From NCBI GenBank assembly GCA_002457555.1, contig NTJQ01000002.1, forward strand, positions 1-64,000: a stretch of DNA of 64,000 bases. The letters are read 5' to 3'. Made by a program: the position numbers and the translations under genes. Below, in pieces: positions 1-64,000 of the stretch (the first letter of the stretch is position 1; every line of letters starts with the position of its first letter). Under the pieces are notes generated by a model. It was not told the DNA's origin and searched no databases. It saw only the letters and a list, made by a program, of their open reading frames with translations. Source of the stretch: Marine Group II euryarchaeote MED-G37 (GTDB lineage: Archaea > Thermoplasmatota > Poseidoniia > Poseidoniales > Thalassarchaeaceae).

Positions 1-12
1 TGAGTTGGCACA

Positions 13-1566
13 ATGATTCCAGATTGGATGACCTCTGCTTCTCGCCAATTCGATACGGTCTTAGTTGCTAATCGAGGGGAGATTGCAGTCAGGGTTCTGC
101 GGGCTGCCAAAGAATCTGGACTTCGTGGAGTTGCGGTTTATTCAGACCCTGATACAGGCTCTCTACATGTCGAAAATGCAGATCAGGCAGTACATCTTCC
201 AGGTACTACCCTAGCAGATACTTATCTCAATGCAGATGCAATAATCGAGGCTGCGCGCTCTACCGGCGCTCAAGCGATTCACCCAGGTTTCGGATTCCTT
301 TCTGAGCGGGCGGATTTTGCAAATGCGGTCAAGGCAGCTGGTCTGATTTGGATTGGTCCACCAGCCGATGCAATCAATACTATGGGAGACAAGATATCTG
401 CTCGCCGCTGCATGATTGAATCAGGAGTTCCGGTAATCCCGGGTGAAGAAATATCCATGGGAGGAGATTCTGATCACCTAGGTGTATTGGCAGCCGCAGC
501 GGCTCGTGTCGGCTATCCTCTCCTACTGAAAGCAAGCGCAGGTGGTGGAGGAAAGGGAATGCGAGCAGTACACGAACCCAAGATGTTGCGAACGGAGTAC
601 GAAGCTGCGGCTAGAGAAGCAACAGCAGCATTCGGCGACGGCACCGTGTATGTCGAAAGGCTTCTGAAAGGTGCCCGCCACGTTGAGATTCAAGTCTTAG
701 CCGATAGTAACGGGAATTGTATTCATCTAAACGAAAGGGATTGTTCCCTCCAACGCCGACATCAGAAAGTCATCGAGGAAGCTCCGAGTCCAGCGGTTAC
801 CTCTACAATCAGAGAAGCGATGGGAGAGGCGGCTGTTCAGGCGGCAAAGGCAGTCGATTACGAAGGCGCAGGGACAGTAGAATTCCTACTTTCTGACCGA
901 GGTGAATTCTTCTTCTTGGAAATGAATACTCGTCTACAAGTAGAGCACCCTGTAACTGAGATGATTACTGGAATAGACATTGTGCAGAAGCAATTTGAGG
1001 TCGCCGCCGGATTACCTCTTGGATTGTCTCAATCAGATATAGGAATCATAGGTCATGCTATGGAAGCTCGAATCTATGCCGAAGACCCCAGCAAAGGATT
1101 CCTTCCAGCAATTGGTGACTTAGCGATGTGGCGTGCACCAGCAGGGCCAGGCATTAGAGTCGATACAGGTGTCCGTGAAGGAGATGCGGTAACTGTCGAC
1201 TTCGATCCGATGTTAGCCAAGCTAATCGTTCACGCCCCAACAAGAACTGCAGCCGCAAGACGCCTAGATAACGCACTGTCGGACCTAAGGGCTCTTGGAG
1301 TAATCACAAACATAGGATTCCTTCGTCAAATGACTACCCATCCCGATTTTATTTCTGGTGGAATAACTACTGATTATTTGGATTCCAGAGATGTCTCTGA
1401 TTTCGCTGAGCCCGAACCTGACCCTGCGACTCTTGTGGCAATAGCCGCAGCAGCAAGTCGGTTCGGACTCGACCGGGCAGGCTCCGGACCATCTGAGTCG
1501 TTTGTTGATGAACATACAGGGCACAGCGGAGACCCATTCAGGACCTTGTCGAGGTCATTTCCTTGA
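13..1566 (+). CDS. accC: Acetyl-/propionyl-CoA carboxylase, biotin carboxylase subunit
   Basis: This is the ATP-dependent biotin carboxylase subunit of an acyl-CoA carboxylase, which carboxylates biotin on the carrier protein. The N-terminal VANRGEIAVRVLRAA motif, the glycine-rich ATP-grasp loop (KASAGGGGKGM, about residue 175), the EMNTRLQVEHPVTE catalytic segment and the biotin carboxylase C-terminal domain are all visible. At 517 residues it is slightly longer than bacterial AccC (about 450), the excess being a poorly conserved tail. An internal ATG at residue 5 is an alternative start. The biotin carrier gene follows 9 bases downstream. No carboxyltransferase gene is in the window; it may lie upstream of base 1. 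Whether acetyl-CoA or propionyl-CoA is the substrate cannot be told from this subunit. Confidence 0.93.
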   Translation: MIPDWMTSASRQFDTVLVANRGEIAVRVLRAAKESGLRGVAVYSDPDTGSLHVENADQAVHLPGTTLADTYLNADAIIEAARSTGAQAIHPGFGFLSERADFANAVKAAGLIWIGPPADAINTMGDKISARRCMIESGVPVIPGEEISMGGDSDHLGVLAAAAARVGYPLLLKASAGGGGKGMRAVHEPKMLRTEYEAAAREATAAFGDGTVYVERLLKGARHVEIQVLADSNGNCIHLNERDCSLQRRHQKVIEEAPSPAVTSTIREAMGEAAVQAAKAVDYEGAGTVEFLLSDRGEFFFLEMNTRLQVEHPVTEMITGIDIVQKQFEVAAGLPLGLSQSDIGIIGHAMEARIYAEDPSKGFLPAIGDLAMWRAPAGPGIRVDTGVREGDAVTVDFDPMLAKLIVHAPTRTAAARRLDNALSDLRALGVITNIGFLRQMTTHPDFISGGITTDYLDSRDVSDFAEPEPDPATLVAIAAAASRFGLDRAGSGPSESFVDEHTGHSGDPFRTLSRSFP

Positions 1567-1575
1567 GGTGAAAAG

Positions 1576-2076
1576 ATGGAGTGGAGTATTGGAGAATCGG
1601 GTGTTCGCTACACCGCTAAATTGTCTGATTCAGAGGGCACACTTAGCCTCGGTGCACTAACTCGTGATGGGCACAAAGCACCACATTCTGAGATTGGCAT
1701 TACCCGAGACTCCCAAGGTGCTAGACTCCTTGTCGAAATTGATGGTTCCGCACATATTGCGCACGTAGCAAAGGTTGGTGATGATTGGTGGATTCACATC
1801 AATGGGCGAATCCATGTTGTTCATGGTCACGAACCTGGAAGCGCTGATTCAGCCGCTGGCGAGGGTGGTCTAACAGCCCCGATGCCTGGAACCATTCTAG
1901 AGGTGCATGCAAAAGCTGGACAAAGGGTTCGAGAAGGCCAAACTTTGTTGGTTATGGAAGCGATGAAAATGGAGCACAGAATCCAAGCACCGAAGGCTGG
2001 TGAAGTACTTTCAGTGAATTTTGCAGAGGGTGAAAGAGTCGATATGGGAGCGACTTTAGTAGAGCTTGGCGACTGA
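1576..2076 (+). CDS. Biotin carboxyl carrier protein of acyl-CoA carboxylase
   Basis: This 166-residue protein carries the biotin that shuttles CO2 between biotin carboxylase and carboxyltransferase. The C-terminal half is a biotinyl/lipoyl domain beginning APMPGTI, with the biotinylation motif MEAMKME and the modified lysine at residue 131. The N-terminal half (1-95) is a beta-rich region like the linker/BT domain found fused to biotin carboxylase in larger alpha subunits. Here the two functions are split over two genes. A GAGGTG ribosome site lies at 1565-1570, just after the biotin carboxylase stop, so the pair is probably one operon. Confidence 0.92.
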   Translation: MEWSIGESGVRYTAKLSDSEGTLSLGALTRDGHKAPHSEIGITRDSQGARLLVEIDGSAHIAHVAKVGDDWWIHINGRIHVVHGHEPGSADSAAGEGGLTAPMPGTILEVHAKAGQRVREGQTLLVMEAMKMEHRIQAPKAGEVLSVNFAEGERVDMGATLVELGD

Positions 2077-2108
2077 ATTATGCCGGCATTGGATTCAATA
2101 GTGGCCGA

Positions 2109-2705
2109 TTGTTCGGATTAATCGTGAACGAATACGACTTTGTAATCGCACTATGTATGGGAATAGGCCTAGCGGCAGCCTCTGGATTCCGTGTTTTCTT
2201 ACCTCCTTTCTTGCTTTCCATAGGGGTCAGAGCCGACGCTGTGGAAGTTGATCTGACAAATTCATCATTGGAATATTTCGACTCCAATATTGCAGTAATT
2301 CTCCTAGGTGTTGCTACAATAGCCGAACTTGCAGCATACTATGTTCCATGGGTTGACAACCTGTTAGATTCAATCGCCAGTCCTGCAGCAATAATTGCAG
2401 GCGCCGGAATGACGGCAGTCGTTCTTGAAGGGTCTGACCCAGTAATTCAATGGTCTCTAGCAATCATCGCTGGCGGTGGTGTAACCGCAGCCGTTCAGGG
2501 CGCAACAGTAGTTACGAGAGGAGTATCAACTGCCATAACAGCCGGAGTAGGGAATCCAGTTGTAGCAACTGGTGAAAATATTGCAAGTCTAATACTTTCA
2601 ATACTAGCAATTGTATTGGCTCCTTTAGCAGCAGTCTTGGTTGTTATTCTACTCGCAATGATCGTCAATAGGATGATGAAGAAAGCGAAAACTTCCAGCG
2701 TCTAG
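2109..2705 (+). CDS. DUF4126-like integral membrane protein
   Basis: This is a hydrophobic protein of about 195 residues with four to five predicted membrane segments. The N-terminal GIGLAAASGFRVFLPPF stretch is characteristic of DUF4126 proteins, whose function is unknown. The last helix is followed by a basic tail (NRMMKKAK), suggesting a cytoplasmic C terminus. The frame opens with TTG at 2109; GTG at 2124 is an equally plausible start, and neither has a clear ribosome site. It follows the biotin carrier gene by about 30 bases and converges on serS with almost no spacer. The family call rests on recalled similarity. Confidence 0.72.
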   Translation: MFGLIVNEYDFVIALCMGIGLAAASGFRVFLPPFLLSIGVRADAVEVDLTNSSLEYFDSNIAVILLGVATIAELAAYYVPWVDNLLDSIASPAAIIAGAGMTAVVLEGSDPVIQWSLAIIAGGGVTAAVQGATVVTRGVSTAITAGVGNPVVATGENIASLILSILAIVLAPLAAVLVVILLAMIVNRMMKKAKTSSV

Positions 2706-2707
2706 AT

Positions 2708-3988
2708 TCAATTTAGCGGATGGAGAACTGCCTGTCCACCCATATGTGGAACTAGAACGTCAGGAACTCGCACTGTTCCATCTTCGTTCTGATATTGTTC
2801 CATAATCGCCACCAACGCCCTGCTGGTGGCAACCGCGGTCGAATTCAGAGTATGTACTGCGGCATTTCCCTCGGTAGTACGATACCTCATTCGTAGACGA
2901 TTAGCTTGGTAATCGGTGCAATTAGAGCATGAAACAACTTCCTTGTATGCATTGGCGCCAGGCAACCAAGCCTCCAGGTCGTATTTCTTTGATGCAACAG
3001 TTCCCATATCGCCTGTGCAGATATTTACTACTCTGTAATGCAAACCTAGGCTATCCCACAACTCAACGGCATTGGTAAGTAAATCCTCATGATGTCCCCA
3101 AGAATCATCTGGCTTGCAAATTACAATTTGTTCAATCTTAGTAAATTGGTGTACTCTCCAAATTCCTCTATCAGACAAACCATGCGCTCCTACCTCGCGT
3201 CGGAAGCAAGAAGATACTCCAACTAACTTAATCGGCAATTCTGCAGGTTCGATAATTTCGTCCATTCTCATCGCAGTAAGTGGGTGCTCGCTAGTTGCGA
3301 TGAGATAGTATTTGTCTGGTTCAATTCCATACATGACGGTCTCAAAGTCTCCTAAGTCGGTGACGCCTTCGTAGGCCTCTCGATTCATCATAAGAGGTGG
3401 TTGCACCAAGGTATAGCCGCGTTCGATGAGGAAATTTGCAGAGTAACTCTGTAGAGCCATTTCTAAGCGAGCCAGGTCACCCTGAAGAAAGTAGAAGCGA
3501 GAACCTGTTACCTTTGCACCTCTAGCAAGGTCAACCCAATTATTCATCTCGATGAGGTCGTTATGATTACGTGCTTCGAAGCCTAACTCAGTCTTGTTGC
3601 CGTGTAAACTGTGTAGGGTATTTTTCTGGTCATCTTCTCCTACCGGAACCGAATCATGCAGGATATTTGGAACTCGCATTCGAATTGCATCTCTTTCTGC
3701 TAAGCAAGAATCGACTTTTTCACTTAGTGCATCTATCTCTTGCCCGAGACTTGCGACTTCTACCAAGATTGAGTCAGCGGCGGCTGAATCACCCGATTTT
3801 TTCGCCTCAGCGATACCTCTTGCGGCCTCATTTCGCTTCTTCCTGAGTTGGTCGGCATCATACCTTGCCTGCCGCCATTCTTCATCGAGACGGATTACCT
3901 CATCGATGTGGTCCTGGGGCATCTCTCTCTTGTCATGGTCTGCCCTCAGCACATCTGCGTGCTCTCGGAACATGCTCATGTCCAGCAT
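2708..3988 (-). CDS. serS: Serine--tRNA ligase
   Basis: This 426-residue class II aminoacyl-tRNA synthetase charges tRNA-Ser. The N-terminal ~110 residues form the long coiled-coil arm typical of SerRS (DADQLRKKRNEAARGI onward) that contacts the long variable arm of the tRNA. Motif 2 (FRREVGAHGLSDRGIWRVHQF, with the shared Arg) and motif 3 (NSTAVATSRALVAI) are intact. It belongs to the common SerRS type, not the rare methanogen type. The start MLDMSMFREH fits the family N terminus (MLD..LFR). It lies downstream of, and on the same strand as, the presenilin-like protease gene. Confidence 0.96.
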   Translation of the reverse strand: MLDMSMFREHADVLRADHDKREMPQDHIDEVIRLDEEWRQARYDADQLRKKRNEAARGIAEAKKSGDSAAADSILVEVASLGQEIDALSEKVDSCLAERDAIRMRVPNILHDSVPVGEDDQKNTLHSLHGNKTELGFEARNHNDLIEMNNWVDLARGAKVTGSRFYFLQGDLARLEMALQSYSANFLIERGYTLVQPPLMMNREAYEGVTDLGDFETVMYGIEPDKYYLIATSEHPLTAMRMDEIIEPAELPIKLVGVSSCFRREVGAHGLSDRGIWRVHQFTKIEQIVICKPDDSWGHHEDLLTNAVELWDSLGLHYRVVNICTGDMGTVASKKYDLEAWLPGANAYKEVVSCSNCTDYQANRLRMRYRTTEGNAAVHTLNSTAVATSRALVAIMEQYQNEDGTVRVPDVLVPHMGGQAVLHPLN

Positions 3989-4061
3989 AACTATCCAACC
4001 TTAGGGTCCAGCACTCAGACTTCAATGAATCGGGGAATCTCACTCTTTGGTGTGCGATGCA

Positions 4062-5129
4062 CTAGAGGAAGGTAATCGCCTGAAACAATTCTGCTGGCCC
4101 CACAGCATAGATTCCACTGATGATGTACCCCAATATCGCTCCGCCGTTTAACAAAGGCAGTCCTGGTTGTGGATTTCCTTGCGCAACGAAGGTCATCAGT
4201 AGCACATATCCAACTAGACCTCCGATAAGTGTACCAATTGCCACAACTATCTGCGCCATGTAGAAGTCACCGTATGGATTCCAAATTTCTGGACCCCATT
4301 CAGGTAGGAAAGAAATTGCTGATATTACTAACATACCTGGAAATATTACATCTCCTAGACCCATGAATAAGGCATCTCGACTCTTTTTTTTCGGTTTCAT
4401 TCTGTCCTGCCTATCAACTAGTTCTGCTTCCATTACATCAGGAGGTGGAGGTGAATCTTGCATTACGTCTCCTTCTTGTTCTAGGAAGGAATACCCCTTT
4501 TCCTTTGGAGCGACGAGTAAAACTGGTAGTTTGAGTCCAATCATGGTATCTGCTAGTTCAAGCATGTGCTTACTCTTGTGAACAGCCCAATAATCGTAAA
4601 TAGCGGCTAGAACCATGAAAATTATGACAAGTGTTGGAACAAATGAAATTCCAATCATCACAATTACTCCTGATCCAACCATAACCCCAACTGAATTCAC
4701 TACCCACCATTCTGGATAGCGATATAGTGTGACCATTCCTCCAATGGTTATGGCAAGGGCAGACAACCCCACAGAAGTAGCCGTTGCGAACCCGATAATG
4801 TAGAGAATAAGCAAGGTAAATGGTTGGATTGCATAGAATAGGCTCAGTCCAAGGGCGAGCATAACTATTCCCTTGATGAGGTAATCTAACCCCTTACGGG
4901 CTAACCAAATAATTCCCACTGTAAAAATTCCAATCATCAATAGTTCAAACAAAATAAACCCAGATTTTGTTGTCCCTTCCTCGCCGAATGCTCTAGCTTC
5001 CGGAATATCGTATAATGGTTGGATGAATATGCCGATTCCTATGGTCATAATGAACATCCCAGCCATGCCAACCATGGATTCCCATTGCTCCATCATCATC
5101 TCGATGACACTTTCACTCTGGTCGGACAC
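4062..5129 (-). CDS. Presenilin/signal-peptide-peptidase-like (A22) intramembrane aspartyl protease
   Basis: This is a predicted polytopic membrane protease that would cleave transmembrane helices. The two catalytic aspartates are in AAIYDYWAVHKSKHM (D179 from the chosen start) and FMGLGDVIFPGML (D260), the YD and GLGD signatures of the family. A hydrophilic acidic/basic loop of about 50 residues separates them, as in archaeal presenilin homologues. The usual PAL motif appears as GLPLL near the C terminus. The open frame extends upstream to 5249 across the neighbouring start, so I use the GTG at 5129 (VSDQSESVIEMMMEQW, 355 residues); the ATGs soon after are also possible. It is divergent from folC. 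Substrate is unknown. Confidence 0.82.
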   Translation of the reverse strand: MSDQSESVIEMMMEQWESMVGMAGMFIMTIGIGIFIQPLYDIPEARAFGEEGTTKSGFILFELLMIGIFTVGIIWLARKGLDYLIKGIVMLALGLSLFYAIQPFTLLILYIIGFATATSVGLSALAITIGGMVTLYRYPEWWVVNSVGVMVGSGVIVMIGISFVPTLVIIFMVLAAIYDYWAVHKSKHMLELADTMIGLKLPVLLVAPKEKGYSFLEQEGDVMQDSPPPPDVMEAELVDRQDRMKPKKKSRDALFMGLGDVIFPGMLVISAISFLPEWGPEIWNPYGDFYMAQIVVAIGTLIGGLVGYVLLMTFVAQGNPQPGLPLLNGGAILGYIISGIYAVGPAELFQAITFL

Positions 5130-5172
5130 AGTGTCCCCCAAGTTCAAGGACCATATCACCTTGACCCGTATT

Positions 5173-5191
5173 CGCGCCCTATAGGGGCGCG
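5173..5191. promoter_or_regulatory. Inverted repeat in the divergent A22-protease/folC promoter region
   Basis: CGCGCCC (5173-5179) and GGGCGCG (5185-5191) are perfect 7-base arms around TATAG. The element is 15 bases before the folC start and about 44 bases from the proposed protease start, so it could be an operator or part of a short leader hairpin. No regulator can be assigned. Confidence 0.35.
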
Positions 5192-5205
5192 GCGGATGTG
5201 TAGCA

Positions 5206-6429
5206 ATGGAAGACCGAGAATGGCTCATGGATAGGAGATTTGCCGGCATGAATCTCGGTTTGCAAAGAATTGAGTTATTACTGCAGAAGATGGATAATCC
5301 ACAAATGGATTTTCCATCGATTCACGTCGCTGGAACTAATGGAAAGGGAACACTGTGTGCCTTTCTTTCAAGCGCTGCAGCAAATAGCGGTTTGAAAGTC
5401 GGCCTGTTTACTACTCCACATCTTGTTGTAGTAGAAGAGAGGGTTCGTATCGACGGAGAGGTAATTGATTCACAGACTTTTGATGAGCATCTTTCTACAG
5501 TTCGTGCTGCTGCTGTCGAAGTCGGAGAAGAATTAGGAGAAGAACCAACCTTCTACGAATGCACATTTGCAATTGCCATGATATCCTTCTCTTACGCCGG
5601 CATAGAACGCGCAATCATCGAAACCGGACTAGGTGGCGAGGGGGATGCGACATGTTTGGTCGATGCCGATCTATGCGTCATCACGACCATCGGACTCGAC
5701 CACACCGAAATCCTCGGTAATACTCGCGAACAAATCGCACGTGCAAAGGCCGGAATCCATCGTGAGGGTGTGCCGATGGTGGTATATCATCCCGGAGACG
5801 AATCAATTTTGAAAACAATTGCCGGGGTAGCCGGCGACGACTTGTATGTTCATGAGGGCTCAGGTTCGATAGTAGATTATTGGGAGGATTGGTATATTTT
5901 TGCTGGATATATTGCAGCATCTTTTGGATGGGAGCTTCCAACTAAGGAAATTAACTGGCCAGGGCGTTCTCCGAATTGGCCTCCTTCTGAATTATTTGAT
6001 CCTAGGATTAGAATCAGTGCAGCACACAATTCGGATGGATTTAATGCAGATTTGTTGGCTATAGATAATCCGACAATTCTTTTGATTGGAGTCACACAAA
6101 AAGCTGATTTAAACACCGCACTTTCAGATGTGACTAGCGAAATATGGCACATGGCAACTTTCCGTCATATCATTGTCACTGAACCGACAACGGGACGTAA
6201 TCCTGCGGTTGAAGCTGAAGAATTAGCTAAGGTGATTTTCGCCAATAGATTCGATGAACCGATTATAGAAAAAGACCCCTCAAAAGCTATCGAAATAGCA
6301 GAAATCATGTCGAGACAAGCTGGTTGTGATATATCGGCGATGGGTAGTATTTATCTTGTTGGAGATTTACTGAAATTTGCTGTGCAAAGAAGTGACGGCG
6401 ACCTTTGGGAACACCTTCGCGTACATTGA
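5206..6429 (+). CDS. folC: Folylpolyglutamate synthase / dihydrofolate synthase
   Basis: This Mur-ligase-fold enzyme adds glutamate to folates. The N-terminal P-loop is HVAGTNGKGT (residues 40-49). It is followed by TTPHLVVVEERVRIDG, TGLGGEGDATC, a TTIGLDHTEILGNT segment and KAGIHREG, which supplies the lysine carbamylated in this family. The 407 residues match usual FolC length. The start MEDREWLMDRRFAGMNLGLQRI is consistent with FolC N termini, which begin about 35 residues before the P-loop. The stop overlaps the upstream part of the next small gene's region. Folate polyglutamation fits with dCMP deaminase a little downstream (thymidylate supply), though that link is inference. Confidence 0.92.
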   Translation: MEDREWLMDRRFAGMNLGLQRIELLLQKMDNPQMDFPSIHVAGTNGKGTLCAFLSSAAANSGLKVGLFTTPHLVVVEERVRIDGEVIDSQTFDEHLSTVRAAAVEVGEELGEEPTFYECTFAIAMISFSYAGIERAIIETGLGGEGDATCLVDADLCVITTIGLDHTEILGNTREQIARAKAGIHREGVPMVVYHPGDESILKTIAGVAGDDLYVHEGSGSIVDYWEDWYIFAGYIAASFGWELPTKEINWPGRSPNWPPSELFDPRIRISAAHNSDGFNADLLAIDNPTILLIGVTQKADLNTALSDVTSEIWHMATFRHIIVTEPTTGRNPAVEAEELAKVIFANRFDEPIIEKDPSKAIEIAEIMSRQAGCDISAMGSIYLVGDLLKFAVQRSDGDLWEHLRVH

Positions 6430-6464
6430 GAATCAAAAGGGATGACCCACTTCGGAGGCCAAGT

Positions 6465-6791
6465 ATGACATCCAAGGCAGAGGACAAGCTGGAAATTGTT
6501 GTCCAAGTAGAGTCCAAGGACACTAGTTCCAAAGTCATCCTAATTATGCTGATTATTGTGCTAGTCGGGTTAGTAATTGCAGTAATGATAAGTGGGGGAC
6601 CAGATGCACTTCTAACAAGTGGTGATGACAGAGGTGTTGGAAATTGTGGGGATGGCATAGACAATGACCAAGGAGGTCAATCAGACCGCGATGACCCTGA
6701 TTGCTATGCAAATCCAGAAGTTTGGGAGGGATATGACCCGAGTCGTACAGAGGCCAACCGAGATAACGACCCTCCCGGTGGGAGACCTTGA
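6465..6791 (+). CDS. Small single-pass membrane protein with CGDGIDND motif
   Basis: This 108-residue protein has a charged N terminus (MTSKAEDKLEIVVQVESKD), one strongly hydrophobic helix (about residues 22-45, VILIMLIIVLVGLVIAVMIS) and an acidic extracellular tail. The tail contains NCGDGIDNDQGGQSDRDDPDC, a variant of the CGDGIDNDxDGxxDxxDPxC motif seen in many bacterial surface proteins, where paired cysteines enclose calcium-type aspartates. I chose ATG 6465 rather than an upstream in-frame ATG at 6405 because GGAGG lies at 6454-6458 and because 6405 would overlap folC. It is followed closely by dCMP deaminase. Function unknown. Confidence 0.7.
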   Translation: MTSKAEDKLEIVVQVESKDTSSKVILIMLIIVLVGLVIAVMISGGPDALLTSGDDRGVGNCGDGIDNDQGGQSDRDDPDCYANPEVWEGYDPSRTEANRDNDPPGGRP

Positions 6792-6800
6792 GGTGGAATG

Positions 6801-7238
6801 ATGAGTTTGAAGTGGGATGCACGTTTTCTTGACCTTGCAAAACATATCTCAGACTGGTCGAAGGACCCTTCTACCAAGGTTGGCTGTGTTGTGGTCGGAG
6901 AAGATAGAGAAGTTCGTTCGACCGGATTCAATGGATTTCCAAGAGGAATCGAGGATACCGCTGCTAGGCTGAACGACCGTAGTCAGAAGTATCCAATGAT
7001 TTGTCATGCCGAAGAAAATGCAATCATGCACGCTGCTCGAATCGGTATTTCACTCAAGGATTGTACTGCTTATGTTACTTGGCCACCTTGCTCTCGGTGC
7101 GCTCGTTCTTTGATTCAAGCCGGCGTTCGTGAAGTAGTGTATCCTGAAGATTGTGAGATTCCCGAGCGCTGGGAGGAAGATTTCGCAATCGCAAACAGTA
7201 TGTTTACCGAATCTGGAGTAAATTATCGCTCGGCCTGA
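6801..7238 (+). CDS. Deoxycytidylate (dCMP) deaminase
   Basis: This zinc-dependent cytidine/deoxycytidylate deaminase family protein likely converts dCMP to dUMP, feeding thymidylate synthesis. The zinc and catalytic residues are in CHAEENAI (His-Ala-Glu) and PPCSRCAR (Cys-x-x-Cys), about residues 68-102. STGFNGFPRGIED near residue 45 is a typical dCMP-deaminase substrate segment. At 145 residues it has normal length. Two consecutive ATGs occur at 6798 and 6801; the second is better spaced from the GAGGTG ribosome site at 6790-6795. It converges on the kinase gene with one base between stops. Confidence 0.9.
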   Translation: MSLKWDARFLDLAKHISDWSKDPSTKVGCVVVGEDREVRSTGFNGFPRGIEDTAARLNDRSQKYPMICHAEENAIMHAARIGISLKDCTAYVTWPPCSRCARSLIQAGVREVVYPEDCEIPERWEEDFAIANSMFTESGVNYRSA

Positions 7239-7239
7239 T

Positions 7240-7806
7240 TTATTCAGAAATCATAACCCAGAGTTCCTCTAGGTCAGAATGTAAGTCATCAAGGCTTCCA
7301 TCGTTGACTAGTACGAGATCCGCCAGTGCCGCAGTCGCATTGAGGGCTTGACCAGATTCATCTTTTGCAACAGCTTCTTTCTCTTCATTAGCGAAGAAAG
7401 TCTCTCTGTCAACAATATCTCCTGTTCTCGCACGAGCCTGTGCTCTTTGCCAGCGCGCATCCATTCCTGCACGAACTTCGATAAGAATGAAATCATCACG
7501 TTCCTGCAAAGCCTCGACTTCACCGGGTGTTCTTATCGAATCGATTACTGCATTCTTTCCATCTAACCTCTCAAGCAACATTTCAGCGAGAATACCAGGT
7601 CCACCGCTTCTCCGTAATTCATTCCCACCATCGATTAAATTCTCTCGAGATTCTTTGATTCCATTCTGTTTGAGGTGAGCACGTATGGAATCTGAGCATG
7701 ATTCACTTGCCAACCCCTTGGATACAAGAAAGTCGACTACGGTTGATTTACCCGAAGCATAGCGTCCAGTCAGCCCTATTAGCACATGACCCCGAAAGGT
7801 TGGCAT
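7240..7806 (-). CDS. UPF0200-like P-loop kinase/ATPase
   Basis: This 188-residue P-loop protein has Walker A LTGRYASGKST (lysine 20). The pattern VIDSIRTPGEVEALQERDDFILIEVRA, a basic R-x-R-A-R segment and the ending ADLVLVNDGSLDDLHSDLEELW match archaeal UPF0200 proteins, distant relatives of dephospho-CoA and nucleoside monophosphate kinases. The substrate is unknown. It starts 14 bases after the Lhr-type helicase stop on the same strand, so the two are probably cotranscribed. Dephospho-CoA kinase activity is possible but not shown by the sequence. Confidence 0.78.
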   Translation of the reverse strand: MPTFRGHVLIGLTGRYASGKSTVVDFLVSKGLASESCSDSIRAHLKQNGIKESRENLIDGGNELRRSGGPGILAEMLLERLDGKNAVIDSIRTPGEVEALQERDDFILIEVRAGMDARWQRAQARARTGDIVDRETFFANEEKEAVAKDESGQALNATAALADLVLVNDGSLDDLHSDLEELWVMISE

Positions 7807-7819
7807 TCAATATCGCTTT

Positions 7820-10800
7820 CTAACTCCAATAGCGCCGAGTCTTAGCATATTGCAGCTCTGCATTATGTATGGCGCGTAGTAATGAGACCCGGTTTCCACG
7901 AGATAGCCCTCTAAGCAATCTAGTTGCGGTTTCCTCACCAACACCCCTCCCCATCAAGGCTAGAACAGCATCGTGTCCATGGGTTTGAATTAGTTCGGCA
8001 TTCTTCTGCATCCTTCCACGTTCTTTCGGATCATCGCTAGTTACCCACCCGGTTAGCATAGATTCCATGCGCTCAGGAGAGCACGCTCGCATAGTTCCAC
8101 CACATTTTCCACAGGGCTCGATTCGCTGCTGCATGCGACCAACTCTGCCTCGAGACTTCTCTTTGCAATTGAGACAGATTAAGACTGCCCGTTCAGCTAG
8201 CAGCCGAGTCTCCAATCTCTCACGAAGCTGTGCATCTGACCATGCAGGTAGCAACAAGTCTCTTTCAGATTTTGCCGATAGTCCAAGCGGCCCACTAGGA
8301 GTGTGGAAAATCTCCAATTCTCCTTGTTGAATATCTCGAATTAAATCCATTGTTCCTTCAATATCCATTCTTTCATGGAATAATTTTGATAGGGCTTCCT
8401 CAACAACTGGAGTACCTCGATATCTCTGCATCAGACCTTGCATATTGACTCGACGTGGATCGGCTGCCTTCTGCAGAACTCCCATTTTCCTAGCCACTTG
8501 TACCATCCTCCATCTAAGTGCTCTGCCATTAGGAATTGTCATCCTAAGCACCGCTTCAAGAGCATCTGGAGAGGTTGTCGTCAACCATTCAATAACATGA
8601 GCAGCGGTAGTTCCTGGGACTTGGAACGCTATTCGATATGGGTCGATTAGGGTAGTTCCCATCTTACCTTCGCGCATCGATCCCATCGCTTGAATGAAGT
8701 GAGCCAAAGTCTCGTTTATTTTACTTCCTCGACAGGTGTTCAAGACAACAGCACTGTCTCTACTTTCGATAGTTAAGGTGGTGTCGGTAGGCAAGTTTTC
8801 CGTCGCATCTATGTGTTCCGCAACTGCATTCAGTAAGTCTGCTCTGGCGACCTCAGATAGAGGGTAGTTTTCGAAATCGACGTCTCCTTTCCTTGCTTCC
8901 ATTACTCCAATTGCAGTTGCAGCACTTCTCCTCAATCTGCCAACTTCTTGAGCGACTTCGATTGGCACTGGGGGCAATTCCCCCGCCCATACCGGCGCCT
9001 CTCCAGTATCCTTTACTGGAGCAACCAACAATTCGCTTTGTTCGGGGTCAGCATCGACAATCATCCAAGTTCGACCAGCCATAACGAATCTTCTTGGCCG
9101 ACCTGCATCATCTTCACCTACATCATTCAGTGAAAGCACAAAGGCTTCATCGACAGAACCCAAAATTCGCCTAGTTACGGCATCACGGACCTTGTAAGAA
9201 ATTTCGTCAGGAATCATAGAGATATGTTCGGTACGATTTCTACCTAATTTTCCGGCGGGTGAAAACCATCCAGAACTAAGAGACTCCGGCAAGTGTAGAA
9301 CCATTGCTCGTCGCCAACGCGACTTCTGAGCATCTTCATATTCCTCATCCCAAGGAGGCCTCTCCTCCGGTACTAAATCTGCAGGTCTTGCACCGACGTT
9401 TGCTTTCTTAGCCAACCCTTTCCATAGTTTTGGATGCCAAATTGTTGGATCAGATTGCCTTGGCTTTTCGATTAATCTAATTAGCCACCTATCGTCTAAA
9501 ACTCGTAGTACTGCTAGTGTATCTTCTTCAGTCCATTGTGGGAAAATAGTCGATCGTTTTAGTAATTCAGTAGCCTGAGATAAAGAAACAACACTTCTTT
9601 CCGCAGCCATTTGAAGAAATTGATTCGCAGCGACAATGGCCGGATCATACCTCCATTCTACTCCCTCTAATTCACCAGCCATTGCACGTCTTGCAATTAC
9701 TGCACATTCTGCGATATCGTCTATTTCCCAAGCCAATACATCTCCTCTTCCTGTCCCTCCTAGATGATGCTCAGCTCGCCCGACACGTTGCAACATTCTG
9801 TCAACAGCCTTCGGGCTGTTCAATTGGTGGACTCTTCGAATGCTACCGATATCAATACCCAATTCAAGGCTTGAAGTGCAAATTAATCCATGTAATTCAC
9901 CGGCTCGAAGAGCTTCTTCCATCTCCCGCCGAGTTTCTGCTGCAAGGCTTCCATGATGGACACCAACTTGGATTTCAGGAACAATCGAAGCCAGCCTTTG
10001 AGCAACCGTTTCCGCGGTAGATCTTGAGTTTACGAAAACTAGGGAAGGCGAGTCTTCAATGAGTGTTTGAGCAAGATGTCGTAATGCGGCAATCGATTTT
10101 GGAGAAATCGCCCACTCACCTGCTAATAGGTCATCTTCGGCTGTCGGAGTTTCTCTATGTACGATTACCTTGGTGGTTCTCGGTGCCGGGCCAAAAATTG
10201 GTTTTGCTCCGGCCGACATCCAATTCGCAACCTCGTCCGGATTGCCAACAGTGGCCGAAAGACCAACTCTCTGGAATCGACCGCTGCTTCCCTCCAAGGC
10301 AGAAATTCTCTCAAGTCCGATCAGAAGTTGTGCTCCTCTCTCACTCGCGGCTAAATCGTGAACTTCGTCTAGAATAACAGCCTTTACTCCAGCTAAGTGC
10401 TTTCTCAAACGGCTTCCCAGCAACATTATCTGAGCAGTCTCAGGAGTTGTGACTAGCAAATTTGGAGGATTCTTAGATTGCTTAGTTCTCTCTTTTTGAC
10501 TGGTGTCACCGTGGCGTAGTCCAACACTTATCCCAAGCGGTTCGAGCAAGTTGGCCAATCGTCTGTCGATATCTCGGTTTAATGCTCTAAGTGGTGTAAT
10601 ATAGAGTATCGAGAGAGAATTCCAATTTTCTTTTAGGGCTCTCGAAGCGATTGGAAGAACCGCCGCTTCAGTTTTTCCACTACCCGTTGGTGCGACTAAA
10701 ATTCGGTTCTCTCCCTCAACTAAATCTGCGGCTGCAGCCTCTTGCACTGGAGTTAATTTCCAGCCTCGATGCTCAACTAATTCCCGCACTTGCGGGTGAA

Positions 10801-10825
10801 GGAGTTGAACAGCCGGGGTGGGCAT
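7820..10825 (-). CDS. Lhr-like superfamily 2 DEAD/DEAH helicase
   Basis: This 1001-residue ATP-dependent helicase has motif I APTGSGKTEA (lysine 51), motif Ia TPLRALNRDI, motif II LDEVHDLA (153-156), SATVGN, and C-terminal RecA motifs TSSLELGIDIGSI and QRVGRAEHHLGG. It is followed by a winged-helix/DUF4145-type Lhr core. DEVHDLA followed by ERGAQLLIGLERI is typical of Lhr rather than Hel308. Near the C terminus CLNC...CGKC (about residues 880-905) forms a probable zinc ribbon, followed by a short helical tail. Lhr proteins unwind branched DNA or RNA:DNA hybrids and are linked to repair. The P-loop kinase gene lies immediately downstream. Confidence 0.9.
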   Translation of the reverse strand: MPTPAVQLLHPQVRELVEHRGWKLTPVQEAAAADLVEGENRILVAPTGSGKTEAAVLPIASRALKENWNSLSILYITPLRALNRDIDRRLANLLEPLGISVGLRHGDTSQKERTKQSKNPPNLLVTTPETAQIMLLGSRLRKHLAGVKAVILDEVHDLAASERGAQLLIGLERISALEGSSGRFQRVGLSATVGNPDEVANWMSAGAKPIFGPAPRTTKVIVHRETPTAEDDLLAGEWAISPKSIAALRHLAQTLIEDSPSLVFVNSRSTAETVAQRLASIVPEIQVGVHHGSLAAETRREMEEALRAGELHGLICTSSLELGIDIGSIRRVHQLNSPKAVDRMLQRVGRAEHHLGGTGRGDVLAWEIDDIAECAVIARRAMAGELEGVEWRYDPAIVAANQFLQMAAERSVVSLSQATELLKRSTIFPQWTEEDTLAVLRVLDDRWLIRLIEKPRQSDPTIWHPKLWKGLAKKANVGARPADLVPEERPPWDEEYEDAQKSRWRRAMVLHLPESLSSGWFSPAGKLGRNRTEHISMIPDEISYKVRDAVTRRILGSVDEAFVLSLNDVGEDDAGRPRRFVMAGRTWMIVDADPEQSELLVAPVKDTGEAPVWAGELPPVPIEVAQEVGRLRRSAATAIGVMEARKGDVDFENYPLSEVARADLLNAVAEHIDATENLPTDTTLTIESRDSAVVLNTCRGSKINETLAHFIQAMGSMREGKMGTTLIDPYRIAFQVPGTTAAHVIEWLTTTSPDALEAVLRMTIPNGRALRWRMVQVARKMGVLQKAADPRRVNMQGLMQRYRGTPVVEEALSKLFHERMDIEGTMDLIRDIQQGELEIFHTPSGPLGLSAKSERDLLLPAWSDAQLRERLETRLLAERAVLICLNCKEKSRGRVGRMQQRIEPCGKCGGTMRACSPERMESMLTGWVTSDDPKERGRMQKNAELIQTHGHDAVLALMGRGVGEETATRLLRGLSRGNRVSLLRAIHNAELQYAKTRRYWS

Positions 10826-10898
10826 TAGGCCGAAGGCAAAGACCGACCAACATGAATAGATTGGTTTTAGGTAGGTATTTTTTTGTTAGTAATACAAA

Positions 10899-12062
10899 TC
10901 AAGGGTGAAGAGGGCTTTCATCCGTCCAGTGTTCCATTTTATTCAGAGTTATTGTAACATTCGTCAGTTCTCCTTGTTCCCAGTAATCAACTGCAATGAA
11001 AGTAGGTCTATTTCCAACCTCCTCCCAACATAACAAAGCCCTATTCAGCAGAGTTTCGTAATCGTTCACCTGTGCTGCTTTATTTGCATCAGCAAGACCG
11101 AAAGTACTCAGCCAGTTATTCATATGCCAAACCGGTTGGGCTGAATCTCCTCTCCCTAGATTGCAAGACATCTCCTCTTGTTCAGACTCGCCATAAGGCG
11201 TATCCCAAGTATGTTTCCAAGCCGGTAATAATTTAGAAAAATTTTCTTCGTATTCAAGCTCAATATAGATTACAACATCGATTTTTGCTAAAGCCATGTC
11301 ACCGATTGATGGCCATGGAGTGCCTAATTCATGGATGAATGCTCTATCTAAAATTCCGGTATCATTGAAAAGATATTCTAAATGTTCGCCGGGAACTCTG
11401 TGATTTTGAATTAACAGACTGACAATATCCCCGGTGCTGTTGTTGTGCAGAGATCCTAGATTCCTCAACCAAGAGAATGCATCTACACTTCCAAACAAGC
11501 ACGGAGGCGCATTTGCGACACCTATGGCATGACAAAACACAATATCTTCCTTATCATTTTGTAATTCAGAAGGGTGATATGGATCTAGCATAAATGCTCT
11601 TATGCCATCATTCCATTGACTTTCTAGGCCAGTTAGATGATTTATTCCCGCAATAATTCCATCTTCAGGTGTGGAAAATGAATTGTGTGATTCTGCAAAT
11701 GTGAAATCATCATAGGTCCTAAGACAATATTCGCTTCGTCCATGGCAGGTGATTTTGCTTTCCGCGTCCCGCGGATCAAAGCCCCTCTCTTCTTCCCAAT
11801 CGTTGGGTAAACCATCTCCATCAATATCCAAATCTAGAATATCACATATGCCATCGTTATCAATATCTGAAGGAATGGAAGTGTTTTTTTCAGGGTCACT
11901 ATTGCAATTTATCTCTAATGTGTTGTTGAATCCGTCTCCATCAATATCTTGATCCTCTTCGTCAGAAACCCCATCATTATCCATATCAGGAGGGGATGGC
12001 GATGTGCAGCCAGAAATAAACAAGACTAGAGCGATTAATGCAGCATTGACTGTACGATTCAT
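10899..12062 (-). CDS. Lipoprotein with thrombospondin-3-type repeats and PI-PLC-like domain
   Basis: From ATG 12062 the N terminus is MNRTVNAALIALVLFISGC, a signal peptide ending in a lipobox with Cys19 as probable lipid anchor. Residues 25-90 hold calcium-type repeats (DMDNDGVSD, DIDGDGFNN, DIDNDGICD, DIDGDGLPN). Residues 115-380 resemble the PI-PLC X-domain/PLC-like phosphodiesterase TIM barrel: ESHNSF (His126), GIRAFMLDPYH (Asp160) and FCHAIG (His178), then IVSLLIQNH. Both presumed catalytic histidines are kept. It would act outside the cell, but the substrate is unknown; archaea lack phosphatidylinositol esters, though archaetidylinositol exists. Starts at 12122 and 12089 are possible but would put the hydrophobic core too deep. 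Confidence 0.75.
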   Translation of the reverse strand: MNRTVNAALIALVLFISGCTSPSPPDMDNDGVSDEEDQDIDGDGFNNTLEINCNSDPEKNTSIPSDIDNDGICDILDLDIDGDGLPNDWEEERGFDPRDAESKITCHGRSEYCLRTYDDFTFAESHNSFSTPEDGIIAGINHLTGLESQWNDGIRAFMLDPYHPSELQNDKEDIVFCHAIGVANAPPCLFGSVDAFSWLRNLGSLHNNSTGDIVSLLIQNHRVPGEHLEYLFNDTGILDRAFIHELGTPWPSIGDMALAKIDVVIYIELEYEENFSKLLPAWKHTWDTPYGESEQEEMSCNLGRGDSAQPVWHMNNWLSTFGLADANKAAQVNDYETLLNRALLCWEEVGNRPTFIAVDYWEQGELTNVTITLNKMEHWTDESPLHP

Positions 12063-12080
12063 GAGGGTACGGCAGATTGA

Positions 12081-12086
12081 TTTAAA
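12081..12086 (-). promoter_or_regulatory. Candidate TATA box of the PI-PLC-like lipoprotein gene
   Basis: TTTAAA centred about 21 bases before the ATG at 12062 is close to the archaeal TATA distance, with no ribosome site in between. This supports 12062 as the start and a very short leader. It is judged by eye only. Confidence 0.35.
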
Positions 12087-12127
12087 CATGAATCCATTGG
12101 AACGTAACGCGACAAGGAACATAATCC

Positions 12128-13066
12128 ATGAGCGGAACCCAGCGGGCGATGGCAGGGCCGCTCAAGCTTCTGAGAACCACCTTCCAACGATGGTGGATGG
12201 GTCAGAAGGACAACCATTTCCGAATAGTTTCGTCTCTGACAGTTCTATCTCTTGCCGCAACAATTTGGGGTATTCTATTCTTGTTTGTCTTAGGTGGTAC
12301 GACAGACGACTCAAAGGAAATGTGGGTTCCTTGGAGTTGGATTGGTTTAATCGTTGGAGGTGCTCTAGCATTTTGGATGGTTCCAGAATTTATGATGTAC
12401 CTCGGTCACAAGGCTGCCCTTGACGAAATACTCCTGCTCGATTCACGGCCAGAGGTTCTCAGGCGCCGTAAGGAGGCCGAGGAGGCCGCAGATATGCTTG
12501 GGCCAGGGTATCAAGCCCATCTGGTGACACTTTACAATGACTTGGGGATAAAAGTAGGCTCAAGATTTAGGCACATTAAACCCCCAGGGGTAAGGATTAG
12601 CGAATCTAGTATTGAGGCGGACGAAGATTTAGTGGAAAGTGTAAGTGAGCCTTGGGATGAAATTTCTATAGAATCTAATTCAAATGATTCTTCCAAATTT
12701 AGTAGTTGGTGGAACACCAAAAATTCTCGATTATCGTTTTTGCTCCCTGGAGCTAAAATTTTACGTGAGGCGGATGCAAATCGCGCAATCCTAGGATTCA
12801 CTTCTATTAGTGCCTCACTCTTACTTTACAATATGATATTTGGCCTCGCAAAACAGGGAGATGGACCTCGTGAATTCACTGTAGATCTAACCCTAATGCT
12901 TACTGGAGACTCCACAATTCACGCCACTGCTCCACATTTTGATGGTGTTAGTGGCCTCTTAGCCGTCGCCTCTCTAATGATGTTATTTTTGACTAGACCT
13001 TCTAATCAAGAAAGTCAATCCCAATCGAAAAGCAGCAAGACTTCGGCAGACATTGAGGAGGAGTGA
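12128..13066 (+). CDS. Uncharacterised membrane protein upstream of signal peptidase
   Basis: I do not recognise this 312-residue protein. Two hydrophobic segments lie near residues 37-58 and 70-92. They are followed by a charged helical stretch (LLLDSRPEVLRRRKEAEEAADML), an acidic middle region (residues 155-195), then two more hydrophobic segments near 222-242 and 275-293, and a Ser/Gln-rich acidic tail. The stop overlaps the GTG start of the signal peptidase gene by four bases, so the two are translationally coupled. It may serve in membrane protein handling, but that is only suggested by position. The 5' end is divergent from the lipoprotein gene. Confidence 0.75.
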   Translation: MSGTQRAMAGPLKLLRTTFQRWWMGQKDNHFRIVSSLTVLSLAATIWGILFLFVLGGTTDDSKEMWVPWSWIGLIVGGALAFWMVPEFMMYLGHKAALDEILLLDSRPEVLRRRKEAEEAADMLGPGYQAHLVTLYNDLGIKVGSRFRHIKPPGVRISESSIEADEDLVESVSEPWDEISIESNSNDSSKFSSWWNTKNSRLSFLLPGAKILREADANRAILGFTSISASLLLYNMIFGLAKQGDGPREFTVDLTLMLTGDSTIHATAPHFDGVSGLLAVASLMMLFLTRPSNQESQSQSKSSKTSADIEEE

Positions 13067-13866
13067 TTGTGGACATCCAAGTCCTAAAGCGAGAGGCAAG
13101 TCTTGCAATAGGATTGGTCATACTTCTATTGGGTTCGATGACGATTGCAACCGGCACTTATCCACCGATGGTCGTGGTCGAATCTGGTTCAATGATGCAC
13201 GACCCTGAGCAAGGTTCGGTTGGAGCCATAGACCCGGGAGATTTAGTCCTAGTAATGTCCCCCGACCGTCATCAAATAATCACCTTTGCAGAGGCTACAG
13301 AAATTGGCGGTAAACACGAGGGTTACGAAACTCACGGAATGCCCGGTGACGTGATTATATTCAGGAAGAATGGTGGAAGTGATACTCCCGTAATCCATCG
13401 TGCTCTACTCAAAGCCGTAGAGAATCCAAAAGGAGGCTGGGATGTACCAGGAACTGATATTGTGGCTGCTGAATCGATCACTGTGGAATTGAATTACGAT
13501 TGCTACCATGGTAACTCGAATCTTACAATAATTAATTGGATACCTCAGCATGAGGGATACATTACTACAGGCGATAATCGATGGAGCAATGGCTGCCAAT
13601 ACGATCAGCAATCTCTTACCGATGAAAATGGCCAATTGGTGACCGCAATCAAGGACGAGTGGATTATTGGTGTCGCTTCATTGGAAATCCCTTGGGTAGG
13701 TGCTGTGAAACTCCATGCTAGTGGCACAGCCGGTCAAGTCACTTCTAATTCTTGGAGTAATCTTGCTGTTATGGTGGCTATAGTAATATCAGCTCCAGTC
13801 ATCATTGAGATGATTACAGACCGCTTAAATGGCAAGAAAGAAAGTCAATCCGATGAAGAAGAATAG
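13063..13866 (+). CDS. Signal peptidase I, archaeal/ER type (S26B)
   Basis: This membrane-anchored serine protease removes signal peptides from exported proteins. It has an N-terminal hydrophobic anchor (residues 14-32), the nucleophile in VVESGSMMH (Ser43), and VIHRAL (His112), where the archaeal/eukaryotic type uses His in place of the bacterial Lys. TTGDNRWSNGCQYDQ near residue 186 supplies the conserved Asp. A second hydrophobic segment lies near the C terminus (about 228-250), followed by a charged tail. Translation starts at GTG 13063 overlapping the upstream stop. The many signal-peptide proteins in this window would be its substrates. It converges on the site-2 protease gene. Confidence 0.9.
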   Translation: MIVDIQVLKREASLAIGLVILLLGSMTIATGTYPPMVVVESGSMMHDPEQGSVGAIDPGDLVLVMSPDRHQIITFAEATEIGGKHEGYETHGMPGDVIIFRKNGGSDTPVIHRALLKAVENPKGGWDVPGTDIVAAESITVELNYDCYHGNSNLTIINWIPQHEGYITTGDNRWSNGCQYDQQSLTDENGQLVTAIKDEWIIGVASLEIPWVGAVKLHASGTAGQVTSNSWSNLAVMVAIVISAPVIIEMITDRLNGKKESQSDEEE

Positions 13867-13875
13867 TCCATTCTC

Positions 13876-15387
13876 TCAACTTACCAATCGAGGCAAAATG
13901 ATTGGAATAATTACAATGAATAAAACGAGTAGACTACTCATTGAACTCAATCTGTTTGCCGCATTCTCAATTCTAATAGGGTCTCCACCGCGCATAATGA
14001 ATCGCATAGTTGAGTGAGCGGCATCCCTGAAGATGTGACCTCCATCGAATGGAATCATCGGAATTAGATTGGCGAATCCTAATAGGAAGTTTATCCAAGC
14101 TAACCAGAAAAGGAAATCAAAAGCAGCCAACATACCTTCCGTTCCGATGTTTGAAGCGATTATCCCGTCACCTGCAATCAACATCGCTCGCTCTTCTAAA
14201 GGCATTGTATGTCCATCATTTTGAATAGGGACACCTAACAAAATCAACGGCGCTACTAGCAATACCAATCCTTTCTGAAGCCCGCTTAAATCATCATCAG
14301 CCAGGAACCCCCAACCATCCACTGCTGCTGTGTTTGAGCGAAGATTACTAACTCCTAGAAATGCATCGCCTTGTTCAATTTCTAGTGTATCCATCAATAC
14401 TCTAGTTTCTTCCATATCACAACCAGTGGTTTGTTGGCATTGGTCCATATGATACTGCCAACGATCTGTAAAGGTGATTTCGATGACCCTAGTTTCAGCG
14501 TCATTATCTTGAGAAGAAATTACAGTAAAATTAGCAACCTCCCCTGAAGAATAATCCTTCATTACCTCAGTGAAATCATCGCGGTCAGTTACTACAAAAT
14601 CGTCTATATGAGTAATTGTCTCATAAGCCATTAGTCCAGCATCTTGCGCTCCTGTCTCGCCAATAATACCAGTCGCGTGAACTCCAGGATTTTTTGCAAC
14701 AAATCCATTCGCGGTTGCAGATAAGAGTACTAAGACTACAAATGTAGCAATCAGGTTGATTGAAGGCCCAGCCGCGAATAATCTCATTCTTTCTCTTCTA
14801 GGTGCGCGAGACATTTCTTCATACTCGGGTTCAGCAAACGCCCCAACCGGAAGTAAACCAGCCAGAAGAAGTCCGAAAGATCGAACTTGCATACCATGCG
14901 CTCTGGCTTGTATTCCGTGACTATATTCATGAATTACTAGTGCAAAAATCAGAGCAATAATAGGCCACCAGAATGGAACAAAACTAGTCACACCGGGAAT
15001 AAGAAGAAGGTCAGAAGCGGGTAAGACCTCTTGTTGTGTAGGAGCCGCAGCGGTTGCCAACGCTGCAGCGATTATCAATAGGATTACACCAAACATCACG
15101 ATAAAGCATAACCAAATAGAAAATTCCCCATACGCTCTCCAAAATCTGCGCGGTTTAGCCAACTGTTCAAGGGCAATCTTACCTCTACCAGTTCTTACCA
15201 TTAGGATGATTCCGAGAACTCTAGTCGCATTCCATTTGTCTAGCGTTCCATTCTGTTCGAAATAAACCAAAGCAAAGTACCAGCCTGCAATCAATACGAG
15301 AGCCCATATTGGAGCCCAACCTCTAACTCCGGCCCAAGCCAGCAATCCCACAAAGAGAATCTGATTTAGGCTCAGGCCCCTTTCCAT
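13876..15387 (-). CDS. Site-2-type (M50) intramembrane metalloprotease with PDZ-like region
   Basis: This is a 503-residue polytopic membrane protein. The zinc motif is ALVIHEYSHGIQA (His153, Glu154, His157). The third ligand is probably in LIPMIPFDGGHIFRDA near residue 455, the counterpart of the family NPxPxLDGG motif. Between them a soluble domain (about 235-300, TGIIGETGAQDAGLMAYETITHIDDF) reads like a PDZ domain. Such proteases cleave membrane-bound regulators or signal-peptide remnants. Its position end to end with signal peptidase I (10 bases apart, convergent) suggests a protein-export neighbourhood, but no specific substrate is visible. Confidence 0.88.
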   Translation of the reverse strand: MERGLSLNQILFVGLLAWAGVRGWAPIWALVLIAGWYFALVYFEQNGTLDKWNATRVLGIILMVRTGRGKIALEQLAKPRRFWRAYGEFSIWLCFIVMFGVILLIIAAALATAAAPTQQEVLPASDLLLIPGVTSFVPFWWPIIALIFALVIHEYSHGIQARAHGMQVRSFGLLLAGLLPVGAFAEPEYEEMSRAPRRERMRLFAAGPSINLIATFVVLVLLSATANGFVAKNPGVHATGIIGETGAQDAGLMAYETITHIDDFVVTDRDDFTEVMKDYSSGEVANFTVISSQDNDAETRVIEITFTDRWQYHMDQCQQTTGCDMEETRVLMDTLEIEQGDAFLGVSNLRSNTAAVDGWGFLADDDLSGLQKGLVLLVAPLILLGVPIQNDGHTMPLEERAMLIAGDGIIASNIGTEGMLAAFDFLFWLAWINFLLGFANLIPMIPFDGGHIFRDAAHSTMRFIMRGGDPIRIENAANRLSSMSSLLVLFIVIIPIILPRLVS

Positions 15388-15469
15388 GAGTCTCCGCCTT
15401 TATTCCCCCCACTTGAATTCTCGTCAATGAATCCGTAACTGACTTGACCTGATGATGCCTCGGATTAAC

Positions 15470-15664
15470 ATGGCTGAGAAGGGCGATATGTCTGAACGCA
15501 AGCAATCTAGAGAATTAGATAGCCTACGTCGTGACACAGCCGCAGTTGCTAGATTACTCAGGCAGGCTAGATTGGATGAAATCCATCAAGACCTCAAACA
15601 GGCCAAGGCAAAACTCGATCACGCTGAATCGAGATTATCCGGTGATTCCACAGATATCGAATAG
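15470..15664 (+). CDS. Small charged helical protein, unknown
   Basis: This open frame encodes 64 residues from ATG 15470 or 58 from ATG 15488 (MSERKQSRELDSLRRD). The product is almost wholly helical and highly charged (RDTAAVARLLRQARLDEIHQDLKQAKAKLDHAES), with a heptad-like pattern suggesting a short coiled coil. It sits alone between the divergent site-2 protease gene and the convergent Hjc gene. No ribosome site or family was recognised. The amphipathic regularity argues for a real gene, but it could be a chance frame. Confidence 0.45.
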   Translation: MAEKGDMSERKQSRELDSLRRDTAAVARLLRQARLDEIHQDLKQAKAKLDHAESRLSGDSTDIE

Positions 15665-15761
15665 TCGTCTCATGAGGCGCCCAAATATTCAAGCATTCAC
15701 AGGTTTATCATGTAGTGTGATCTGTTATGGTTCAAGAATGCCAAGACTGAACAGAAACTCT

Positions 15762-15787
15762 CTATGGACACCGTAATAATTCCATAG
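15762..15787. terminator. Candidate hairpin between convergent genes
   Basis: CTATGGA (15762-15768) and TCCATAG (15781-15787) form a perfect 7-base inverted repeat with a 12-base loop, placed between the small charged gene and the Hjc gene, which converge here. No T-run follows on either strand, so termination is only a guess. Nothing else was seen in the gap 15665-15806. Confidence 0.25.
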
Positions 15788-15806
15788 CACTCTTGAATTT
15801 GAAAGT

Positions 15807-16364
15807 CTATCTCGTAGAATCAGATTTCTCAATAGCCCTTGCTCCATCAGATCGACTGATTAGTGCTAGAAATCTGTGTAAAGGCATTCCATCGTGCCAA
15901 TTTAGGTACGGAGAACCATTTCTCGTAAGTGGTACATTCGGGATACTTCTAGATAGGACTCGAAGTTTTCCTGTTAGCCCTTCTACTGGAACTTTCATTA
16001 CTCTCCAACTATCTCCTCTTACTCCCTTAAGTCGGAAAGCGTAAAGTGGCTGAAGGCCACATTTCTCACCGGTGCTTTTCAGAGCATCGTACTGATATTT
16101 CGTACGACCAGAAAGATAGATTTTGTCTGTTTTTGAGGATTTTACTTCAATTGGCATGCACATATCTCCTCGAAGGGCGAGAATATCCCCAGTACCTTCA
16201 GAACCACTACCTGGTGCTCTCACAACTAAGAATGGGCGTTGACAGACCTGCATGGCCCGTGCTCGCTCAACTTCTGTACACGAGCGGGTAATTGCAACTA
16301 CACCCTTGCGCTCGCCCGCGAGCACTGAGCGTAATTCCCTCTCGTAGACCCCACTCATGTGCAT
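15807..16364 (-). CDS. hjc: Hjc-like Holliday junction resolvase
   Basis: This restriction-endonuclease-fold nuclease is predicted to cut four-way DNA junctions in recombination and repair. YERELRSVL at the N terminus carries the first acidic residue. VVRAPGSGSEGTGDILAL (Asp60) and MPIEVKSSK (Glu73, Lys75) give the D...ExK active site of archaeal Hjc, and KIYLSGRTKYQYDALK matches the following helix. At 185 residues it is longer than typical Hjc (about 120-135). About 30 residues are inserted between the YEREL helix and VVRAP, and there is a C-terminal extension. MHM at 16364 or ATG at 16358 can start it. A divergent RNase H-fold gene lies 128 bases away. Confidence 0.8.
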   Translation of the reverse strand: MHMSGVYERELRSVLAGERKGVVAITRSCTEVERARAMQVCQRPFLVVRAPGSGSEGTGDILALRGDMCMPIEVKSSKTDKIYLSGRTKYQYDALKSTGEKCGLQPLYAFRLKGVRGDSWRVMKVPVEGLTGKLRVLSRSIPNVPLTRNGSPYLNWHDGMPLHRFLALISRSDGARAIEKSDSTR

Positions 16365-16466
16365 AGCGCATTGTCAGGGTTCTTGACGACATCGCTTGAG
16401 CCAGCCTCGTAGTGATACGTTTCGAGGTTTCCAGATTATGTTGGCCCATATCCTGCAAATGTAAGC

Positions 16467-16474
16467 AAATTATA
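16467..16474 (+). promoter_or_regulatory. Candidate TATA box of the RNase H-fold gene
   Basis: AAATTATA is centred about 22 bases before the ATG at 16493, with no ribosome site between. This is compatible with a nearly leaderless transcript and supports 16493 over the upstream in-frame ATG at 16412. Confidence 0.35.
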
Positions 16475-16492
16475 GCAATCCGTGACCTAAGA

Positions 16493-17284
16493 ATGGCAAC
16501 GATTGAAGGCGGAGTGCAATTGAGTCCTATCGTGCCAGAGGTTGCAGTCCGTACTGATGATTTCCGCTTGGCCTACAGATTACTCGGTCGTTTGCGTGAC
16601 TCTGGTATCGAACATATGCAACTTGATCCCGAAAACCCTGTGCCTAACCGTGTTGATTTCTGGATAGCATCTCATGCTGAAGTGGGGCAAACAAATGATA
16701 CAAGAGGAATAGGTTGTGCAGTAGATGAAATTGATTCAGTCATTTCTTCGATTATGAATAAAATTGCTGTAGGCGAAAAAGTCCAACGCATATGTTTCGG
16801 TATCGACCCAGGCCCACGGCCAGGACTCTCTTGGATTGCCGATGGGCGACCTGCAGGATCTATGCAAATGGAATCTGTGGATGCCACCGTCGACCATGTG
16901 ATGGCAATTCTAAATGATTTCATGCCACCTGAATCTGTAGTTAGAATTGGCAATGGTTCGCCAACTATATCTTCCAGAATTGCCAATGTTTGTTTGGCTA
17001 GGGGCTTGGCAGTCCAATTCGTTGACGAGACCTCAACCTCTAGAGGGTCGCGTCATGACCATGTTTCAGCCGCCCGAACAATTTGTTCAAAGGAAGGAAT
17101 TCCCCTTACAGAGCGTCTACAGGTAATCCCTACAGAGGGGGAGGTTCGCGATATTCAACGGCGGAGTCGTAGCATTTCGGAAGGTAGGCTGACAATTCCT
17201 TCAAAGCTTGCCCGAGCCGTTGCTGTTGGGAGGCTAACTCTCAGTGAAGCTGTAGAACTTCACATACGGACACTCGACCGCTGA
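16493..17284 (+). CDS. RNase H/RuvC-fold predicted nuclease (COG2410-like)
   Basis: This 263-residue protein carries the signature of RuvC/YqgF-type RNase H-fold nucleases. The first strand is ICFGIDPGPRPGLSWIADG (Asp105), like the GIDPG of RuvC. A middle strand reads VVRIGNG (150-155), then VQFVDETSTSRG (Asp178-Glu179), recalling the DExxTT of YqgF. Finally RHDHVSAART (Asp189) is in the place of the terminal acidic helix motif. Residues 1-95 form an added N-terminal domain and 210-263 an added basic helical tail. I recall archaeal COG2410 'predicted nuclease (RNase H fold)' proteins of this shape. It is divergent from the hjc-like gene. Activity on junctions or RNA is inference. Confidence 0.68.
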   Translation: MATIEGGVQLSPIVPEVAVRTDDFRLAYRLLGRLRDSGIEHMQLDPENPVPNRVDFWIASHAEVGQTNDTRGIGCAVDEIDSVISSIMNKIAVGEKVQRICFGIDPGPRPGLSWIADGRPAGSMQMESVDATVDHVMAILNDFMPPESVVRIGNGSPTISSRIANVCLARGLAVQFVDETSTSRGSRHDHVSAARTICSKEGIPLTERLQVIPTEGEVRDIQRRSRSISEGRLTIPSKLARAVAVGRLTLSEAVELHIRTLDR

Positions 17285-17294
17285 GAGTTAAGAA

Positions 17295-17936
17295 TCAAGC
17301 ATATTTTCCTTTTCTATATGCACGAGTCTGATCAATACCAGGGAATCTGTCCTCCGATTCCCGATACACTGTTTTCATATTATTGAGGAAGTTATTGTCA
17401 TCGGTAACGATTAGCACTTGGTCCACACCAGGGTCTTCGCCTTCATCCATCCATGCAAGTACTATTTCCATAGTCATCCTAGCTCCTTCTCGATTTGGGT
17501 ATGCAAACACATCCATACTAATCGGCGGCATAACTAGGGTTTTCCGTTTCTTCACATTTTCAATTTGCTCAAACAGAGATGCGTATGACTGCTTCAACAA
17601 ATCACGTCTAAAATTATCCTGGTTTGGACGTCGGCAATCCGGTCCAACAACATGAACTAAATTTTCGAATGGTAGATTAAATCCAGGGGTAGTAACCGCT
17701 TCCCCCACTCCGCAAGGTTGCAAATTTTCCTTACGCCGTTCTACTGCGATTCCATGACAGAACTCGCGAAGTTCATTTCCAGCTTTTTGGTGTATTTTTT
17801 CATCTAAGCCTTCTCTTCCCGCAAGACGATTATTGGCGGTTGTAACTAGAAGATCTCCTTCCACTCGTAGAATGTTACCATAAAGAACTCGAACATCACC
17901 ATATTGGCATTGTCGGACAATGACAGTCTCCGCCAT
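17295..17936 (-). CDS. Macro-domain protein (ADP-ribose binding/hydrolysing)
   Basis: This 213-residue protein has the macro-domain layout: YGNILRVEGDLLVTTANNRLAG (Asn35, Asn36, the VNAAN-type loop), GREGLDEKIHQKAG in the place of GGGVDxAIHxAAG, GVGEAVTTPGFNLPFENLVHVVGPD, and a C-terminal ALxxxxE-like region ending in VLIVTDDNNF. Macro domains bind ADP-ribose and often remove ADP-ribose from proteins or nucleic acids, or process O-acetyl-ADP-ribose. The catalytic glycine loop deviates (GREG instead of GGGG), so hydrolysis is uncertain. The gene converges on the RNase H-fold gene with a 10-base gap and is divergent from the RAM-domain gene. Confidence 0.82.
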   Translation of the reverse strand: MAETVIVRQCQYGDVRVLYGNILRVEGDLLVTTANNRLAGREGLDEKIHQKAGNELREFCHGIAVERRKENLQPCGVGEAVTTPGFNLPFENLVHVVGPDCRRPNQDNFRRDLLKQSYASLFEQIENVKKRKTLVMPPISMDVFAYPNREGARMTMEIVLAWMDEGEDPGVDQVLIVTDDNNFLNNMKTVYRESEDRFPGIDQTRAYRKGKYA

Positions 17937-18042
17937 ACAAGTGCGAGATGAGGCCGTCCGCTTTCACCTCTTCGTCGGTCAATTCCCTAATTTCGTCACC
18001 AACAAAGGGTTCATTCCCACAAAGCCACCCCAGCAAAATACA

Positions 18043-18276
18043 ATGTCCGTCGGGTATGTGCTAATCAATGTCGAACCAGGTGCTGAATACGAGGTTTACA
18101 ATTCAGCCTCAGAACTACCCTTTGTCGTCGATGCGAATCTATTGTTTGGAGACCACGATTTAATTCTTAAAATTGAGGCGGAAAACATGGGTGTAATCGC
18201 ACGATTAGTAGTCGATAACATACGTTCAATTGACGGGGTCCTCAACACAAAAACCCTTGCTTGCGCCGAATTATGA
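18043..18276 (+). CDS. Stand-alone Lrp/AsnC ligand-binding (RAM) domain protein
   Basis: The 77 residues from ATG 18043 (MSVGYVLINVEPGAEYEVYN) form one RAM/AsnC_trans_reg domain with the VLINVEPG strand, FGDHDLILKIEAENMG and the VVDNIRSIDGV ending. There is no DNA-binding helix-turn-helix, so it may modulate full-length Lrp-type regulators or bind amino acids alone. The open frame continues upstream to 17920 across the macro-domain gene start, but the extra 41 residues do not look like protein sequence of this family. No ribosome site is visible. A T-run follows the stop. Confidence 0.8.
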   Translation: MSVGYVLINVEPGAEYEVYNSASELPFVVDANLLFGDHDLILKIEAENMGVIARLVVDNIRSIDGVLNTKTLACAEL

Positions 18277-18279
18277 GCC

Positions 18280-18286
18280 TTTTTTT
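18280..18286 (+). terminator. T-run terminator after the RAM-domain gene
   Basis: Seven consecutive T residues begin three bases after the TGA stop. Oligo-T is the standard intrinsic stop signal for archaeal RNA polymerase. An additional weak inverted repeat (GCCTT...AAGGC) follows at about 18299-18320. Confidence 0.5.
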
Positions 18287-18405
18287 AGTTCAGAAAACGC
18301 CTTGGATTTCCCCAAAAGGCACCTAGAGCGGCGCAGTAATGCGATTATTCGCCTCAAACTTCATAATCTCCCCGAGTCCCCCTCTTTGCGGAGGTAGATA
18401 ATAAA

Positions 18406-18666
18406 ATGTCTAAGAAATACTTCGTGTTAATGGAAGGAGGAATGGATACTGCTCAGGTGTTTGTAAGCAAGCAACCACGCGGTGCCGCTCTAAAAGCAGC
18501 CACACGCGGTCACACCGACATTCAGCTGCGCGAGCGCGGTACGAATAAGGTGCACATGTTTACAGGCTCGACCGCAATGGTCCCTAAGCCTGCGAATGGA
18601 CCAGCATGGCTTCCTGACAAGATCAAGAAGGCCAACGTGAAGAAAAACGGCATCAAGCACCTCTGA
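18406..18666 (+). CDS. MC1-like non-histone chromosomal protein
   Basis: This 86-residue basic protein matches the methanogen chromosomal protein MC1 family, monomeric proteins that bind and sharply bend DNA. The N-terminal KYFVLMEGG strand, the SKQPRGAALKAATRG block, DIQLRERGTNKVHMFTG, and the ending PAWLPDKIKKANVKKNGIKHL correspond segment by segment with MC1 from Methanosarcina as I remember it. GGAGGT at 18390-18395 is a strong ribosome site 10 bases from ATG 18406, suggesting high expression as expected for a chromatin protein. No histone gene is in the window. A hairpin plus T-run follows the stop. Confidence 0.88.
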   Translation: MSKKYFVLMEGGMDTAQVFVSKQPRGAALKAATRGHTDIQLRERGTNKVHMFTGSTAMVPKPANGPAWLPDKIKKANVKKNGIKHL

Positions 18667-18688
18667 GTGACTCAGAGTGCGCTGTTTT
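18661..18688 (+). terminator. Hairpin plus T-run after the MC1 gene
   Basis: CTCTGAG-TGA-CTCAGAG (18661-18677) is a perfect 7-base stem with a three-base loop that includes the MC1 stop codon, followed by TTTTT at 18684-18688. This resembles a classical intrinsic terminator. Confidence 0.55.
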
Positions 18689-18715
18689 TCGTTCACATGC
18701 GCTGAATTATGTAAA

Positions 18716-18750
18716 CCCGTCCGTGATAGCTTAGTGGATGCGCGGACGGG
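18716..18750. repeat. 8-base-stem hairpin between mc1 and sdhB
   Basis: CCCGTCCG (18716-18723) and CGGACGGG (18743-18750) are perfect inverted arms around a 19-base loop reading like a tRNA D-arm (TAGCTTAGTGGA). It is probably the 3' hairpin of the convergent sdhB transcript, ending 10 bases before that gene's stop side. It has no anticodon or T-arm, so it is not a tRNA. Confidence 0.35.
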
Positions 18751-18759
18751 CGATTTCAA

Positions 18760-19530
18760 TTATGACTTCAATCCCAATTTTCGGGCAATCATTGCTAGGG
18801 GGTCATAATATTCCGTTACTACCCTCTCTTTCAGAGGAATAATTGCATTATCTGTAATATTGATTCCAGCTGGACATACCTCAGTACAGCACTTGGTGAT
18901 GTTACAATATCCAATTCCAAAGTCCTCCTTGATTTCTGGTATGCGACTTTCAGTATCCAAAGGATGCATTTCTAGACCTGCCATTCTAACGAAGAACCTA
19001 GGACCTGCAAATTCGTCAAACTTCTGATGTTCACGAAGAACGTGACAGGTGTTGACACAGAGCATACACTCGATACATGCTCTGAATTCCTGTATACGAT
19101 CTGCTTCTTCTTGTTTGAATTCCCAATCAAGTTCTTCTGGCCCGTTAACTGGAACCATTTTCTTGTTCATTTCATATGCCCAAGACAAATCGGTGACGAG
19201 ATCCTTTGTGATAGGGAAAGCCTGCATAGGCTTGACAGTTACCGGTTCTCCTTCTGGAGTCTCTTCCATTATGTCCTCCATTCGTGTCATGCACATCAGT
19301 CGAGGCATTCCGTTAACTTCAGCGCTACAAGATCCGCACTTACCGGCTTTACAGTTCCATCTACAAGATAGATCAGGAGCATGCTCTGCCTGAATCCGGT
19401 GTATGACGTCTAGTACAACCATTCCTTCGTCCATTTCGACGGTATAGTCAACCATCTTTCCTAGAGCCTCGCCATGGGCATCTCCAACACCGCGAAATAC
19501 TCTGAAGGTAACTTCCTCTGACATACTCAT
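18760..19530 (-). CDS. sdhB: Succinate dehydrogenase iron-sulfur subunit
   Basis: This 256-residue electron-transfer subunit of complex II passes electrons from the flavoprotein to the membrane anchor. The 2Fe-2S ligands are in CRWNCKAGKCGSCSAEVNG and RLMC (about residues 56-80). The 4Fe-4S and 3Fe-4S clusters are bound by CIECMLCVNTC and CNITKCCTEVCPAGI. The start overlaps the sdhA stop by four bases, giving the order sdhC-sdhA-sdhB. Fumarate reductase activity cannot be excluded, but the setting among aerobic-type genes favours succinate oxidation. Confidence 0.93.
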   Translation of the reverse strand: MSMSEEVTFRVFRGVGDAHGEALGKMVDYTVEMDEGMVVLDVIHRIQAEHAPDLSCRWNCKAGKCGSCSAEVNGMPRLMCMTRMEDIMEETPEGEPVTVKPMQAFPITKDLVTDLSWAYEMNKKMVPVNGPEELDWEFKQEEADRIQEFRACIECMLCVNTCHVLREHQKFDEFAGPRFFVRMAGLEMHPLDTESRIPEIKEDFGIGYCNITKCCTEVCPAGINITDNAIIPLKERVVTEYYDPLAMIARKLGLKS

Positions 19531-21377
19531 GCCTCTTCCTCGTGTAGGTCTTCTGCATCAAGTAGTGCTTTGAATTCTTCATCTATTGGCGGATAACTTG
19601 TGTGTTTTATGTTCATTGAACCCTCTTTGGAGAGGGAAATGACACTATTTACCTTGCCCCAATGACTATGATCGGGTACAGGATAATCATCTCGAGTGTG
19701 TCCTCCTCGAGATTCTTCTCGTTCTAGCGCGGCTAGAGCGCACATACGAGATACATCAATCATAGCACCCAATTCTAGAGCTTGATGCCAGCCGGGATTG
19801 TATATTCTTGATCCTCCTGGGCTAGTAATCGCTGCACGGATCTCTAGTTCATCAAGATCTTTGAGAGCCTCTTGCAATAATTTGCCGGTTCTAATAATTC
19901 CTACTTTTTCTTGCATCGTCTCGCGTAGATCTTCTACAACGGCAGCCGGATTTTCCCCGTCTTCACGGGCGAACGGTGCTAGAGTTTCAGAAATTACATC
20001 AGCAATTTCATCTTCTGGAATTTCTGTGTATCCATTCATTGCAGCGGCTCTAGAAGCCGCGTTCTCACCGGCAATCTTACCGAATACGACAAGGTCGCTT
20101 AGGGAATTACCACCAAGTCGATTTGCACCATGCAGACCAGTTGCTGCTTCTCCAGCAGCATACAATCCAGAAATAGTCGACTCTTGGGATTCGGGGTCGA
20201 CTTTGACTCCTCCCATGACATAGTGAGCAGTTGGCCCGACTTCCATCTTGGTAGTAGTAATATCAACCGCAGCCAATTCCTTGAATTGATGATACATACC
20301 TGGAAGTTTTTTCTTGATATCTTCAGGACTCCTCCATGAGATGTCTAAGTATGCACCACCATGCTCACTCGATCTACCTGCATCGCGCTCTGAGTTGATT
20401 GCCTTAGCAACAACATCTCTAGTCAATAATTCAGGAGGTCTTCTCCTGGTTGCCAACTCCCCCGAAATAACTTCGTCTACCCATTCAAGTGCTTCTTTTT
20501 CGGTATCTGCAAACTCGTCGGCATACATTTCAGGGATGTAATCGAACATGAATCTCTTTCCTTCTGAATTGGTTAGCATTCCGCCTTCTCCACGCACACC
20601 CTCGGTGACGAGAATTCCCTTCACGCTCGGCGGCCAAATCATACCGGTTGGGTGGAATTGAACAAATTCCATATCTCCAATTTCCGCACCCGCCCAATAG
20701 GCTAGAGCATGACCTTCCCCTGTATATTCCCAAGAACCGGAGCAAACCGCCCAACAGCGAGTAATTCCACCGGTTGCAAGAATAATCGATTTCGCTTTGA
20801 AAAGGTGTAGAGATCCATCGTTTCTATCGTAGGCGAAGCAGCCGGTAACCTCTCCGTCTTTGGTGAATAATCTTCGAACTGTGTATTCCATGAAAACGTC
20901 CATTCCCATGTGAACTCCCTTTTCTTGTAAGGTTCGAATCAATTCTAGACCAGTGGCGTCACCAATGTGTGCTAATCTCGGATAAGTGTGGCCACCGAAG
21001 TTTCTCTGACTGGTCAAGCCCTTCGGGGTTCTATCGAATACGGCTCCCCAAGTCTCAAGCTCACGAATCCTATCGGGCGCTTGCTGAGCATGAATTACAG
21101 CCATACGCCAATCATTGAGATATTTCCCTCCCTTCATGGTATCTCGAAAGTGAACTTTCCAATTGTCTCTAGGATCTTTGTTTGCAAGGGCTGCTGCGGC
21201 ACCGCCCTCAGCCATCACGGTGTGGGCTTTTCCTAACATAGACTTGCAGACTAGAGCAACGCTTGCACCTTCTTGACTAGCGGCGATTGCTGCCCTTAGG
21301 CCAGCGCCTCCTGCACCTATGACAACAACATCGTGCTCGTGGGTCGTGTAGGCCTCATCGGAGATATCGTAGCGCAT
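19527..21377 (-). CDS. sdhA: Succinate dehydrogenase flavoprotein subunit
   Basis: This 616-residue catalytic subunit oxidises succinate to fumarate with covalently bound FAD. The dinucleotide-binding motif VVVIGAGGAGLRAA is at residues 18-31. HTVMAEGGAAAAL holds the histidine that links FAD, GGHTYPRLAHIGDATG the substrate site, FVQFHPTGMIWPPSVKGILVTEGVRGEGG the active-site segment and LYAAGEAATGLHGANRLGGNSL the late FAD contact. Length is normal. It begins one base after the sdhC stop and overlaps sdhB by four bases, so all three are cotranscribed. Confidence 0.95.
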   Translation of the reverse strand: MRYDISDEAYTTHEHDVVVIGAGGAGLRAAIAASQEGASVALVCKSMLGKAHTVMAEGGAAAALANKDPRDNWKVHFRDTMKGGKYLNDWRMAVIHAQQAPDRIRELETWGAVFDRTPKGLTSQRNFGGHTYPRLAHIGDATGLELIRTLQEKGVHMGMDVFMEYTVRRLFTKDGEVTGCFAYDRNDGSLHLFKAKSIILATGGITRCWAVCSGSWEYTGEGHALAYWAGAEIGDMEFVQFHPTGMIWPPSVKGILVTEGVRGEGGMLTNSEGKRFMFDYIPEMYADEFADTEKEALEWVDEVISGELATRRRPPELLTRDVVAKAINSERDAGRSSEHGGAYLDISWRSPEDIKKKLPGMYHQFKELAAVDITTTKMEVGPTAHYVMGGVKVDPESQESTISGLYAAGEAATGLHGANRLGGNSLSDLVVFGKIAGENAASRAAAMNGYTEIPEDEIADVISETLAPFAREDGENPAAVVEDLRETMQEKVGIIRTGKLLQEALKDLDELEIRAAITSPGGSRIYNPGWHQALELGAMIDVSRMCALAALEREESRGGHTRDDYPVPDHSHWGKVNSVISLSKEGSMNIKHTSYPPIDEEFKALLDAEDLHEEEA

Positions 21378-22250
21378 TCACAAACCCCCCCAGATAATCA
21401 TATCACTCCATCCGAAGAATGGATCGGTACATGCGTAAATATAGAAGTCAGCAAACATGACCCAGAATAGAGAATATAGGGCCCATTCTTTGTGTTGCTC
21501 GTTGAGTTTAGTAGATAATTTCCAGAGTTTGTATTTTATTCGATTCATTGGTGTGGACGACCAATCTTGCGAAGCACCCCCAACAACATGTCTGAATGCA
21601 TGGCATCCGAAAGTATAGCCAGTGAGCATGATTACATTGACTAAGAGAATTAGGCTACCAACTGTTACACCGTAAGCATGAATATCTCCCTCATGGAAAT
21701 TTAATGACAGCCAAACATCGAACGAAAGAAGTGGAAGATATGCAAGCATAACGTACATGAAATATCGATGTAAATTTTGGATAACTAAAATTCCATTTTC
21801 TCCTGAATATTCATCCCAGGGTTTTGACACCGCACAACCAGTTGGTTGAGCCATGAAAGCACGATAGTACGCCTTTCGGTAGTAATAGCAGGTGGCACGG
21901 AATCCAGCCGGGAAAATTAGGATGAACATTGCGGGACTTAACCACTGGAGTTGTTGAGGAACCCAGGAATGTTCTCCTGGTACGATTAGAGGCGAATAAA
22001 GAGGGCTAAGGACGTGAGATCCTGTGTCTTCAATTGCCATAGTGCCGGCGCCGTGCCCGACTCCTGCAGAAAGTCCGAAATCTGAGAAAATCCAAAAGTC
22101 GGCTTCCATGAATCCTCTCCATGTTGCATAAAGTATCATAAAACCAAGATAAGCAGCCATTGCAGTGGGCCCTTTCCACCATTTATCGACTCTATCTGTA
22201 GCTCCAAATCCCTTCTTCATCGGGAGTGGGAAAGTGACGCCCTGACTCAT
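21378..22250 (-). CDS. sdhC: Succinate dehydrogenase membrane anchor, single-subunit five-helix type
   Basis: This 290-residue membrane protein is the quinone/haem anchor of the complex. It has about five to six hydrophobic helices. The segments FRATCYYYRKAYYRAF, LQNLHRYFMYVMLAYLPLLSFD and GCHAFRHVVGG recall the anchor found next to sdhAB in actinobacteria such as mycobacterial Sdh1, rather than the short SdhC/SdhD pair. His residues in NLHRY and CHAFRH are candidate haem ligands. The frame is open up to 22310; I use ATG 22250 (MSQGVTFPLPMKKG) because the extra 20 residues look non-coding. It precedes sdhA by zero bases. Confidence 0.85.
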   Translation of the reverse strand: MSQGVTFPLPMKKGFGATDRVDKWWKGPTAMAAYLGFMILYATWRGFMEADFWIFSDFGLSAGVGHGAGTMAIEDTGSHVLSPLYSPLIVPGEHSWVPQQLQWLSPAMFILIFPAGFRATCYYYRKAYYRAFMAQPTGCAVSKPWDEYSGENGILVIQNLHRYFMYVMLAYLPLLSFDVWLSLNFHEGDIHAYGVTVGSLILLVNVIMLTGYTFGCHAFRHVVGGASQDWSSTPMNRIKYKLWKLSTKLNEQHKEWALYSLFWVMFADFYIYACTDPFFGWSDMIIWGGL

Positions 22251-22391
22251 ACACGCACCTGACGGTCTAAACGCGCAGTTCGACAGCAATAAGTAATTGC
22301 ATTCCACCACGTCGGGAGTCTCTTGCGATTGCTCAAAATCCGTAGGTTCAATACACCCCCCCTTTGTGGCTAGTTGAGGGAGTTTAGCGAG

Positions 22392-22499
22392 ATGATTGAT
22401 GACCTAACCAGTTCTATTTGCCTCAATTGTGGATATATGCCGGGGGCATTCTTACCAGGGCTACCATGCCCAGAATGTGGTGAATTAATTTTTCCTTGA
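22392..22499 (+). CDS. 35-residue zinc-ribbon microprotein
   Basis: A complete short frame encodes 35 residues: MIDDLTSSI, then CLNCGYMPGAFLPGLP, CPECGE and LIFP. The two CxxC pairs, C10/C13 and C26/C29 with 12 residues between them, form a minimal zinc-ribbon/rubredoxin-type knuckle, with aromatic residues after the first pair and the second pair near the C terminus. A GAGGGAG stretch lies about 10 bases before ATG 22392. It sits in the gap upstream of the divergent sdhC gene and has no neighbour within 130 bases. Function is unknown; a metal-binding accessory or regulatory role is possible. Chance formation of such a precise knuckle is unlikely, but expression is unproven. Confidence 0.6.
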   Translation: MIDDLTSSICLNCGYMPGAFLPGLPCPECGELIFP

Positions 22500-22635
22500 A
22501 TTATGTATTTTCAAAACACTCCTTGAAATGTGGCGGGGCCCTCAGGATTTTATGGATGCAATGACATGTTTGCTGGTCTCTGACCCGAAAAGAAGGATGC
22601 AACGATCTTCGGGATTAAAGAGAGGCTTGCTCTGA

Positions 22636-23193
22636 TTACCAAGGATATTTCCAAACCCAAAGGATTCCATCGTTGATGATCACTTGGATTGCGAGCATTG
22701 AGGCTCCAACGAATGGTAGAATTGAGCTTCCGGATGCATCGCTTTGCCATGCACTCCAACCAAAAGACATCAGCAACAAGTTTCCAGTCACGACAAGCCA
22801 TAAACAACCAATTACCAACCACTGCGACCAAACTGAATCCATCCGTATGTGAAGGGACGTCAATTCGAGCCAGAACATGGAAGGTATCAGCACTAGTAAG
22901 AAGGCGACCAATAGTCTCTGATGTCCACCATCAGAAACTTCTCCACTCCAAGGCCATCCTACACCTTCAACAACAGAAGATTCCCATCCAAACAGAAGTT
23001 GATGGAAGACGACGAGGAATCCAATAGCGGAGATGAACATACAGGTGACATTCAGGGTTCTCCACGATTCAGGTATACCACCCCAAAGCGCCATTGGGTC
23101 ATCTGCGCGACGTAATCCTATGACGTAGGATGCAAGTACCATCGGCCCTAGAACAAGTACAACAGTGCGAACAAATTCTCTCGAAATTTCCAT
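22636..23193 (-). CDS. Uncharacterised five-helix membrane protein
   Basis: I do not recognise this 185-residue protein. It has about five hydrophobic segments (near residues 10-27, 48-68, 90-108, 122-142 and 152-172) joined by short loops, with a conserved-looking FHQLLFGWESS turn. It follows the aldehyde dehydrogenase gene by 16 bases on the same strand and is probably cotranscribed with it. A transport or membrane-sensing role linked to the aldehyde dehydrogenase would be pure guesswork. Confidence 0.72.
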   Translation of the reverse strand: MEISREFVRTVVLVLGPMVLASYVIGLRRADDPMALWGGIPESWRTLNVTCMFISAIGFLVVFHQLLFGWESSVVEGVGWPWSGEVSDGGHQRLLVAFLLVLIPSMFWLELTSLHIRMDSVWSQWLVIGCLWLVVTGNLLLMSFGWSAWQSDASGSSILPFVGASMLAIQVIINDGILWVWKYPW

Positions 23194-23209
23194 TTAGATA
23201 GCCCCCCAA

Positions 23210-24838
23210 TCAAGAAAGTGCGCCGTAATCTGCGTCCGCTTCTTCCATCTCGATTTCATCAACATCCATCTGAGCAAGTTGTAACTTTCCAGATAACTCA
23301 TCATTTACGGCATGCCAGTAGGAGTAGGCTTCGATTACCCAAATTCCTGATTCACGAGTTCCGTTTCCACTACCCTTGACTCCTCCAAATGGTAGGTGAG
23401 CCTCAGCTCCAGTTGTCGAGTTGTTAATTCCAGTCATACCGGCCTTAATCCCAGTCTTGTAGCGATAAGCTTCGAGTCTATCATTGGTGTAAATTGCAGA
23501 GGACAATCCATATGGTGAAGCATTTGCCAAGTACAGTGCATGTTCGAAATCACGGGCCTTGACGATAGTTACTAGTGGTCCGAAGATCTCTTCATGGAAA
23601 CACTCCATATCCTCTGTGACATCTACATAGACATGAGGCCACATGTAGATGCCTTCGCTAGCATCACCATGGAAACTATCTGGCTTGTTGTCATTTGTGA
23701 TCCGACCTTCTCCCCAAATTTTGTTAGCACCACTATTTTCACACATATCGACACCTTGAATGAAATCAACTGCATATCTCTCGGATAGCATTGGACCATA
23801 CAGTACTCCATCATGACGCATTGAATCACCAATCGAAGTGGATTTCACCTTCTCCATAAATCGTTCAACAAACTCATCATAGATGTCTTCGTGAATAATC
23901 AAATTTCCTAGGCTAGTACAACGCTGTCCTGCAGTTCCGAATCCTGCCCAGTAGGCTCCCTCAACAGCATTTTCCATATTTGCGGATGGCATTATTACAA
24001 GTGGGTTTTTCCCTCCTAATTCTAAGGAGGCGCTAACAAGATTACGACCACAAGTTTCTCCAATCATCTTACCGACTGCGGTACTACCTGTGAACGAGAT
24101 TTTGTCTACCATCCCTAAATCGGCAGAATCAACTAGTGCTTGACCTGCTCCACTACCATTCCCATGTATCAAATTAATTACACCATCTGGTAATCCTGCT
24201 TCGTGCATAATACGCGCCAGAGCGAAAGAAAGCAGGGGTGAGTCTTGAGGGGACTTCCACACGCAGGTATTGCCGCACATAATTGCTGGAATCATCTTCC
24301 AGAACGGGACTGCTGAAGGGAAGTTGCAAGAATTGATTATTCCACAAACCCCCAATGGTCTACGGTAGGTGAACAATTCTTTGTTCGGTAACTCTGAGTT
24401 GACTGTCTGACCATATAGTCTGCGACCTTCCGATTGGAAGAAGAGACATGTGTCAATAGCCTCCTGAATTTCACCACCACATTCTTTCAATGTTTTACCA
24501 ATTTCACGAGCCTGCAGACGAACAAGGTCGTCTTTGTGCTCCATCAATAACCTACCCATGTTACCGATTATTTGACCTCGAGTTGGAGCAGGTGTACCGG
24601 CCCAATCAGGGAATGCCGCACGAGCAGCTCTTAGAGCATCGTGTACATCTTCTTTGGTTGAGAGAGGGAACTCTCCTAGACAATCATCTAACCATGCTGG
24701 ATTAGCGCTTTCGTAAGTTGCCCCATCAGTAGCGAGAGTTAGCTTGCCGTTGATTATGTTGTAACCTCTGACCTTTGGGGATCCATTCGGGTTATTCGCT
24801 TCCATGTATTCGAATCCAGTCTCGAGAATGTGGGTCAT
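23210..24838 (-). CDS. NAD(P)-dependent aldehyde dehydrogenase (ALDH superfamily)
   Basis: This 542-residue enzyme oxidises an aldehyde to the acid. The catalytic residues are in SLELGGKNPLVI (general base Glu) and GFGTAGQRCTSLGN (nucleophile Cys). FTGSTAVGKMIGE is the cofactor loop and CFHEEIFGPLVTIV the C-terminal signature. AYWAGFGTAGQRCTS and the ending KGSGNGTRESG resemble the ALDH7/aminoadipate-semialdehyde dehydrogenase branch, so lysine breakdown is possible, but the substrate is not fixed by sequence. The first ~35 residues are variable and ATG at 24805 is an alternative start. It is divergent from the CDC48 gene. Confidence 0.88.
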   Translation of the reverse strand: MTHILETGFEYMEANNPNGSPKVRGYNIINGKLTLATDGATYESANPAWLDDCLGEFPLSTKEDVHDALRAARAAFPDWAGTPAPTRGQIIGNMGRLLMEHKDDLVRLQAREIGKTLKECGGEIQEAIDTCLFFQSEGRRLYGQTVNSELPNKELFTYRRPLGVCGIINSCNFPSAVPFWKMIPAIMCGNTCVWKSPQDSPLLSFALARIMHEAGLPDGVINLIHGNGSGAGQALVDSADLGMVDKISFTGSTAVGKMIGETCGRNLVSASLELGGKNPLVIMPSANMENAVEGAYWAGFGTAGQRCTSLGNLIIHEDIYDEFVERFMEKVKSTSIGDSMRHDGVLYGPMLSERYAVDFIQGVDMCENSGANKIWGEGRITNDNKPDSFHGDASEGIYMWPHVYVDVTEDMECFHEEIFGPLVTIVKARDFEHALYLANASPYGLSSAIYTNDRLEAYRYKTGIKAGMTGINNSTTGAEAHLPFGGVKGSGNGTRESGIWVIEAYSYWHAVNDELSGKLQLAQMDVDEIEMEEADADYGALS

Positions 24839-24902
24839 ACTTCGCGCGAATCGAGAAGTAGCAATGAAACCACCGCATCGCTATTCGTGATTCCGATAAC
24901 CA

Positions 24903-24929
24903 AATTACCAGATTTGACAATTGGTAATT
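24903..24929. promoter_or_regulatory. Candidate operator in the ALDH/CDC48 divergent promoter
   Basis: AATTACCA (24903-24910) and TGGTAATT (24922-24929) are perfect 8-base inverted arms with an 11-base spacer, giving half-sites about two helical turns apart. The element lies just upstream of a TATA-like GGTTTAAC (24934-24941) for the CDC48 gene and 65 bases from the ALDH start, typical for a dimeric regulator site. Confidence 0.45.
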
Positions 24930-24933
24930 GGGG

Positions 24934-24980
24934 GGTTTAACTACCTCCGATGTCGACATCATGTTACGAGGAGGGTGAAT
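24934..24980 (+). promoter_or_regulatory. Core promoter and ribosome site of the CDC48/VAT gene
   Basis: GGTTTAAC (24934-24941) is a TATA-like box. Transcription about 25 bases downstream would give a leader of roughly 18 bases containing GGAGGG at 24970-24975, six bases before ATG 24981. This fixes the start against the longer open frame from 24921. Confidence 0.5.
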
Positions 24981-27206
24981 ATGGCAGAGGAATCCGACAA
25001 AGAATTGAAACTCAGAGTAGCCAAAGCAATCCCTAGCGACGTCGGTCATGGCAGAGCAAGAGTGCCTTTTGACAACGAATTGAACCTCAAACCCGGAGAT
25101 ATAATCGAGATTGAGGGTGAGCGTTCTACCGCCGCAATAGTTTGGAGGTGTCGGCCCGAAGACGCGAACCTTGGCGTAATTCGAATTGACGGAATTATCC
25201 GCAAAAATTCGAGTGTTTCTCTAGGCGATCGAGTCACAGTAAGAAAAGTCGAAGCTCAGCCATGTACACGACTCATACTAAGTCCAGTTATGGCCAAGCA
25301 ACAAAAGGTTCGATTTGGACCTGGAATCGAGGGATTTGCCCGTCGAGGGTTGAACAAGAGACCTGTAGTATCTGGCGATCGAATATTCATTCCAGGAATG
25401 ACTCTGTTTGCTGAAGCATTGCCCTTCCAGATAGTCCAAACAAGTCCAAAGGGTATTGTCCAGGTGTTACCCGATACTGAGATTATCATCAAAGAAGAGG
25501 CAGTCGACGAGGGTGAAGACGCCGAAGTCTCAAGTATAACATACGAGGATATTGGAGGCATCGGAGATCAATTACAAAAAGTTCGTGAGATGATTGAGCT
25601 TCCACTGAAACACCCTGTTCTATTCCGCAGATTAGGAATCGACCCTCCAAGGGGAGTTCTATTGCACGGGCCCCCCGGAACCGGCAAGACTCTGATTGCG
25701 AAAGCGGTCGCTTCTGAAACACAGGCACACTTTACATCGATAAATGGGCCTGAAATAATATCGAAATATTATGGAGAGAGTGAAAAACAACTGCGTGAAA
25801 TCTTCGATGAAGCCACCGCAAATGCTCCGGCAATCATTTTTATCGATGAATTGGATTCAATTGCGCCAAAGCGCGAAGACGTCTCTGGTGAAGTTGAGCG
25901 CAGAGTTGTCGCACAGCTTCTCACTCTTCTTGATGGAATGCAGGGCCGAGATAATGTAGTCGTAATCGGTGCAACAAATCGACGCGATGCAATAGACCCT
26001 GCTCTGAGGCGCCCAGGTCGATTTGACAGGGAATTGGAAATTGGTGTTCCCGATAAGAATGGTCGAGAGGAAATTATCAACATTCATACTAGAGGTATGC
26101 CAATCAGTGACGACTTCGATATGGATTGGTTACTCGATAATTCCTATGGATTCGTCGGTGCAGATATCTCTGCCTTAGTTAGAGAAGCGGCGATGAAGGC
26201 CCTGCGCCGATATTTACCAGAAATAGATCTCGATGAGGAGCAGATTCCTGCCGAAGTTCTAGAAAAGATGGAAGTCAAAATGACGGATTTCCGCGAGGCA
26301 ATAAAGGAAATTGAACCAAGTGCTCTACGTGAAATTTACGTAGAGGTGCCAGAGGTATCTTGGGAACAAGTAGGCGGTCTAGAAGAGGTAAAGGAGCGCT
26401 TGAAAGAAAGTATCGAATGGCCACTAAATCAGCCAGAGATGTTCGATCATTTCGGAATCAATCCTCCTCGTGGTATCGTATTATTCGGAGCACCTGGAAC
26501 TGGAAAAACATTGATTGCGAAGGCAATTGCTAACGAAGCAAAGGCCAACTTTATCTCAATCAAAGGCCCTGAAATGGTCTCTAAATGGGTTGGAGAATCA
26601 GAAAGAGCGGTACGCGAGGTCTTCAAGAAAGCCAAACAATCCAGTCCTTCGATTATTTTCCTAGATGAATTTGAGAGCATTGCAGGAGTTCGTCGCACAA
26701 TGTCTGGTGAAGGTTCAGATGTGATGAATAGAGTAGTAAATCAATTACTATCCAGCATGGATGGTGTAGAGACGATGGAGGGTGTGATCGTAGTTGCTGC
26801 GACAAACCGACCAGAGATGATTGACCCCGCTCTGCTCCGAAGTGGGCGCTTCGAGAGAGTATTACACATTCCACCACCCGATTCAGATTCTCGGAAGCAA
26901 ATTCTGCGAATTCATACCAAGGATATGCCGTTGGGCAAATTCGACATAGATGATCTAGCGGGCCAGCTTGATAATTACACTGGGGCCGATATAGAATCGA
27001 TTTGTCGAGAGGCTGCTCTAATCTCTATGCGAGCCGGAAAAAAATCAGTCTCGAAGAAGGCCTTTGAGGAAGCAATTGCTAGAGTCAGACCTACAATCAC
27101 CGATGAGATGATGGAGTACTACGGTCGCATGGAAGGTATGCTAACCAGTGGTCTTGAATCGGTACGTCGCCGACCAGACACACTTTCTGGTATTGAAGCG
27201 GTTTGA
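24981..27206 (+). CDS. CDC48/VAT-type double AAA+ ATPase
   Basis: This 741-residue hexameric unfoldase is the archaeal homologue of p97/VCP that feeds proteins to the proteasome. The N domain (1-180) has the double-psi beta barrel of the family. D1 carries Walker [10 protein letters not shown], Walker [13 protein letters not shown] and the [11 protein letters not shown] arginine region. D2 carries [20 protein letters not shown] (the catalytic Asp-Glu kept, ID replaced by FE) and LLRSGRFER. The C terminus lacks a clear hydrophobic-tyrosine motif. A PRC-barrel gene follows with a GAGGTG ribosome site across the stop, so the two are likely an operon. Confidence 0.95.
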
Positions 27207-27215
27207 GGTGAAGAA

Positions 27216-27458
27216 ATGCCGACAACTTTCGGCCGAGAAATTCTTGGACGAAATGTTGTCGATCAAGCATCGGACAAGCTCGGGGTTCTAGCCGATTTTA
27301 GAATCGATATGTCTAGCGGAAGAATCACTTCTATACTGGTTAATCTTGAGAATGATTTGGATCCAGCAATGCTACCTTGGCCAACCATAGAAGGCCTACT
27401 GTCAGTTCCAGTTGAAGAGATTGCAGAGGTCGGCGTGAACATCCAACTTGCTCGTTGA
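27216..27458 (+). CDS. PRC-barrel domain protein
   Basis: This 80-residue protein is a single PRC-barrel: an N-terminal REILGRNVVDQASDKLGVLADFRID strand pair, GRITSILVNLE, and a closing VPVEEIAEVGVNIQLAR. PRC-barrels are small beta barrels found in RNA metabolism, photosystems and archaeal membrane-division proteins (CdpB type). A GAGGTG ribosome site at 27205-27210 overlaps the CDC48 stop, so it is cotranscribed with the unfoldase. The role of the pairing is unknown. Confidence 0.82.
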   Translation: MPTTFGREILGRNVVDQASDKLGVLADFRIDMSSGRITSILVNLENDLDPAMLPWPTIEGLLSVPVEEIAEVGVNIQLAR

Positions 27459-27520
27459 GTCGATGCACGGTCCGTTCAGCGGTGAATAACGGTCTTAAGT
27501 CGTAGTTGAGGCTCGTCAGA

Positions 27521-27535
27521 CGTTCCTTAGGAACG
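27521..27535. promoter_or_regulatory. Perfect palindrome upstream of the DUF4350-like gene
   Basis: CGTTCC-TTA-GGAACG forms 6-base inverted arms 13 bases before the ATG at 27548. It could be an operator or a leader hairpin over the ribosome-binding region; no ribosome site is visible. Confidence 0.3.
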
Positions 27536-27547
27536 GTGGCTTGCAGC

Positions 27548-29191
27548 ATGGTGAATTCTCGCGTATGGATGAGGAGGCTAACGTCGAGACAATCTCGACG
27601 TCTTGCAATCACCACAGCATTCTGGTTGATGCTAGGGATTCTTCTATTTTCAATTCTGCAAACCTACATAATAACCGGGGAAAAACAGCAGTCTGCATAT
27701 GGTGATGACTGGAATGATTTGAATGGTTTTAGAGACGAGGTATCGAATCTCGGAATTGAAACTACGGCATTAATTTCAAGCCCGCTTCTTCTTACAGAAA
27801 TCGATAACCCAGAACAGTCGATTTTCGTTATCTCTGGAGTGGAGAGAGATACTATTTCTTTACCTAAATTTACTGGGGACGAGACCATAGTCGATTTCCG
27901 AGAAGCGGACGGTTACACCAGTTCGGAAATTTCTGCAATTAGGGATTTTGTTGACGCTGGTGGAACACTTCTGCTGATGGATGATTTTGGTTATTCTGCA
28001 AGTCTTGCCGATGAATATGGTTTGACTTATTCAGGACATCACCTATACGACGGGGAAGCATGGGCTCGAGAATTAGACTTCAATTTCGTTTGGGTAAACG
28101 AAACTTCAGCATTCAATTTTACTTCTACTTCTGGTTCAGTTGCAATGGCAATGCATCCATGTTTGCGTGATGTTGATTTCGATGGAGTAATCGATTTACT
28201 TGACGATGAGCCATATGATCCGAATGTTGGGGGCGTAATTACCGAGCAAAATGTTGGTCTATGTGCCCATAGATGGAATCAGGAAACCGGTGAATGGGAC
28301 TTTACAGAAAACTACAACCTACTGACAAATTCTCCATCAGCCTTCGAGAAGGATGGATCCTTCAATCCCGCTGAGAATCGCTACGCCATTAGTGCTAGCA
28401 CCCTTGATTCATATCTCGATACAAATGACGATGGCAACCTAACTGTCGGCTTTGAGGCGGCAGGAATAGCAGGCGATGAACAAGGTCCGTTTGCTATCTA
28501 TGTCAGATATTGTGTGGATAGAATGTGTCTAGATTCTGATAAGGGGAGAGTTCACTTCGTCAGCGACGGTTCGGTGCTAATCAATTCCCTATACAATGCA
28601 GGACCTGATAGTCCGTACGCTGACTCTGTTCCACTAAATGATAATCGCAAGTGGGCACTGGATATTATCGCTGAAGCTCTACTTCTCGGAAATACAAGTA
28701 CAAATGCCGGTGAAGAAGCCATCATTATATTCGATGAATCAAGACACCAGCAGGAAACTCCAATGGGAGATACCTACAATCTACTATACTACATTCTAGT
28801 CTACTTTACTAATGATTGGATGGCTATGCTAATTCTATTCCTAACTCTCTTCATCGTACTAGAGGCGGTCCTCATTCGTAAGGATGATCCAGATGACTGG
28901 CGTCATGTATTCCGTATTATCTACTATGGATTCGGTGATGCTCGGAGGTATGAATACTATCAGAGGCCTCAGAAAATCAGGCAGGTGTTATTGACACGGG
29001 TTCGAAATCTCAACACGCTGTCTCGAGAGGAATTCGACGCATTACCCGCTGCTGAGTTGCAGCGTATAGTCGATGATCCAGTTTTAGTACAATTCATCTT
29101 TGAAGATAGACGATACAAGCCAGACGAGTTGGTTGGAATAATCAAACGAATCAGCGCTTGGGGTCAAACTACAGAGGAGAGTGATGCCTAA
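27548..29191 (+). CDS. DUF4350-like membrane protein upstream of DUF58 gene
   Basis: From ATG 27548 this is a 547-residue protein with an N-terminal membrane helix (about 20-42). A large extracytoplasmic region follows whose first part resembles the GATase-like fold of DUF4350/GldG-type proteins (SEISAIRDFVDAGGTLLLMDDFG). Aspartate-rich calcium-type segments come next (DVDFDGVIDLLDDEPYDPN; DTNDDGNL). A second helix near 420-445 (AMLILFLTLFIVLEAVLI) leads to a cytoplasmic tail. The stop overlaps the DUF58 start by one base (TAATG). Proteins of this type usually sit with MoxR and DUF58 genes; the MoxR gene is not adjacent here. Confidence 0.75.
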   Translation: MVNSRVWMRRLTSRQSRRLAITTAFWLMLGILLFSILQTYIITGEKQQSAYGDDWNDLNGFRDEVSNLGIETTALISSPLLLTEIDNPEQSIFVISGVERDTISLPKFTGDETIVDFREADGYTSSEISAIRDFVDAGGTLLLMDDFGYSASLADEYGLTYSGHHLYDGEAWARELDFNFVWVNETSAFNFTSTSGSVAMAMHPCLRDVDFDGVIDLLDDEPYDPNVGGVITEQNVGLCAHRWNQETGEWDFTENYNLLTNSPSAFEKDGSFNPAENRYAISASTLDSYLDTNDDGNLTVGFEAAGIAGDEQGPFAIYVRYCVDRMCLDSDKGRVHFVSDGSVLINSLYNAGPDSPYADSVPLNDNRKWALDIIAEALLLGNTSTNAGEEAIIIFDESRHQQETPMGDTYNLLYYILVYFTNDWMAMLILFLTLFIVLEAVLIRKDDPDDWRHVFRIIYYGFGDARRYEYYQRPQKIRQVLLTRVRNLNTLSREEFDALPAAELQRIVDDPVLVQFIFEDRRYKPDELVGIIKRISAWGQTTEESDA

Positions 29192-30444
29192 TGTGGACAC
29201 GTAAGGCCGCAATTATGCTGACAAGTGGCATTTCTTTGATATTGATTGGAATGATGATATCTCATTTCCAATTGATGATAATCGGTCTAACATTCATCGC
29301 CTTCTTGGTGATTAACGGCTGGGTAACCGGTCATTCAGACCTTGAAATCACTCGAAATATTTCTGCACAAAACGTCTACAAGGGTGACGATATCCTAGTC
29401 GAAGTCACGGTCACCAATAATTCGTATCGCCGTACCCAATTGCTCGAGGTATTCGATAATGTCCCTCACGAGATGAAGATGAGGCGAGGAATCAATCAGA
29501 TGAGAATGAATCTAGGACCTGGACAATCTGCTACAATGCGATATACAGTTCGTTGCCCACTCCGTGGTCATTACACCGTTGGGCCGGTATCTGTTCGTCA
29601 TCGTAACGCATTCAATCTCTTCGTTAATGAATCGAAAGTCGACGATCGAACCGACATTACCGTATTCCCTCAAGTTCGAGAAGTTGAGGAGGCCTTACTC
29701 CGCTCCAATGTGCCTAAAATGTACACTGGTGCAACTACTCTGAAGACTCCTGGCCAAGGAATGGAATTCTATTCTCTGCGAGAGTATCTTCCAGGAGATG
29801 CCTTCCGAATGATAAACTGGAAAGCATTTGCTAGAACCGGCGAATTGATGGTTAATGAAAAGACACGTGACGCTGTTACCGATGTCTTCATCATTTTAGA
29901 TACAAGAGACGTTGCAAGAATAGGAACTGTTCTCAAGAATCCATTGGAGATGGGTACTGTAGCGGCGGCTTCGATTGCAAATTATTTCATTCGCCGCCGC
30001 GATTCTGTATCTATTGTCACCTTTGGTGACAAGATGAACTACCTGCCACCAGAAACCGGCGACAAGCAATACTACAAGACTCTCAGCATGCTTGCGGGTG
30101 TAACATCCAAAGGTAGTATGCCATTACAGGCTGTGACCAATGCGATGAGCTCTCGAATTAGTAGAGGTTCTCCAGTATTCATCATCAGTAGCCTCGAGGG
30201 AGATGGCACAACTCTTCCAGCAATTCGAAATCTTGCAGGTAAGGGTCACGATGTTATCGTTCTGTCACCGTCAAGTATCGATCTTGAGAGACTAGTAAGC
30301 CGAATACCAAGAATGTCCTATGAGGTGCTAAAGCTAGAGAGACAGAATAGATTGACGGCAATTTCTGGATATGGTGCAAAGGTCATCGATTGGATGCCAG
30401 ATATCGAATTATCACAGGCTTTGCTCCAGGTAAAGACGGTTTGA
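29191..30444 (+). CDS. DUF58 domain protein with N-terminal membrane anchor
   Basis: This 417-residue protein has two short N-terminal hydrophobic segments (8-26 and 28-46), a beta-sandwich region (50-150) and the DUF58 core. The core is marked by GMEFYSLREYLPGDAFRMINWKAFARTGELMVNE around residue 190-225, followed by a vWA-like region (DVFIILDTRD; FGDKMNYLPPE). DUF58 proteins act with MoxR AAA+ ATPases in assembling or activating exported complexes. Here it lies between a DUF4350-like gene and a multi-helix membrane gene, all tightly spaced. Confidence 0.9.
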   Translation: MWTRKAAIMLTSGISLILIGMMISHFQLMIIGLTFIAFLVINGWVTGHSDLEITRNISAQNVYKGDDILVEVTVTNNSYRRTQLLEVFDNVPHEMKMRRGINQMRMNLGPGQSATMRYTVRCPLRGHYTVGPVSVRHRNAFNLFVNESKVDDRTDITVFPQVREVEEALLRSNVPKMYTGATTLKTPGQGMEFYSLREYLPGDAFRMINWKAFARTGELMVNEKTRDAVTDVFIILDTRDVARIGTVLKNPLEMGTVAAASIANYFIRRRDSVSIVTFGDKMNYLPPETGDKQYYKTLSMLAGVTSKGSMPLQAVTNAMSSRISRGSPVFIISSLEGDGTTLPAIRNLAGKGHDVIVLSPSSIDLERLVSRIPRMSYEVLKLERQNRLTAISGYGAKVIDWMPDIELSQALLQVKTV

Positions 30445-30456
30445 GGAGGTTAAGAT

Positions 30457-31674
30457 ATGGCAATGGAAACTGTACCACCAAGTCAGACATTACATCTTCC
30501 TCGCTTACGCCGTCGTTGGCAAATCCTATTCCTTCAGGTAATCGCTACAGTAGCGCTATTGGCGTTATTATTCAGAATGACAGAAGTATACGGACCCTGT
30601 GATGATGGATTCCTAGAAGACGGCAACAACTGGTGTCCCTCTTACGAACATACTAGAGGTTTAATGTGGGTCAATGAACAACCTTCTTTCCAAGATAATG
30701 CACTCTCTGGAAGTGATGGTTTGATTCTGCCAAGAGAATTAGTTGGAATTGATTCAACCGGATTCGCTAGTCAAGTGGCTCCACTTACAGTGTGCTTTCT
30801 TCTGGCAGGGTTATGGATGTTCTACCAAACCAGAGGTGAGAAGGTAAAGCTGTGGACTCGCAGAGGGTTTACCGGCGCGGTTGTACTGTGGGCCCTTGTA
30901 CCATTCACTCTAAATTGGTTTGATGAGATTGGAGTTATCGGTTTTCACCTTCCCTTACAACACATAGGATCTTTGTTCCAACCGTTACAATTAGCAATTG
31001 AGATATTCTTTGTTGGAATCGTCTTTGCACCCATATTGTCTGGACTAATAGGTATCTGGAGCCTCTCTAGAAGGGCGCTTACTTGGGCAGTGAGTTTCTT
31101 CTTGATGATTATAGGAGTACACGCATTACTGACCTTCCAAGGAATAACAGATTCAGTGGCTGGAATCGGCCTAAAGCCCCTACCAGCACAGATTGGGGAA
31201 GCAACACTGTATGGCGGTCTAATTTCTCCTCTAGCACTTGACTTACTTGGTATTGCTATTCTAATACTACTATTCCATGAGGCAGGTAACGCCGTAATTG
31301 GCCATCTTGAGTATGCGGTTATGTTGCCTGATGCTAGTAAATCAGATCCAGAATACGTACGTCAATTCAACAATGTCGTTAACAGTCATGTTTTGCATAC
31401 AGTTTCGATAATTGGTGGGGTTGCACTTACAACTGCACTCGCACTAGAGTTCGATGCCCTAATGCTCGATATAGTGGCTGTAATGGAGGGTGGACAGTGG
31501 AGCGGACAAGTCTCCGAGTCACTAGAGTTGCAACTGACATACGGGAAGGTTATCTCGGCTGGATTATTCCTTCTAGCGGTGGCTGGAATGAGATACGTTG
31601 TACCTTGGCAGAGAGTTAGTGGACTAATTGAAGCAGGAATTGCTAGCCTACGGGGTACAAGATCAGAATCCTAA
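30457..31674 (+). CDS. Multi-helix membrane protein of the DUF58 cluster
   Basis: I do not recognise this 405-residue protein. It begins with a basic N terminus and a helix (about 22-40). A short external segment with two cysteines follows (GPCDDGFLEDGNNWCPSYEH), then about seven further hydrophobic helices, and a basic C terminus. A strong GAGGAGGT ribosome site at 30443-30450 overlaps the DUF58 stop, so it belongs to the same operon. It may form the membrane part of the complex that the DUF58 protein serves. Confidence 0.78.
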   Translation: MAMETVPPSQTLHLPRLRRRWQILFLQVIATVALLALLFRMTEVYGPCDDGFLEDGNNWCPSYEHTRGLMWVNEQPSFQDNALSGSDGLILPRELVGIDSTGFASQVAPLTVCFLLAGLWMFYQTRGEKVKLWTRRGFTGAVVLWALVPFTLNWFDEIGVIGFHLPLQHIGSLFQPLQLAIEIFFVGIVFAPILSGLIGIWSLSRRALTWAVSFFLMIIGVHALLTFQGITDSVAGIGLKPLPAQIGEATLYGGLISPLALDLLGIAILILLFHEAGNAVIGHLEYAVMLPDASKSDPEYVRQFNNVVNSHVLHTVSIIGGVALTTALALEFDALMLDIVAVMEGGQWSGQVSESLELQLTYGKVISAGLFLLAVAGMRYVVPWQRVSGLIEAGIASLRGTRSES

Positions 31675-31679
31675 CTTTT

Positions 31680-31931
31680 TCATCTAATTCCTTGTAATTT
31701 CTCAATGATTAGAACTACTTTACTCGCAATGAAGAGAGTGGTTAATCCGAGGAGGGTGACCGCAACCGGATTAGCCCACCATCCTAGATGAGATTCCATC
31801 GCAGAGATTACCTCTTCACTTATTTGCCAAGCTGCGATTATACAGGCTAAGAGGACGAATCTATCCATCCAAGGCGATGTCTTCTTTCCGGCTGTGGTAG
31901 CCCTATCAGGTAGGTTGCCAACCTCGCTCAT
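31680..31931 (-). CDS. Small two-helix membrane protein
   Basis: From ATG 31931 (MSEVGNLPDRATTAGKKTSPW) the product is 83 residues with hydrophobic segments near 22-40 and 50-75 and a basic/charged C terminus (KVVLIIEKLQGIR). The open frame runs up to 32207 but overlaps the divergent tRNA thiolase gene, so the short form is preferred; ATG 31979 (MRPIGAYIGD) is another option. It converges on the DUF58-cluster membrane gene. No family recognised. Confidence 0.55.
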   Translation of the reverse strand: MSEVGNLPDRATTAGKKTSPWMDRFVLLACIIAAWQISEEVISAMESHLGWWANPVAVTLLGLTTLFIASKVVLIIEKLQGIR

Positions 31932-32036
31932 GGCAATGGTGCGAAAAATATCGCCAATATATGCACCGATTGGCCTCATTCCCATTCTACATACACTATC
32001 AGTGGGGTTCAAGCCACAGAGGTCAGCCCGAAGACC

Positions 32037-33041
32037 ATGGCCGCAGGTATTGACGTAGAGACTTGCAGTCGCTGTAATAAGCCTGCAATATTGCATCAAG
32101 AATACAGTGGACAGCACTTCTGTGCCTATCACCTTGGACAATCGATTAGAAAGAGAGTATCGAAAGATTTGCGTAGTCAATTGGTCCTTCCAAAGAATGC
32201 TAATCATGAGGATGGTCGACCATACACAATCTTAGCTTGCGTTTCCGGAGGTAAAGATTCAGCAGTCCTTTTGGATATGTTGGTAGATATTATTGGAAAG
32301 CGACGTGATGTGAAAATCATCGCCGGTTGTGTTGACGAGGGAATAGATGGATACAGATCTCCTTCATTGGAATGTGCGAGGGATTTAGCAGAATCATTGT
32401 CTATCGAATTTGTTACTTTGTCTTACGAGGAAATGGGTTATGAAAGAATGGATGAGGTTGTAGAAAGAATGCCGATTATGGCTGAAAATCATGATGAGGC
32501 AAAGGGAATGATGCCTTGCTCATATTGTGGTGTTTTCCGCAGACAAAGCCTCAACGCCCTTGCTAAAAAGATACAAGCGGATGTTATGGCACTAGGGCAC
32601 AACCTCGATGATATGGCTCAATCGATACTGATGAATTTGCAAAAGGGGGAGATTGAACGGAGTGTTAGACTTGCCCCGCACACAGACACACCAATCGAAG
32701 GATTGGCACCACGCATAGTACCTCTTCGTTGGGTGCCTGAACAGGAAATTCACGCCTATGCCTTCGCAAAGGGTCTTCCTATTCATCATGGAGACTGCCC
32801 TCATGCACCAGGCGCAATGAGGCAACAAAGCCGTGCAATTGTTGCCTCTTTAGAGGCCCAAAGTCCGGGTGCTAGACACGGATTACTACACGCTTTGGAA
32901 CAGATTAGGGAATTGTACCGAGAGGCGAGAGGAGACCATCAGTCGGATGTCACAAATTGTCAGCAATGTGGAGAAATAACGAGCCGTAAAATTTGCCAGT
33001 CCTGTACAATGAAGGAATGGTTAGCGAAATCCTCTTTGTGA
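32037..33041 (+). CDS. NcsA/CTU1-type tRNA 2-thiolation enzyme
   Basis: This 334-residue PP-loop ATPase of the TtcA/TtuA/Ncs6 family adenylates and thiolates uridine in tRNA. It has an N-terminal zinc knuckle (CSRCNKP...HFCAYH, residues 10-32), the PP-loop CVSGGKDSAVLLDML (70-75 core), PCSYCGVFRRQSLN and ALGHNLDDMAQSILMNL, where cysteines bind an iron-sulfur cluster. A C-terminal zinc ribbon (CQQCGE...CQSCTM) completes it. U34 of tRNA-Lys/Glu/Gln (Ncs6) or U54 (TtuA) could be the target. It converges on the CoA-transferase gene with four bases between stops. Confidence 0.88.
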   Translation: MAAGIDVETCSRCNKPAILHQEYSGQHFCAYHLGQSIRKRVSKDLRSQLVLPKNANHEDGRPYTILACVSGGKDSAVLLDMLVDIIGKRRDVKIIAGCVDEGIDGYRSPSLECARDLAESLSIEFVTLSYEEMGYERMDEVVERMPIMAENHDEAKGMMPCSYCGVFRRQSLNALAKKIQADVMALGHNLDDMAQSILMNLQKGEIERSVRLAPHTDTPIEGLAPRIVPLRWVPEQEIHAYAFAKGLPIHHGDCPHAPGAMRQQSRAIVASLEAQSPGARHGLLHALEQIRELYREARGDHQSDVTNCQQCGEITSRKICQSCTMKEWLAKSSL

Positions 33042-33045
33042 AAAA

Positions 33046-34083
33046 TTAATTGTGAAATCGATGAGGACTTGATACGTGTTTTATCCCTAAAGTGGAACTC
33101 AAAATACCTCTTTCAATAGAATGTGGGTCTGATAACGCTTGTTTGATTGAATTAACAGTGGCGCAGGGAATCCCATCGAGTAAAGATTCTAATTCACTTG
33201 ATGTCAATTGTTTTACAGATTTTGAAATAATTGCATCGACCAATTTTCTCTCTTCAACACGTTGCGAATTTTTCGACCAATCCGAATCTACCGGTATTTC
33301 TAATCGTAGAGCCCCAGCCAACTTTTTCCATTGCTCATCTGAGCCAACTGCAATAACAAATTCACCATCCAAAGTTGTGTACGCTCGATAGGGCACTAGA
33401 TTTGGATGAGAGGTCCCCATGGGTGCAGGATTTTTTCCTGAGATTATTGCGTTCTGAGCTTGATTTACTAACAAATCAAGAGCACAATCCCATAGAGATA
33501 GCGTCAGTTTTGCGCCGATCCCTTCTTTCTCTCTCCTGTAAAGGGCTGCAATAATTGCAGAACTAGCGTGTAATCCGGTTGCAACATCGATTACTGCTAC
33601 TCCAACTTTTGCTGTAGTTCCATTTTCGTCACCGGTAATCGACATCAACCCACTACGGGCCTGCATAACGATGTCATAACCTCCTTCTCGAGATCTTGGG
33701 CCCTCATTTCCATAGGCACTGATACTGCAAACAATTGCCCTATCAGGCCACGGGTGAAACCATTCTTCGGCTTTACCCGGCCGGAAATTTTCGATAATAA
33801 TGTCTGAATCCGAAATTAATTTTCTAACGTCTTGTAAATCGCTTTCTATCTTGAGATTTTTTCTTATCACCGATTTTCCTAAATTCACAGAAGTCCAATA
33901 TGCCGCAACTTGTTCATCTTCAATCTCAGTAAATGGAGGCCCCCATCCTCTAGTATCATCTCCCCAAGGTGCTTCAACTCTCAGCACAGTTGCTCCTAAA
34001 TCAGAAAGTAGCTTTGCGGTATATGGTCCTGCTAAAACTCTAGATAAATCGAGTACTTGCACACCTTCTAAGGGTCTGAACAT
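33046..34083 (-). CDS. CaiB/BaiF family (class III) CoA-transferase
   Basis: This 345-residue enzyme transfers CoA between carboxylic acids. The start MFRPLEGVQVLDLSRVLAGPYTAKLLSDLGA and VLRVEAPWGDDTRGWGPPF are classical. The catalytic aspartate is in GYDIVMQARSGLMSITGD. LWDCALDLLVNQA and GTSHPNLVPYRAYTTLDGEFVIAVGSDEQW match the central domain. It is shorter than the usual ~400 residues, the shortening being at the C-terminal end. The acid pair cannot be predicted. It lies downstream of osmC on the same strand with a 65-base gap. Confidence 0.9.
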   Translation of the reverse strand: MFRPLEGVQVLDLSRVLAGPYTAKLLSDLGATVLRVEAPWGDDTRGWGPPFTEIEDEQVAAYWTSVNLGKSVIRKNLKIESDLQDVRKLISDSDIIIENFRPGKAEEWFHPWPDRAIVCSISAYGNEGPRSREGGYDIVMQARSGLMSITGDENGTTAKVGVAVIDVATGLHASSAIIAALYRREKEGIGAKLTLSLWDCALDLLVNQAQNAIISGKNPAPMGTSHPNLVPYRAYTTLDGEFVIAVGSDEQWKKLAGALRLEIPVDSDWSKNSQRVEERKLVDAIISKSVKQLTSSELESLLDGIPCATVNSIKQALSDPHSIERGILSSTLGIKHVSSPHRFHN

Positions 34084-34148
34084 AAAACTCGCTTGATAGG
34101 AAAGTGCATCAATGGTTGTGTTCTAAGGGCTTACAAAGGGGTTAGTTC

Positions 34149-34547
34149 TCAGTAGAATTTGACTTCCACTTCCATCTCTTCACTAACTGATTTGTGAACA
34201 GGACAAGCCATCCCCCGCTTAATTAACCAAGCCCTATCTTCGCTATGCAACTCTGTAGGTAGGGCGATTTCAACCTCTAATTTTGATACTCTCCGTGGAC
34301 CTGAAGCCATGTGTTTCTCTACCGAACCTCTCATTCCACTAACGGTCACTCCCCTAGAATCTGCGGCTATAGCAATAATTGTCATCATACAATTCAACAT
34401 AGATGTGGCCAAGAGGTCAGTAGGGGAAAATGACTGACCCTTTCCCATGTTGTCCACGGGAGCATCTGTGACCAATGTTTGACCTGAAGGAATGTGTGTT
34501 GCAGAGCATCTAAGATTACCGTCATAGACAGATTCGATTCTTACCAT
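34149..34547 (-). CDS. OsmC family peroxiredoxin-like protein
   Basis: This 132-residue protein has the two conserved cysteines of OsmC/Ohr proteins, LNCMM (Cys53) and GMACPVHKS (Cys115), plus the SPTDLLATSMLNC helix. Such proteins reduce organic hydroperoxides through the Cys pair. It starts 9 bases after the pyrI stop and is probably transcribed with pyrB-pyrI, an unusual pairing without obvious functional sense. Confidence 0.88.
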   Translation of the reverse strand: MVRIESVYDGNLRCSATHIPSGQTLVTDAPVDNMGKGQSFSPTDLLATSMLNCMMTIIAIAADSRGVTVSGMRGSVEKHMASGPRRVSKLEVEIALPTELHSEDRAWLIKRGMACPVHKSVSEEMEVEVKFY

Positions 34548-34556
34548 CCGGAGGCC

Positions 34557-35024
34557 TCATAGGATTGATTCAGCCAAGTCATCAATCGATTGAGAGCGAC
34601 CGCAATATGAGCATCTTAGATCTAAGGGGCTTGCTGACACCACTCGTAGCTTGTGTGGTAGTGGTTCTCGTGAGTTTTGCGTAATACAATTCCAGAATGA
34701 ACATCGAGCGATATTTACCAATTCTGAGCCGAGCTCGATTTGCCGTTTCTCAGCAACGCTGTAATTTCGAATTATTGCAACCGAAGCGTTTGGAGCGATC
34801 AACGCAAGCCTATCTAACTCTTCCTGTGTAAGTTCGCGGTCTTCGATTTTCAATACATCCTTGCGACCGGCTTTTCCACTCGGGACATTCATCACTAGAC
34901 TAATTGGATTAGATCGGCCAATATCCACCCTCAGCATTTGCATTACTTGGAGTGCCTTTCCCGCTGGAATGTGATCGACTACTGTTCCATTGCATATTGC
35001 AGTAACACGCCTCATCTCACTCAT
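34557..35024 (-). CDS. pyrI: Aspartate carbamoyltransferase regulatory subunit
   Basis: This 155-residue allosteric subunit binds nucleotides and holds the catalytic trimers together. The N-terminal allosteric domain (VDHIPAGKALQVMQML; SGKAGRKDVLKIEDREL) is followed by a zinc domain with CSFWNC and CSYC, the four-cysteine pattern that contacts PyrB. Its start overlaps the pyrB stop by four bases. Presence of PyrI implies feedback control of pyrimidine synthesis by CTP, matching the CTP synthase gene elsewhere in the window. Confidence 0.94.
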   Translation of the reverse strand: MSEMRRVTAICNGTVVDHIPAGKALQVMQMLRVDIGRSNPISLVMNVPSGKAGRKDVLKIEDRELTQEELDRLALIAPNASVAIIRNYSVAEKRQIELGSELVNIARCSFWNCITQNSREPLPHKLRVVSASPLDLRCSYCGRSQSIDDLAESIL

Positions 35025-35953
35025 TCGCCAACCTCCTTTGGAACATCCACTCCGAGACTTCTACAGAGTAGAGCCATTCTGGTTGGAACACCATTGAAGG
35101 CTTGTTGGAAATATCTAGCGTGTTTTGTCGAGTCGACGCTCGGATCTATTTCGTCGACTCTAGGAAGTGGATGCATGACAATCATTCCCCCCTTGGCTCC
35201 AGCCAAGTCATCCGCAGTCATCTTGTAGATCCCAGCAAGCTTGGCATATTCATCCTCATCTGGGAATCTCTCCTTTTGGATTCGTGTCATGTAGATGACA
35301 TCGGCTTCTGCAATTGCTCCAGACAGATTCTCACTCTCAATAACTTCACTACCATGAGATTGCAAATCGCCAACGATTTCAGTGGGCATCCGCAGACTAT
35401 CGGGAGAGACTAGAGTTAACTTGGCTCCGAATCGAACTAGTGCATGTGACAAGGAGTGTGTAGTTCTTCCATATCGTAAGTCGCCGACTAGCACCACGTT
35501 CAACCCCTCAATAGTCCCGTGGTCTTGTCGAATTGTGAATAGGTCAAGCATAGTCTGCGTTGGATGATTTCCGGCCCCATCCCCAGCGTTGAGAATTGGA
35601 ATTCCAATTGCATCTGCGCTATACTGTGCCGCACCTTGACGAGGATGTCGAATTACTGCTATGTCTGCGTAACCATCAACCATTTGCATAGTATCGTAAA
35701 GTGTCTCTCCCTTTGCAACACTAGAACCGACTGAACTGAGGTTTACTACCTCTCCTCCAAGTCTCTTCATTGCTGATTCGAAAGACATTCGAGTTCGAGT
35801 TGAATTCTCAAAGAACAAGTTGCCGAGAACCTTCCCTTGCAACAAAGGAGCGTAAACATCTCCATTTGCAACCGGCAACAACCTTTCAGCCGCATCGAGT
35901 ATCTCCAAGATCTCATCATTGCTAAGATCGCCCATAGTAATCAGGTCGCTCAT
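35021..35953 (-). CDS. pyrB: Aspartate carbamoyltransferase catalytic subunit
   Basis: This enzyme forms N-carbamoyl-aspartate in de novo pyrimidine synthesis. FENSTRTRMSFESAMKRLG is the carbamoyl-phosphate loop, SVAKGETLYDTMQMVDGYADIAVIRHPRQGA the 80s loop region, NAGDGAGNHPTQTMLDLFTI the aspartate-carbamoyl domain hinge and MHPLPRVDEI the late active-site loop. I use ATG 35953 (MSDLITMGDLSNDE), which fits family N termini, although ATG 35986 adds 11 residues. A pyrI gene overlaps the 3' end by four bases. Confidence 0.95.
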   Translation of the reverse strand: MSDLITMGDLSNDEILEILDAAERLLPVANGDVYAPLLQGKVLGNLFFENSTRTRMSFESAMKRLGGEVVNLSSVGSSVAKGETLYDTMQMVDGYADIAVIRHPRQGAAQYSADAIGIPILNAGDGAGNHPTQTMLDLFTIRQDHGTIEGLNVVLVGDLRYGRTTHSLSHALVRFGAKLTLVSPDSLRMPTEIVGDLQSHGSEVIESENLSGAIAEADVIYMTRIQKERFPDEDEYAKLAGIYKMTADDLAGAKGGMIVMHPLPRVDEIDPSVDSTKHARYFQQAFNGVPTRMALLCRSLGVDVPKEVGE

Positions 35954-36066
35954 ACCGTGTCCTCTGACGAATCCCAACGCCGACATTTGATAGCCCTTAC
36001 CCTTGGTAATGTTGATTCAAACCGCTCTCCGTCGTCTTGAAGTCGGATGCTTGCGCCGAGCGGTTG

Positions 36067-37050
36067 ATGATTATCTCGCGTACGCCAGTACGGGTGTCTT
36101 TCTGCGGAGGTGGAACCGATCTTGATTGGTTCGCTAATTCCGAGGAAAACGGTGGACGCGTCACCTCTTTAGCGTTAAATCGTCACATCCATGTGACCGT
36201 AAACGCTCGATTTGACGAAAAGGTCCGAGTATCTTATTCAAAGATGGAATTAGTGGATAATTTTGAGGATATTGAACACGAATTAGTCCGTGAAGCCATG
36301 AGAATGACTGGAGTCACCTCAGGAGTAGAGATTACCACTATTGCCGACATACCATCACGCGGAACAGGTTTGGGCTCGTCATCTACTGTAACCGTGGGTC
36401 TTCTAAACGCTCTACACAATTTTGCAGGAAGGCAAGTATCTGCAGAACAATTAGCAGAAGAAGCTTGCAAAATTGAGATCGATATTCTAGGTCAGCCAAT
36501 TGGGCGACAAGACCAGTACGCAGCCGCTCATGGGGGTATCAATTCAATTTCATTCACCTCTCAGGGCGTAGAGGTATCGCCCCTCGCCCTATCAAGTGAA
36601 GTTATTTCTCAATTGGAGTCGGAATTTACCCTAGTTTTCACTGGATTAACCCGTAGCGCAAGTTCGGTCTTATCGGAATCTCCCGAAGATGAATCTGACC
36701 GCCTGCAACGATTGAGGTCAATTCGTATGCAGGCTGATGAAGCAAGAATAATGCTCGAAGGCGGTAAATTGTCTCAACTCGGGGAATTATTAGAGTTGAC
36801 TTGGCAGGCTAAGCGAGGGATTACTTCAGGCGTTTCTAGTCAAGAAATCGATGATTTACATGATAGGATCATGCAAATCGGTGCATCTGGAGCAAAATTG
36901 TTGGGCGCCGGAGGAGGAGGGTTCTTCCTAGTCCACGGCGATGCAGATTTACGAACCAAAATAGAGAACGAACTTGGTGGAAGTAACCGAATTATTCCAC
37001 TTGGAGTTGATTTTGACGGCTCAACCATTATTCACAGTGGAGGTGAGTGA
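36067..37050 (+). CDS. GHMP kinase, heptose/sugar kinase type
   Basis: This 327-residue kinase has the GHMP layout: RTPVRVSFCGGGTDL at the N terminus, the ATP loop SRGTGLGSSSTVTV (about 98-111), EIDILGQPIGRQDQYAAAHGGIN and GASGAKLLGAGGGGFFL near the C terminus. The combination is typical of D-glycero-D-manno-heptose 7-phosphate kinase (HddA)-like and fucokinase-like enzymes that make sugar-1-phosphates for surface glycans. The start ATG 36067 (MIISRTPVRVSF) is preferred over 36037. The following surface-protein gene begins directly after its stop. The sugar substrate is not determined. Confidence 0.87.
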   Translation: MIISRTPVRVSFCGGGTDLDWFANSEENGGRVTSLALNRHIHVTVNARFDEKVRVSYSKMELVDNFEDIEHELVREAMRMTGVTSGVEITTIADIPSRGTGLGSSSTVTVGLLNALHNFAGRQVSAEQLAEEACKIEIDILGQPIGRQDQYAAAHGGINSISFTSQGVEVSPLALSSEVISQLESEFTLVFTGLTRSASSVLSESPEDESDRLQRLRSIRMQADEARIMLEGGKLSQLGELLELTWQAKRGITSGVSSQEIDDLHDRIMQIGASGAKLLGAGGGGFFLVHGDADLRTKIENELGGSNRIIPLGVDFDGSTIIHSGGE

Positions 37051-39135
37051 ATGTCTAGAGGTTTAGTTACAATTTTTTTGACCTTATTCCTAATTACTTC
37101 TACAACCCCATTAAGCAACGCAGATGCACATGTAATCCCTCATGATGTGGATCCATACAACGGCTATGCGGAGCTGATAATCCATGATGAGCTACTTCCA
37201 AACTCAAACATCACTGCAACATGGACTCTAAACATTTCAATTTCTGATTTTCTTGGTTCGGGTGAATTAGTTCATCCTGGGATTGGAATCCGTCACCAAA
37301 TAGATCAGTATCTCGGTGATAATGATGGCAATCTCAACCAATCTGAAGTAGATGCCTTCTCTACATTTTTACTCAATCGACCTTGGAATAATTCGGAATT
37401 AGCAGGCTGTTGTATCCTAGACCACGAGGCATTTGACGCCAACAATGTAACAATCATCCCTAGACCTCCAGCACCAGGTCCAGTAGGTGAGCTCAACGGG
37501 ACTTGGGGTTGGACAGAAATCGTTGAATTGGTAGGCCAAACAGATGGACGTACCAACCGTCTTATCGACGTGCCAAGAGTTGGAGGCTTGATTGAGGAAG
37601 TCCCTCTGACTATCTCTTTACCAACACCCTACGAATACAGATATTCTGCCATGCAGGATGTAATCGATGGCGCACCAAATCAATTCACAATTAATAGAAG
37701 TGCAGTCCCAGTTGCTAGCGACATCAGGATAAGTGTTGGAACAAACATGCCCCCAAACATAATTGCAAACCGTTTGGGTAGTAGTTCACAACTCGCATTA
37801 GATAGAGCAACGACTTACGAGGTAAATTGCGTTGATAGTCATCTAGATGATACTGAAATAAGTTGGACATTTAGCAATAATGGCTCAATCGTCCTAACTA
37901 GTGACCAACCTTTCGTATCAATTACTCCATCAGAGTATAATTACAGTCATGGAGATGTACTCAGCGCAGTGGTGCAATGCGCAGATCATTTTGGTTCAAC
38001 TAGTCAGTGGTTCGAAAATATCGTAATCGATGGAGTATCTCCAACTTGGGAAGCCTCGTTTACTACTCAATCAACAAATAATGTAGAGATTACGATTGAT
38101 ACTAGTGACGGCATCATTGAAATCGGAAGCGAGGATATTTTGGAAATTAACATCTCAGCGTCAGACGATTCAGGGTTGGATACGACAATTGAGATTACTA
38201 GTAATCGAACCAGTGAATGGAGGCACGTAGATTGGAATCAAATGTTTGCACAGAGTCGCTTCCCTCAAGGCGAGAATGTCAACAATATGAATCTAGAGAT
38301 TGAAGATCGTCACATGTCAAAACCTGCAACAACTTACTCTCTTCATCTGATGGTTGTAGATGATGCAGGTAACTCAGTACACCACGAGTGGGTAATTTTA
38401 GTCCTTGACGGAGCAGGCCCAACAATTCTACCAGACATTTACTCAAATGAGGTTATGATTTCCGCTGAACAACCCGCTAGGGCGGATGAACCAATTACAG
38501 TTAATCTGACCAATTCTTATGATGACTTGGATTCAATTTATGATACCAGATGGACTTTCATATTAAACCAAGAAGAGTATTTTGAAAACCAATCATTTTC
38601 AGACATCAAAACCTTTGAAATCAAATCACTGGAAGCCGGTAGTCATTGGTTCATTTTGATGGCATGGGATTCTAAAGATAACATGAATGCACTCTCATTT
38701 TCAATTGCGGTACAACCTGCTCCGGGAGTGAATGTCAGTATTTGGAACGTGAGTTACGGTGGCACCCCGACTGTTGGGGAAAATCTGGAATTGTATGTAG
38801 TGGTACAGAATATTGGAGGAGACCCTGCAATCGGTAGGCTGTGCAGCGGAGAGCTTTGTTCGGATTACATCAACGTACCATGGGCTACCTCTACTGGCCC
38901 CGGTGTAGTTGGGATTTCATTAGTAATTCCACTTGATAGAGCCGGAGAATTACCTCTTCGCTTCGAGTGGGAAGGTAGTGAAACACAGAAGAATAATTCA
39001 CTCATTATTGATACTAATATTATCGTTAATCCGGACTCAGGCCCACTTCAAGTAATTCTAGGTGTGTTCCTAGTTCTTGCAGGGTTGGCTATTGGAGCCC
39101 GTATGTTGTGGGGCCCCGAGCGTTTTGAGGGCTAA
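37051..39135 (+). CDS. Large exported single-anchor protein with EF-hand-like motif
   Basis: This 694-residue protein has a signal peptide (about 1-25, ending near SNADA) and a large beta-rich ectodomain. Near the N terminus LGDNDGNLNQSEVDAF resembles an EF-hand loop, although its first position is Leu. Two cadherin/Ig-like segments and a CARDB-like segment near residue 565 follow (VNVSIWNVSYGGTPTVGENLELYVVVQNIGG). A C-terminal helix (about 665-685) and a short basic end make it a type I membrane protein. Its start immediately follows the GHMP kinase stop with GGAGGTGAG before it, suggesting coupled expression and perhaps glycosylation. Function unknown. Confidence 0.8.
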   Translation: MSRGLVTIFLTLFLITSTTPLSNADAHVIPHDVDPYNGYAELIIHDELLPNSNITATWTLNISISDFLGSGELVHPGIGIRHQIDQYLGDNDGNLNQSEVDAFSTFLLNRPWNNSELAGCCILDHEAFDANNVTIIPRPPAPGPVGELNGTWGWTEIVELVGQTDGRTNRLIDVPRVGGLIEEVPLTISLPTPYEYRYSAMQDVIDGAPNQFTINRSAVPVASDIRISVGTNMPPNIIANRLGSSSQLALDRATTYEVNCVDSHLDDTEISWTFSNNGSIVLTSDQPFVSITPSEYNYSHGDVLSAVVQCADHFGSTSQWFENIVIDGVSPTWEASFTTQSTNNVEITIDTSDGIIEIGSEDILEINISASDDSGLDTTIEITSNRTSEWRHVDWNQMFAQSRFPQGENVNNMNLEIEDRHMSKPATTYSLHLMVVDDAGNSVHHEWVILVLDGAGPTILPDIYSNEVMISAEQPARADEPITVNLTNSYDDLDSIYDTRWTFILNQEEYFENQSFSDIKTFEIKSLEAGSHWFILMAWDSKDNMNALSFSIAVQPAPGVNVSIWNVSYGGTPTVGENLELYVVVQNIGGDPAIGRLCSGELCSDYINVPWATSTGPGVVGISLVIPLDRAGELPLRFEWEGSETQKNNSLIIDTNIIVNPDSGPLQVILGVFLVLAGLAIGARMLWGPERFEG

Positions 39136-39212
39136 ATTAGCCTCGTAGTAGGATTACTCTCTAGGTCCAAACAACCGCTCGACTCTTGACCTATACACCT
39201 TGGTGAAGAGGT

Positions 39213-40934
39213 ATGGTTCTACCACCCGACCACGCAGATCGGGTAATCGCCCAGCATCGTTCGAGGGTCGAAAAGGTAGCAATGACGGGGACTTTGTTAC
39301 TGATTACCTCTGCTGGTTGGTGGTTATTTCCAGCAATGGACGGTAGCGTAGAACTACTCCCCCGAATGGGTCCTGTAATCGCAATGTTCGTTGCGGCTCT
39401 GATGTTGATGGATTTAATCGACCATGGGCCAATTGAGCGCTCTAGAATCGCTATTGCTAGTGGCTTTGCTTGGCCTATGGTAATTGCTATGGCAATCGAT
39501 TCATTTGGGAAAGGAGATATGGCACTTGCATCTGCTATTTTGATTCTAGTCGCAACAAGCCTTCTCCTACATTGGCGAAACGCTCTAGCTGGCTCACTTT
39601 CTACAAGGAGATTACGAGCATTCTCCGGTCTTGGCGGAACTGCTTTGGGGATTGCAATAGTAATTTCTCTAGGTCTTGAGTTATTAATTGCGGGAGTATT
39701 TGCAGTAGCTTGTATTGGAATGGTAACTCCAGACTTAATGGCTAAAGACGACGTTCATGAAGAAAGGAAAAAATTTGCCAACAAATTAGACGACGCTGAA
39801 GCAAGAATGCTTGAGTTACGCTCAAAGAATTCTGGCCTAGAACAAGCCTCCTCTCTGATTCAACAAGCGCGTGAAGCCGGTTGGAAAGATCCAGCACGCG
39901 GAATGGTGCTAATCGAAGAAGCCGAGAGAGAAGCCAAGCGAATCATGGAAATGGCAGTGGATATCGATGCGATTCGTAGAGATTCGCTTTCAGCGGTCGA
40001 AAAGGCAGAAGAAATTGCCCCTGTAGTCCAAGGTCCGCGTAGAGCATTCACAATGGGAGATAGAGAGGCGGGACACGGCTCACTTCGAGAGGCTGAAAGC
40101 CTTTATCGCCTATCCAAAACAAAGGCAGGGGCCATAGAAGAATATTGGCAAGCCGCAACTGACTCGATAGCCAGCGCTGAGAAGGCCATAGCGGCTAAGT
40201 CCGGTACTTCTTCCGACTCGGTTAGAGGCATCCTAACAACAGCAAAGGAAGCAATGGATGCAGAGGAGCCAGCCGAGGCACTGCATATCGCAAGTTCGAT
40301 ACCTGCGCATATCTCGAGCCTCGAGGCTTCCAGCGGTGAGGCAGAGGCCGCAATTGCAGATGCTGAAGCAGCACTTCAATCGGCTGAGGGTGAATTGCCC
40401 TTAGCCAATGTAGAACGCCTCACTGAAGCCAAGGAGGCCTTTGCTAAGGGTGACGTACCTCTAGCCAAGGGTCTGGCGGATAGTTTAACACGCGAGGTTA
40501 GAGAAACATCGGATGCGATGCAAGAAGTTCAGCGAGCATTACGACAGAAGAAGCAGATTATAGCTAGATTCCCAAGTGGCCAAGCCAGTCACGTTTGGCG
40601 ATCAAGGCTTGAGGAAGTGGAAACTGCTGCATCATCTGGGTCATGGGTTAATGCCTCACAATCTCTAACTTCGTTAACCGACGATTTAGCAACCTACGAG
40701 TCAAAGGCGAGCGAAGCCAAGGAATTGTTGGACTTTGTACAATCTGAATGGTCTGAATTACGCCGTCGTCTTGATTCGAGTTCTATTGCTCCAACCGACG
40801 AATCGCGTAGGGCAACTGAGGCGGCTGTGAATGAGGCTGCACAGGCTTTAGATTTCGGAGAAATCCAAGACTGTTTGACCGCTTTGGGAAACGCAGACGA
40901 GTTACTTGAGGGTCTACGTAGAAGAGTTGTCTGA
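39213..40934 (+). CDS. Membrane protein with long C-terminal coiled coil
   Basis: I do not recognise this 573-residue protein. Residues 20-175 contain about six hydrophobic helices in three pairs. Residues 185-570 are cytoplasmic, Ala/Glu/Arg-rich and almost entirely helical (for example DDAEARMLELRSKNSGLEQ; EEAEREAKRIMEMAV), consistent with several spectrin-like or coiled-coil bundles. A TATA-like CTATACA at 39191-39197 lies about 19 bases before the ATG. It converges on thrS with two bases between stops. A scaffolding or membrane-shaping role is possible but unsupported. Confidence 0.75.
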   Translation: MVLPPDHADRVIAQHRSRVEKVAMTGTLLLITSAGWWLFPAMDGSVELLPRMGPVIAMFVAALMLMDLIDHGPIERSRIAIASGFAWPMVIAMAIDSFGKGDMALASAILILVATSLLLHWRNALAGSLSTRRLRAFSGLGGTALGIAIVISLGLELLIAGVFAVACIGMVTPDLMAKDDVHEERKKFANKLDDAEARMLELRSKNSGLEQASSLIQQAREAGWKDPARGMVLIEEAEREAKRIMEMAVDIDAIRRDSLSAVEKAEEIAPVVQGPRRAFTMGDREAGHGSLREAESLYRLSKTKAGAIEEYWQAATDSIASAEKAIAAKSGTSSDSVRGILTTAKEAMDAEEPAEALHIASSIPAHISSLEASSGEAEAAIADAEAALQSAEGELPLANVERLTEAKEAFAKGDVPLAKGLADSLTREVRETSDAMQEVQRALRQKKQIIARFPSGQASHVWRSRLEEVETAASSGSWVNASQSLTSLTDDLATYESKASEAKELLDFVQSEWSELRRRLDSSSIAPTDESRRATEAAVNEAAQALDFGEIQDCLTALGNADELLEGLRRRVV

Positions 40935-40936
40935 GA

Positions 40937-42892
40937 CTATTCTGAGGCAGGAACTAGACTCAATGTTCTCTCTCGATTTGTGATTTCAGCGAATAAGTCG
41001 GAGACGAATTGATCCAAAAGAACCCCGTTGCACTGGTCGCCATTCCGCGCTCGAATCGAGACGGTTTGATTCGCCGCCTCATCCTCACCAAGAATCAACA
41101 TGTAAGCAGGTCGCATTTTTCTATGCATTCGGATTTTCTTACCAATGGTCGCATCAGAATCGTCAACTTTGACACGAACTCCGGCAGATTCCAAAGCTGT
41201 TTTTACTTCTGCCGCATATTCAATTTGTTTCTCTGAAATAGTGATTACCTGAACTTGTATTGGTGAAAGCCAAGTAGGGAAATTACCAATCCAATGCTCG
41301 GTTAAAAATGCAACAAATCTCTCGTGAGTCGATAAGGGTGCCCGATGAATTACGAAGACCTCGCCATTTTCCTCTCCATTCTCATCCTTGTAACTCAACC
41401 CGAAGCGGTCCTTCGCAGCGAAATCCAACTGAATCGTCGACATCGACTCCTCCCGCCCGAGCGCGGTCGTAAACTGAATATCGATTTTCGGTCCATAGAA
41501 AGCCGCCTCACCGATCTCCTCAACGAAAGGCACACCCATATCGACGAGAATAGACCGCAAGTGTTCCTGAGTTGACTCCCAAATTTTGGCGTCGCCGATA
41601 TACTTCTCAGTATTTTCAGGGTCCCACAAAGATAGACGCAAGTGAAAATTCTCGAACCCGAAGGTTCGGTAGTAATCGTTGACCATTTGCACATTCGCAC
41701 GCACCTCATCCCCTACCTGGTCTAGCGTACAGTAGATGTGAGCATCATTCATCGAAAGCATGCGAACTCGGAGCAGTCCAGCGAGCGTTCCGGATAGTTC
41801 GTTGCGATAGACGGTACCGTACTCAGCAATGCGAATAGGAAGTTCTCGATAACTTCGCTTTTTGCTGGAGAAAACCAAATGATGCATTGGGCAGTTCATT
41901 GCCTTCAGATAGTATGTTCCGTCATCCATTTCCATTGGTGGATACATTCCATCTGCATAGTGCGGAAGGTGACCACTACATTCGAATAATTCTTGCTTTG
42001 CTAGAACTGGAGTGGTAACTCTTTGGTACCCATAGGATTCCTCTGTTTCTACAGCATATCGTTCGATTTCGCTTTTGAGAATCTCCCCATGAGGTAACCA
42101 TACTGGCAATCCCTTCCCAATCATTTCGTTAATCATGTAAAGTTCCATTTCTTTACCAATTTTCTTGTGGTCTCGTTTTTCTGCTTCCTGAATTTGCCTT
42201 TGACGTTCTTTCAGACCTTCTTTGCTAGCATAGCACATTCCATAGATTCTGACGAGCGATTCTCGCTTGCTATCAGCACGCCAGTATGCTGTACTTGTGC
42301 TAGTAAGTTTGAACCAACGTAGATGAGAAGTAGAAGGAACGTGAGGTCCACGACATAAGTCTACAAAGTCACCCTGTCGATAAACTGACGAGCCAACATC
42401 ATGGCCAACTTTGTCATCCATTATTTCGATTTTGAATTTATTTTCTGAGAACATTTCTCTCAGGTTTTGATTGTCATATTCCTCACGAATCATGGCGTGA
42501 TTAGCCCGAATGTGTTGATTCATTTTTTTCTCGATTGCCTTTAGTTCCTCATCACCAATCGGGTCCATGTGAAAATCGTAGTAGAATCCATGATCGATTG
42601 GTGGTCCAATAGTCGGCTTGGCATCAGGGAACATTTCAACAACTGCTTGTGCCAAAAGATGAGCACAGGAATGGCGCAGAATGTATAGTCCAGCCTCGCT
42701 CTCCCCGTTGATTGGCTCGAGACTGCAATTAGAATCTAAAATGTAAGAAAAGTCACGTTCGACGCTGTCTACTAATGCCGCGACTGCCCCAGAGCGCTTG
42801 CCATGAACGTTGAGAATAACATCTCCTACTGTGATTCCAGAGGCATATTCGTGGGTTCCGTCACCTCCCAAATCTACCGTAATCATGCTCAT
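40937..42892 (-). CDS. thrS: Threonine--tRNA ligase, bacterial type
   Basis: This 651-residue class II synthetase has an N-terminal TGS domain (1-60). A bacterial/eukaryotic-type editing domain follows, with HSCAHLLAQAVVEMFP (the HxxxH zinc-like motif) and GFYYDF. The catalytic core has MNCPMHHLVF, RELPIRIAEYGTVYRNELSG and RVRMLSMNDAHIYC, and the anticodon-binding domain starts near 540 (QVQVITISEKQ). Most archaea instead have a ThrRS with a D-aminoacyl-deacylase-like editing domain, so this gene looks bacterial in origin. It lies 64 bases downstream of the carbamate kinase gene. Confidence 0.95.
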   Translation of the reverse strand: MSMITVDLGGDGTHEYASGITVGDVILNVHGKRSGAVAALVDSVERDFSYILDSNCSLEPINGESEAGLYILRHSCAHLLAQAVVEMFPDAKPTIGPPIDHGFYYDFHMDPIGDEELKAIEKKMNQHIRANHAMIREEYDNQNLREMFSENKFKIEIMDDKVGHDVGSSVYRQGDFVDLCRGPHVPSTSHLRWFKLTSTSTAYWRADSKRESLVRIYGMCYASKEGLKERQRQIQEAEKRDHKKIGKEMELYMINEMIGKGLPVWLPHGEILKSEIERYAVETEESYGYQRVTTPVLAKQELFECSGHLPHYADGMYPPMEMDDGTYYLKAMNCPMHHLVFSSKKRSYRELPIRIAEYGTVYRNELSGTLAGLLRVRMLSMNDAHIYCTLDQVGDEVRANVQMVNDYYRTFGFENFHLRLSLWDPENTEKYIGDAKIWESTQEHLRSILVDMGVPFVEEIGEAAFYGPKIDIQFTTALGREESMSTIQLDFAAKDRFGLSYKDENGEENGEVFVIHRAPLSTHERFVAFLTEHWIGNFPTWLSPIQVQVITISEKQIEYAAEVKTALESAGVRVKVDDSDATIGKKIRMHRKMRPAYMLILGEDEAANQTVSIRARNGDQCNGVLLDQFVSDLFAEITNRERTLSLVPASE

Positions 42893-42956
42893 GGCGCGTC
42901 TCTCCGTCGGCTATGCCGATGATTCGCCACTATGAAGGGCTTGGCTTGTAATTAGG

Positions 42957-43865
42957 TCATTCGATGACGAATTGAGTCCCTGCGACTCCCGCCACCATCT
43001 TCGGTAAATCAGCCAATGACCCAATGACTGCTCGCTGTCCAGTCCGTCTCACGAAGTCGCAAGCGGCCTTGACTTTCGGCCCCATCGACCCCTCCTCAAA
43101 TTCATATTTCTCAATCTCATCCGGATTAGTGGTATATATTTTCTCAGCAGAATCAGTCCCCCAATTTAGATACACCCCATCAGCATCGGTGGCCATGATT
43201 AGCAAATCAGCCTCCAACTCAAATGCAAGTAGAGAACTCGCTCTATCTTTGTCGATCACGACCTCAACTCCCTCTAGATTCCCTTCGCTGTTGTAAATCG
43301 TTGGGATTCCTCCTCCACCAGCGCAGATGACTATTGTTCCATGTTCCAAGAGCCAATGAATAGGTCTCATTTCGAAAATTCTGTGAGGCTCGGGAGAGGG
43401 CACTACTCTTCGCCAATAATCCCCATCGGGTTTCATTTTCCAACCTTTCTCAGTCTCGAGAAGTTTAGCATCTTCATGTTTGTAAATAGGTCCAATTGGT
43501 TTTGTTGGGTTTTGGAATGCTGGGTCTTCTGGATCAACTTCAACCATTGTAAGAATTGTAGCAAATGGTACTTCGATTGGAAGCAGGTTTCCGAGCTCTT
43601 GCTCAATCATGTAACCAATCATTCCCTCGGTCTGTGCACCAAGCACATCCAATGGGTACGCCTCAACTTCTTCGTATGCGGCAGATTGTAGTGCGAGAAG
43701 TCCAACTTGTGGTCCATTTCCATGGCTAATTACCAACTGATTTCCTTCTGTAATCGGTGCGAGAGCTTTAGCAGCAATTCGAACGTTCTCTCTTTGATTT
43801 TCAGCAGTCATTGGTTGCCCTCGCCTCAGTAGGGCATTACCACCAAGTGCCACAACGATGCGCAT
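42957..43865 (-). CDS. arcC: Carbamate kinase
   Basis: This 302-residue amino-acid-kinase-fold enzyme interconverts carbamoyl phosphate + ADP and carbamate + [64 protein letters not shown] and [34 protein letters not shown] are all carbamate-kinase signatures. No arginine deiminase or ornithine transcarbamylase gene is beside it. It may therefore link to carbamoyl phosphate supply for PyrB or to catabolism elsewhere. It is divergent from the COG3199-like kinase gene, with 53 bases between. Confidence 0.93.
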
Positions 43866-43918
43866 TTCGCTAATTGGTAAGACTGTGGAGATATTAACGC
43901 CTGCCTGCTGCGCGGGGT

Positions 43919-45058
43919 ATGACCCGCATTGGGCTACTTGTCAACCCTGATGCAGGGCTTGGTGGGCGATTGGGTCTGAAGGGCTCAGATGGACAAGCAG
44001 AATACGCCCGTTCACAGGGTGCAGAGGACAGAGCAGGCCCAAGAGTCAAAGATGCTCTAGCACATTTTGCAAGGCTAAGAAAAGATACCTCAGAATTGCA
44101 GTGGGTAACAAGCGAGGGCCGAATGGGTTCAGGTTGGATTGACTCAGAAATTGGTAGTATATCCACTCCCCATCAGTCATCGGGATTAACTTCCGCTGAA
44201 GATACTACAGGTTTGGTTCAGACCTTATTAGATGCGGAAATTGAGTTACTGGTCTATGGTGGCGGTGATGGAACTACTCGAGATATTGTAGCCGCCCTAG
44301 AAAAAATGGGACGTGGTGACTTACCTCTGATTGGAGTTCCTTGTGGAGTAAAGATGCATTCTGGATGTTTTGCTGCTTCACCAAAAGCAGCAGCGGAAGT
44401 ACTCTCCGCTTGGCTAGATGGTGAGTTATTGGTCGCAAATACCGAAGTTCTAGATCTCGATGAGGAAATCTACCGTGAGGGACGTTGGGTTGTAAGAATG
44501 TACGCCGAAGCGATGACTCCAGCAAGCCCTCGATGGATGCAAGGAACCAAGCAACGCGTGGAAGCTTCCGGTGAAGAAGAAATTGTTGAAGGTCTAGCAG
44601 ACCATATTCGTGAAATTCTAATGGTCGACAATCGCCTACTAATCTGGGGTTCAGGTGGAACACTTCGAACAATAGGGGAAATGGTGGGAATGAATCCTAC
44701 CGTTCTTGGCATAGATGCGAGTATTGGTAGTAAGCAAATTGGAACGGATTTGAATGAATCAAATTTACTCAAATTACTTTTTGAACATGATGGTGATGTT
44801 ATGATTTTACTTTCTCCAATGGGTGGACAAGGCTTCCTAATTGGTAGAGGGAATTTACAACTCTCCCCCGAGGTTTTGAGAACTGTAGGGATTGATTCTG
44901 TTCTTGGAATATGCACCCCAGCTAAGCTGCTAACAGTGCGTAGACTACGAATAGAAACTGGCGATTCAGATTTGGATGCGGAATTTGCTGGAAAGCGCTA
45001 CATGAAAGTATTACAGGGATATCGTACAACTAGAGTTTTACCTGTTTCAGTCGACTAA
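43919..45058 (+). CDS. COG3199-type ATP-NAD/diacylglycerol-kinase-fold protein
   Basis: This 379-residue protein starts [25 protein letters not shown], has the nucleotide loop [16 protein letters not shown] (residues 113-126) and [20 protein letters not shown], which mark the family of predicted ATP-NAD kinases distinct from NadK. The C-terminal region holds [21 protein letters not shown]. The substrate (NAD, polyphosphate or another polyol) is unproven. The gene begins 53 bases from the divergent carbamate kinase start. A small membrane ORF follows. Confidence 0.82.
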
Positions 45059-45074
45059 ATCTTTATTCTATGCT

Positions 45075-45212
45075 ATGCAACTCAAGGAGATGGGAATACT
45101 TCGCAAAAATTACGTCATGAGATGGTGGGAGGAATTTATTATCAATTTCATTTTCATGTTAATTACAATCCCTTTGTTATGGGTTGTAGGAAATATTGAT
45201 ATTGTTTGGTAA
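45075..45212 (+). CDS. Candidate 45-residue single-helix membrane protein
   Basis: A short frame from ATG 45075 (or 45090, 45117) to TAA 45212 encodes a basic N terminus (MQLKEMGILRKNYVMRWW) followed by one hydrophobic helix (FIINFIFMLITIPLLWVVG) and a short acidic end. The positive-inside arrangement looks like a genuine small membrane protein. There is no clear ribosome site for 45075, and AAGGAG lies directly against ATG 45090. It occupies most of the otherwise empty gap 45059-45239. Confidence 0.4.
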   Translation: MQLKEMGILRKNYVMRWWEEFIINFIFMLITIPLLWVVGNIDIVW

Positions 45213-45213
45213 A

Positions 45214-45233
45214 TTTTAAAAAAATAAGGAAGG
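45214..45233 (+). promoter_or_regulatory. TATA-like run and ribosome site before the acidic membrane protein gene
   Basis: TTTTAAAAAAATAA (45214-45227) is a TATA-like tract running into GGAAGG (45228-45233), seven bases before ATG 45240. Confidence 0.35.
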
Positions 45234-45239
45234 ATATGA

Positions 45240-45899
45240 ATGAAAGAAGAAATCGATGATTATGATGAACACCCGGAAGATGATGAGCCCGAGCAGGAAG
45301 ATGAGGCGCTATTTGGCAGTGCGAATTTCGAATTTAATTTCGGTGAAGGAAAGGAAGTCCCGACTACGGTTTACATCGTTGCGGGGCTGATTATCATGGG
45401 CGCCTGTGCAGGTCTGTTCACCTATACCGAAGGCTTCGGCGTCACTGATGAATGGAATTCGAAGGATTGGGTAAGGGTTGATGCTAACGTTGATCGAGAT
45501 TCACACTACATTAACCAAATTCGGCATCATACATATGCCTACAATTATACAGTAGATGGAATCGAATATGACGGTGAATGGAAATGTTCTGAGGAGGGTT
45601 CACCTAACTGTATTTATCATTATAATAGCTATACTCACCATGAAGTATCATACAATCCAGACGATCATTCTGAATCAGATTTCCATCCTGGATTCACACG
45701 ACAGATATTCTGGGAATCAGTTCATTGGTTGGGAGTTATTGGTCTTTTTACTCTAATTGGATTATTGCTTTTTAGTACAGGAGTTGGAAAAATGCTAGGT
45801 ATTTCAATGCCTATTCACATGGACGAAGATGATGACGAAGATGATGATAAAGAGCATGACGACCCTGCAGCACCACGTGAATCGGATTTTCTACCTTGA
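45240..45899 (+). CDS. Acidic two-helix membrane protein (DUF3592-like ectodomain)
   Basis: This 219-residue protein has a very acidic N terminus (DDYDEHPEDDEPEQEDE), a helix near 40-60, an external domain (65-155), a second helix near 165-188, and a second acidic tail (MDEDDDEDDDKEHDD). The external domain includes HHTYAYNYTVDGIEYDGEWKC and VSYNPDDHSESDFHPG, which resemble the DUF3592 pattern. Function is unknown. The ribosome site GGAAGG is at 45228-45233. It is the last gene before the palindromic element at 45936-45984. Confidence 0.72.
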   Translation: MKEEIDDYDEHPEDDEPEQEDEALFGSANFEFNFGEGKEVPTTVYIVAGLIIMGACAGLFTYTEGFGVTDEWNSKDWVRVDANVDRDSHYINQIRHHTYAYNYTVDGIEYDGEWKCSEEGSPNCIYHYNSYTHHEVSYNPDDHSESDFHPGFTRQIFWESVHWLGVIGLFTLIGLLLFSTGVGKMLGISMPIHMDEDDDEDDDKEHDDPAAPRESDFLP

Positions 45900-45935
45900 T
45901 TAGAATGACTTATCTGTACGGTTTCCATCACTAAA

Positions 45936-45984
45936 CGCATGGGTACCCCATCCATCCGTATACGAAGCAAAGGGTACCCATGCG
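45936..45984. repeat. 13-base inverted repeat, left element of the 46-48.6 kb segment
   Basis: CGCATGGGTACCC (45936-45948) and GGGTACCCATGCG (45972-45984) are perfect inverted arms with a 23-base spacer. Within it TACGAAGCAAAGGGTACCC (45961-45979) matches 18 of 19 bases of the reverse complement of 48596-48614. It lies between two convergent genes, so it could also serve as a bidirectional terminator. The rest of 45900-46080 shows no gene. Confidence 0.55.
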
Positions 45985-46080
45985 ACCACAGGTAATCGCA
46001 AGGGGGCCCAGTCAATCACCAGTGGTCGTGTGGGTTCCTAGGCTGACCCAACTCATGCGCTCTGAGGGAGGTCACGGCAC

Positions 46081-47016
46081 TCAATGATGCCGATTGGTAG
46101 TCACCGCAACTCCCAGTATCGTCAGGATGGTCAGTGCCGCTCCTAGGGAGGGGAGAGCCTCTGTGACGCTGGCCAGCCCACTTTCCTCTGGATACTCCTG
46201 CAGCGTTATCACCGATGTTGCAAACTCAAACTCTGAGATACCTGTGACTCGCACCGAGAACTCACTTGTCGCCTTCAGCCCCACTGAGTACCAGTATTCC
46301 GTGGTCCCGTTGCTAGTTGAGGTTCCGCCCTCTAGGTAGCTGGTGTCATCAGGAGCCTCCAATATTATTCCGACCCTCTTAGGAGGGCCTCTGGACTCTA
46401 CCTGCACCTTCGTTGGTGACATCAAAGCAACCCAACCTGCGTCATTCAATTCATCCATGAACTCGAGTTCCAGCAAGAATGTGTCCATTGCGTTCCCATC
46501 GTTGTAGACGAGGAAGCTAATTGTCATCTCCTCCCCCATCTCCATTGTGACCAAAGGCGCCTCTGCTTCCACCCTGAGCCTAGCGAACTGGTTGATGATG
46601 GCCAAGACATTCACCTGAGAGTCCGCTTGTGTGGGTGAGGGGAACCCATTGACGGTGTCGACGTAAGCATTGATCTGGACTTGGATCTGTCCCTCTGCCA
46701 TCTCTGCGTTCGCATGTACCTGCACCTGGAATTCCTCCTCCAAACCAGGTCCGAGGCTCACTGAACCAATCCCGCTAATCACTAGTGGTCCTGCTTGGTA
46801 GATAATGTTGATTTCCTCATAGTGAACGCTCGGGTTGCTTACCGTGCAGGTGGTGTATCCTATCCTGGTCGCACCTGGATACACGTCAATTGGTATCGAG
46901 GCAGGTGAGCAGGTCAATTCGACTGCGGGGGTAATCGATTGGGCACTGGTAGATTGCATGCCGCTGGCCATCGAGAGAAGCAGCATTACGAAAATTAGCA
47001 GACCTCTCTTAGTCAT
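46081..47016 (-). CDS. Exported beta-rich protein with C-terminal anchor, G+C-rich gene
   Basis: This 311-residue protein has a signal peptide (MTKRGLLIFVMLLLSMASGM, cut near TSAQS). Three beta-sandwich-like segments follow (AVELTCSPASIPIDVYPGA; ARLRVEAEAPLVTMEMGEEM; FSVRVTGISEFEFATSV), resembling the NEW1/CARDB domains of archaeal surface proteins. The C-terminal hydrophobic stretch LPSLGAALTILTILGVAV with a short basic end is a membrane anchor. The gene uses many more G/C-ending codons than its neighbours: bases 46141-46200 contain 37 G or C by hand count, against 26 at 48721-48780. Direct TACCCATGCGAC repeats bracket it at 45975 and 47120. Function unknown. Confidence 0.75.
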   Translation of the reverse strand: MTKRGLLIFVMLLLSMASGMQSTSAQSITPAVELTCSPASIPIDVYPGATRIGYTTCTVSNPSVHYEEINIIYQAGPLVISGIGSVSLGPGLEEEFQVQVHANAEMAEGQIQVQINAYVDTVNGFPSPTQADSQVNVLAIINQFARLRVEAEAPLVTMEMGEEMTISFLVYNDGNAMDTFLLELEFMDELNDAGWVALMSPTKVQVESRGPPKRVGIILEAPDDTSYLEGGTSTSNGTTEYWYSVGLKATSEFSVRVTGISEFEFATSVITLQEYPEESGLASVTEALPSLGAALTILTILGVAVTTNRHH

Positions 47017-47090
47017 GAGGGTTCGTCTGGCCGTTCTTTGAAGAATCTATGGCCGGCACGATAGAGGTAGCACCAGTCTCCTGCATTCCC

Positions 47091-47129
47091 ACCGAGTGAC
47101 TGCTCGGTAGTGGATTCCCTACCCATGCG
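47091..47129. repeat. Hairpin and TACCCATGCG repeat copy
   Basis: ACCGAG-TGACTG-CTCGGT (47091-47108) is a perfect 6-base hairpin, followed by TACCCATGCG (47120-47129), whose twelve-base form TACCCATGCGAC also occurs at 45975-45986. It lies 30-70 bases before the SAP-domain gene and could be part of its promoter region. Confidence 0.4.
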
Positions 47130-47158
47130 ACTAATACTCAGGAGGGAAACTGGAACAT

Positions 47159-47779
47159 ATGGGCCGGGAAGAAAATCAAGGCGGGGTCGCGCCGGAATTT
47201 CCTGAGGAGGAGATAGTGAGTCAACGTCGGTTATGGGGTATTAACCGAATATTCAATCCGGAAATGCAATCCTTAAGTCGTTTCTCCGATGAAGAGTTAC
47301 AGGACCCTTCGGTCCAGTTGAGGCTATTGCTGGAAACGATAATGGGGACCTCAGCGATAGAGCTGAAGTTACTCTCCCTGGCAGTGATAATGATCTTCTT
47401 GGTCGGCGTGTCTCTAACAGGAATCCCCCTCATTATTTTCGCGATATTATTGGTTATCGCGGTGTTGGTTATACTCGGTGCGACCATGGCAGCTGTCTTT
47501 CTAGTGATAGCGGGGTTGTTTCAATCTCTGTTCTTGGAAGGGAGTAGAGAGGATAGATACAGGGACGTGCTCGAAGGAAAGACGAAGAGGGAGCTTCGCG
47601 ATATTTGTCGTGAGCAGGGGCTGTCGGAATCCGGGAGAAAACACCAGTTGGTCTCTAGGGTGTCTGAAAATTCCGCTTCGCCTTGGGGTGCTTTCATGTA
47701 TCTCAGTTTGTGTGTTCTAGGTGTGCTGGCATATGTGGCGCTTCAGATTCTCTTCTTCGTTCTCATCACTATGAAGTAG
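47159..47779 (+). CDS. Membrane protein with SAP-like DNA-binding motif
   Basis: This 206-residue protein has two or three hydrophobic helices in residues 73-125 and another at 180-203. The intervening cytoplasmic part holds YRDVLEGKTKRELRDICREQGLSESGRKHQLVSRV (about 141-175). That segment fits the SAP motif (a helix-extended loop-helix with LxxxCxxxGLxxxGxKxxLxxRL), which usually binds A/T-rich DNA or scaffold regions. GGAGGG about 10 bases upstream of ATG 47159 is a ribosome site. The gene is richer in G+C than the typical neighbours. A membrane-tethered DNA contact is a plausible but untested idea. Confidence 0.72.
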   Translation: MGREENQGGVAPEFPEEEIVSQRRLWGINRIFNPEMQSLSRFSDEELQDPSVQLRLLLETIMGTSAIELKLLSLAVIMIFLVGVSLTGIPLIIFAILLVIAVLVILGATMAAVFLVIAGLFQSLFLEGSREDRYRDVLEGKTKRELRDICREQGLSESGRKHQLVSRVSENSASPWGAFMYLSLCVLGVLAYVALQILFFVLITMK

Positions 47780-47892
47780 TTGGATGGGTAGCGTTCCGAC
47801 TGGCCCACTGAACACCCTTCAAACAGGTTTTGGAAGTTGTAAGGGTAATCGGATAACCCCATGCAACCTATCCGAATCAATTCGTTGATTGT

Positions 47893-48516
47893 TCAAACCG
47901 AAACTTCTGTCTTCGTCCGCTTCTTAATCTCGATTGTTTCTAAATCGATAGGAATTAACTGTTTCAAACCTGATGTTAGGTTTTGTGCTTCAGCCCAATT
48001 ATTGCAAACTACTGAATAAATTGCCACTCCCCATTTTGGCTCACCATCAAGCATTGCATAAGCTCTATCAGATGGCCCATTGACAATGATTGATACAACT
48101 AAGTAAGTATCAGGAAGATTGGTATTTTCTGAATGATTTATTTGTTCATGTATGGCCAATTCTTTCACTTCATCCCACATTTTTTGTTTCACAAGGAGGC
48201 CACCCAAGTTATGCCATGCAGTCGTTAATTCCAGACGATCTTCATAGATGCGAAGAACACTTGGTCCACGACTGGTGAACAAAAAACCAATTCCACCAAT
48301 TGCAATTAATGAAATGCCAAATATTGCAGGAGGTTCGCTGATAAATAATAGTCCAGGAATGAGGAATCCAAGGGGCACAAGTGTCAGGATTATTCCAGCA
48401 AAACCCAATTTACCTTTTCGTTGTATACAGTCCCCTGTAAATACAAATTTGGAATCATAGAAATCCGATTTTTCGAATTCTCTAAATCTGCTTTCCAAAT
48501 CTCTTGTTTGGGACAT
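47893..48516 (-). CDS. Two-helix membrane protein with PH-like C-terminal domain
   Basis: From ATG 48516 (MSQTRDLESRFREFEKSDF) the product is 207 residues with two adjacent hydrophobic helices (about 40-60 and 66-82). A beta-rich soluble region follows (VLRIYEDRLELTTAWHNLGGLLVKQKMWDEVKEL) that looks like the YcxB/PH-type domains of small membrane proteins. A basic C terminus (EIKKRTKTEVSV) ends it. The frame is open to 48564 but the first 16 residues look non-coding. It has ordinary A+T-rich codon use, unlike the two genes before it. Function unknown. Confidence 0.62.
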   Translation of the reverse strand: MSQTRDLESRFREFEKSDFYDSKFVFTGDCIQRKGKLGFAGIILTLVPLGFLIPGLLFISEPPAIFGISLIAIGGIGFLFTSRGPSVLRIYEDRLELTTAWHNLGGLLVKQKMWDEVKELAIHEQINHSENTNLPDTYLVVSIIVNGPSDRAYAMLDGEPKWGVAIYSVVCNNWAEAQNLTSGLKQLIPIDLETIEIKKRTKTEVSV

Positions 48517-48553
48517 ATTAGAATCCCGTTGGATTTGGTGTATAACTCTTGAC

Positions 48554-48614
48554 CCGATACCCATCCGATACCCATGCGTGAGACGCCTGTTGGAAGGGTA
48601 CCCTTTGATTCGTA
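48554..48614. repeat. Right element of the 46-48.6 kb segment: tandem 11-mers and inverted 19-mer
   Basis: CCGATACCCAT occurs twice in tandem (48554-48564, 48565-48575), overlapping TACCCATGCG (48569-48578). GGGTACCCTTTGATTCGTA (48596-48614) is the reverse complement, with one mismatch, of 45961-45979. It lies in the intergenic space between two divergent genes, so it may instead be a regulator site for both. Confidence 0.55.
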
Positions 48615-48664
48615 CGTTATGATGCCGGGAAAACCTTCATTTTCTAACTCAATACTCAATTATC

Positions 48665-49114
48665 ATGTTAGAAGGCTCTGTCGACCAGTATTCAATCCCT
48701 CAGCAAGAAAACCAAACATCTGCAATTAGCATGATTGTTGGAACTAGTGTTTTGGCACTACTATTGCCCACTGCGGCTATTGCCCTGCTAGAATTGTTAG
48801 ATCAGATTGAATATGGCGAATTTAGGTGGCTCATCTCTTCTATGCTATTCTCAATAACCATAATTTCGATATTGCTGATTTCAGGACTTAGTTTAGTTGG
48901 GTTCTTGAAGTCTGATAATCTAAAAATGGGAGCAGGAATTTATCTAATATCCATCAGTATGCTAAATCTACTCATGAGAATGAGTAATCTAAACTATGAG
49001 AGAGAAATGTGGGGGCAACCATGGTTTGATTTCATGCAAGCACCGTGGTATCACGAAAAATTAGAACTCGCCATTATGGGCATTATAATTGGAGCCCTAA
49101 TCATGAAGAAATGA
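48665..49114 (+). CDS. Small four-helix membrane protein
   Basis: This 149-residue protein has hydrophobic segments near residues 20-42, 56-77, 83-103 and 131-147, with a short charged loop ERWGQPW-like region before the last. It has no recognised family and no ribosome site; a TATA-like stretch lies in the A/T-rich 40 bases before ATG 48665. It converges on the next gene with no gap. A transporter fragment or small envelope protein is possible. Confidence 0.65.
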   Translation: MLEGSVDQYSIPQQENQTSAISMIVGTSVLALLLPTAAIALLELLDQIEYGEFRWLISSMLFSITIISILLISGLSLVGFLKSDNLKMGAGIYLISISMLNLLMRMSNLNYEREMWGQPWFDFMQAPWYHEKLELAIMGIIIGALIMKK

Positions 49115-49381
49115 TTACCCTCTAATTGCTTTGCTAATGGACCACAATCCCAATGCTGCAGCTGCAAACCAAGCAACTTCGAGAATGAAGAATGCCCACT
49201 CATCAATGAGATATGCCCTTACTGCGAGGAGCCCAGACCCTAGCGCCATGAGAATTAGATATGGCCATTCTTTGCTGTTCAAAATATCTCTAGTTTCCAA
49301 GAAAAAAGCGCTTAGAATCAGTATCATTCCAGCATAGGCCACAATTTCGTTATGGGCTAGGTCAACGATTTGTTCCCACAT
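49115..49381 (-). CDS. CBU_0592-like small membrane protein
   Basis: This 88-residue protein has three hydrophobic helices: IVAYAGMILILSAFFLET, WPYLILMALGSGLLAVRAYLI and WAFFILEVAWFAAAALGLWSI. The order of a G/A-rich first helix, short charged loop, LLAVRA and VAWFAAAALGLW corresponds with the CBU_0592-type domain found in many bacteria. Function is unknown. It follows pyrG's stop region on the same strand, about 20 bases upstream of it in transcription order. Confidence 0.68.
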   Translation of the reverse strand: MWEQIVDLAHNEIVAYAGMILILSAFFLETRDILNSKEWPYLILMALGSGLLAVRAYLIDEWAFFILEVAWFAAAALGLWSISKAIRG

Positions 49382-49401
49382 CTAATCGCCTGTTTAAGAA
49401 A

Positions 49402-51048
49402 TCATATTTCTTGTCCAACAGCCGCCTTAAGCAGACCTAGGAAAGGCGGACTTGGTCGGTTTGGTCTGGACTTGAATTCTGGGTGATATTGAGTCCCAAC
49501 GTAATATGGATGATTCTCCAATTCCATAATTTCACACCGCTGGCCAGTCTCATCTTTACCAACATAAACCAGACCTTCGGCTTCTATTCTCTCTATCAAA
49601 TCTGGATTGACTTCGTAGCGATGTCGATGTCGCTCATCAACATGGTCAACACCGCCGTACAAACGCCTAATTTTACAATCATCAACTAGGAATGGGGTCG
49701 GCTTTGTTCCAAGTCTCATAGTTCCACCCATGTGAGTCTTGGAAATTTCTGGCATGAAGATCACTGCTGGATTTGGCGTATTCTCATCAAACTCGGTTGA
49801 GTTTGCATTTTCTAGACCCAAGACATTGCGACAGAACTCGATTGTTGCAATTTGCAGTCCAAGACAAACCCCAAGGTAAGGCACGTTGTTTATGCGAGCA
49901 TAATTCGCTGCAGCGATTTTTCCTTCTACACCGCGATTACCAAATCCACCCGGAACCAGAATTCCGTCCGCTGCTCGAAGTAATCCCCAAGCCTCATCGT
50001 GCTTATCAGTAACATTATGTGGGTCTAGATCGGTAGACTCAATCCAGTCAATTACCAGTTTTCTATCAACAGCAAATGCACTATGCTGTAAGGCCTTGAT
50101 AACAGAGAGATAAGAGTCAGAAAGACCGGTATATTTGCCTACCATTGCGATGTGAACATCTTCTTCTAATCGGTCGACTTTGTCTGCCATCTGTTTCCAA
50201 TCATCAAGCATTGGCAAAGAATCAGGAACCTCAAATCCAAGATGGTTTGAGACCTTATTCAAAACCGATTGTTGGTAAAGTGAAATTGGAATTTGATAGA
50301 GGTTCGAAACATCGTGAGCCGAAACAACAGAGTCTGTTCCAACGTGACAGAATGCCGCCAATTTTGCCCTAGTTTCTTCTTCTAGTGGTATCTCTGAACG
50401 ACAAACAAGTATATCTGGAATTATTCCTAATCCTCGTAATTCCTTCACAGTGTGTTGGGTTGGCTTTGTCTTCTGCTCGCCAACAGGCCCCATCACCGGA
50501 ACAAGACTGACGTGAACGAAGCAAACATTCTCTTGCCCTACTCTAAATTGGAATTGTCTCAGTGCTTCAACGAATGGAGCGCTTTCGATATCTCCAACGG
50601 TTCCTCCTAATTCTATCACACAAGCGTCTGGAGTTTCTCCCGATCCATCTGCACTGACGTGTGCAACACGCTCAATCCAGTCTTGGATTTCATTGGTTAT
50701 GTGAGGTACAACCTGCACAGTCTTTCCGAGATAATCACCTCTGCGTTCCTTCTCAATTACATTTGCATAGACCTTGCCTGTGGTTATATTATTCTCACGA
50801 GTAAGAGCAACATCGAGGAATCTTTCGTAGTTCCCAAGGTCAAGATCTACTTCTCCACCATCATCCAGTACGAAGACTTCTCCGTGTTCGAATGGCGACA
50901 TGGTTCCAGCATCGCTATTTAGATAGGGGTCAATCTTTACCGAAGTGAGCCTCAGTCCAGCGGTTTTCAGTAGAACTCCTATGCTCGACGCTGTGATTCC
51001 TTTGCCTAGTCCAGATAGGACCCCGCCCGTGACTACGACATACTTCAT
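49402..51048 (-). CDS. pyrG: CTP synthase
   Basis: This 548-residue enzyme makes CTP from UTP, ATP and glutamine. [24 protein letters not shown] at the N terminus holds the P-loop of the synthetase domain. [25 protein letters not shown] and [11 protein letters not shown] follow. The glutaminase domain has [24 protein letters not shown] (nucleophile Cys) and [12 protein letters not shown] (His-x-Glu). The frame is open to 51117 but the extra 23 residues are not family-like. With PyrB/PyrI it gives two pyrimidine steps in this window. Confidence 0.96.
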
Positions 51049-51168
51049 GCAATCAACGGGATTTGAAGCCGACATGTCTCGCATATCAACATTGGCTCTT
51101 ACATTACAAAATTTCACGCTCTATCGCTCGTCTCGCAAGTCTAAGAGTCGTCTTACTTTCGAAGGGTC

Positions 51169-52131
51169 ATGGCCGATGCGACAGACTCACGGATTTTGGT
51201 CACCGGAGCGCTCGGCCAAATTGGAACTGAACTGGTCGAAGCACTACGCACTCGCTACGGCGCAGATGCAGTCGTCGCTAGCGACGTTCGAGATCTCCCA
51301 GATCATCCGTGTGTAGTTGGAGGGCCTTACAGAAATCTGAGTGTTATTGATGCTGATGCCTTCGATGAGGTAGTAGTTGAGGAATCGATTGGAACCGTAT
51401 ATCACTTGGCCGCAATCCTAAGTGCAACCGGAGAGAAAAATCCCGAGTTGTGTGAAAGAATCAATGTGGGTGGTACAGTTACGGTTTTGGAAGCTGCTCG
51501 TAAACACGGATTGAGAGTTTATGCACCATCATCAATTGCAGTTTTTGGCCCCGATGCTTCAAAGCACGCTCCTCAGGTTGGCCCACTTAACCCTACAACC
51601 ATGTATGGTAAAACCAAGGTGACTGGAGAGCGTTTGGCAATGAATTACTGGAAGCAATACGGAGTTGATGTTCGAGGAATCAGGTATCCGGGTTTAATTT
51701 CTTACAAGGCTCCTGCTGGTGGAGGTACTACGGATTATGCAGTAGATATATTTCATGCCGCACTTGAAAACGGGCACTACGATTGCTTTGTTCGTGCAGA
51801 TACTCGCCTACCAATGATGTACATGGACGATGCTATACGCGCAACTATCGATTTGATGGATGCCCCTCTTGAGTCAATCGGTGAATCTCGCGGAGGTTAC
51901 AACCTCTCCGGTTGTTCGTTTACAGCCTCTGAAATCGCGGATGCGGTTGCAGCTAGAGTACCAGGATTCACTTGCGATTTCAAGCCCGACGTAAGGCAGG
52001 AGTATGCCGACTCTTGGCCTGATTCGGTTGACGATTCAGCTGCCCAGCAAGATTGGGGATGGAATGCTGAGTATGATTTGGACGCACTTTGTGATGCAAT
52101 GATTTCCGGACTTCAATCCTCATCAATCTGA
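51169..52131 (+). CDS. NAD-dependent SDR, L-threonine 3-dehydrogenase-like
   Basis: This 320-residue extended short-chain dehydrogenase has the Rossmann motif VTGALGQIGTELVEAL (residues 11-26), YHLAAILSATGEKNP, APSSIAVFGP and the catalytic YGKTK. The segments GTTDYAVDIFHAAL and DTRLPMMYMDDAI are those of GalE-like L-threonine dehydrogenases, which oxidise threonine to 2-amino-3-ketobutyrate. A UDP-sugar epimerase is the main alternative but fits the DTRLPMMYMDDA segment less well. Its last 19 bases overlap the 3' end of the convergent thermosome gene. Confidence 0.88.
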   Translation: MADATDSRILVTGALGQIGTELVEALRTRYGADAVVASDVRDLPDHPCVVGGPYRNLSVIDADAFDEVVVEESIGTVYHLAAILSATGEKNPELCERINVGGTVTVLEAARKHGLRVYAPSSIAVFGPDASKHAPQVGPLNPTTMYGKTKVTGERLAMNYWKQYGVDVRGIRYPGLISYKAPAGGGTTDYAVDIFHAALENGHYDCFVRADTRLPMMYMDDAIRATIDLMDAPLESIGESRGGYNLSGCSFTASEIADAVAARVPGFTCDFKPDVRQEYADSWPDSVDDSAAQQDWGWNAEYDLDALCDAMISGLQSSSI

Positions 52132-53708
52132 TTTGACCAATCAGGAGTACTTGGCTCGACATTTGCCCATAGAACATCATCGATTCTCAATACGGTAATT
52201 GCCGCTTCAGTTGCGCCAATAAAGGCTTGTCGAGCAACGAAAAGAGGGTCATGAATTCCTAATTCCCCCATATCTGCCTTCTCTCCACTCATCGCATCAA
52301 GTCCGTGCCATGAGCCGTGTTCTACTTGTGCCGCTGATAGAGCCAAAATCTCATCGATTGGATCTAGTCCTGCATTCTCTGCTAGAACACGGGGGATTAC
52401 TTCTAGAGCGTCTGCAAAGCCCTCAATTGCCAATTGTTCCCTCCCTTTCTGAGTTGTAGCATAGGAACGAAGGTGACGAGCTAAATGAATTTGAGTCCCT
52501 CCCCCGCCGGGAAGCACCTTCGGCTCACGAACCAATCTGAATGCTACGCCAAGAGCATCGTCGAATGTTCTGCTAACCTCCGCGCGCATTGTGGATGTAG
52601 TTCCACGTAGAAGAGCGGTCATAGCACAACCTTCACCATCGATTCTTACGTGCCAGGCATCGTCTATCTTATCCGCTGCACGCTTGGTGTAAGTTCCTTC
52701 GTCCCCAGCAGACATCCTATTCGCGTCTCGAACCATCTTCGCTCCAGTAAGAATCGATAATCGTTCCAGATCCTCTCTTTCAAACCTACGATAGGCGGTT
52801 ATTCCAGCCGCTTTCAACAAGGGGGCAGCCTCGTCGGCTATCCCATCTCGGACGCAAAGCAGGTCAATTCCTAGTGAAGAAAGGCCGGCAACCTGTTCGG
52901 CTAATTTTACTCTCTTCCTCTCTTGGAATCCCGAAAGTACACCAGTGTTTCGAATCTCAATTTGTGCATCGAACTCTAATTCTCGATTTTCAAACCCTCC
53001 ATCGATAATGGCTATTTTACCTCCATCAGAATGACTTTCTGTGGTGGAATCAAGTCGTTGTTTCTTGAGCATTAAGCCGTGAATGATTTCAGATTCTGCA
53101 GCGCCACCACCAGCCATTTGTAGGCGCTTAACTCGAATCCTCTCAAGGTCGTCACCCCCCTCTTCATTTTCTAATGCACGAGCTGCTTCTAGCGCTAAAA
53201 CAGTCATTTTCTTAGCCAAGACTGTATCAATCTTGCCAGCCATAGTAGTCGCTGTTGTTGTAATCAAATCATCATCTGAGGCATCTCTAGAAATTTCTTC
53301 TAACTGACAAAGCGACTCTTCCGCCGCAATACGATATCCATTCATTATTATTGTCGGATGAACTCCTATTCTCGATAGTTCCAGCGCATTGCGCAATAGT
53401 TCTGCCGTTAGGAGGACGGAAGTAGTAGTCCCATCTCTAGCAATTCTATCTTGAGCTGAACTAGTAGCGATGAGAAGATTAGCAGTGGGATGCTCAACCT
53501 TTGCAGTCTCAAGAACAGTAACTCCGTCATTGGTGACGACAATCTCGCCATTCTCATCGACTAGCATCTTGTCCGAGCCTCTAGGCCCTAAAGTCGACCT
53601 AACAGCGCCTGCAAGTGCTATGGCCGCATTGGTGTTGTTTACCAACGCAGAGCGCCCCTCTATACGGTCGGTATCCTGCAAGGCAACATCCTGCTCGGAC
53701 TCGACCAT
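52113..53708 (-). CDS. Group II chaperonin (thermosome) subunit
   Basis: This 531-residue subunit folds proteins inside a double-ring cage. [21 protein letters not shown], the nucleotide loop [50 protein letters not shown] and [13 protein letters not shown] are thermosome landmarks. It differs from typical subunits in RDGTTT instead of GDGTTT, GGGGTQ instead of GGGAxE, and a C terminus without GGM repeats (WSNQIDED). It may be a specialised paralogue. It is divergent from the HSP20-like and dnaK genes, forming a chaperone locus. Confidence 0.92.
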
Positions 53709-53748
53709 GTGGATTGCGAATCAAAGGCCCGTTTTCAATGCGATGTTG

Positions 53749-53758
53749 CCGATATCGG
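53749..53758. promoter_or_regulatory. 10-base palindrome upstream of the thermosome gene
   Basis: CCGATATCGG lies about 41-50 bases upstream of the thermosome start in the divergent chaperone promoter region. It is short and could occur by chance. Confidence 0.2.
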
Positions 53759-53818
53759 AACGTAATCACGCCTCGTGTGTGCACCCCGCACCCTCGTGCG
53801 CGAGTGCCCTAGTTACCG

Positions 53819-53854
53819 TTTGATTCAAATATGGCAGAATGCTCGGACTATACA
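53819..53854 (+). promoter_or_regulatory. Promoter of the HSP20-like/dnaK genes
   Basis: CTATACA (53848-53854) is a TATA-like box centred 27 bases before ATG 53878, fitting a leaderless transcript. TTTGATTC at 53819-53826, about 27 bases upstream of it, also occurs on the opposite strand at 53717-53724, close to the thermosome start, so it may be a shared heat-shock element. Confidence 0.4.
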
Positions 53855-53877
53855 ACCTCGAGTTGAGTAGTGGTATT

Positions 53878-54516
53878 ATGAGCACACCGGAAAGAGACGA
53901 ATTCGAGGAGAGAATGCTCGAACAGATGGCCAAAATGTTCGCGGACATGGGCATGCCAATCGATGTCGAATTGCTTCAAAATATGATGCGACAGGTCCGC
54001 GATCAATTTGAGGAGATGGGCCTTGATCCAGAGCGTATGGCTTCGACTGAGATAAAAATGGGAACCGATGTAGATCCTGAAGAGTTCCGAAAGCAGATGG
54101 AATCCATGCTCAACGGCCCAGGTGGAATGGGTGAGATGTTCCGAAATATGGGAATCAAAGTTCAATTTGAAGGTAATACACCTGCCGAAGTCCCTGAGAT
54201 TGAGGTCGAGGAAGAAGTAGCTGAAGAACCAGATAATGATCTGCCATTGGAAGATATATTCATTCATGAAGATAGAATGTGCATTACAGTAGACATATCC
54301 AGATTCACCGATCTACAACAAGAAGAGATCGAGCTTAACCTAACCAGCGGCGGTGAGATATTACAACTGATGAAGACAACACAAATGCGCCCTTTGAAGC
54401 GCTACACCCTTCCTCATTCGGCAGACAATATTGTGGAATGGGACCTAAACAATGGAATTCTTGATGTTAAATTCGACATCAATTCGGAGGCTACAACAGC
54501 CGACGAAAGTGAGTGA
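53878..54516 (+). CDS. HSP20-like (alpha-crystallin/CS-fold) protein beside dnaK
   Basis: From ATG 53878 the product is 212 residues. The first ~95 are Met/Glu-rich and helical with a repeated-looking pattern (ERMLEQMAKMFADMGMPID; MLNGPGGMGEMFRNMG). A middle acidic linker (EVEEEVAEEPDNDLPLED) leads to a C-terminal ~90-residue beta domain (IFIHEDRMCITVDISRFTD; ILQLMKTTQMRPLKRYTLP; VEWDLNNGILDVKFDI) like a small heat-shock/CS fold. The final NGILDVKF resembles the GVLTV-type beta strand of HSP20. The gene ends 21 bases before dnaK, so it is likely a co-chaperone. Exact role unknown. Confidence 0.68.
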   Translation: MSTPERDEFEERMLEQMAKMFADMGMPIDVELLQNMMRQVRDQFEEMGLDPERMASTEIKMGTDVDPEEFRKQMESMLNGPGGMGEMFRNMGIKVQFEGNTPAEVPEIEVEEEVAEEPDNDLPLEDIFIHEDRMCITVDISRFTDLQQEEIELNLTSGGEILQLMKTTQMRPLKRYTLPHSADNIVEWDLNNGILDVKFDINSEATTADESE

Positions 54517-54537
54517 AATCTCAATGGAGTGAATGAA

Positions 54538-56424
54538 ATGAGTAAAGCAGTAATTGGAATAGACCTTGGAACGACGAATAGTTGCGTTGCTACTCTAGAA
54601 GGTGGTAAGGCTACAGTAATACCGAATTCAGAAGGAAGTAGAACTACCCCCTCAGTGGTAGCCTTCACTAAAGATGGAGACCGCCTTGTTGGAATTACCG
54701 CAAAGAGACAAGCGGTTACTAACTCAGAACGTACAATCATGTCTGTCAAGAGAGAAATGGGTACTGATTGGAAGCAAACAATTGGCGACGATGAGTTTAC
54801 CCCACAAGAAATCTCAGCATACGTACTACAGAAGCTGAAGGCCGATGCTGAGGCATACCTTGGACAAGAGGTAACACAGGCTGTTATCACTTGTCCAGCA
54901 TACTTTAGCGATGCACAAAGAAAGGCAACTCGAGACGCGGGTAGAATCGCTGGTTTAGAAGTACTACGTATAATCAACGAGCCTACTGCAGCTGCATTGG
55001 CTTATGGTGTCGACAAGGACGATGATCAGACAATTTTGGTATACGATCTCGGTGGTGGTACCTTCGATGTCTCAATTCTAGAAATTTACCTAGTAGATGA
55101 TCAACCCCAAATCGAAGTAAAGGCAACTAGCGGAGACAATCGATTGGGTGGCGACGATTTCGACGAGGTCGTAGTCGAATGGATTCTATCCGAATTCAAG
55201 AAGAATACGGGAATTGATCTGTCAGGTGATATACAAGCCATGAGTCGTCTACGAGAGGCTGCTGAGAAGGCAAAGATCGAGTTATCCGGAACCGGAACAA
55301 CTCAGATTAATCTGCCGTTTATCACCATGCGTGACGGACAGCCAGAACATCTTGACCTATCGCTATCTAGAGCGAAATTCGAGGAATTAATCGCCAATCT
55401 AATCGAGCGAACAATGGCTCCTACCCGTCAAGCAATGAAGGACGCAGGAGTGTCCAAGGGAGAGGTCGACAAGGTCATCCTGGTCGGAGGCTCAACACGT
55501 GTTCCTGCAGTACAGACAGCAATCGAACAGGAAGTTGGTAAAGCTCCATTCAAAGGTATCAACCCCGATGAGGCGGTTGCTGTTGGAGCCGCTCTTCAGG
55601 CTGGAATCATCGTTGGTGATGAAGGAGTAACCGATGTGCTACTTCTCGATGTTACTCCACTAACTCTCGGAATCGAGACCTTAGGTGGCGTGACTACGAT
55701 GATGATTGAGCGCAACACCACAATTCCGAGTCGCCGTTCGGAGGTATTCTCTACCGCCTCGGATAACCAACCAGCTGTAGAGGTCCATGTCTTACAAGGC
55801 GAGCGTGAATTCTCTAAAGACAATACAACGCTGGGGAGATTCCATCTCATGGGAATTCCACCTGCTCCACGCGGAATTCCACAGATTGAAGTTACCTTCG
55901 ATATAGACGCAAATGGAATCGTTAATGTATCGGCAAAAGATATCGGTACAGGGACTGAACAATCGATTAAGATAGAAAGTCAAACTTCTCTTTCAGAAGA
56001 TGAGATTCAATCAAAAATCTCCGAAGCTGAGGAGTTTGCAGAGGAAGACAAGCGCCGTAAGGCTAGAGTAGATCTACGAAACCAAGCCGATAGTATCGTT
56101 TACCAGACTCGAAAGATGATGGAAGATTCAGGTGAGAAATTGTCTGATGACGACAAGGCTCCAGTCAACGAGAAGTTGAATGAACTTGAAGAACTCATCA
56201 TGAATGAAGGTCAACCTATCGATTTCGAGGAACTTGATGAGGCTGCAATACAAGCAAAGATGGCTGAATTGGAAGAGGTCATGCACGGTGTCTCAACCAA
56301 ACTCTACGAGGCTGCTGCTGCGGAAATGGCCGAGCAACAGTCCGCAAATGAAGCGGCAGCGGATAGTGATGGTGTTGTCGAAGCAGATTTCGAAGTAGTC
56401 GATAGCGACGATGGCGACGAGTGA
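54538..56424 (+). CDS. dnaK: Hsp70 chaperone DnaK
   Basis: This 628-residue ATP-dependent chaperone has [14 protein letters not shown] at the N terminus, [14 protein letters not shown] and [11 protein letters not shown] in the ATPase domain, [15 protein letters not shown] at the linker/substrate domain and a C-terminal acidic tail ([10 protein letters not shown]). GGAG at 54526-54529 precedes ATG 54538 by eight bases. No dnaJ or grpE gene is in the window. Archaeal dnaK is thought to derive from bacteria. The HSP20-like gene upstream is probably cotranscribed. Confidence 0.97.
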
Positions 56425-56425
56425 T

Positions 56426-57928
56426 TCATCCCTGAGTAATCAAGCGATGCAAGGTTCGTACGTGAACACCCGTTCCACCGTGTGCCACACATGCGTTGGT
56501 ATCGACATTCCAAGCAGTTCCAGCGATGTCTAGATGAGCCCATGGGATTGCCGATTTATCCCCATCCTCATCTTCTCGCTCCTGAATGAATTGCTTTAGG
56601 AAGGCAGCAGCTGTATTTGCCCCTCCATAGCGACCCTTTCCACCATTCCTAACATCTGCAAACTTGGAACTTGTCATTTCTTTTTCAAAAGCAGGCAGTA
56701 ATGGCATTGGCCAAGCCAATTCGTCTACTGAATTACCGGCTTGATGAATACTTTCTCTCAACTTATCATCATTGGACCAAAGTCCAGATGCCTCTTGGCC
56801 TAATGCAACAACACAAGCCCCTGTCAAGGTAGCAAGATCGATGATGTATGAGGGGTCTAGTTCTGCTGCTTTCCACAATCCATCAGATAGCACATTTCGA
56901 CCCTCTGCATCAGTGCTGAAAATTTCAATCGTCTTTCCGGAGTAAGTGTCGATTACATCTCCTGGTCTGTAGGCTTCTGCGCTTGGCATATTTTCAGCCA
57001 TGCAGGTTATTCCATTTACCCGCCCTTCGTGTCCCGTAGCCCAAAGTGCTTGGAAAAGTCCGAAAACGGTTGCTGAGCCGTGCATATCGTACTTCATGTC
57101 CCACATGCCTTGACTAGGTTTTATCGAAATCCCACCGGTGTCAAAGGTGATTCCTTTTCCGACTATACAAGGTACTTGATCGCCTGTTTGTACGTTTGGA
57201 TTTAATCGGAAAAAAACCATACAGGGTTTGCGAATGCTACCTTTTCCGACAGCGATAACACCATGCATACCTTCTTTCTGTAGTCTTGCATAATCCCATA
57301 CTTCAACCTCGACATTATTCTTGCCTTCAGCCCATTCGAGCGCTCGGCGACCAAATTCCTCGGGGTACAATCGGTTTGCTGGCTCATTTGCTAGGTCGCG
57401 ACTTAGGTGAACACCGGTTGTAACAAGGCCCGCTTTCTCGATAGATTCACTCAGAGCTTCGAGATGGCGGTCGTGTGCTTGACATTCTAATGTCCAACCA
57501 TCGTAATTCTTTTCTTGGTCCTTTTTCTGATATTTATCAAACTCATAATCTCTCAGCATCATTCCTTCAGCGAAAGCAGTCATATTTTCTGTTGACCATC
57601 CCGAAGTAAAGCGAATCACGATGTCATTACCAAGGTCCTTAGATAGGCTTGCAAGGCACTTCGCAGCAGTATCTCGGGCAACTTTGTGAGTGAGGTTTTC
57701 TTTCTTCCCGACACCGATGAAAATTACAGTGCAACCCTTGGTCCAAACATTCAGGGATTCTCCTGCCTTACCTGAAATCGCATCGCTCGCTGCTGCGGCC
57801 TTAACAGCAATACTTGGTCCACGTCCAAGGCCAACCGTAGTGTTGTTCGGAGCCTTGTCTAGACCCTTGAATACGGGAATAATCATAATCTCTCCAGTCC
57901 GGTCAAAATTAGCGCAACTTGCCTTCAT
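56426..57928 (-). CDS. Leucyl aminopeptidase (M17 family)
   Basis: This 500-residue dizinc exopeptidase removes N-terminal residues from peptides. VGKGITFDTGGISIKPSQGMWDMKYDMHGSA supplies the first metal ligands and FSTDAEGRNVLSDGLWKA the Asp-Glu metal motif with the conserved arginine; LATLTGACVVALG follows. The N terminus MKASCANFDRTGEIMIIPVF matches family starts, so I keep 57928 rather than ATG 57886. A TATA-like GTATATTGG lies about 24 bases upstream. It converges on dnaK with one base between stops and would act in cytosolic peptide turnover. Confidence 0.93.
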   Translation of the reverse strand: MKASCANFDRTGEIMIIPVFKGLDKAPNNTTVGLGRGPSIAVKAAAASDAISGKAGESLNVWTKGCTVIFIGVGKKENLTHKVARDTAAKCLASLSKDLGNDIVIRFTSGWSTENMTAFAEGMMLRDYEFDKYQKKDQEKNYDGWTLECQAHDRHLEALSESIEKAGLVTTGVHLSRDLANEPANRLYPEEFGRRALEWAEGKNNVEVEVWDYARLQKEGMHGVIAVGKGSIRKPCMVFFRLNPNVQTGDQVPCIVGKGITFDTGGISIKPSQGMWDMKYDMHGSATVFGLFQALWATGHEGRVNGITCMAENMPSAEAYRPGDVIDTYSGKTIEIFSTDAEGRNVLSDGLWKAAELDPSYIIDLATLTGACVVALGQEASGLWSNDDKLRESIHQAGNSVDELAWPMPLLPAFEKEMTSSKFADVRNGGKGRYGGANTAAAFLKQFIQEREDEDGDKSAIPWAHLDIAGTAWNVDTNACVAHGGTGVHVRTLHRLITQG

Positions 57929-57946
57929 AGATTATGGGAAAAAGTT

Positions 57947-57955
57947 CCAATATAC
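57947..57955 (-). promoter_or_regulatory. Candidate TATA box of the leucyl aminopeptidase gene
   Basis: On the minus strand GTATATTGG is centred about 24 bases before ATG 57928, compatible with a nearly leaderless mRNA and helping to choose that start. The remaining gap 57929-58019 is A/T-rich and holds no gene. Confidence 0.4.
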
Positions 57956-58019
57956 AAAGAATATCTAAAGAAATTCTTAATTTCAAGACATCTTTTCATA
58001 GTATATTCTATTTTTCTCA

Positions 58020-59363
58020 TTAAAAATCGGTATTTTTTCTTCGTCCTGCAAAAGTCGCCAGAAGTATTGTAAATAAATGAATAAACATTGAAGGCGCGGG
58101 TAAGAATCCTTCTTTACCCTCTGAAATTTCTACTATAGAATCCTCAATATGTTCTTCCACCCATTGAGAAGCATCGATTACTCTCTTTTGGTAATGTATA
58201 CTCCAGGTGCCATCTTCGATAAGGGTTAGATTTCTACCATCTAAGGTGATCTTGGTTTGATTTGTGGCATTTACTCCAAATAGGGGTGAATGCCAAAGTA
58301 ATTCTCCACTTAAATCAGAATACTGTAAGGTGGCATTCGATGTACTCGCTCTTCCAAGATTTACCACATGAGCATCGACTTTATCACCATTTATCTCGAT
58401 GCTTTCCACAATCAGTCGAGCACGCCAATACCAGACATTCTCGATTAGATATTTCATTACATCCAGCTCCTCATCGAGTCTTTGAGATAATGGCTCTATC
58501 GTTCCAAGGAGAAATTGCTCGTCGTCGGTCTCAAAGGTGAAGGTTGGATAACCCATCACTCCATATCCGTAATCACGACTAGTTCCACAATTGGGGTATA
58601 GTCCTTGGTTAGCGTTACGAATAGGTATGTCTGAAATATTGGAATTCACTTCATCCTTAATGTAATGAAACATCTCCCAGTCCGACGGCTGTTCAGGCCA
58701 CTTACCCCATGGATAAAGCATGATCCAAACACCTGTATGCATGGTGATGTACAGGTCGGCATGTGGCACAACTTCGTTCATGTAAATCGAATTTGCAAGA
58801 GTTTCAGATTCGCTGAAGGCACTACTTCCAGGTTGGGTGGTCGGGCAGGTATTCCAGTAGTGGTCGTAATTTCTGTTTAGATCAACTTGGTTGATATTCC
58901 ATCTTGTGTCGAAGTCATTACCATCCGCGTTTAGCATAATCAGAATATGTAATTCAGTCGTCGATAATACATCCAGAACGTCTTGTTCTCCATCAGTCCA
59001 ACCCTCGATGTAATACTCAGCAACTAGGAAAGCAAGTTCAGTCCCAAGATGTTCATTTCCATGATGTCCACCATCGATGTAAACAACGTCTTTTTCATTT
59101 CCATCTGGTTTGGTTTCTTGACTCCAATCAGAAATTTGCAACATCCAAAGATTCCTTCCCATTTCGGTTTGACCTACAACTAGAAGGTTGACGATTTCGG
59201 GGTAGTCATCCGCCCATTCGTTTAGGTCTAAGGTTAGAGTGGCATAGGAATGATACCAATGCTCTTGGATAATATCTGGCTGCCCAATCTGCGCGGTAGC
59301 TACAGGCGAAGTGGAGACAGTGAGCATTGATGCTACTACCAATACCGTTAGCCAGCGGCGCAT
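58020..59363 (-). CDS. Exported M14 zinc carboxypeptidase with C-terminal sorting-type tail
   Basis: This 447-residue protein has a signal peptide (MRRWLTVLVVASMLTVSTSP, cut near ATAQ) and the M14 carboxypeptidase fold. GGHHGNEHLGTELA (His101, Glu104) gives the first zinc ligands, MHTGVWIMLYPWG the third (His), and PTFTFETDDEQ the catalytic Glu. A beta-rich domain follows (315-415). The C terminus APSMFIHLFTILLATFAGRRK is a short motif, hydrophobic helix and Arg-rich end, like tails recognised by archaeal sorting enzymes. It would digest peptides at the cell surface. Its start codon lies in the centre of a perfect palindrome (59353-59372). Confidence 0.88.
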   Translation of the reverse strand: MRRWLTVLVVASMLTVSTSPVATAQIGQPDIIQEHWYHSYATLTLDLNEWADDYPEIVNLLVVGQTEMGRNLWMLQISDWSQETKPDGNEKDVVYIDGGHHGNEHLGTELAFLVAEYYIEGWTDGEQDVLDVLSTTELHILIMLNADGNDFDTRWNINQVDLNRNYDHYWNTCPTTQPGSSAFSESETLANSIYMNEVVPHADLYITMHTGVWIMLYPWGKWPEQPSDWEMFHYIKDEVNSNISDIPIRNANQGLYPNCGTSRDYGYGVMGYPTFTFETDDEQFLLGTIEPLSQRLDEELDVMKYLIENVWYWRARLIVESIEINGDKVDAHVVNLGRASTSNATLQYSDLSGELLWHSPLFGVNATNQTKITLDGRNLTLIEDGTWSIHYQKRVIDASQWVEEHIEDSIVEISEGKEGFLPAPSMFIHLFTILLATFAGRRKNTDF

Positions 59364-59372
59364 GCGCCGCTG
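59353..59372. promoter_or_regulatory. Perfect 20-base palindrome centred on the M14 start codon
   Basis: CAGCGGCGCATGCGCCGCTG reads the same on both strands, with the ATG of the M14 gene at its centre. In RNA the arms could pair and hide the start codon if a leader of at least ten bases is made. A TATA-like GTATACAAAT (59403-59412 on the minus strand) would give a leader of about 20 bases containing the left arm. No ribosome site is seen. Confidence 0.45.
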
Positions 59373-59421
59373 TAGGGGTTCTTACCTACAATCATTCGCA
59401 CGATTTGTATACAAAAATGAA

Positions 59422-60339
59422 TCAATCTCGATCAGCGATGTGCGCGGCAAGAATTTTCGTTGCGATTAATGCAGCGTTAAATTGCGTTAAACGATCATCA
59501 CCAGGTGCGATTTCATTGACATCGGCTCCGATAACCTCAGCCTCGCTGGCAAATAGCTCTTGTATGATTTCCACCGCACCCCAATGAGTCAAACCACCGG
59601 GAACTGGGGTGCCTGTATCGGGAACCAATGAACCATCCAGCCCATCGATATCAAAAGTCAACCAAACAGGTCCACTTAACTGGTTAATCCGTTGAATTAG
59701 ATTGTTCCAAGCCGTCTTTCCAGCAGAAGGGCTGAAGAGTTCTTGAGCATAGAAGGTCTCAACTCGATTTTCAGTTTCCGCGAACTTTTCTTCATCAAGT
59801 GAATATGCACGTATTCCAATTTGCAAAAGGCCGCCAATACCGCAATCTAAAGATCGTCTTGCAGCAGTGCCATGACTGAATCTCTCTCCATTCAGTGAAT
59901 CTCGCAGATCGGCATGAGCATCGATCTGAACTATGGTTAGTTTCGACAGATCACCAGCGATAGCGGGGTGATTTCGTAAAGCTTCCACAACCGGTGGTAG
60001 AAGCCCATGCTCTCCACCTAAAATAATGGGAAATTGCTCTGCATTAAACCATGGAAAAAGATAATCACGAATAGAATCTAATTGTTCTCTTAGAGTCCCT
60101 GCCTCAGAACCCCAAGCCGAGGCAGTATGAAATGCAAGTCCACAAGGGAACTCTTCTTCGAGCAACGGGTCGTATAATTCGACCTGTGAACTCACCTCAA
60201 TTGCGGCTGCCGGTCCATGTTCAGTCCCTTCTCCCCAACTAGTAGTCATCTCGAATGGAATAGGAAGAATTACCACATCCCAAGGCCCTTTTCGAGACTC
60301 GGAGAGCCCGAGGAAAGTAGGGTTAGCCTCCTCGTTCAT
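59422..60339 (-). CDS. Agmatinase/ureohydrolase family enzyme
   Basis: This 305-residue dimanganese ureohydrolase probably hydrolyses agmatine to putrescine and urea. PIILGGEHGLLPPVVEAL (His111), VQIDAHADLRDSLNGERFSHGTAARR (Asp140, His142, Asp144) and TFDIDGLDGSLVPDTGTPVPGGL (Asp230, Asp232) are the metal ligands. A guanidinobutyrase or formimidoglutamase role cannot be excluded. The DUF6015-like gene is divergent by 121 bases. The M14 gene is downstream on the same strand. Confidence 0.9.
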   Translation of the reverse strand: MNEEANPTFLGLSESRKGPWDVVILPIPFEMTTSWGEGTEHGPAAAIEVSSQVELYDPLLEEEFPCGLAFHTASAWGSEAGTLREQLDSIRDYLFPWFNAEQFPIILGGEHGLLPPVVEALRNHPAIAGDLSKLTIVQIDAHADLRDSLNGERFSHGTAARRSLDCGIGGLLQIGIRAYSLDEEKFAETENRVETFYAQELFSPSAGKTAWNNLIQRINQLSGPVWLTFDIDGLDGSLVPDTGTPVPGGLTHWGAVEIIQELFASEAEVIGADVNEIAPGDDRLTQFNAALIATKILAAHIADRD

Positions 60340-60460
60340 GGGTTGTGCCGAGTCATTATTCGATTAACCACTTCGGGTCGAAGCCATAGGATTCGTGGAC
60401 TCGGTGTGCGATTGTTGATAAAGAACGGGCTTCCATATTCTACTACAGGAGGGGTATGCG

Positions 60461-60883
60461 ATGGGTATGACGCTAGCAGAGTTAACTCAGGCTATCCGTC
60501 GTAAAGTAGACTCAGAGATGGAGGTAATTGTTGCCGAATCGATTGCTGAGCACGCATTAGGTTTCTTCGGATTCTCAAATCGTATTATCGACAATGCCCT
60601 AGAACCCACCGACCGTAACCTCTTCTACCAACTGCAAGACTATGAATTGCTAACAACGGAATCTGAGGAAACCACGCTTTGGGACGGTAGGGAGTGGAGA
60701 ATTCACTATTGGAAATTCAAAGCAGATGCTAGGGAATTTGCAAGAAGAGCAATGACAGATGCTGAAAATAAGGAAGACGAAGACCCCTATGCAGGGATTT
60801 ACGAGGATGTACCAACCTCTCTTTGGAAAGAGAGGATGACCGACGAAGACGAAGAAGATGACTGGGAAGAGCCCCTGTTCTAA
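60461..60883 (+). CDS. DUF6015-like acidic protein
   Basis: This 140-residue protein starts MGMTLAELTQAIRRKVDSEM, with helices around residues 5-70 (EVIVAESIAEHALGFFGFSNRIIDNAL). It continues as a helix-turn-helix-like region (PTDRNLFYQLQDYELLTTESEETTLWDGREWRIHYW), then a charged helix and a very acidic tail (MTDEDEEDDWEEPLF). It resembles archaeal DUF6015 proteins as I recall them. The central part, with the WRIHYW strand, is reminiscent of small winged-helix regulators. GAGGGG about nine bases before the ATG is a ribosome site. Confidence 0.68.
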   Translation: MGMTLAELTQAIRRKVDSEMEVIVAESIAEHALGFFGFSNRIIDNALEPTDRNLFYQLQDYELLTTESEETTLWDGREWRIHYWKFKADAREFARRAMTDAENKEDEDPYAGIYEDVPTSLWKERMTDEDEEDDWEEPLF

Positions 60884-60936
60884 TTCCATTAGCCCAATCG
60901 TGACGGGCAAATGTACAAACAATATTACTGAAGGGT

Positions 60937-63900
60937 ATGAGCGTGCACAACCGATTCCAGAGTGCCTTGTTGCTGACGCTATTGCTCCTTGCACCGTTGG
61001 CTGGCATGGCGGTAGCCGACGAAGCCGCGCCCGCTCAATCCTGTGAAATCCTAGTAGATTGGGACTATGATTGGGCACTGGATGAAAACGGAACATGGCA
61101 AGAAATAGTGATTCACCGTTACAAAACCACCTTTCAGCCTGCTTTCCAAAATGGAACTTCACCAAGTGGTGTAACCATTGATGTTCAACATATCAGAGAG
61201 GGGCAAATAATCGCTACTGAGGCTGATTCAAGCTACGTTGTAGCGGGTGGAGAAATCGATGTTGTGTTACCCGATGAGCCGGAATTCCTAGATGAGGTAC
61301 TTATCGAAGTCAGTTCTACCGAAACTACCTGTTCCCGATCAATGGATATGACAATTTGGAATCAACCCTCCGCTGACCACGAAATCACTCGTGAAACCAC
61401 TTGGGAGTTACAGAATGACGCAGATGGAGGTTCAAGCCTATATTTTGAAGGGCGGGGTTGGCAAAAGCGAACTGGTGAAAGTTTGAGTTCTAGTGAATTA
61501 GGAAACGGCTCCTTAGTTCTCGATTTAGACACGGGAACCGACCAGATGTACCTGACGCTTGATTTGCATAATGTTTGGATGAACGAAACATATGATGGAA
61601 CTGAGATTTCACGTCAAATATTTGAGATGCGTGGCTCAGGTAGCCTAGAATTCGTAAGTGATTCAGAGGACTCACTAATCGATGTAGAAGCCAATGTATA
61701 CCAAGCCTACATACTCAGAGATTGGGAAGATGGAATATTGACCGAGCGACTAACTCTGGAAGCGACTGGGTCCATTTCTTACAACGGAGGTACAAACAAT
61801 AGCACTGAAGGTGGCTATGGAGAATTGTCGGTATTCTATATCGAAACCTGGGATGAAGATGGTATTCGTCGTTTATCAGATACTCAAATTGAGGCAAATC
61901 TAAGCATTCGTCTCCAAACTCAGGATGAAGCATTCTCTATCGAATTGGATGAATTCCGAACTAGAGAAAAGTGGCTCGACGGAGTTCGTGAGGAACAATT
62001 ACTGAAAATCAAAGGTTCTGGAGATTTTGGTTTCCTTATTGATGATAGTCAATTCCAAGTTCAGGTTAATGGCACAGTTCCAGACATTCATTATGAGGTA
62101 GTTGGTGGCGAGGTTATTCAAGATAGGATAATTGTCGATGGCCAATATTCAGGTGATGCTAGTGGTTCATTCGGTTATGTTCGCCAGATAGACAAATCCC
62201 TAATTCAAGCGAATGCTATTGGAGATGAATTCGAAGTTGATGTGATTGAAAATGAAGTATGGTTCAATATTTCTGGCACTCCAATCGGCCCGATAGGACA
62301 AGAAATCGAGGCGGAACACAATCTGACCTACGAATACACAGTTCCACAGACAGATTGGGCAAATCGAACGATCCGCTACCTATATGTCGAGGATAATGGT
62401 ACTACAAGTAATGAATACCCGGAAAACTCACCGATAATTTTGGAGCCGCAGAGACCTCAGTATGATGGTGATATGAATATCACGGGTTTCAGAGAAACTG
62501 GTATTGTACCTGACAAGTATGTAATCGGCGATAATTTCCCAACCTCTCGTGACGGAAATGGACAGACGATAGAAATTATAGGCATTAGAATGGGTATGGC
62601 CGATGGCCATGAAGTCGAGTTGGCTGAGTGGCAAGACACCGAATCTCTAGACAATTTCACTGCATATGGAACGGTAATCAATGAGGGATTACTGGCTGGT
62701 ATGCTTCACGAAGTATATCGAATAATCGATATTGGTTTACCAATAGGTGACAATAATGGTAGCGAGTCAGAAGTCGTTAGAGTCGTCGAACATCAGACGC
62801 TCGAGAGGGTACTGTATCCCTCGGTAATAACTGCCGCAGAAAATACACCTCCTGCCTTACAAAGTCTAAGATTTAGAGAAGGCGTCCTCTTCACCGAAGG
62901 TGGTATGGCTCACCTTGAGGCTGTGATTGAGGACTTCGACACCGACGTGGTTGGCGTTATGGTAGACCTAAGTGAATTTGGCCTAGGCCTAATCACTCTT
63001 TCAGACTCAGGTCTAAACGGCGATGAGGTAATTCAAGATTCGGTTTGGACTGCGAGGATAAATCACGACGGTTTGGAGTTTGGAAATTTATCCGTTCCAA
63101 TAAAGATGGATGATATCTGGACGGACGTCCAAACAACTGCCTATGTTGAGATTTCAAATGCTGCTCCTCGAATCACCTCGCGTGTGTATTCACCTGATTT
63201 TGCATATCGAGGGGAATTAATTTCTGCAAGCCTCAAGGTGGAAGATGGACATGGGGTGGAATCAGTAGTAATCGATTTACTAAGTGCCGGAGGAGATTTG
63301 ACTCCACTAACTTTAGACTCTAACACTGATCGATGGGTAGGCCAGTTTATCCTACCGGAATCGCTGACACCAGGATTGCGTACGATTCCAATTCAGGTAG
63401 AAGATAACCAAGGTGCCAGTGCCCTCATCGATGGCGGCGCGGTAGTTCAGGTGCTAAACGAAGCACCAGAAATCATCAACGTCTCGTTCTATGATGAAGG
63501 AGAATGGGCCCCGAGAATTGAGATTCCAAAATCGGGTGAGAAAACATACACGATTGAAGTATCAATTACAGATCCAGATGGAGTATCCTCCGCCCAAGCG
63601 AAAATTGGTCGTCTAGCACCAATTGGAAAATCTGAAACATGGCTATTGTTGGGGGATGATGGCCAGAATGGCGACAGAGTCGCAGGAGATGGCATATTTT
63701 CGATGCAAATCGGCGTCCGCTCTAGTTTATCTGAAGGCGAGATGAATTTCCTAGTTCGAGCATCCGATATCTTCCAATCAATTACACCAGTAGAGTCTCA
63801 GACATATACCATTGAATTGGTCGATGAGAAATCTTCCGCAGTAGGAGGTGCAAATTGGATTTCAGAAAATTCCACCACCCTCGTTCTTATTGGATTACTA

Positions 63901-63963
63901 ATGCTACTCGCCTTAGGTGCTACCGCAATCATTGTGACAATGCGAAATGCCGATTTTGAGTAG
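60937..63963 (+). CDS. Large exported surface protein with C-terminal anchor
   Basis: This 1008-residue protein has a signal peptide (about 1-27: LLLTLLLLAPLAGMAVADEA) and a large ectodomain. Residues 135-620 are beta-rich with repeated patterns of long strands and acidic turns. Residues 650-960 contain at least three Ig/cadherin-like repeats with the theme xxLxSDSGLNGDEVxxDSVWTA and LLGDDGQNGDRVAGDGIFS. The C-terminal helix LVLIGLLMLLALGATAIIV and short acidic end anchor it. The two D-G-x-N-G-D-x-V-x-x-D segments (about 688-700 and 903-915) look like paired calcium sites. No enzyme motif was found. Probably a cell-surface or S-layer-associated protein. Confidence 0.8.
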   Translation: MSVHNRFQSALLLTLLLLAPLAGMAVADEAAPAQSCEILVDWDYDWALDENGTWQEIVIHRYKTTFQPAFQNGTSPSGVTIDVQHIREGQIIATEADSSYVVAGGEIDVVLPDEPEFLDEVLIEVSSTETTCSRSMDMTIWNQPSADHEITRETTWELQNDADGGSSLYFEGRGWQKRTGESLSSSELGNGSLVLDLDTGTDQMYLTLDLHNVWMNETYDGTEISRQIFEMRGSGSLEFVSDSEDSLIDVEANVYQAYILRDWEDGILTERLTLEATGSISYNGGTNNSTEGGYGELSVFYIETWDEDGIRRLSDTQIEANLSIRLQTQDEAFSIELDEFRTREKWLDGVREEQLLKIKGSGDFGFLIDDSQFQVQVNGTVPDIHYEVVGGEVIQDRIIVDGQYSGDASGSFGYVRQIDKSLIQANAIGDEFEVDVIENEVWFNISGTPIGPIGQEIEAEHNLTYEYTVPQTDWANRTIRYLYVEDNGTTSNEYPENSPIILEPQRPQYDGDMNITGFRETGIVPDKYVIGDNFPTSRDGNGQTIEIIGIRMGMADGHEVELAEWQDTESLDNFTAYGTVINEGLLAGMLHEVYRIIDIGLPIGDNNGSESEVVRVVEHQTLERVLYPSVITAAENTPPALQSLRFREGVLFTEGGMAHLEAVIEDFDTDVVGVMVDLSEFGLGLITLSDSGLNGDEVIQDSVWTARINHDGLEFGNLSVPIKMDDIWTDVQTTAYVEISNAAPRITSRVYSPDFAYRGELISASLKVEDGHGVESVVIDLLSAGGDLTPLTLDSNTDRWVGQFILPESLTPGLRTIPIQVEDNQGASALIDGGAVVQVLNEAPEIINVSFYDEGEWAPRIEIPKSGEKTYTIEVSITDPDGVSSAQAKIGRLAPIGKSETWLLLGDDGQNGDRVAGDGIFSMQIGVRSSLSEGEMNFLVRASDIFQSITPVESQTYTIELVDEKSSAVGGANWISENSTTLVLIGLLMLLALGATAIIVTMRNADFE

Positions 63964-64000
63964 GAAACACGACGGGCGAACCTCCTTATCTCACCATGCA

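Follow-up and report, generated by a model that had tools for sequence, protein, structure and literature searches.

We identified an unnamed family of archaeal proteins with an RNase H fold whose genes are recurrently paired with radB or hjc. The member that we analysed is encoded in the Marine Group II euryarchaeote MED-G37, in a stretch of 64,000 nucleotides (contig NTJQ01000002.1; hereafter the window), where its gene faces hjc (Table 1). We lean, if only slightly, towards reading this 250-residue protein as the Poseidoniales representative of a two-metal, structure-specific DNA nuclease whose substrates would be branched intermediates of recombination or replication. Accounts of junction resolution in archaea usually name Hjc/Hje and Hef. 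A conserved and unannotated RNase H-fold nuclease candidate adds a new candidate to archaeal recombination, for which the haloarchaea offer a tractable genetic model.

Table 1. Features of the divergent locus in the window, with residues numbered from the revised start codons
Feature	Position	Strand	Basis
Hjc Holliday junction resolvase, 183 aa	15807..16358	-	Pfam Hjc, conserved start, invariant catalytic residues
Divergent intergenic region, 173 bp	16359..16531	.	Between revised start codons
Conserved element containing a short inverted repeat, 13-38 bp before the hjc start	16371..16396	-	
RNase H-fold nuclease-like protein, 250 aa	16532..17284	+	Conserved GTG/ATG start, upstream stops in relatives; structure; widespread family
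N-terminal alpha/beta domain, about residues 1-84	16532..16783	+	AlphaFold secondary structure
RNase H domain, residues 84-192	16781..17107	+	Domain model and structural matches
D92, predicted metal ligand, end of strand 1 (earlier D105)	16805..16807	+	64/64 sequences
E166, predicted metal ligand after strand 5 (earlier E179)	17027..17029	+	64/64 sequences
H177, third active-site position, start of C-terminal helix	17060..17062	+	D33/H24/N7 in 64 sequences
C-terminal helical tail with GE-x-R-x-I-Q-x-x-SR...GR-x-TI motif	17108..17281	+	Alignments

The divergent gene pair in Poseidoniales

The original prediction had placed an hjc gene and an RNase H-type gene head to head in two divergent open reading frames, first listed at 15807-16364 (minus strand) and 16493-17284 (plus strand). 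This arrangement is real, and both frames were confirmed with revised starts. The minus-strand product matches the Pfam Hjc family (PF01870) with E = 9.9e-15 and 54.7 bits against a gathering cut-off of 21.1, while it misses the NCBIfam equivalog cut-off for Hjc (42.1 versus 70). The residues of its E...D...E-x-K nuclease site (E6/E8, D58, E71 and K73) are invariant in 26 aligned Hjc sequences. With the Pfam match above cut-off and the active site intact, the gene encodes a genuine Hjc, as had been called, whose fold is unrelated to that of the 250-residue protein. Judged from its conservation, the ATG at 16358 is most likely where translation of hjc begins. For the plus-strand gene, the GTG at 16532 is the likeliest start: a GTG or ATG is conserved at this position, and stop codons lie just upstream of it in several relatives. 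The start that gave the protein its earlier length of 263 residues is not conserved, and the 250-residue form is preferred.

Searched at the protein level, 59 related genomes yielded the nuclease-like gene in 51 cases and Hjc in 57. In each of the 50 Poseidoniales genomes that have both genes, the two lie on the same contig and on opposite strands with their starts facing, and the gap between the matched ends has a median of 131 bp (range 53-166). This head-to-head order is far above chance, and the surrounding Poseidoniales genes, encoding an M50 peptidase, a signal-peptidase-like protein and a macro domain, are syntenic as well. Conservation of the pair in related genomes, a check that had been proposed, holds for the Poseidoniales but not for other Thermoplasmatota: in 57 genomes outside the Poseidoniales that have both genes, hjc never lies beside the nuclease-like gene, the nearest being about 4 kb away. 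Pairing with hjc as a general rule is thereby ruled out.

Within the intergenic region, an element some 25 bp long, which includes the inverted repeat TCA-N7-TGA, is nearly invariant across 16 genomes of the genus. It is recognisable in other Poseidoniales genera, with a TCAAGAACACTTGA-like form in a second family, and no other copy occurs in the window when up to 3 mismatches are allowed. The element is also kept in genera where the nuclease-like gene was not found; it belongs to hjc alone. Because it persists there, and the two genes are not neighbours outside the Poseidoniales, the proposal that a shared divergent promoter places the pair under joint control is unsupported. The element could be an operator or leader element of hjc.

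Fold, active site and related families

No Pfam or NCBIfam family matches the 250-residue protein, which contains all three motifs on which its fold had been called (GIDPGPRPG, FVDETSTS and RHDHVSAA). The full-length AlphaFold model (pLDDT 88, pTM 0.67) shows an RNase H core that is preceded by an N-terminal alpha/beta domain and followed by a helical tail, which is unaligned or missing in some lineages, for example the Thermoplasmataceae-like one (lineage names given here to families other than the window's own, such as this one for f27, are inferred). Modelled alone, the RNase H domain reached pLDDT 90 and pTM 0.84. Its Foldseek matches, all with probability 1.00, were the IS110-family recombinase IS621, RuvC, Tex and RuvX, with TM-scores by query length of 0.68, 0.67, 0.58 and 0.57, respectively (E = 1.7e-4 for Thermus thermophilus RuvC). 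By its predicted structure the domain belongs to the RuvC/IS110/Tex/YqgF clade, and after comparison with RuvC and YqgF structures the RNase H fold of this type is a confident prediction.

The two predicted metal ligands, D92 and E166, are invariant in all 64 diverse family sequences, and position 177 is always D (33), H (24) or N (7), with H invariant in 49 Poseidoniales. Of the three acidic residues originally singled out, D105 and E179 (now D92 and E166) hold fully, whereas at the third site conservation falls not on D189 (now D176) but on the adjoining H177. The haloarchaeal consensus retains DPG, VDE and D-V-L-A-A.

The layout of these residues sets the family apart from RuvC proper. It shares with T. 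thermophilus RuvC (4ep5) the fold, the aspartate at strand 1 and the D or H that starts the last helix, but its strand 4 does not end in a conserved acid, R138, G140 and G142 being conserved instead, and it lacks the D/H-x-x-D motif, position 180, three residues after 177, being A or S. Since the glutamate E166 follows strand 5, as in YqgF and Tex, the protein is not a RuvC, and the active-site layout rules that assignment out. RuvX/YqgF and Tex have been described as having this acid moved to strand 5 from its place in strand 4, and the same 2014 classification contested the nuclease activity of YqgF-type sites (PMC3985635).

The resemblance to RuvX/YqgF (PF03652) extends over the RNase H fold (RuvX 7ess), the DxG at strand 1, the acid after strand 5, where the family's V-D-E-x-x-[ST] resembles the DERLT of YqgF, and the aspartate that starts the last helix; D92, E166 and D/H/N177 occupy these sites. 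Unlike RuvX/YqgF, the family is archaeal and has an extra N-terminal domain and a C-terminal tail. The Pfam RuvX gathering score was not reached, with no match for the window protein and matches in 2 of 64 relatives (best E = 0.0037); an hhalign comparison of the family with E. coli YqgF was not convincing, and RuvX itself was not detected in 20 Thermoplasmatota genomes.

DUF460 (PF04312, COG2433), an archaeal family of the RuvC/YqgF clade, shares the GIDPG motif. Weak Pfam DUF460 matches were obtained for 32 of the 64 nuclease-family members (best 4e-4), and the family profile gives weak DUF460 cross-hits in return; the similarity is below the gathering score, spans about 22 residues and is limited to the strand-1 to strand-2 motif. 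Haloarchaeal DUF460 has its second acid in strand 4 (VAADV), whereas the nuclease-like family does not, and Halobacteria have both families. With motif-only similarity, a different acid position and this co-occurrence, an orthologous relationship to DUF460 is ruled out. No DUF460 above its cut-off was found in 20 Thermoplasmatota genomes.

The best structural match, the RuvC-like domain of IS621, belongs to a recombinase, whereas the nuclease-like protein has no visible transposase partner domain or mobile context and its distribution is broadly vertical. A mobile or viral origin was rejected: no relative was found among the phages or viral contigs searched, and the one match among plasmids lies on a haloarchaeal megaplasmid from a species that also has a chromosomal copy.

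In a Foldseek search with the whole protein, including the N-terminal domain, alignments to Argonaute structures covered about 250 columns at TM-scores near 0.25. A distant MID-PIWI-like arrangement of the protein is possible on these low-scoring alignments.

Distribution and co-occurrence with Hjc

The family occurs in two archaeal groups, the Thermoplasmatota on the one hand and the Halobacteria and their relatives on the other. A profile search detected it in 303 of 390 Thermoplasmatota genomes. The haloarchaeal member recovered in the plasmid search is 31% identical over 92% (E = 6e-16), and with it as query a genome scan gave 65 loci in Halobacteria. In a further scan, which covered a sample of 394 genomes of the haloarchaeal phylum, about 90 matches were full length; the weak matches left over that have long open frames resemble DUF460 proteins. 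In the family tree, one branch sets off the Poseidoniales (99/100) and another the Halobacteria (100/100), and the Halobacteria are nearest to the Thermoplasmatota families f15, f4, f21 and f23, a join that is weakly supported. No published description of the family was found in the literature searched; arCOG-style annotation may exist elsewhere.

The gene was not detected in four genera of the window's family, which retain Hjc, or in most of family f17, and it is therefore dispensable. Among the 390 Thermoplasmatota genomes, 257 have both genes, 46 the nuclease-like gene only, 72 Hjc only and 15 neither, the last against 13.6 expected under independence. Family f30 has the nuclease-like gene without Hjc and f17 shows the reverse, a pattern that might suggest backup by complementary loss. 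Because the presence of the two genes is statistically independent across the 390 genomes, the suggestion was dropped, and the loss patterns do not support the earlier idea of a backup resolvase. With a lineage-specific profile, no Hjc was recognisable in families f30, f37, f38 and f3, in genomes up to 99% complete; in a published comparison, Hjc was enriched in only one clade of the Methanomassiliicoccales (PMC7883539). The nuclease-like family may be relevant to the way in which some Thermoplasmatota manage without a recognisable Hjc.

Neighbour genes and the proposed role

In the haloarchaea the neighbour is radB: at 59 of 65 loci it adjoins the nuclease-family gene or lies close to it, and at 56 it is on the opposite strand, with the starts at most 200 bp apart in 34 of these. 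It was also found in 26 of 30 further Halobacteria loci with short flanks, a set that partly overlaps the 65. The kinship among halobacterial loci means that these counts do not represent independent events. Among 20 deeper-branching loci, 11 have radB, always divergent; their RadB proteins show 32-47% identity, and Rad51-type domains were confirmed in two of them. In Haloferax volcanii the gene divergent from radB (HVO_2383) is probably HVO_2382, since HVO_2384 encodes a CBS-domain protein and in Natronorubrum a CBS gene flanks radB on the side away from the nuclease-family gene. A RadB-like gene also occurs in Thermoplasmatota: f23 has it head to head, and in f4 and f21 it is divergent but separated by one gene or about 1.5 kb. 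Other partners appear elsewhere: FEN1 is encoded directly upstream, in tandem, at five loci of one lineage (L338, L339, L340, L342 and L344), and in two Thermoplasmataceae-like genomes the genes that precede it are uS15 and, directly upstream, one for a RecJ-like DHH protein. In most Thermoplasmatota no recombination gene adjoins the nuclease-family gene. What makes the evidence from context independent is the variety of partner genes and the inclusion of deep lineages.

The head-to-head radB genes of Halobacteria support, beyond hjc, the earlier idea that the protein is a partner in recombination. The direction of the original interpretation was thus right, while its reasons, a shared promoter and a backup function, were not. 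A review reports an interaction between RadB and Hjc (PMC3950489). We propose that D92, E166 and D/H177 would bind two metals, and that the protein, acting beside Hjc and, in other archaea, RadB, would trim or resolve branched DNA in the course of recombination or the repair of forks, a process that it would share with these two proteins. Within this proposal, a preference for DNA over RNA and for branched targets would be expected, and strict resolution of Holliday junctions is a possibility that we regard as doubtful. Several observations weigh against the proposal: the N at position 177 in 7 of the 64 sequences, the contested nuclease activity of YqgF-type sites, the lack of an adjoining recombination gene in most Thermoplasmatota, the dispensability of the gene, and its uS15 and Cdc48 neighbours. 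We think it rather unlikely that the family constitutes a second, RNase H-fold and functionally RuvC-like resolvase of Holliday junctions or branched DNA in Euryarchaea, working with RadB or Hjc and unannotated until now. If it did, such an enzyme could supply resolution in f30, f37, f38 and their class-mate f3, where no Hjc was found.

A quite unlikely alternative is that this RNase H-fold protein, as suggested for Tex, has no catalytic activity and instead binds nucleic acid and controls RadB, Hjc or RadA. The structural matches include Tex, the third site residue can be N (7 of 64), and RadB, a recombination mediator, is itself a regulator of recombination (PMC5480776). However, two strictly invariant acids and a third position restricted to D, H or N indicate more constraint than binding alone would need.

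It is improbable that the protein processes RNA, by analogy with the action of bacterial YqgF on pre-16S rRNA. The YqgF-like layout, with its second acid after strand 5 (PMC3985635), is consistent with such a role, as are the uS15 genes adjacent in families f5, f29 and f40 and close in f27, the SpoU methylase neighbour in f29, and a Cdc48-type AAA ATPase gene that lies nearby, usually downstream, at 46 loci (including L158, L162, L164 and L184) in both archaeal groups. The uS15 and Cdc48 neighbours also suit RNA or protein processing, and uS15 may be a bystander, because uS15-RecJ is a standing archaeal neighbourhood (PMC3307487). Against an RNA substrate, the strongest and most widespread neighbours are radB and hjc, and the Pfam RuvX family is not matched above its cut-off.

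That the divergent neighbours merely share an inherited order by coincidence, without a functional link, as the synteny of the flanking Poseidoniales genes and a conserved element specific to hjc would allow, is very improbable, because the recombination or repair gene that fills the neighbouring place (hjc, radB, fen1 or recJ) varies between lineages, a pattern that cannot be put down to inherited order by itself.

An M50 metallopeptidase gene adjoins the nuclease-family gene in family f24 (L170:3447-4979) and adjoins hjc in Poseidoniales (13876-15387 in the window), which may be a vestige of a cluster that the genes once had in common.
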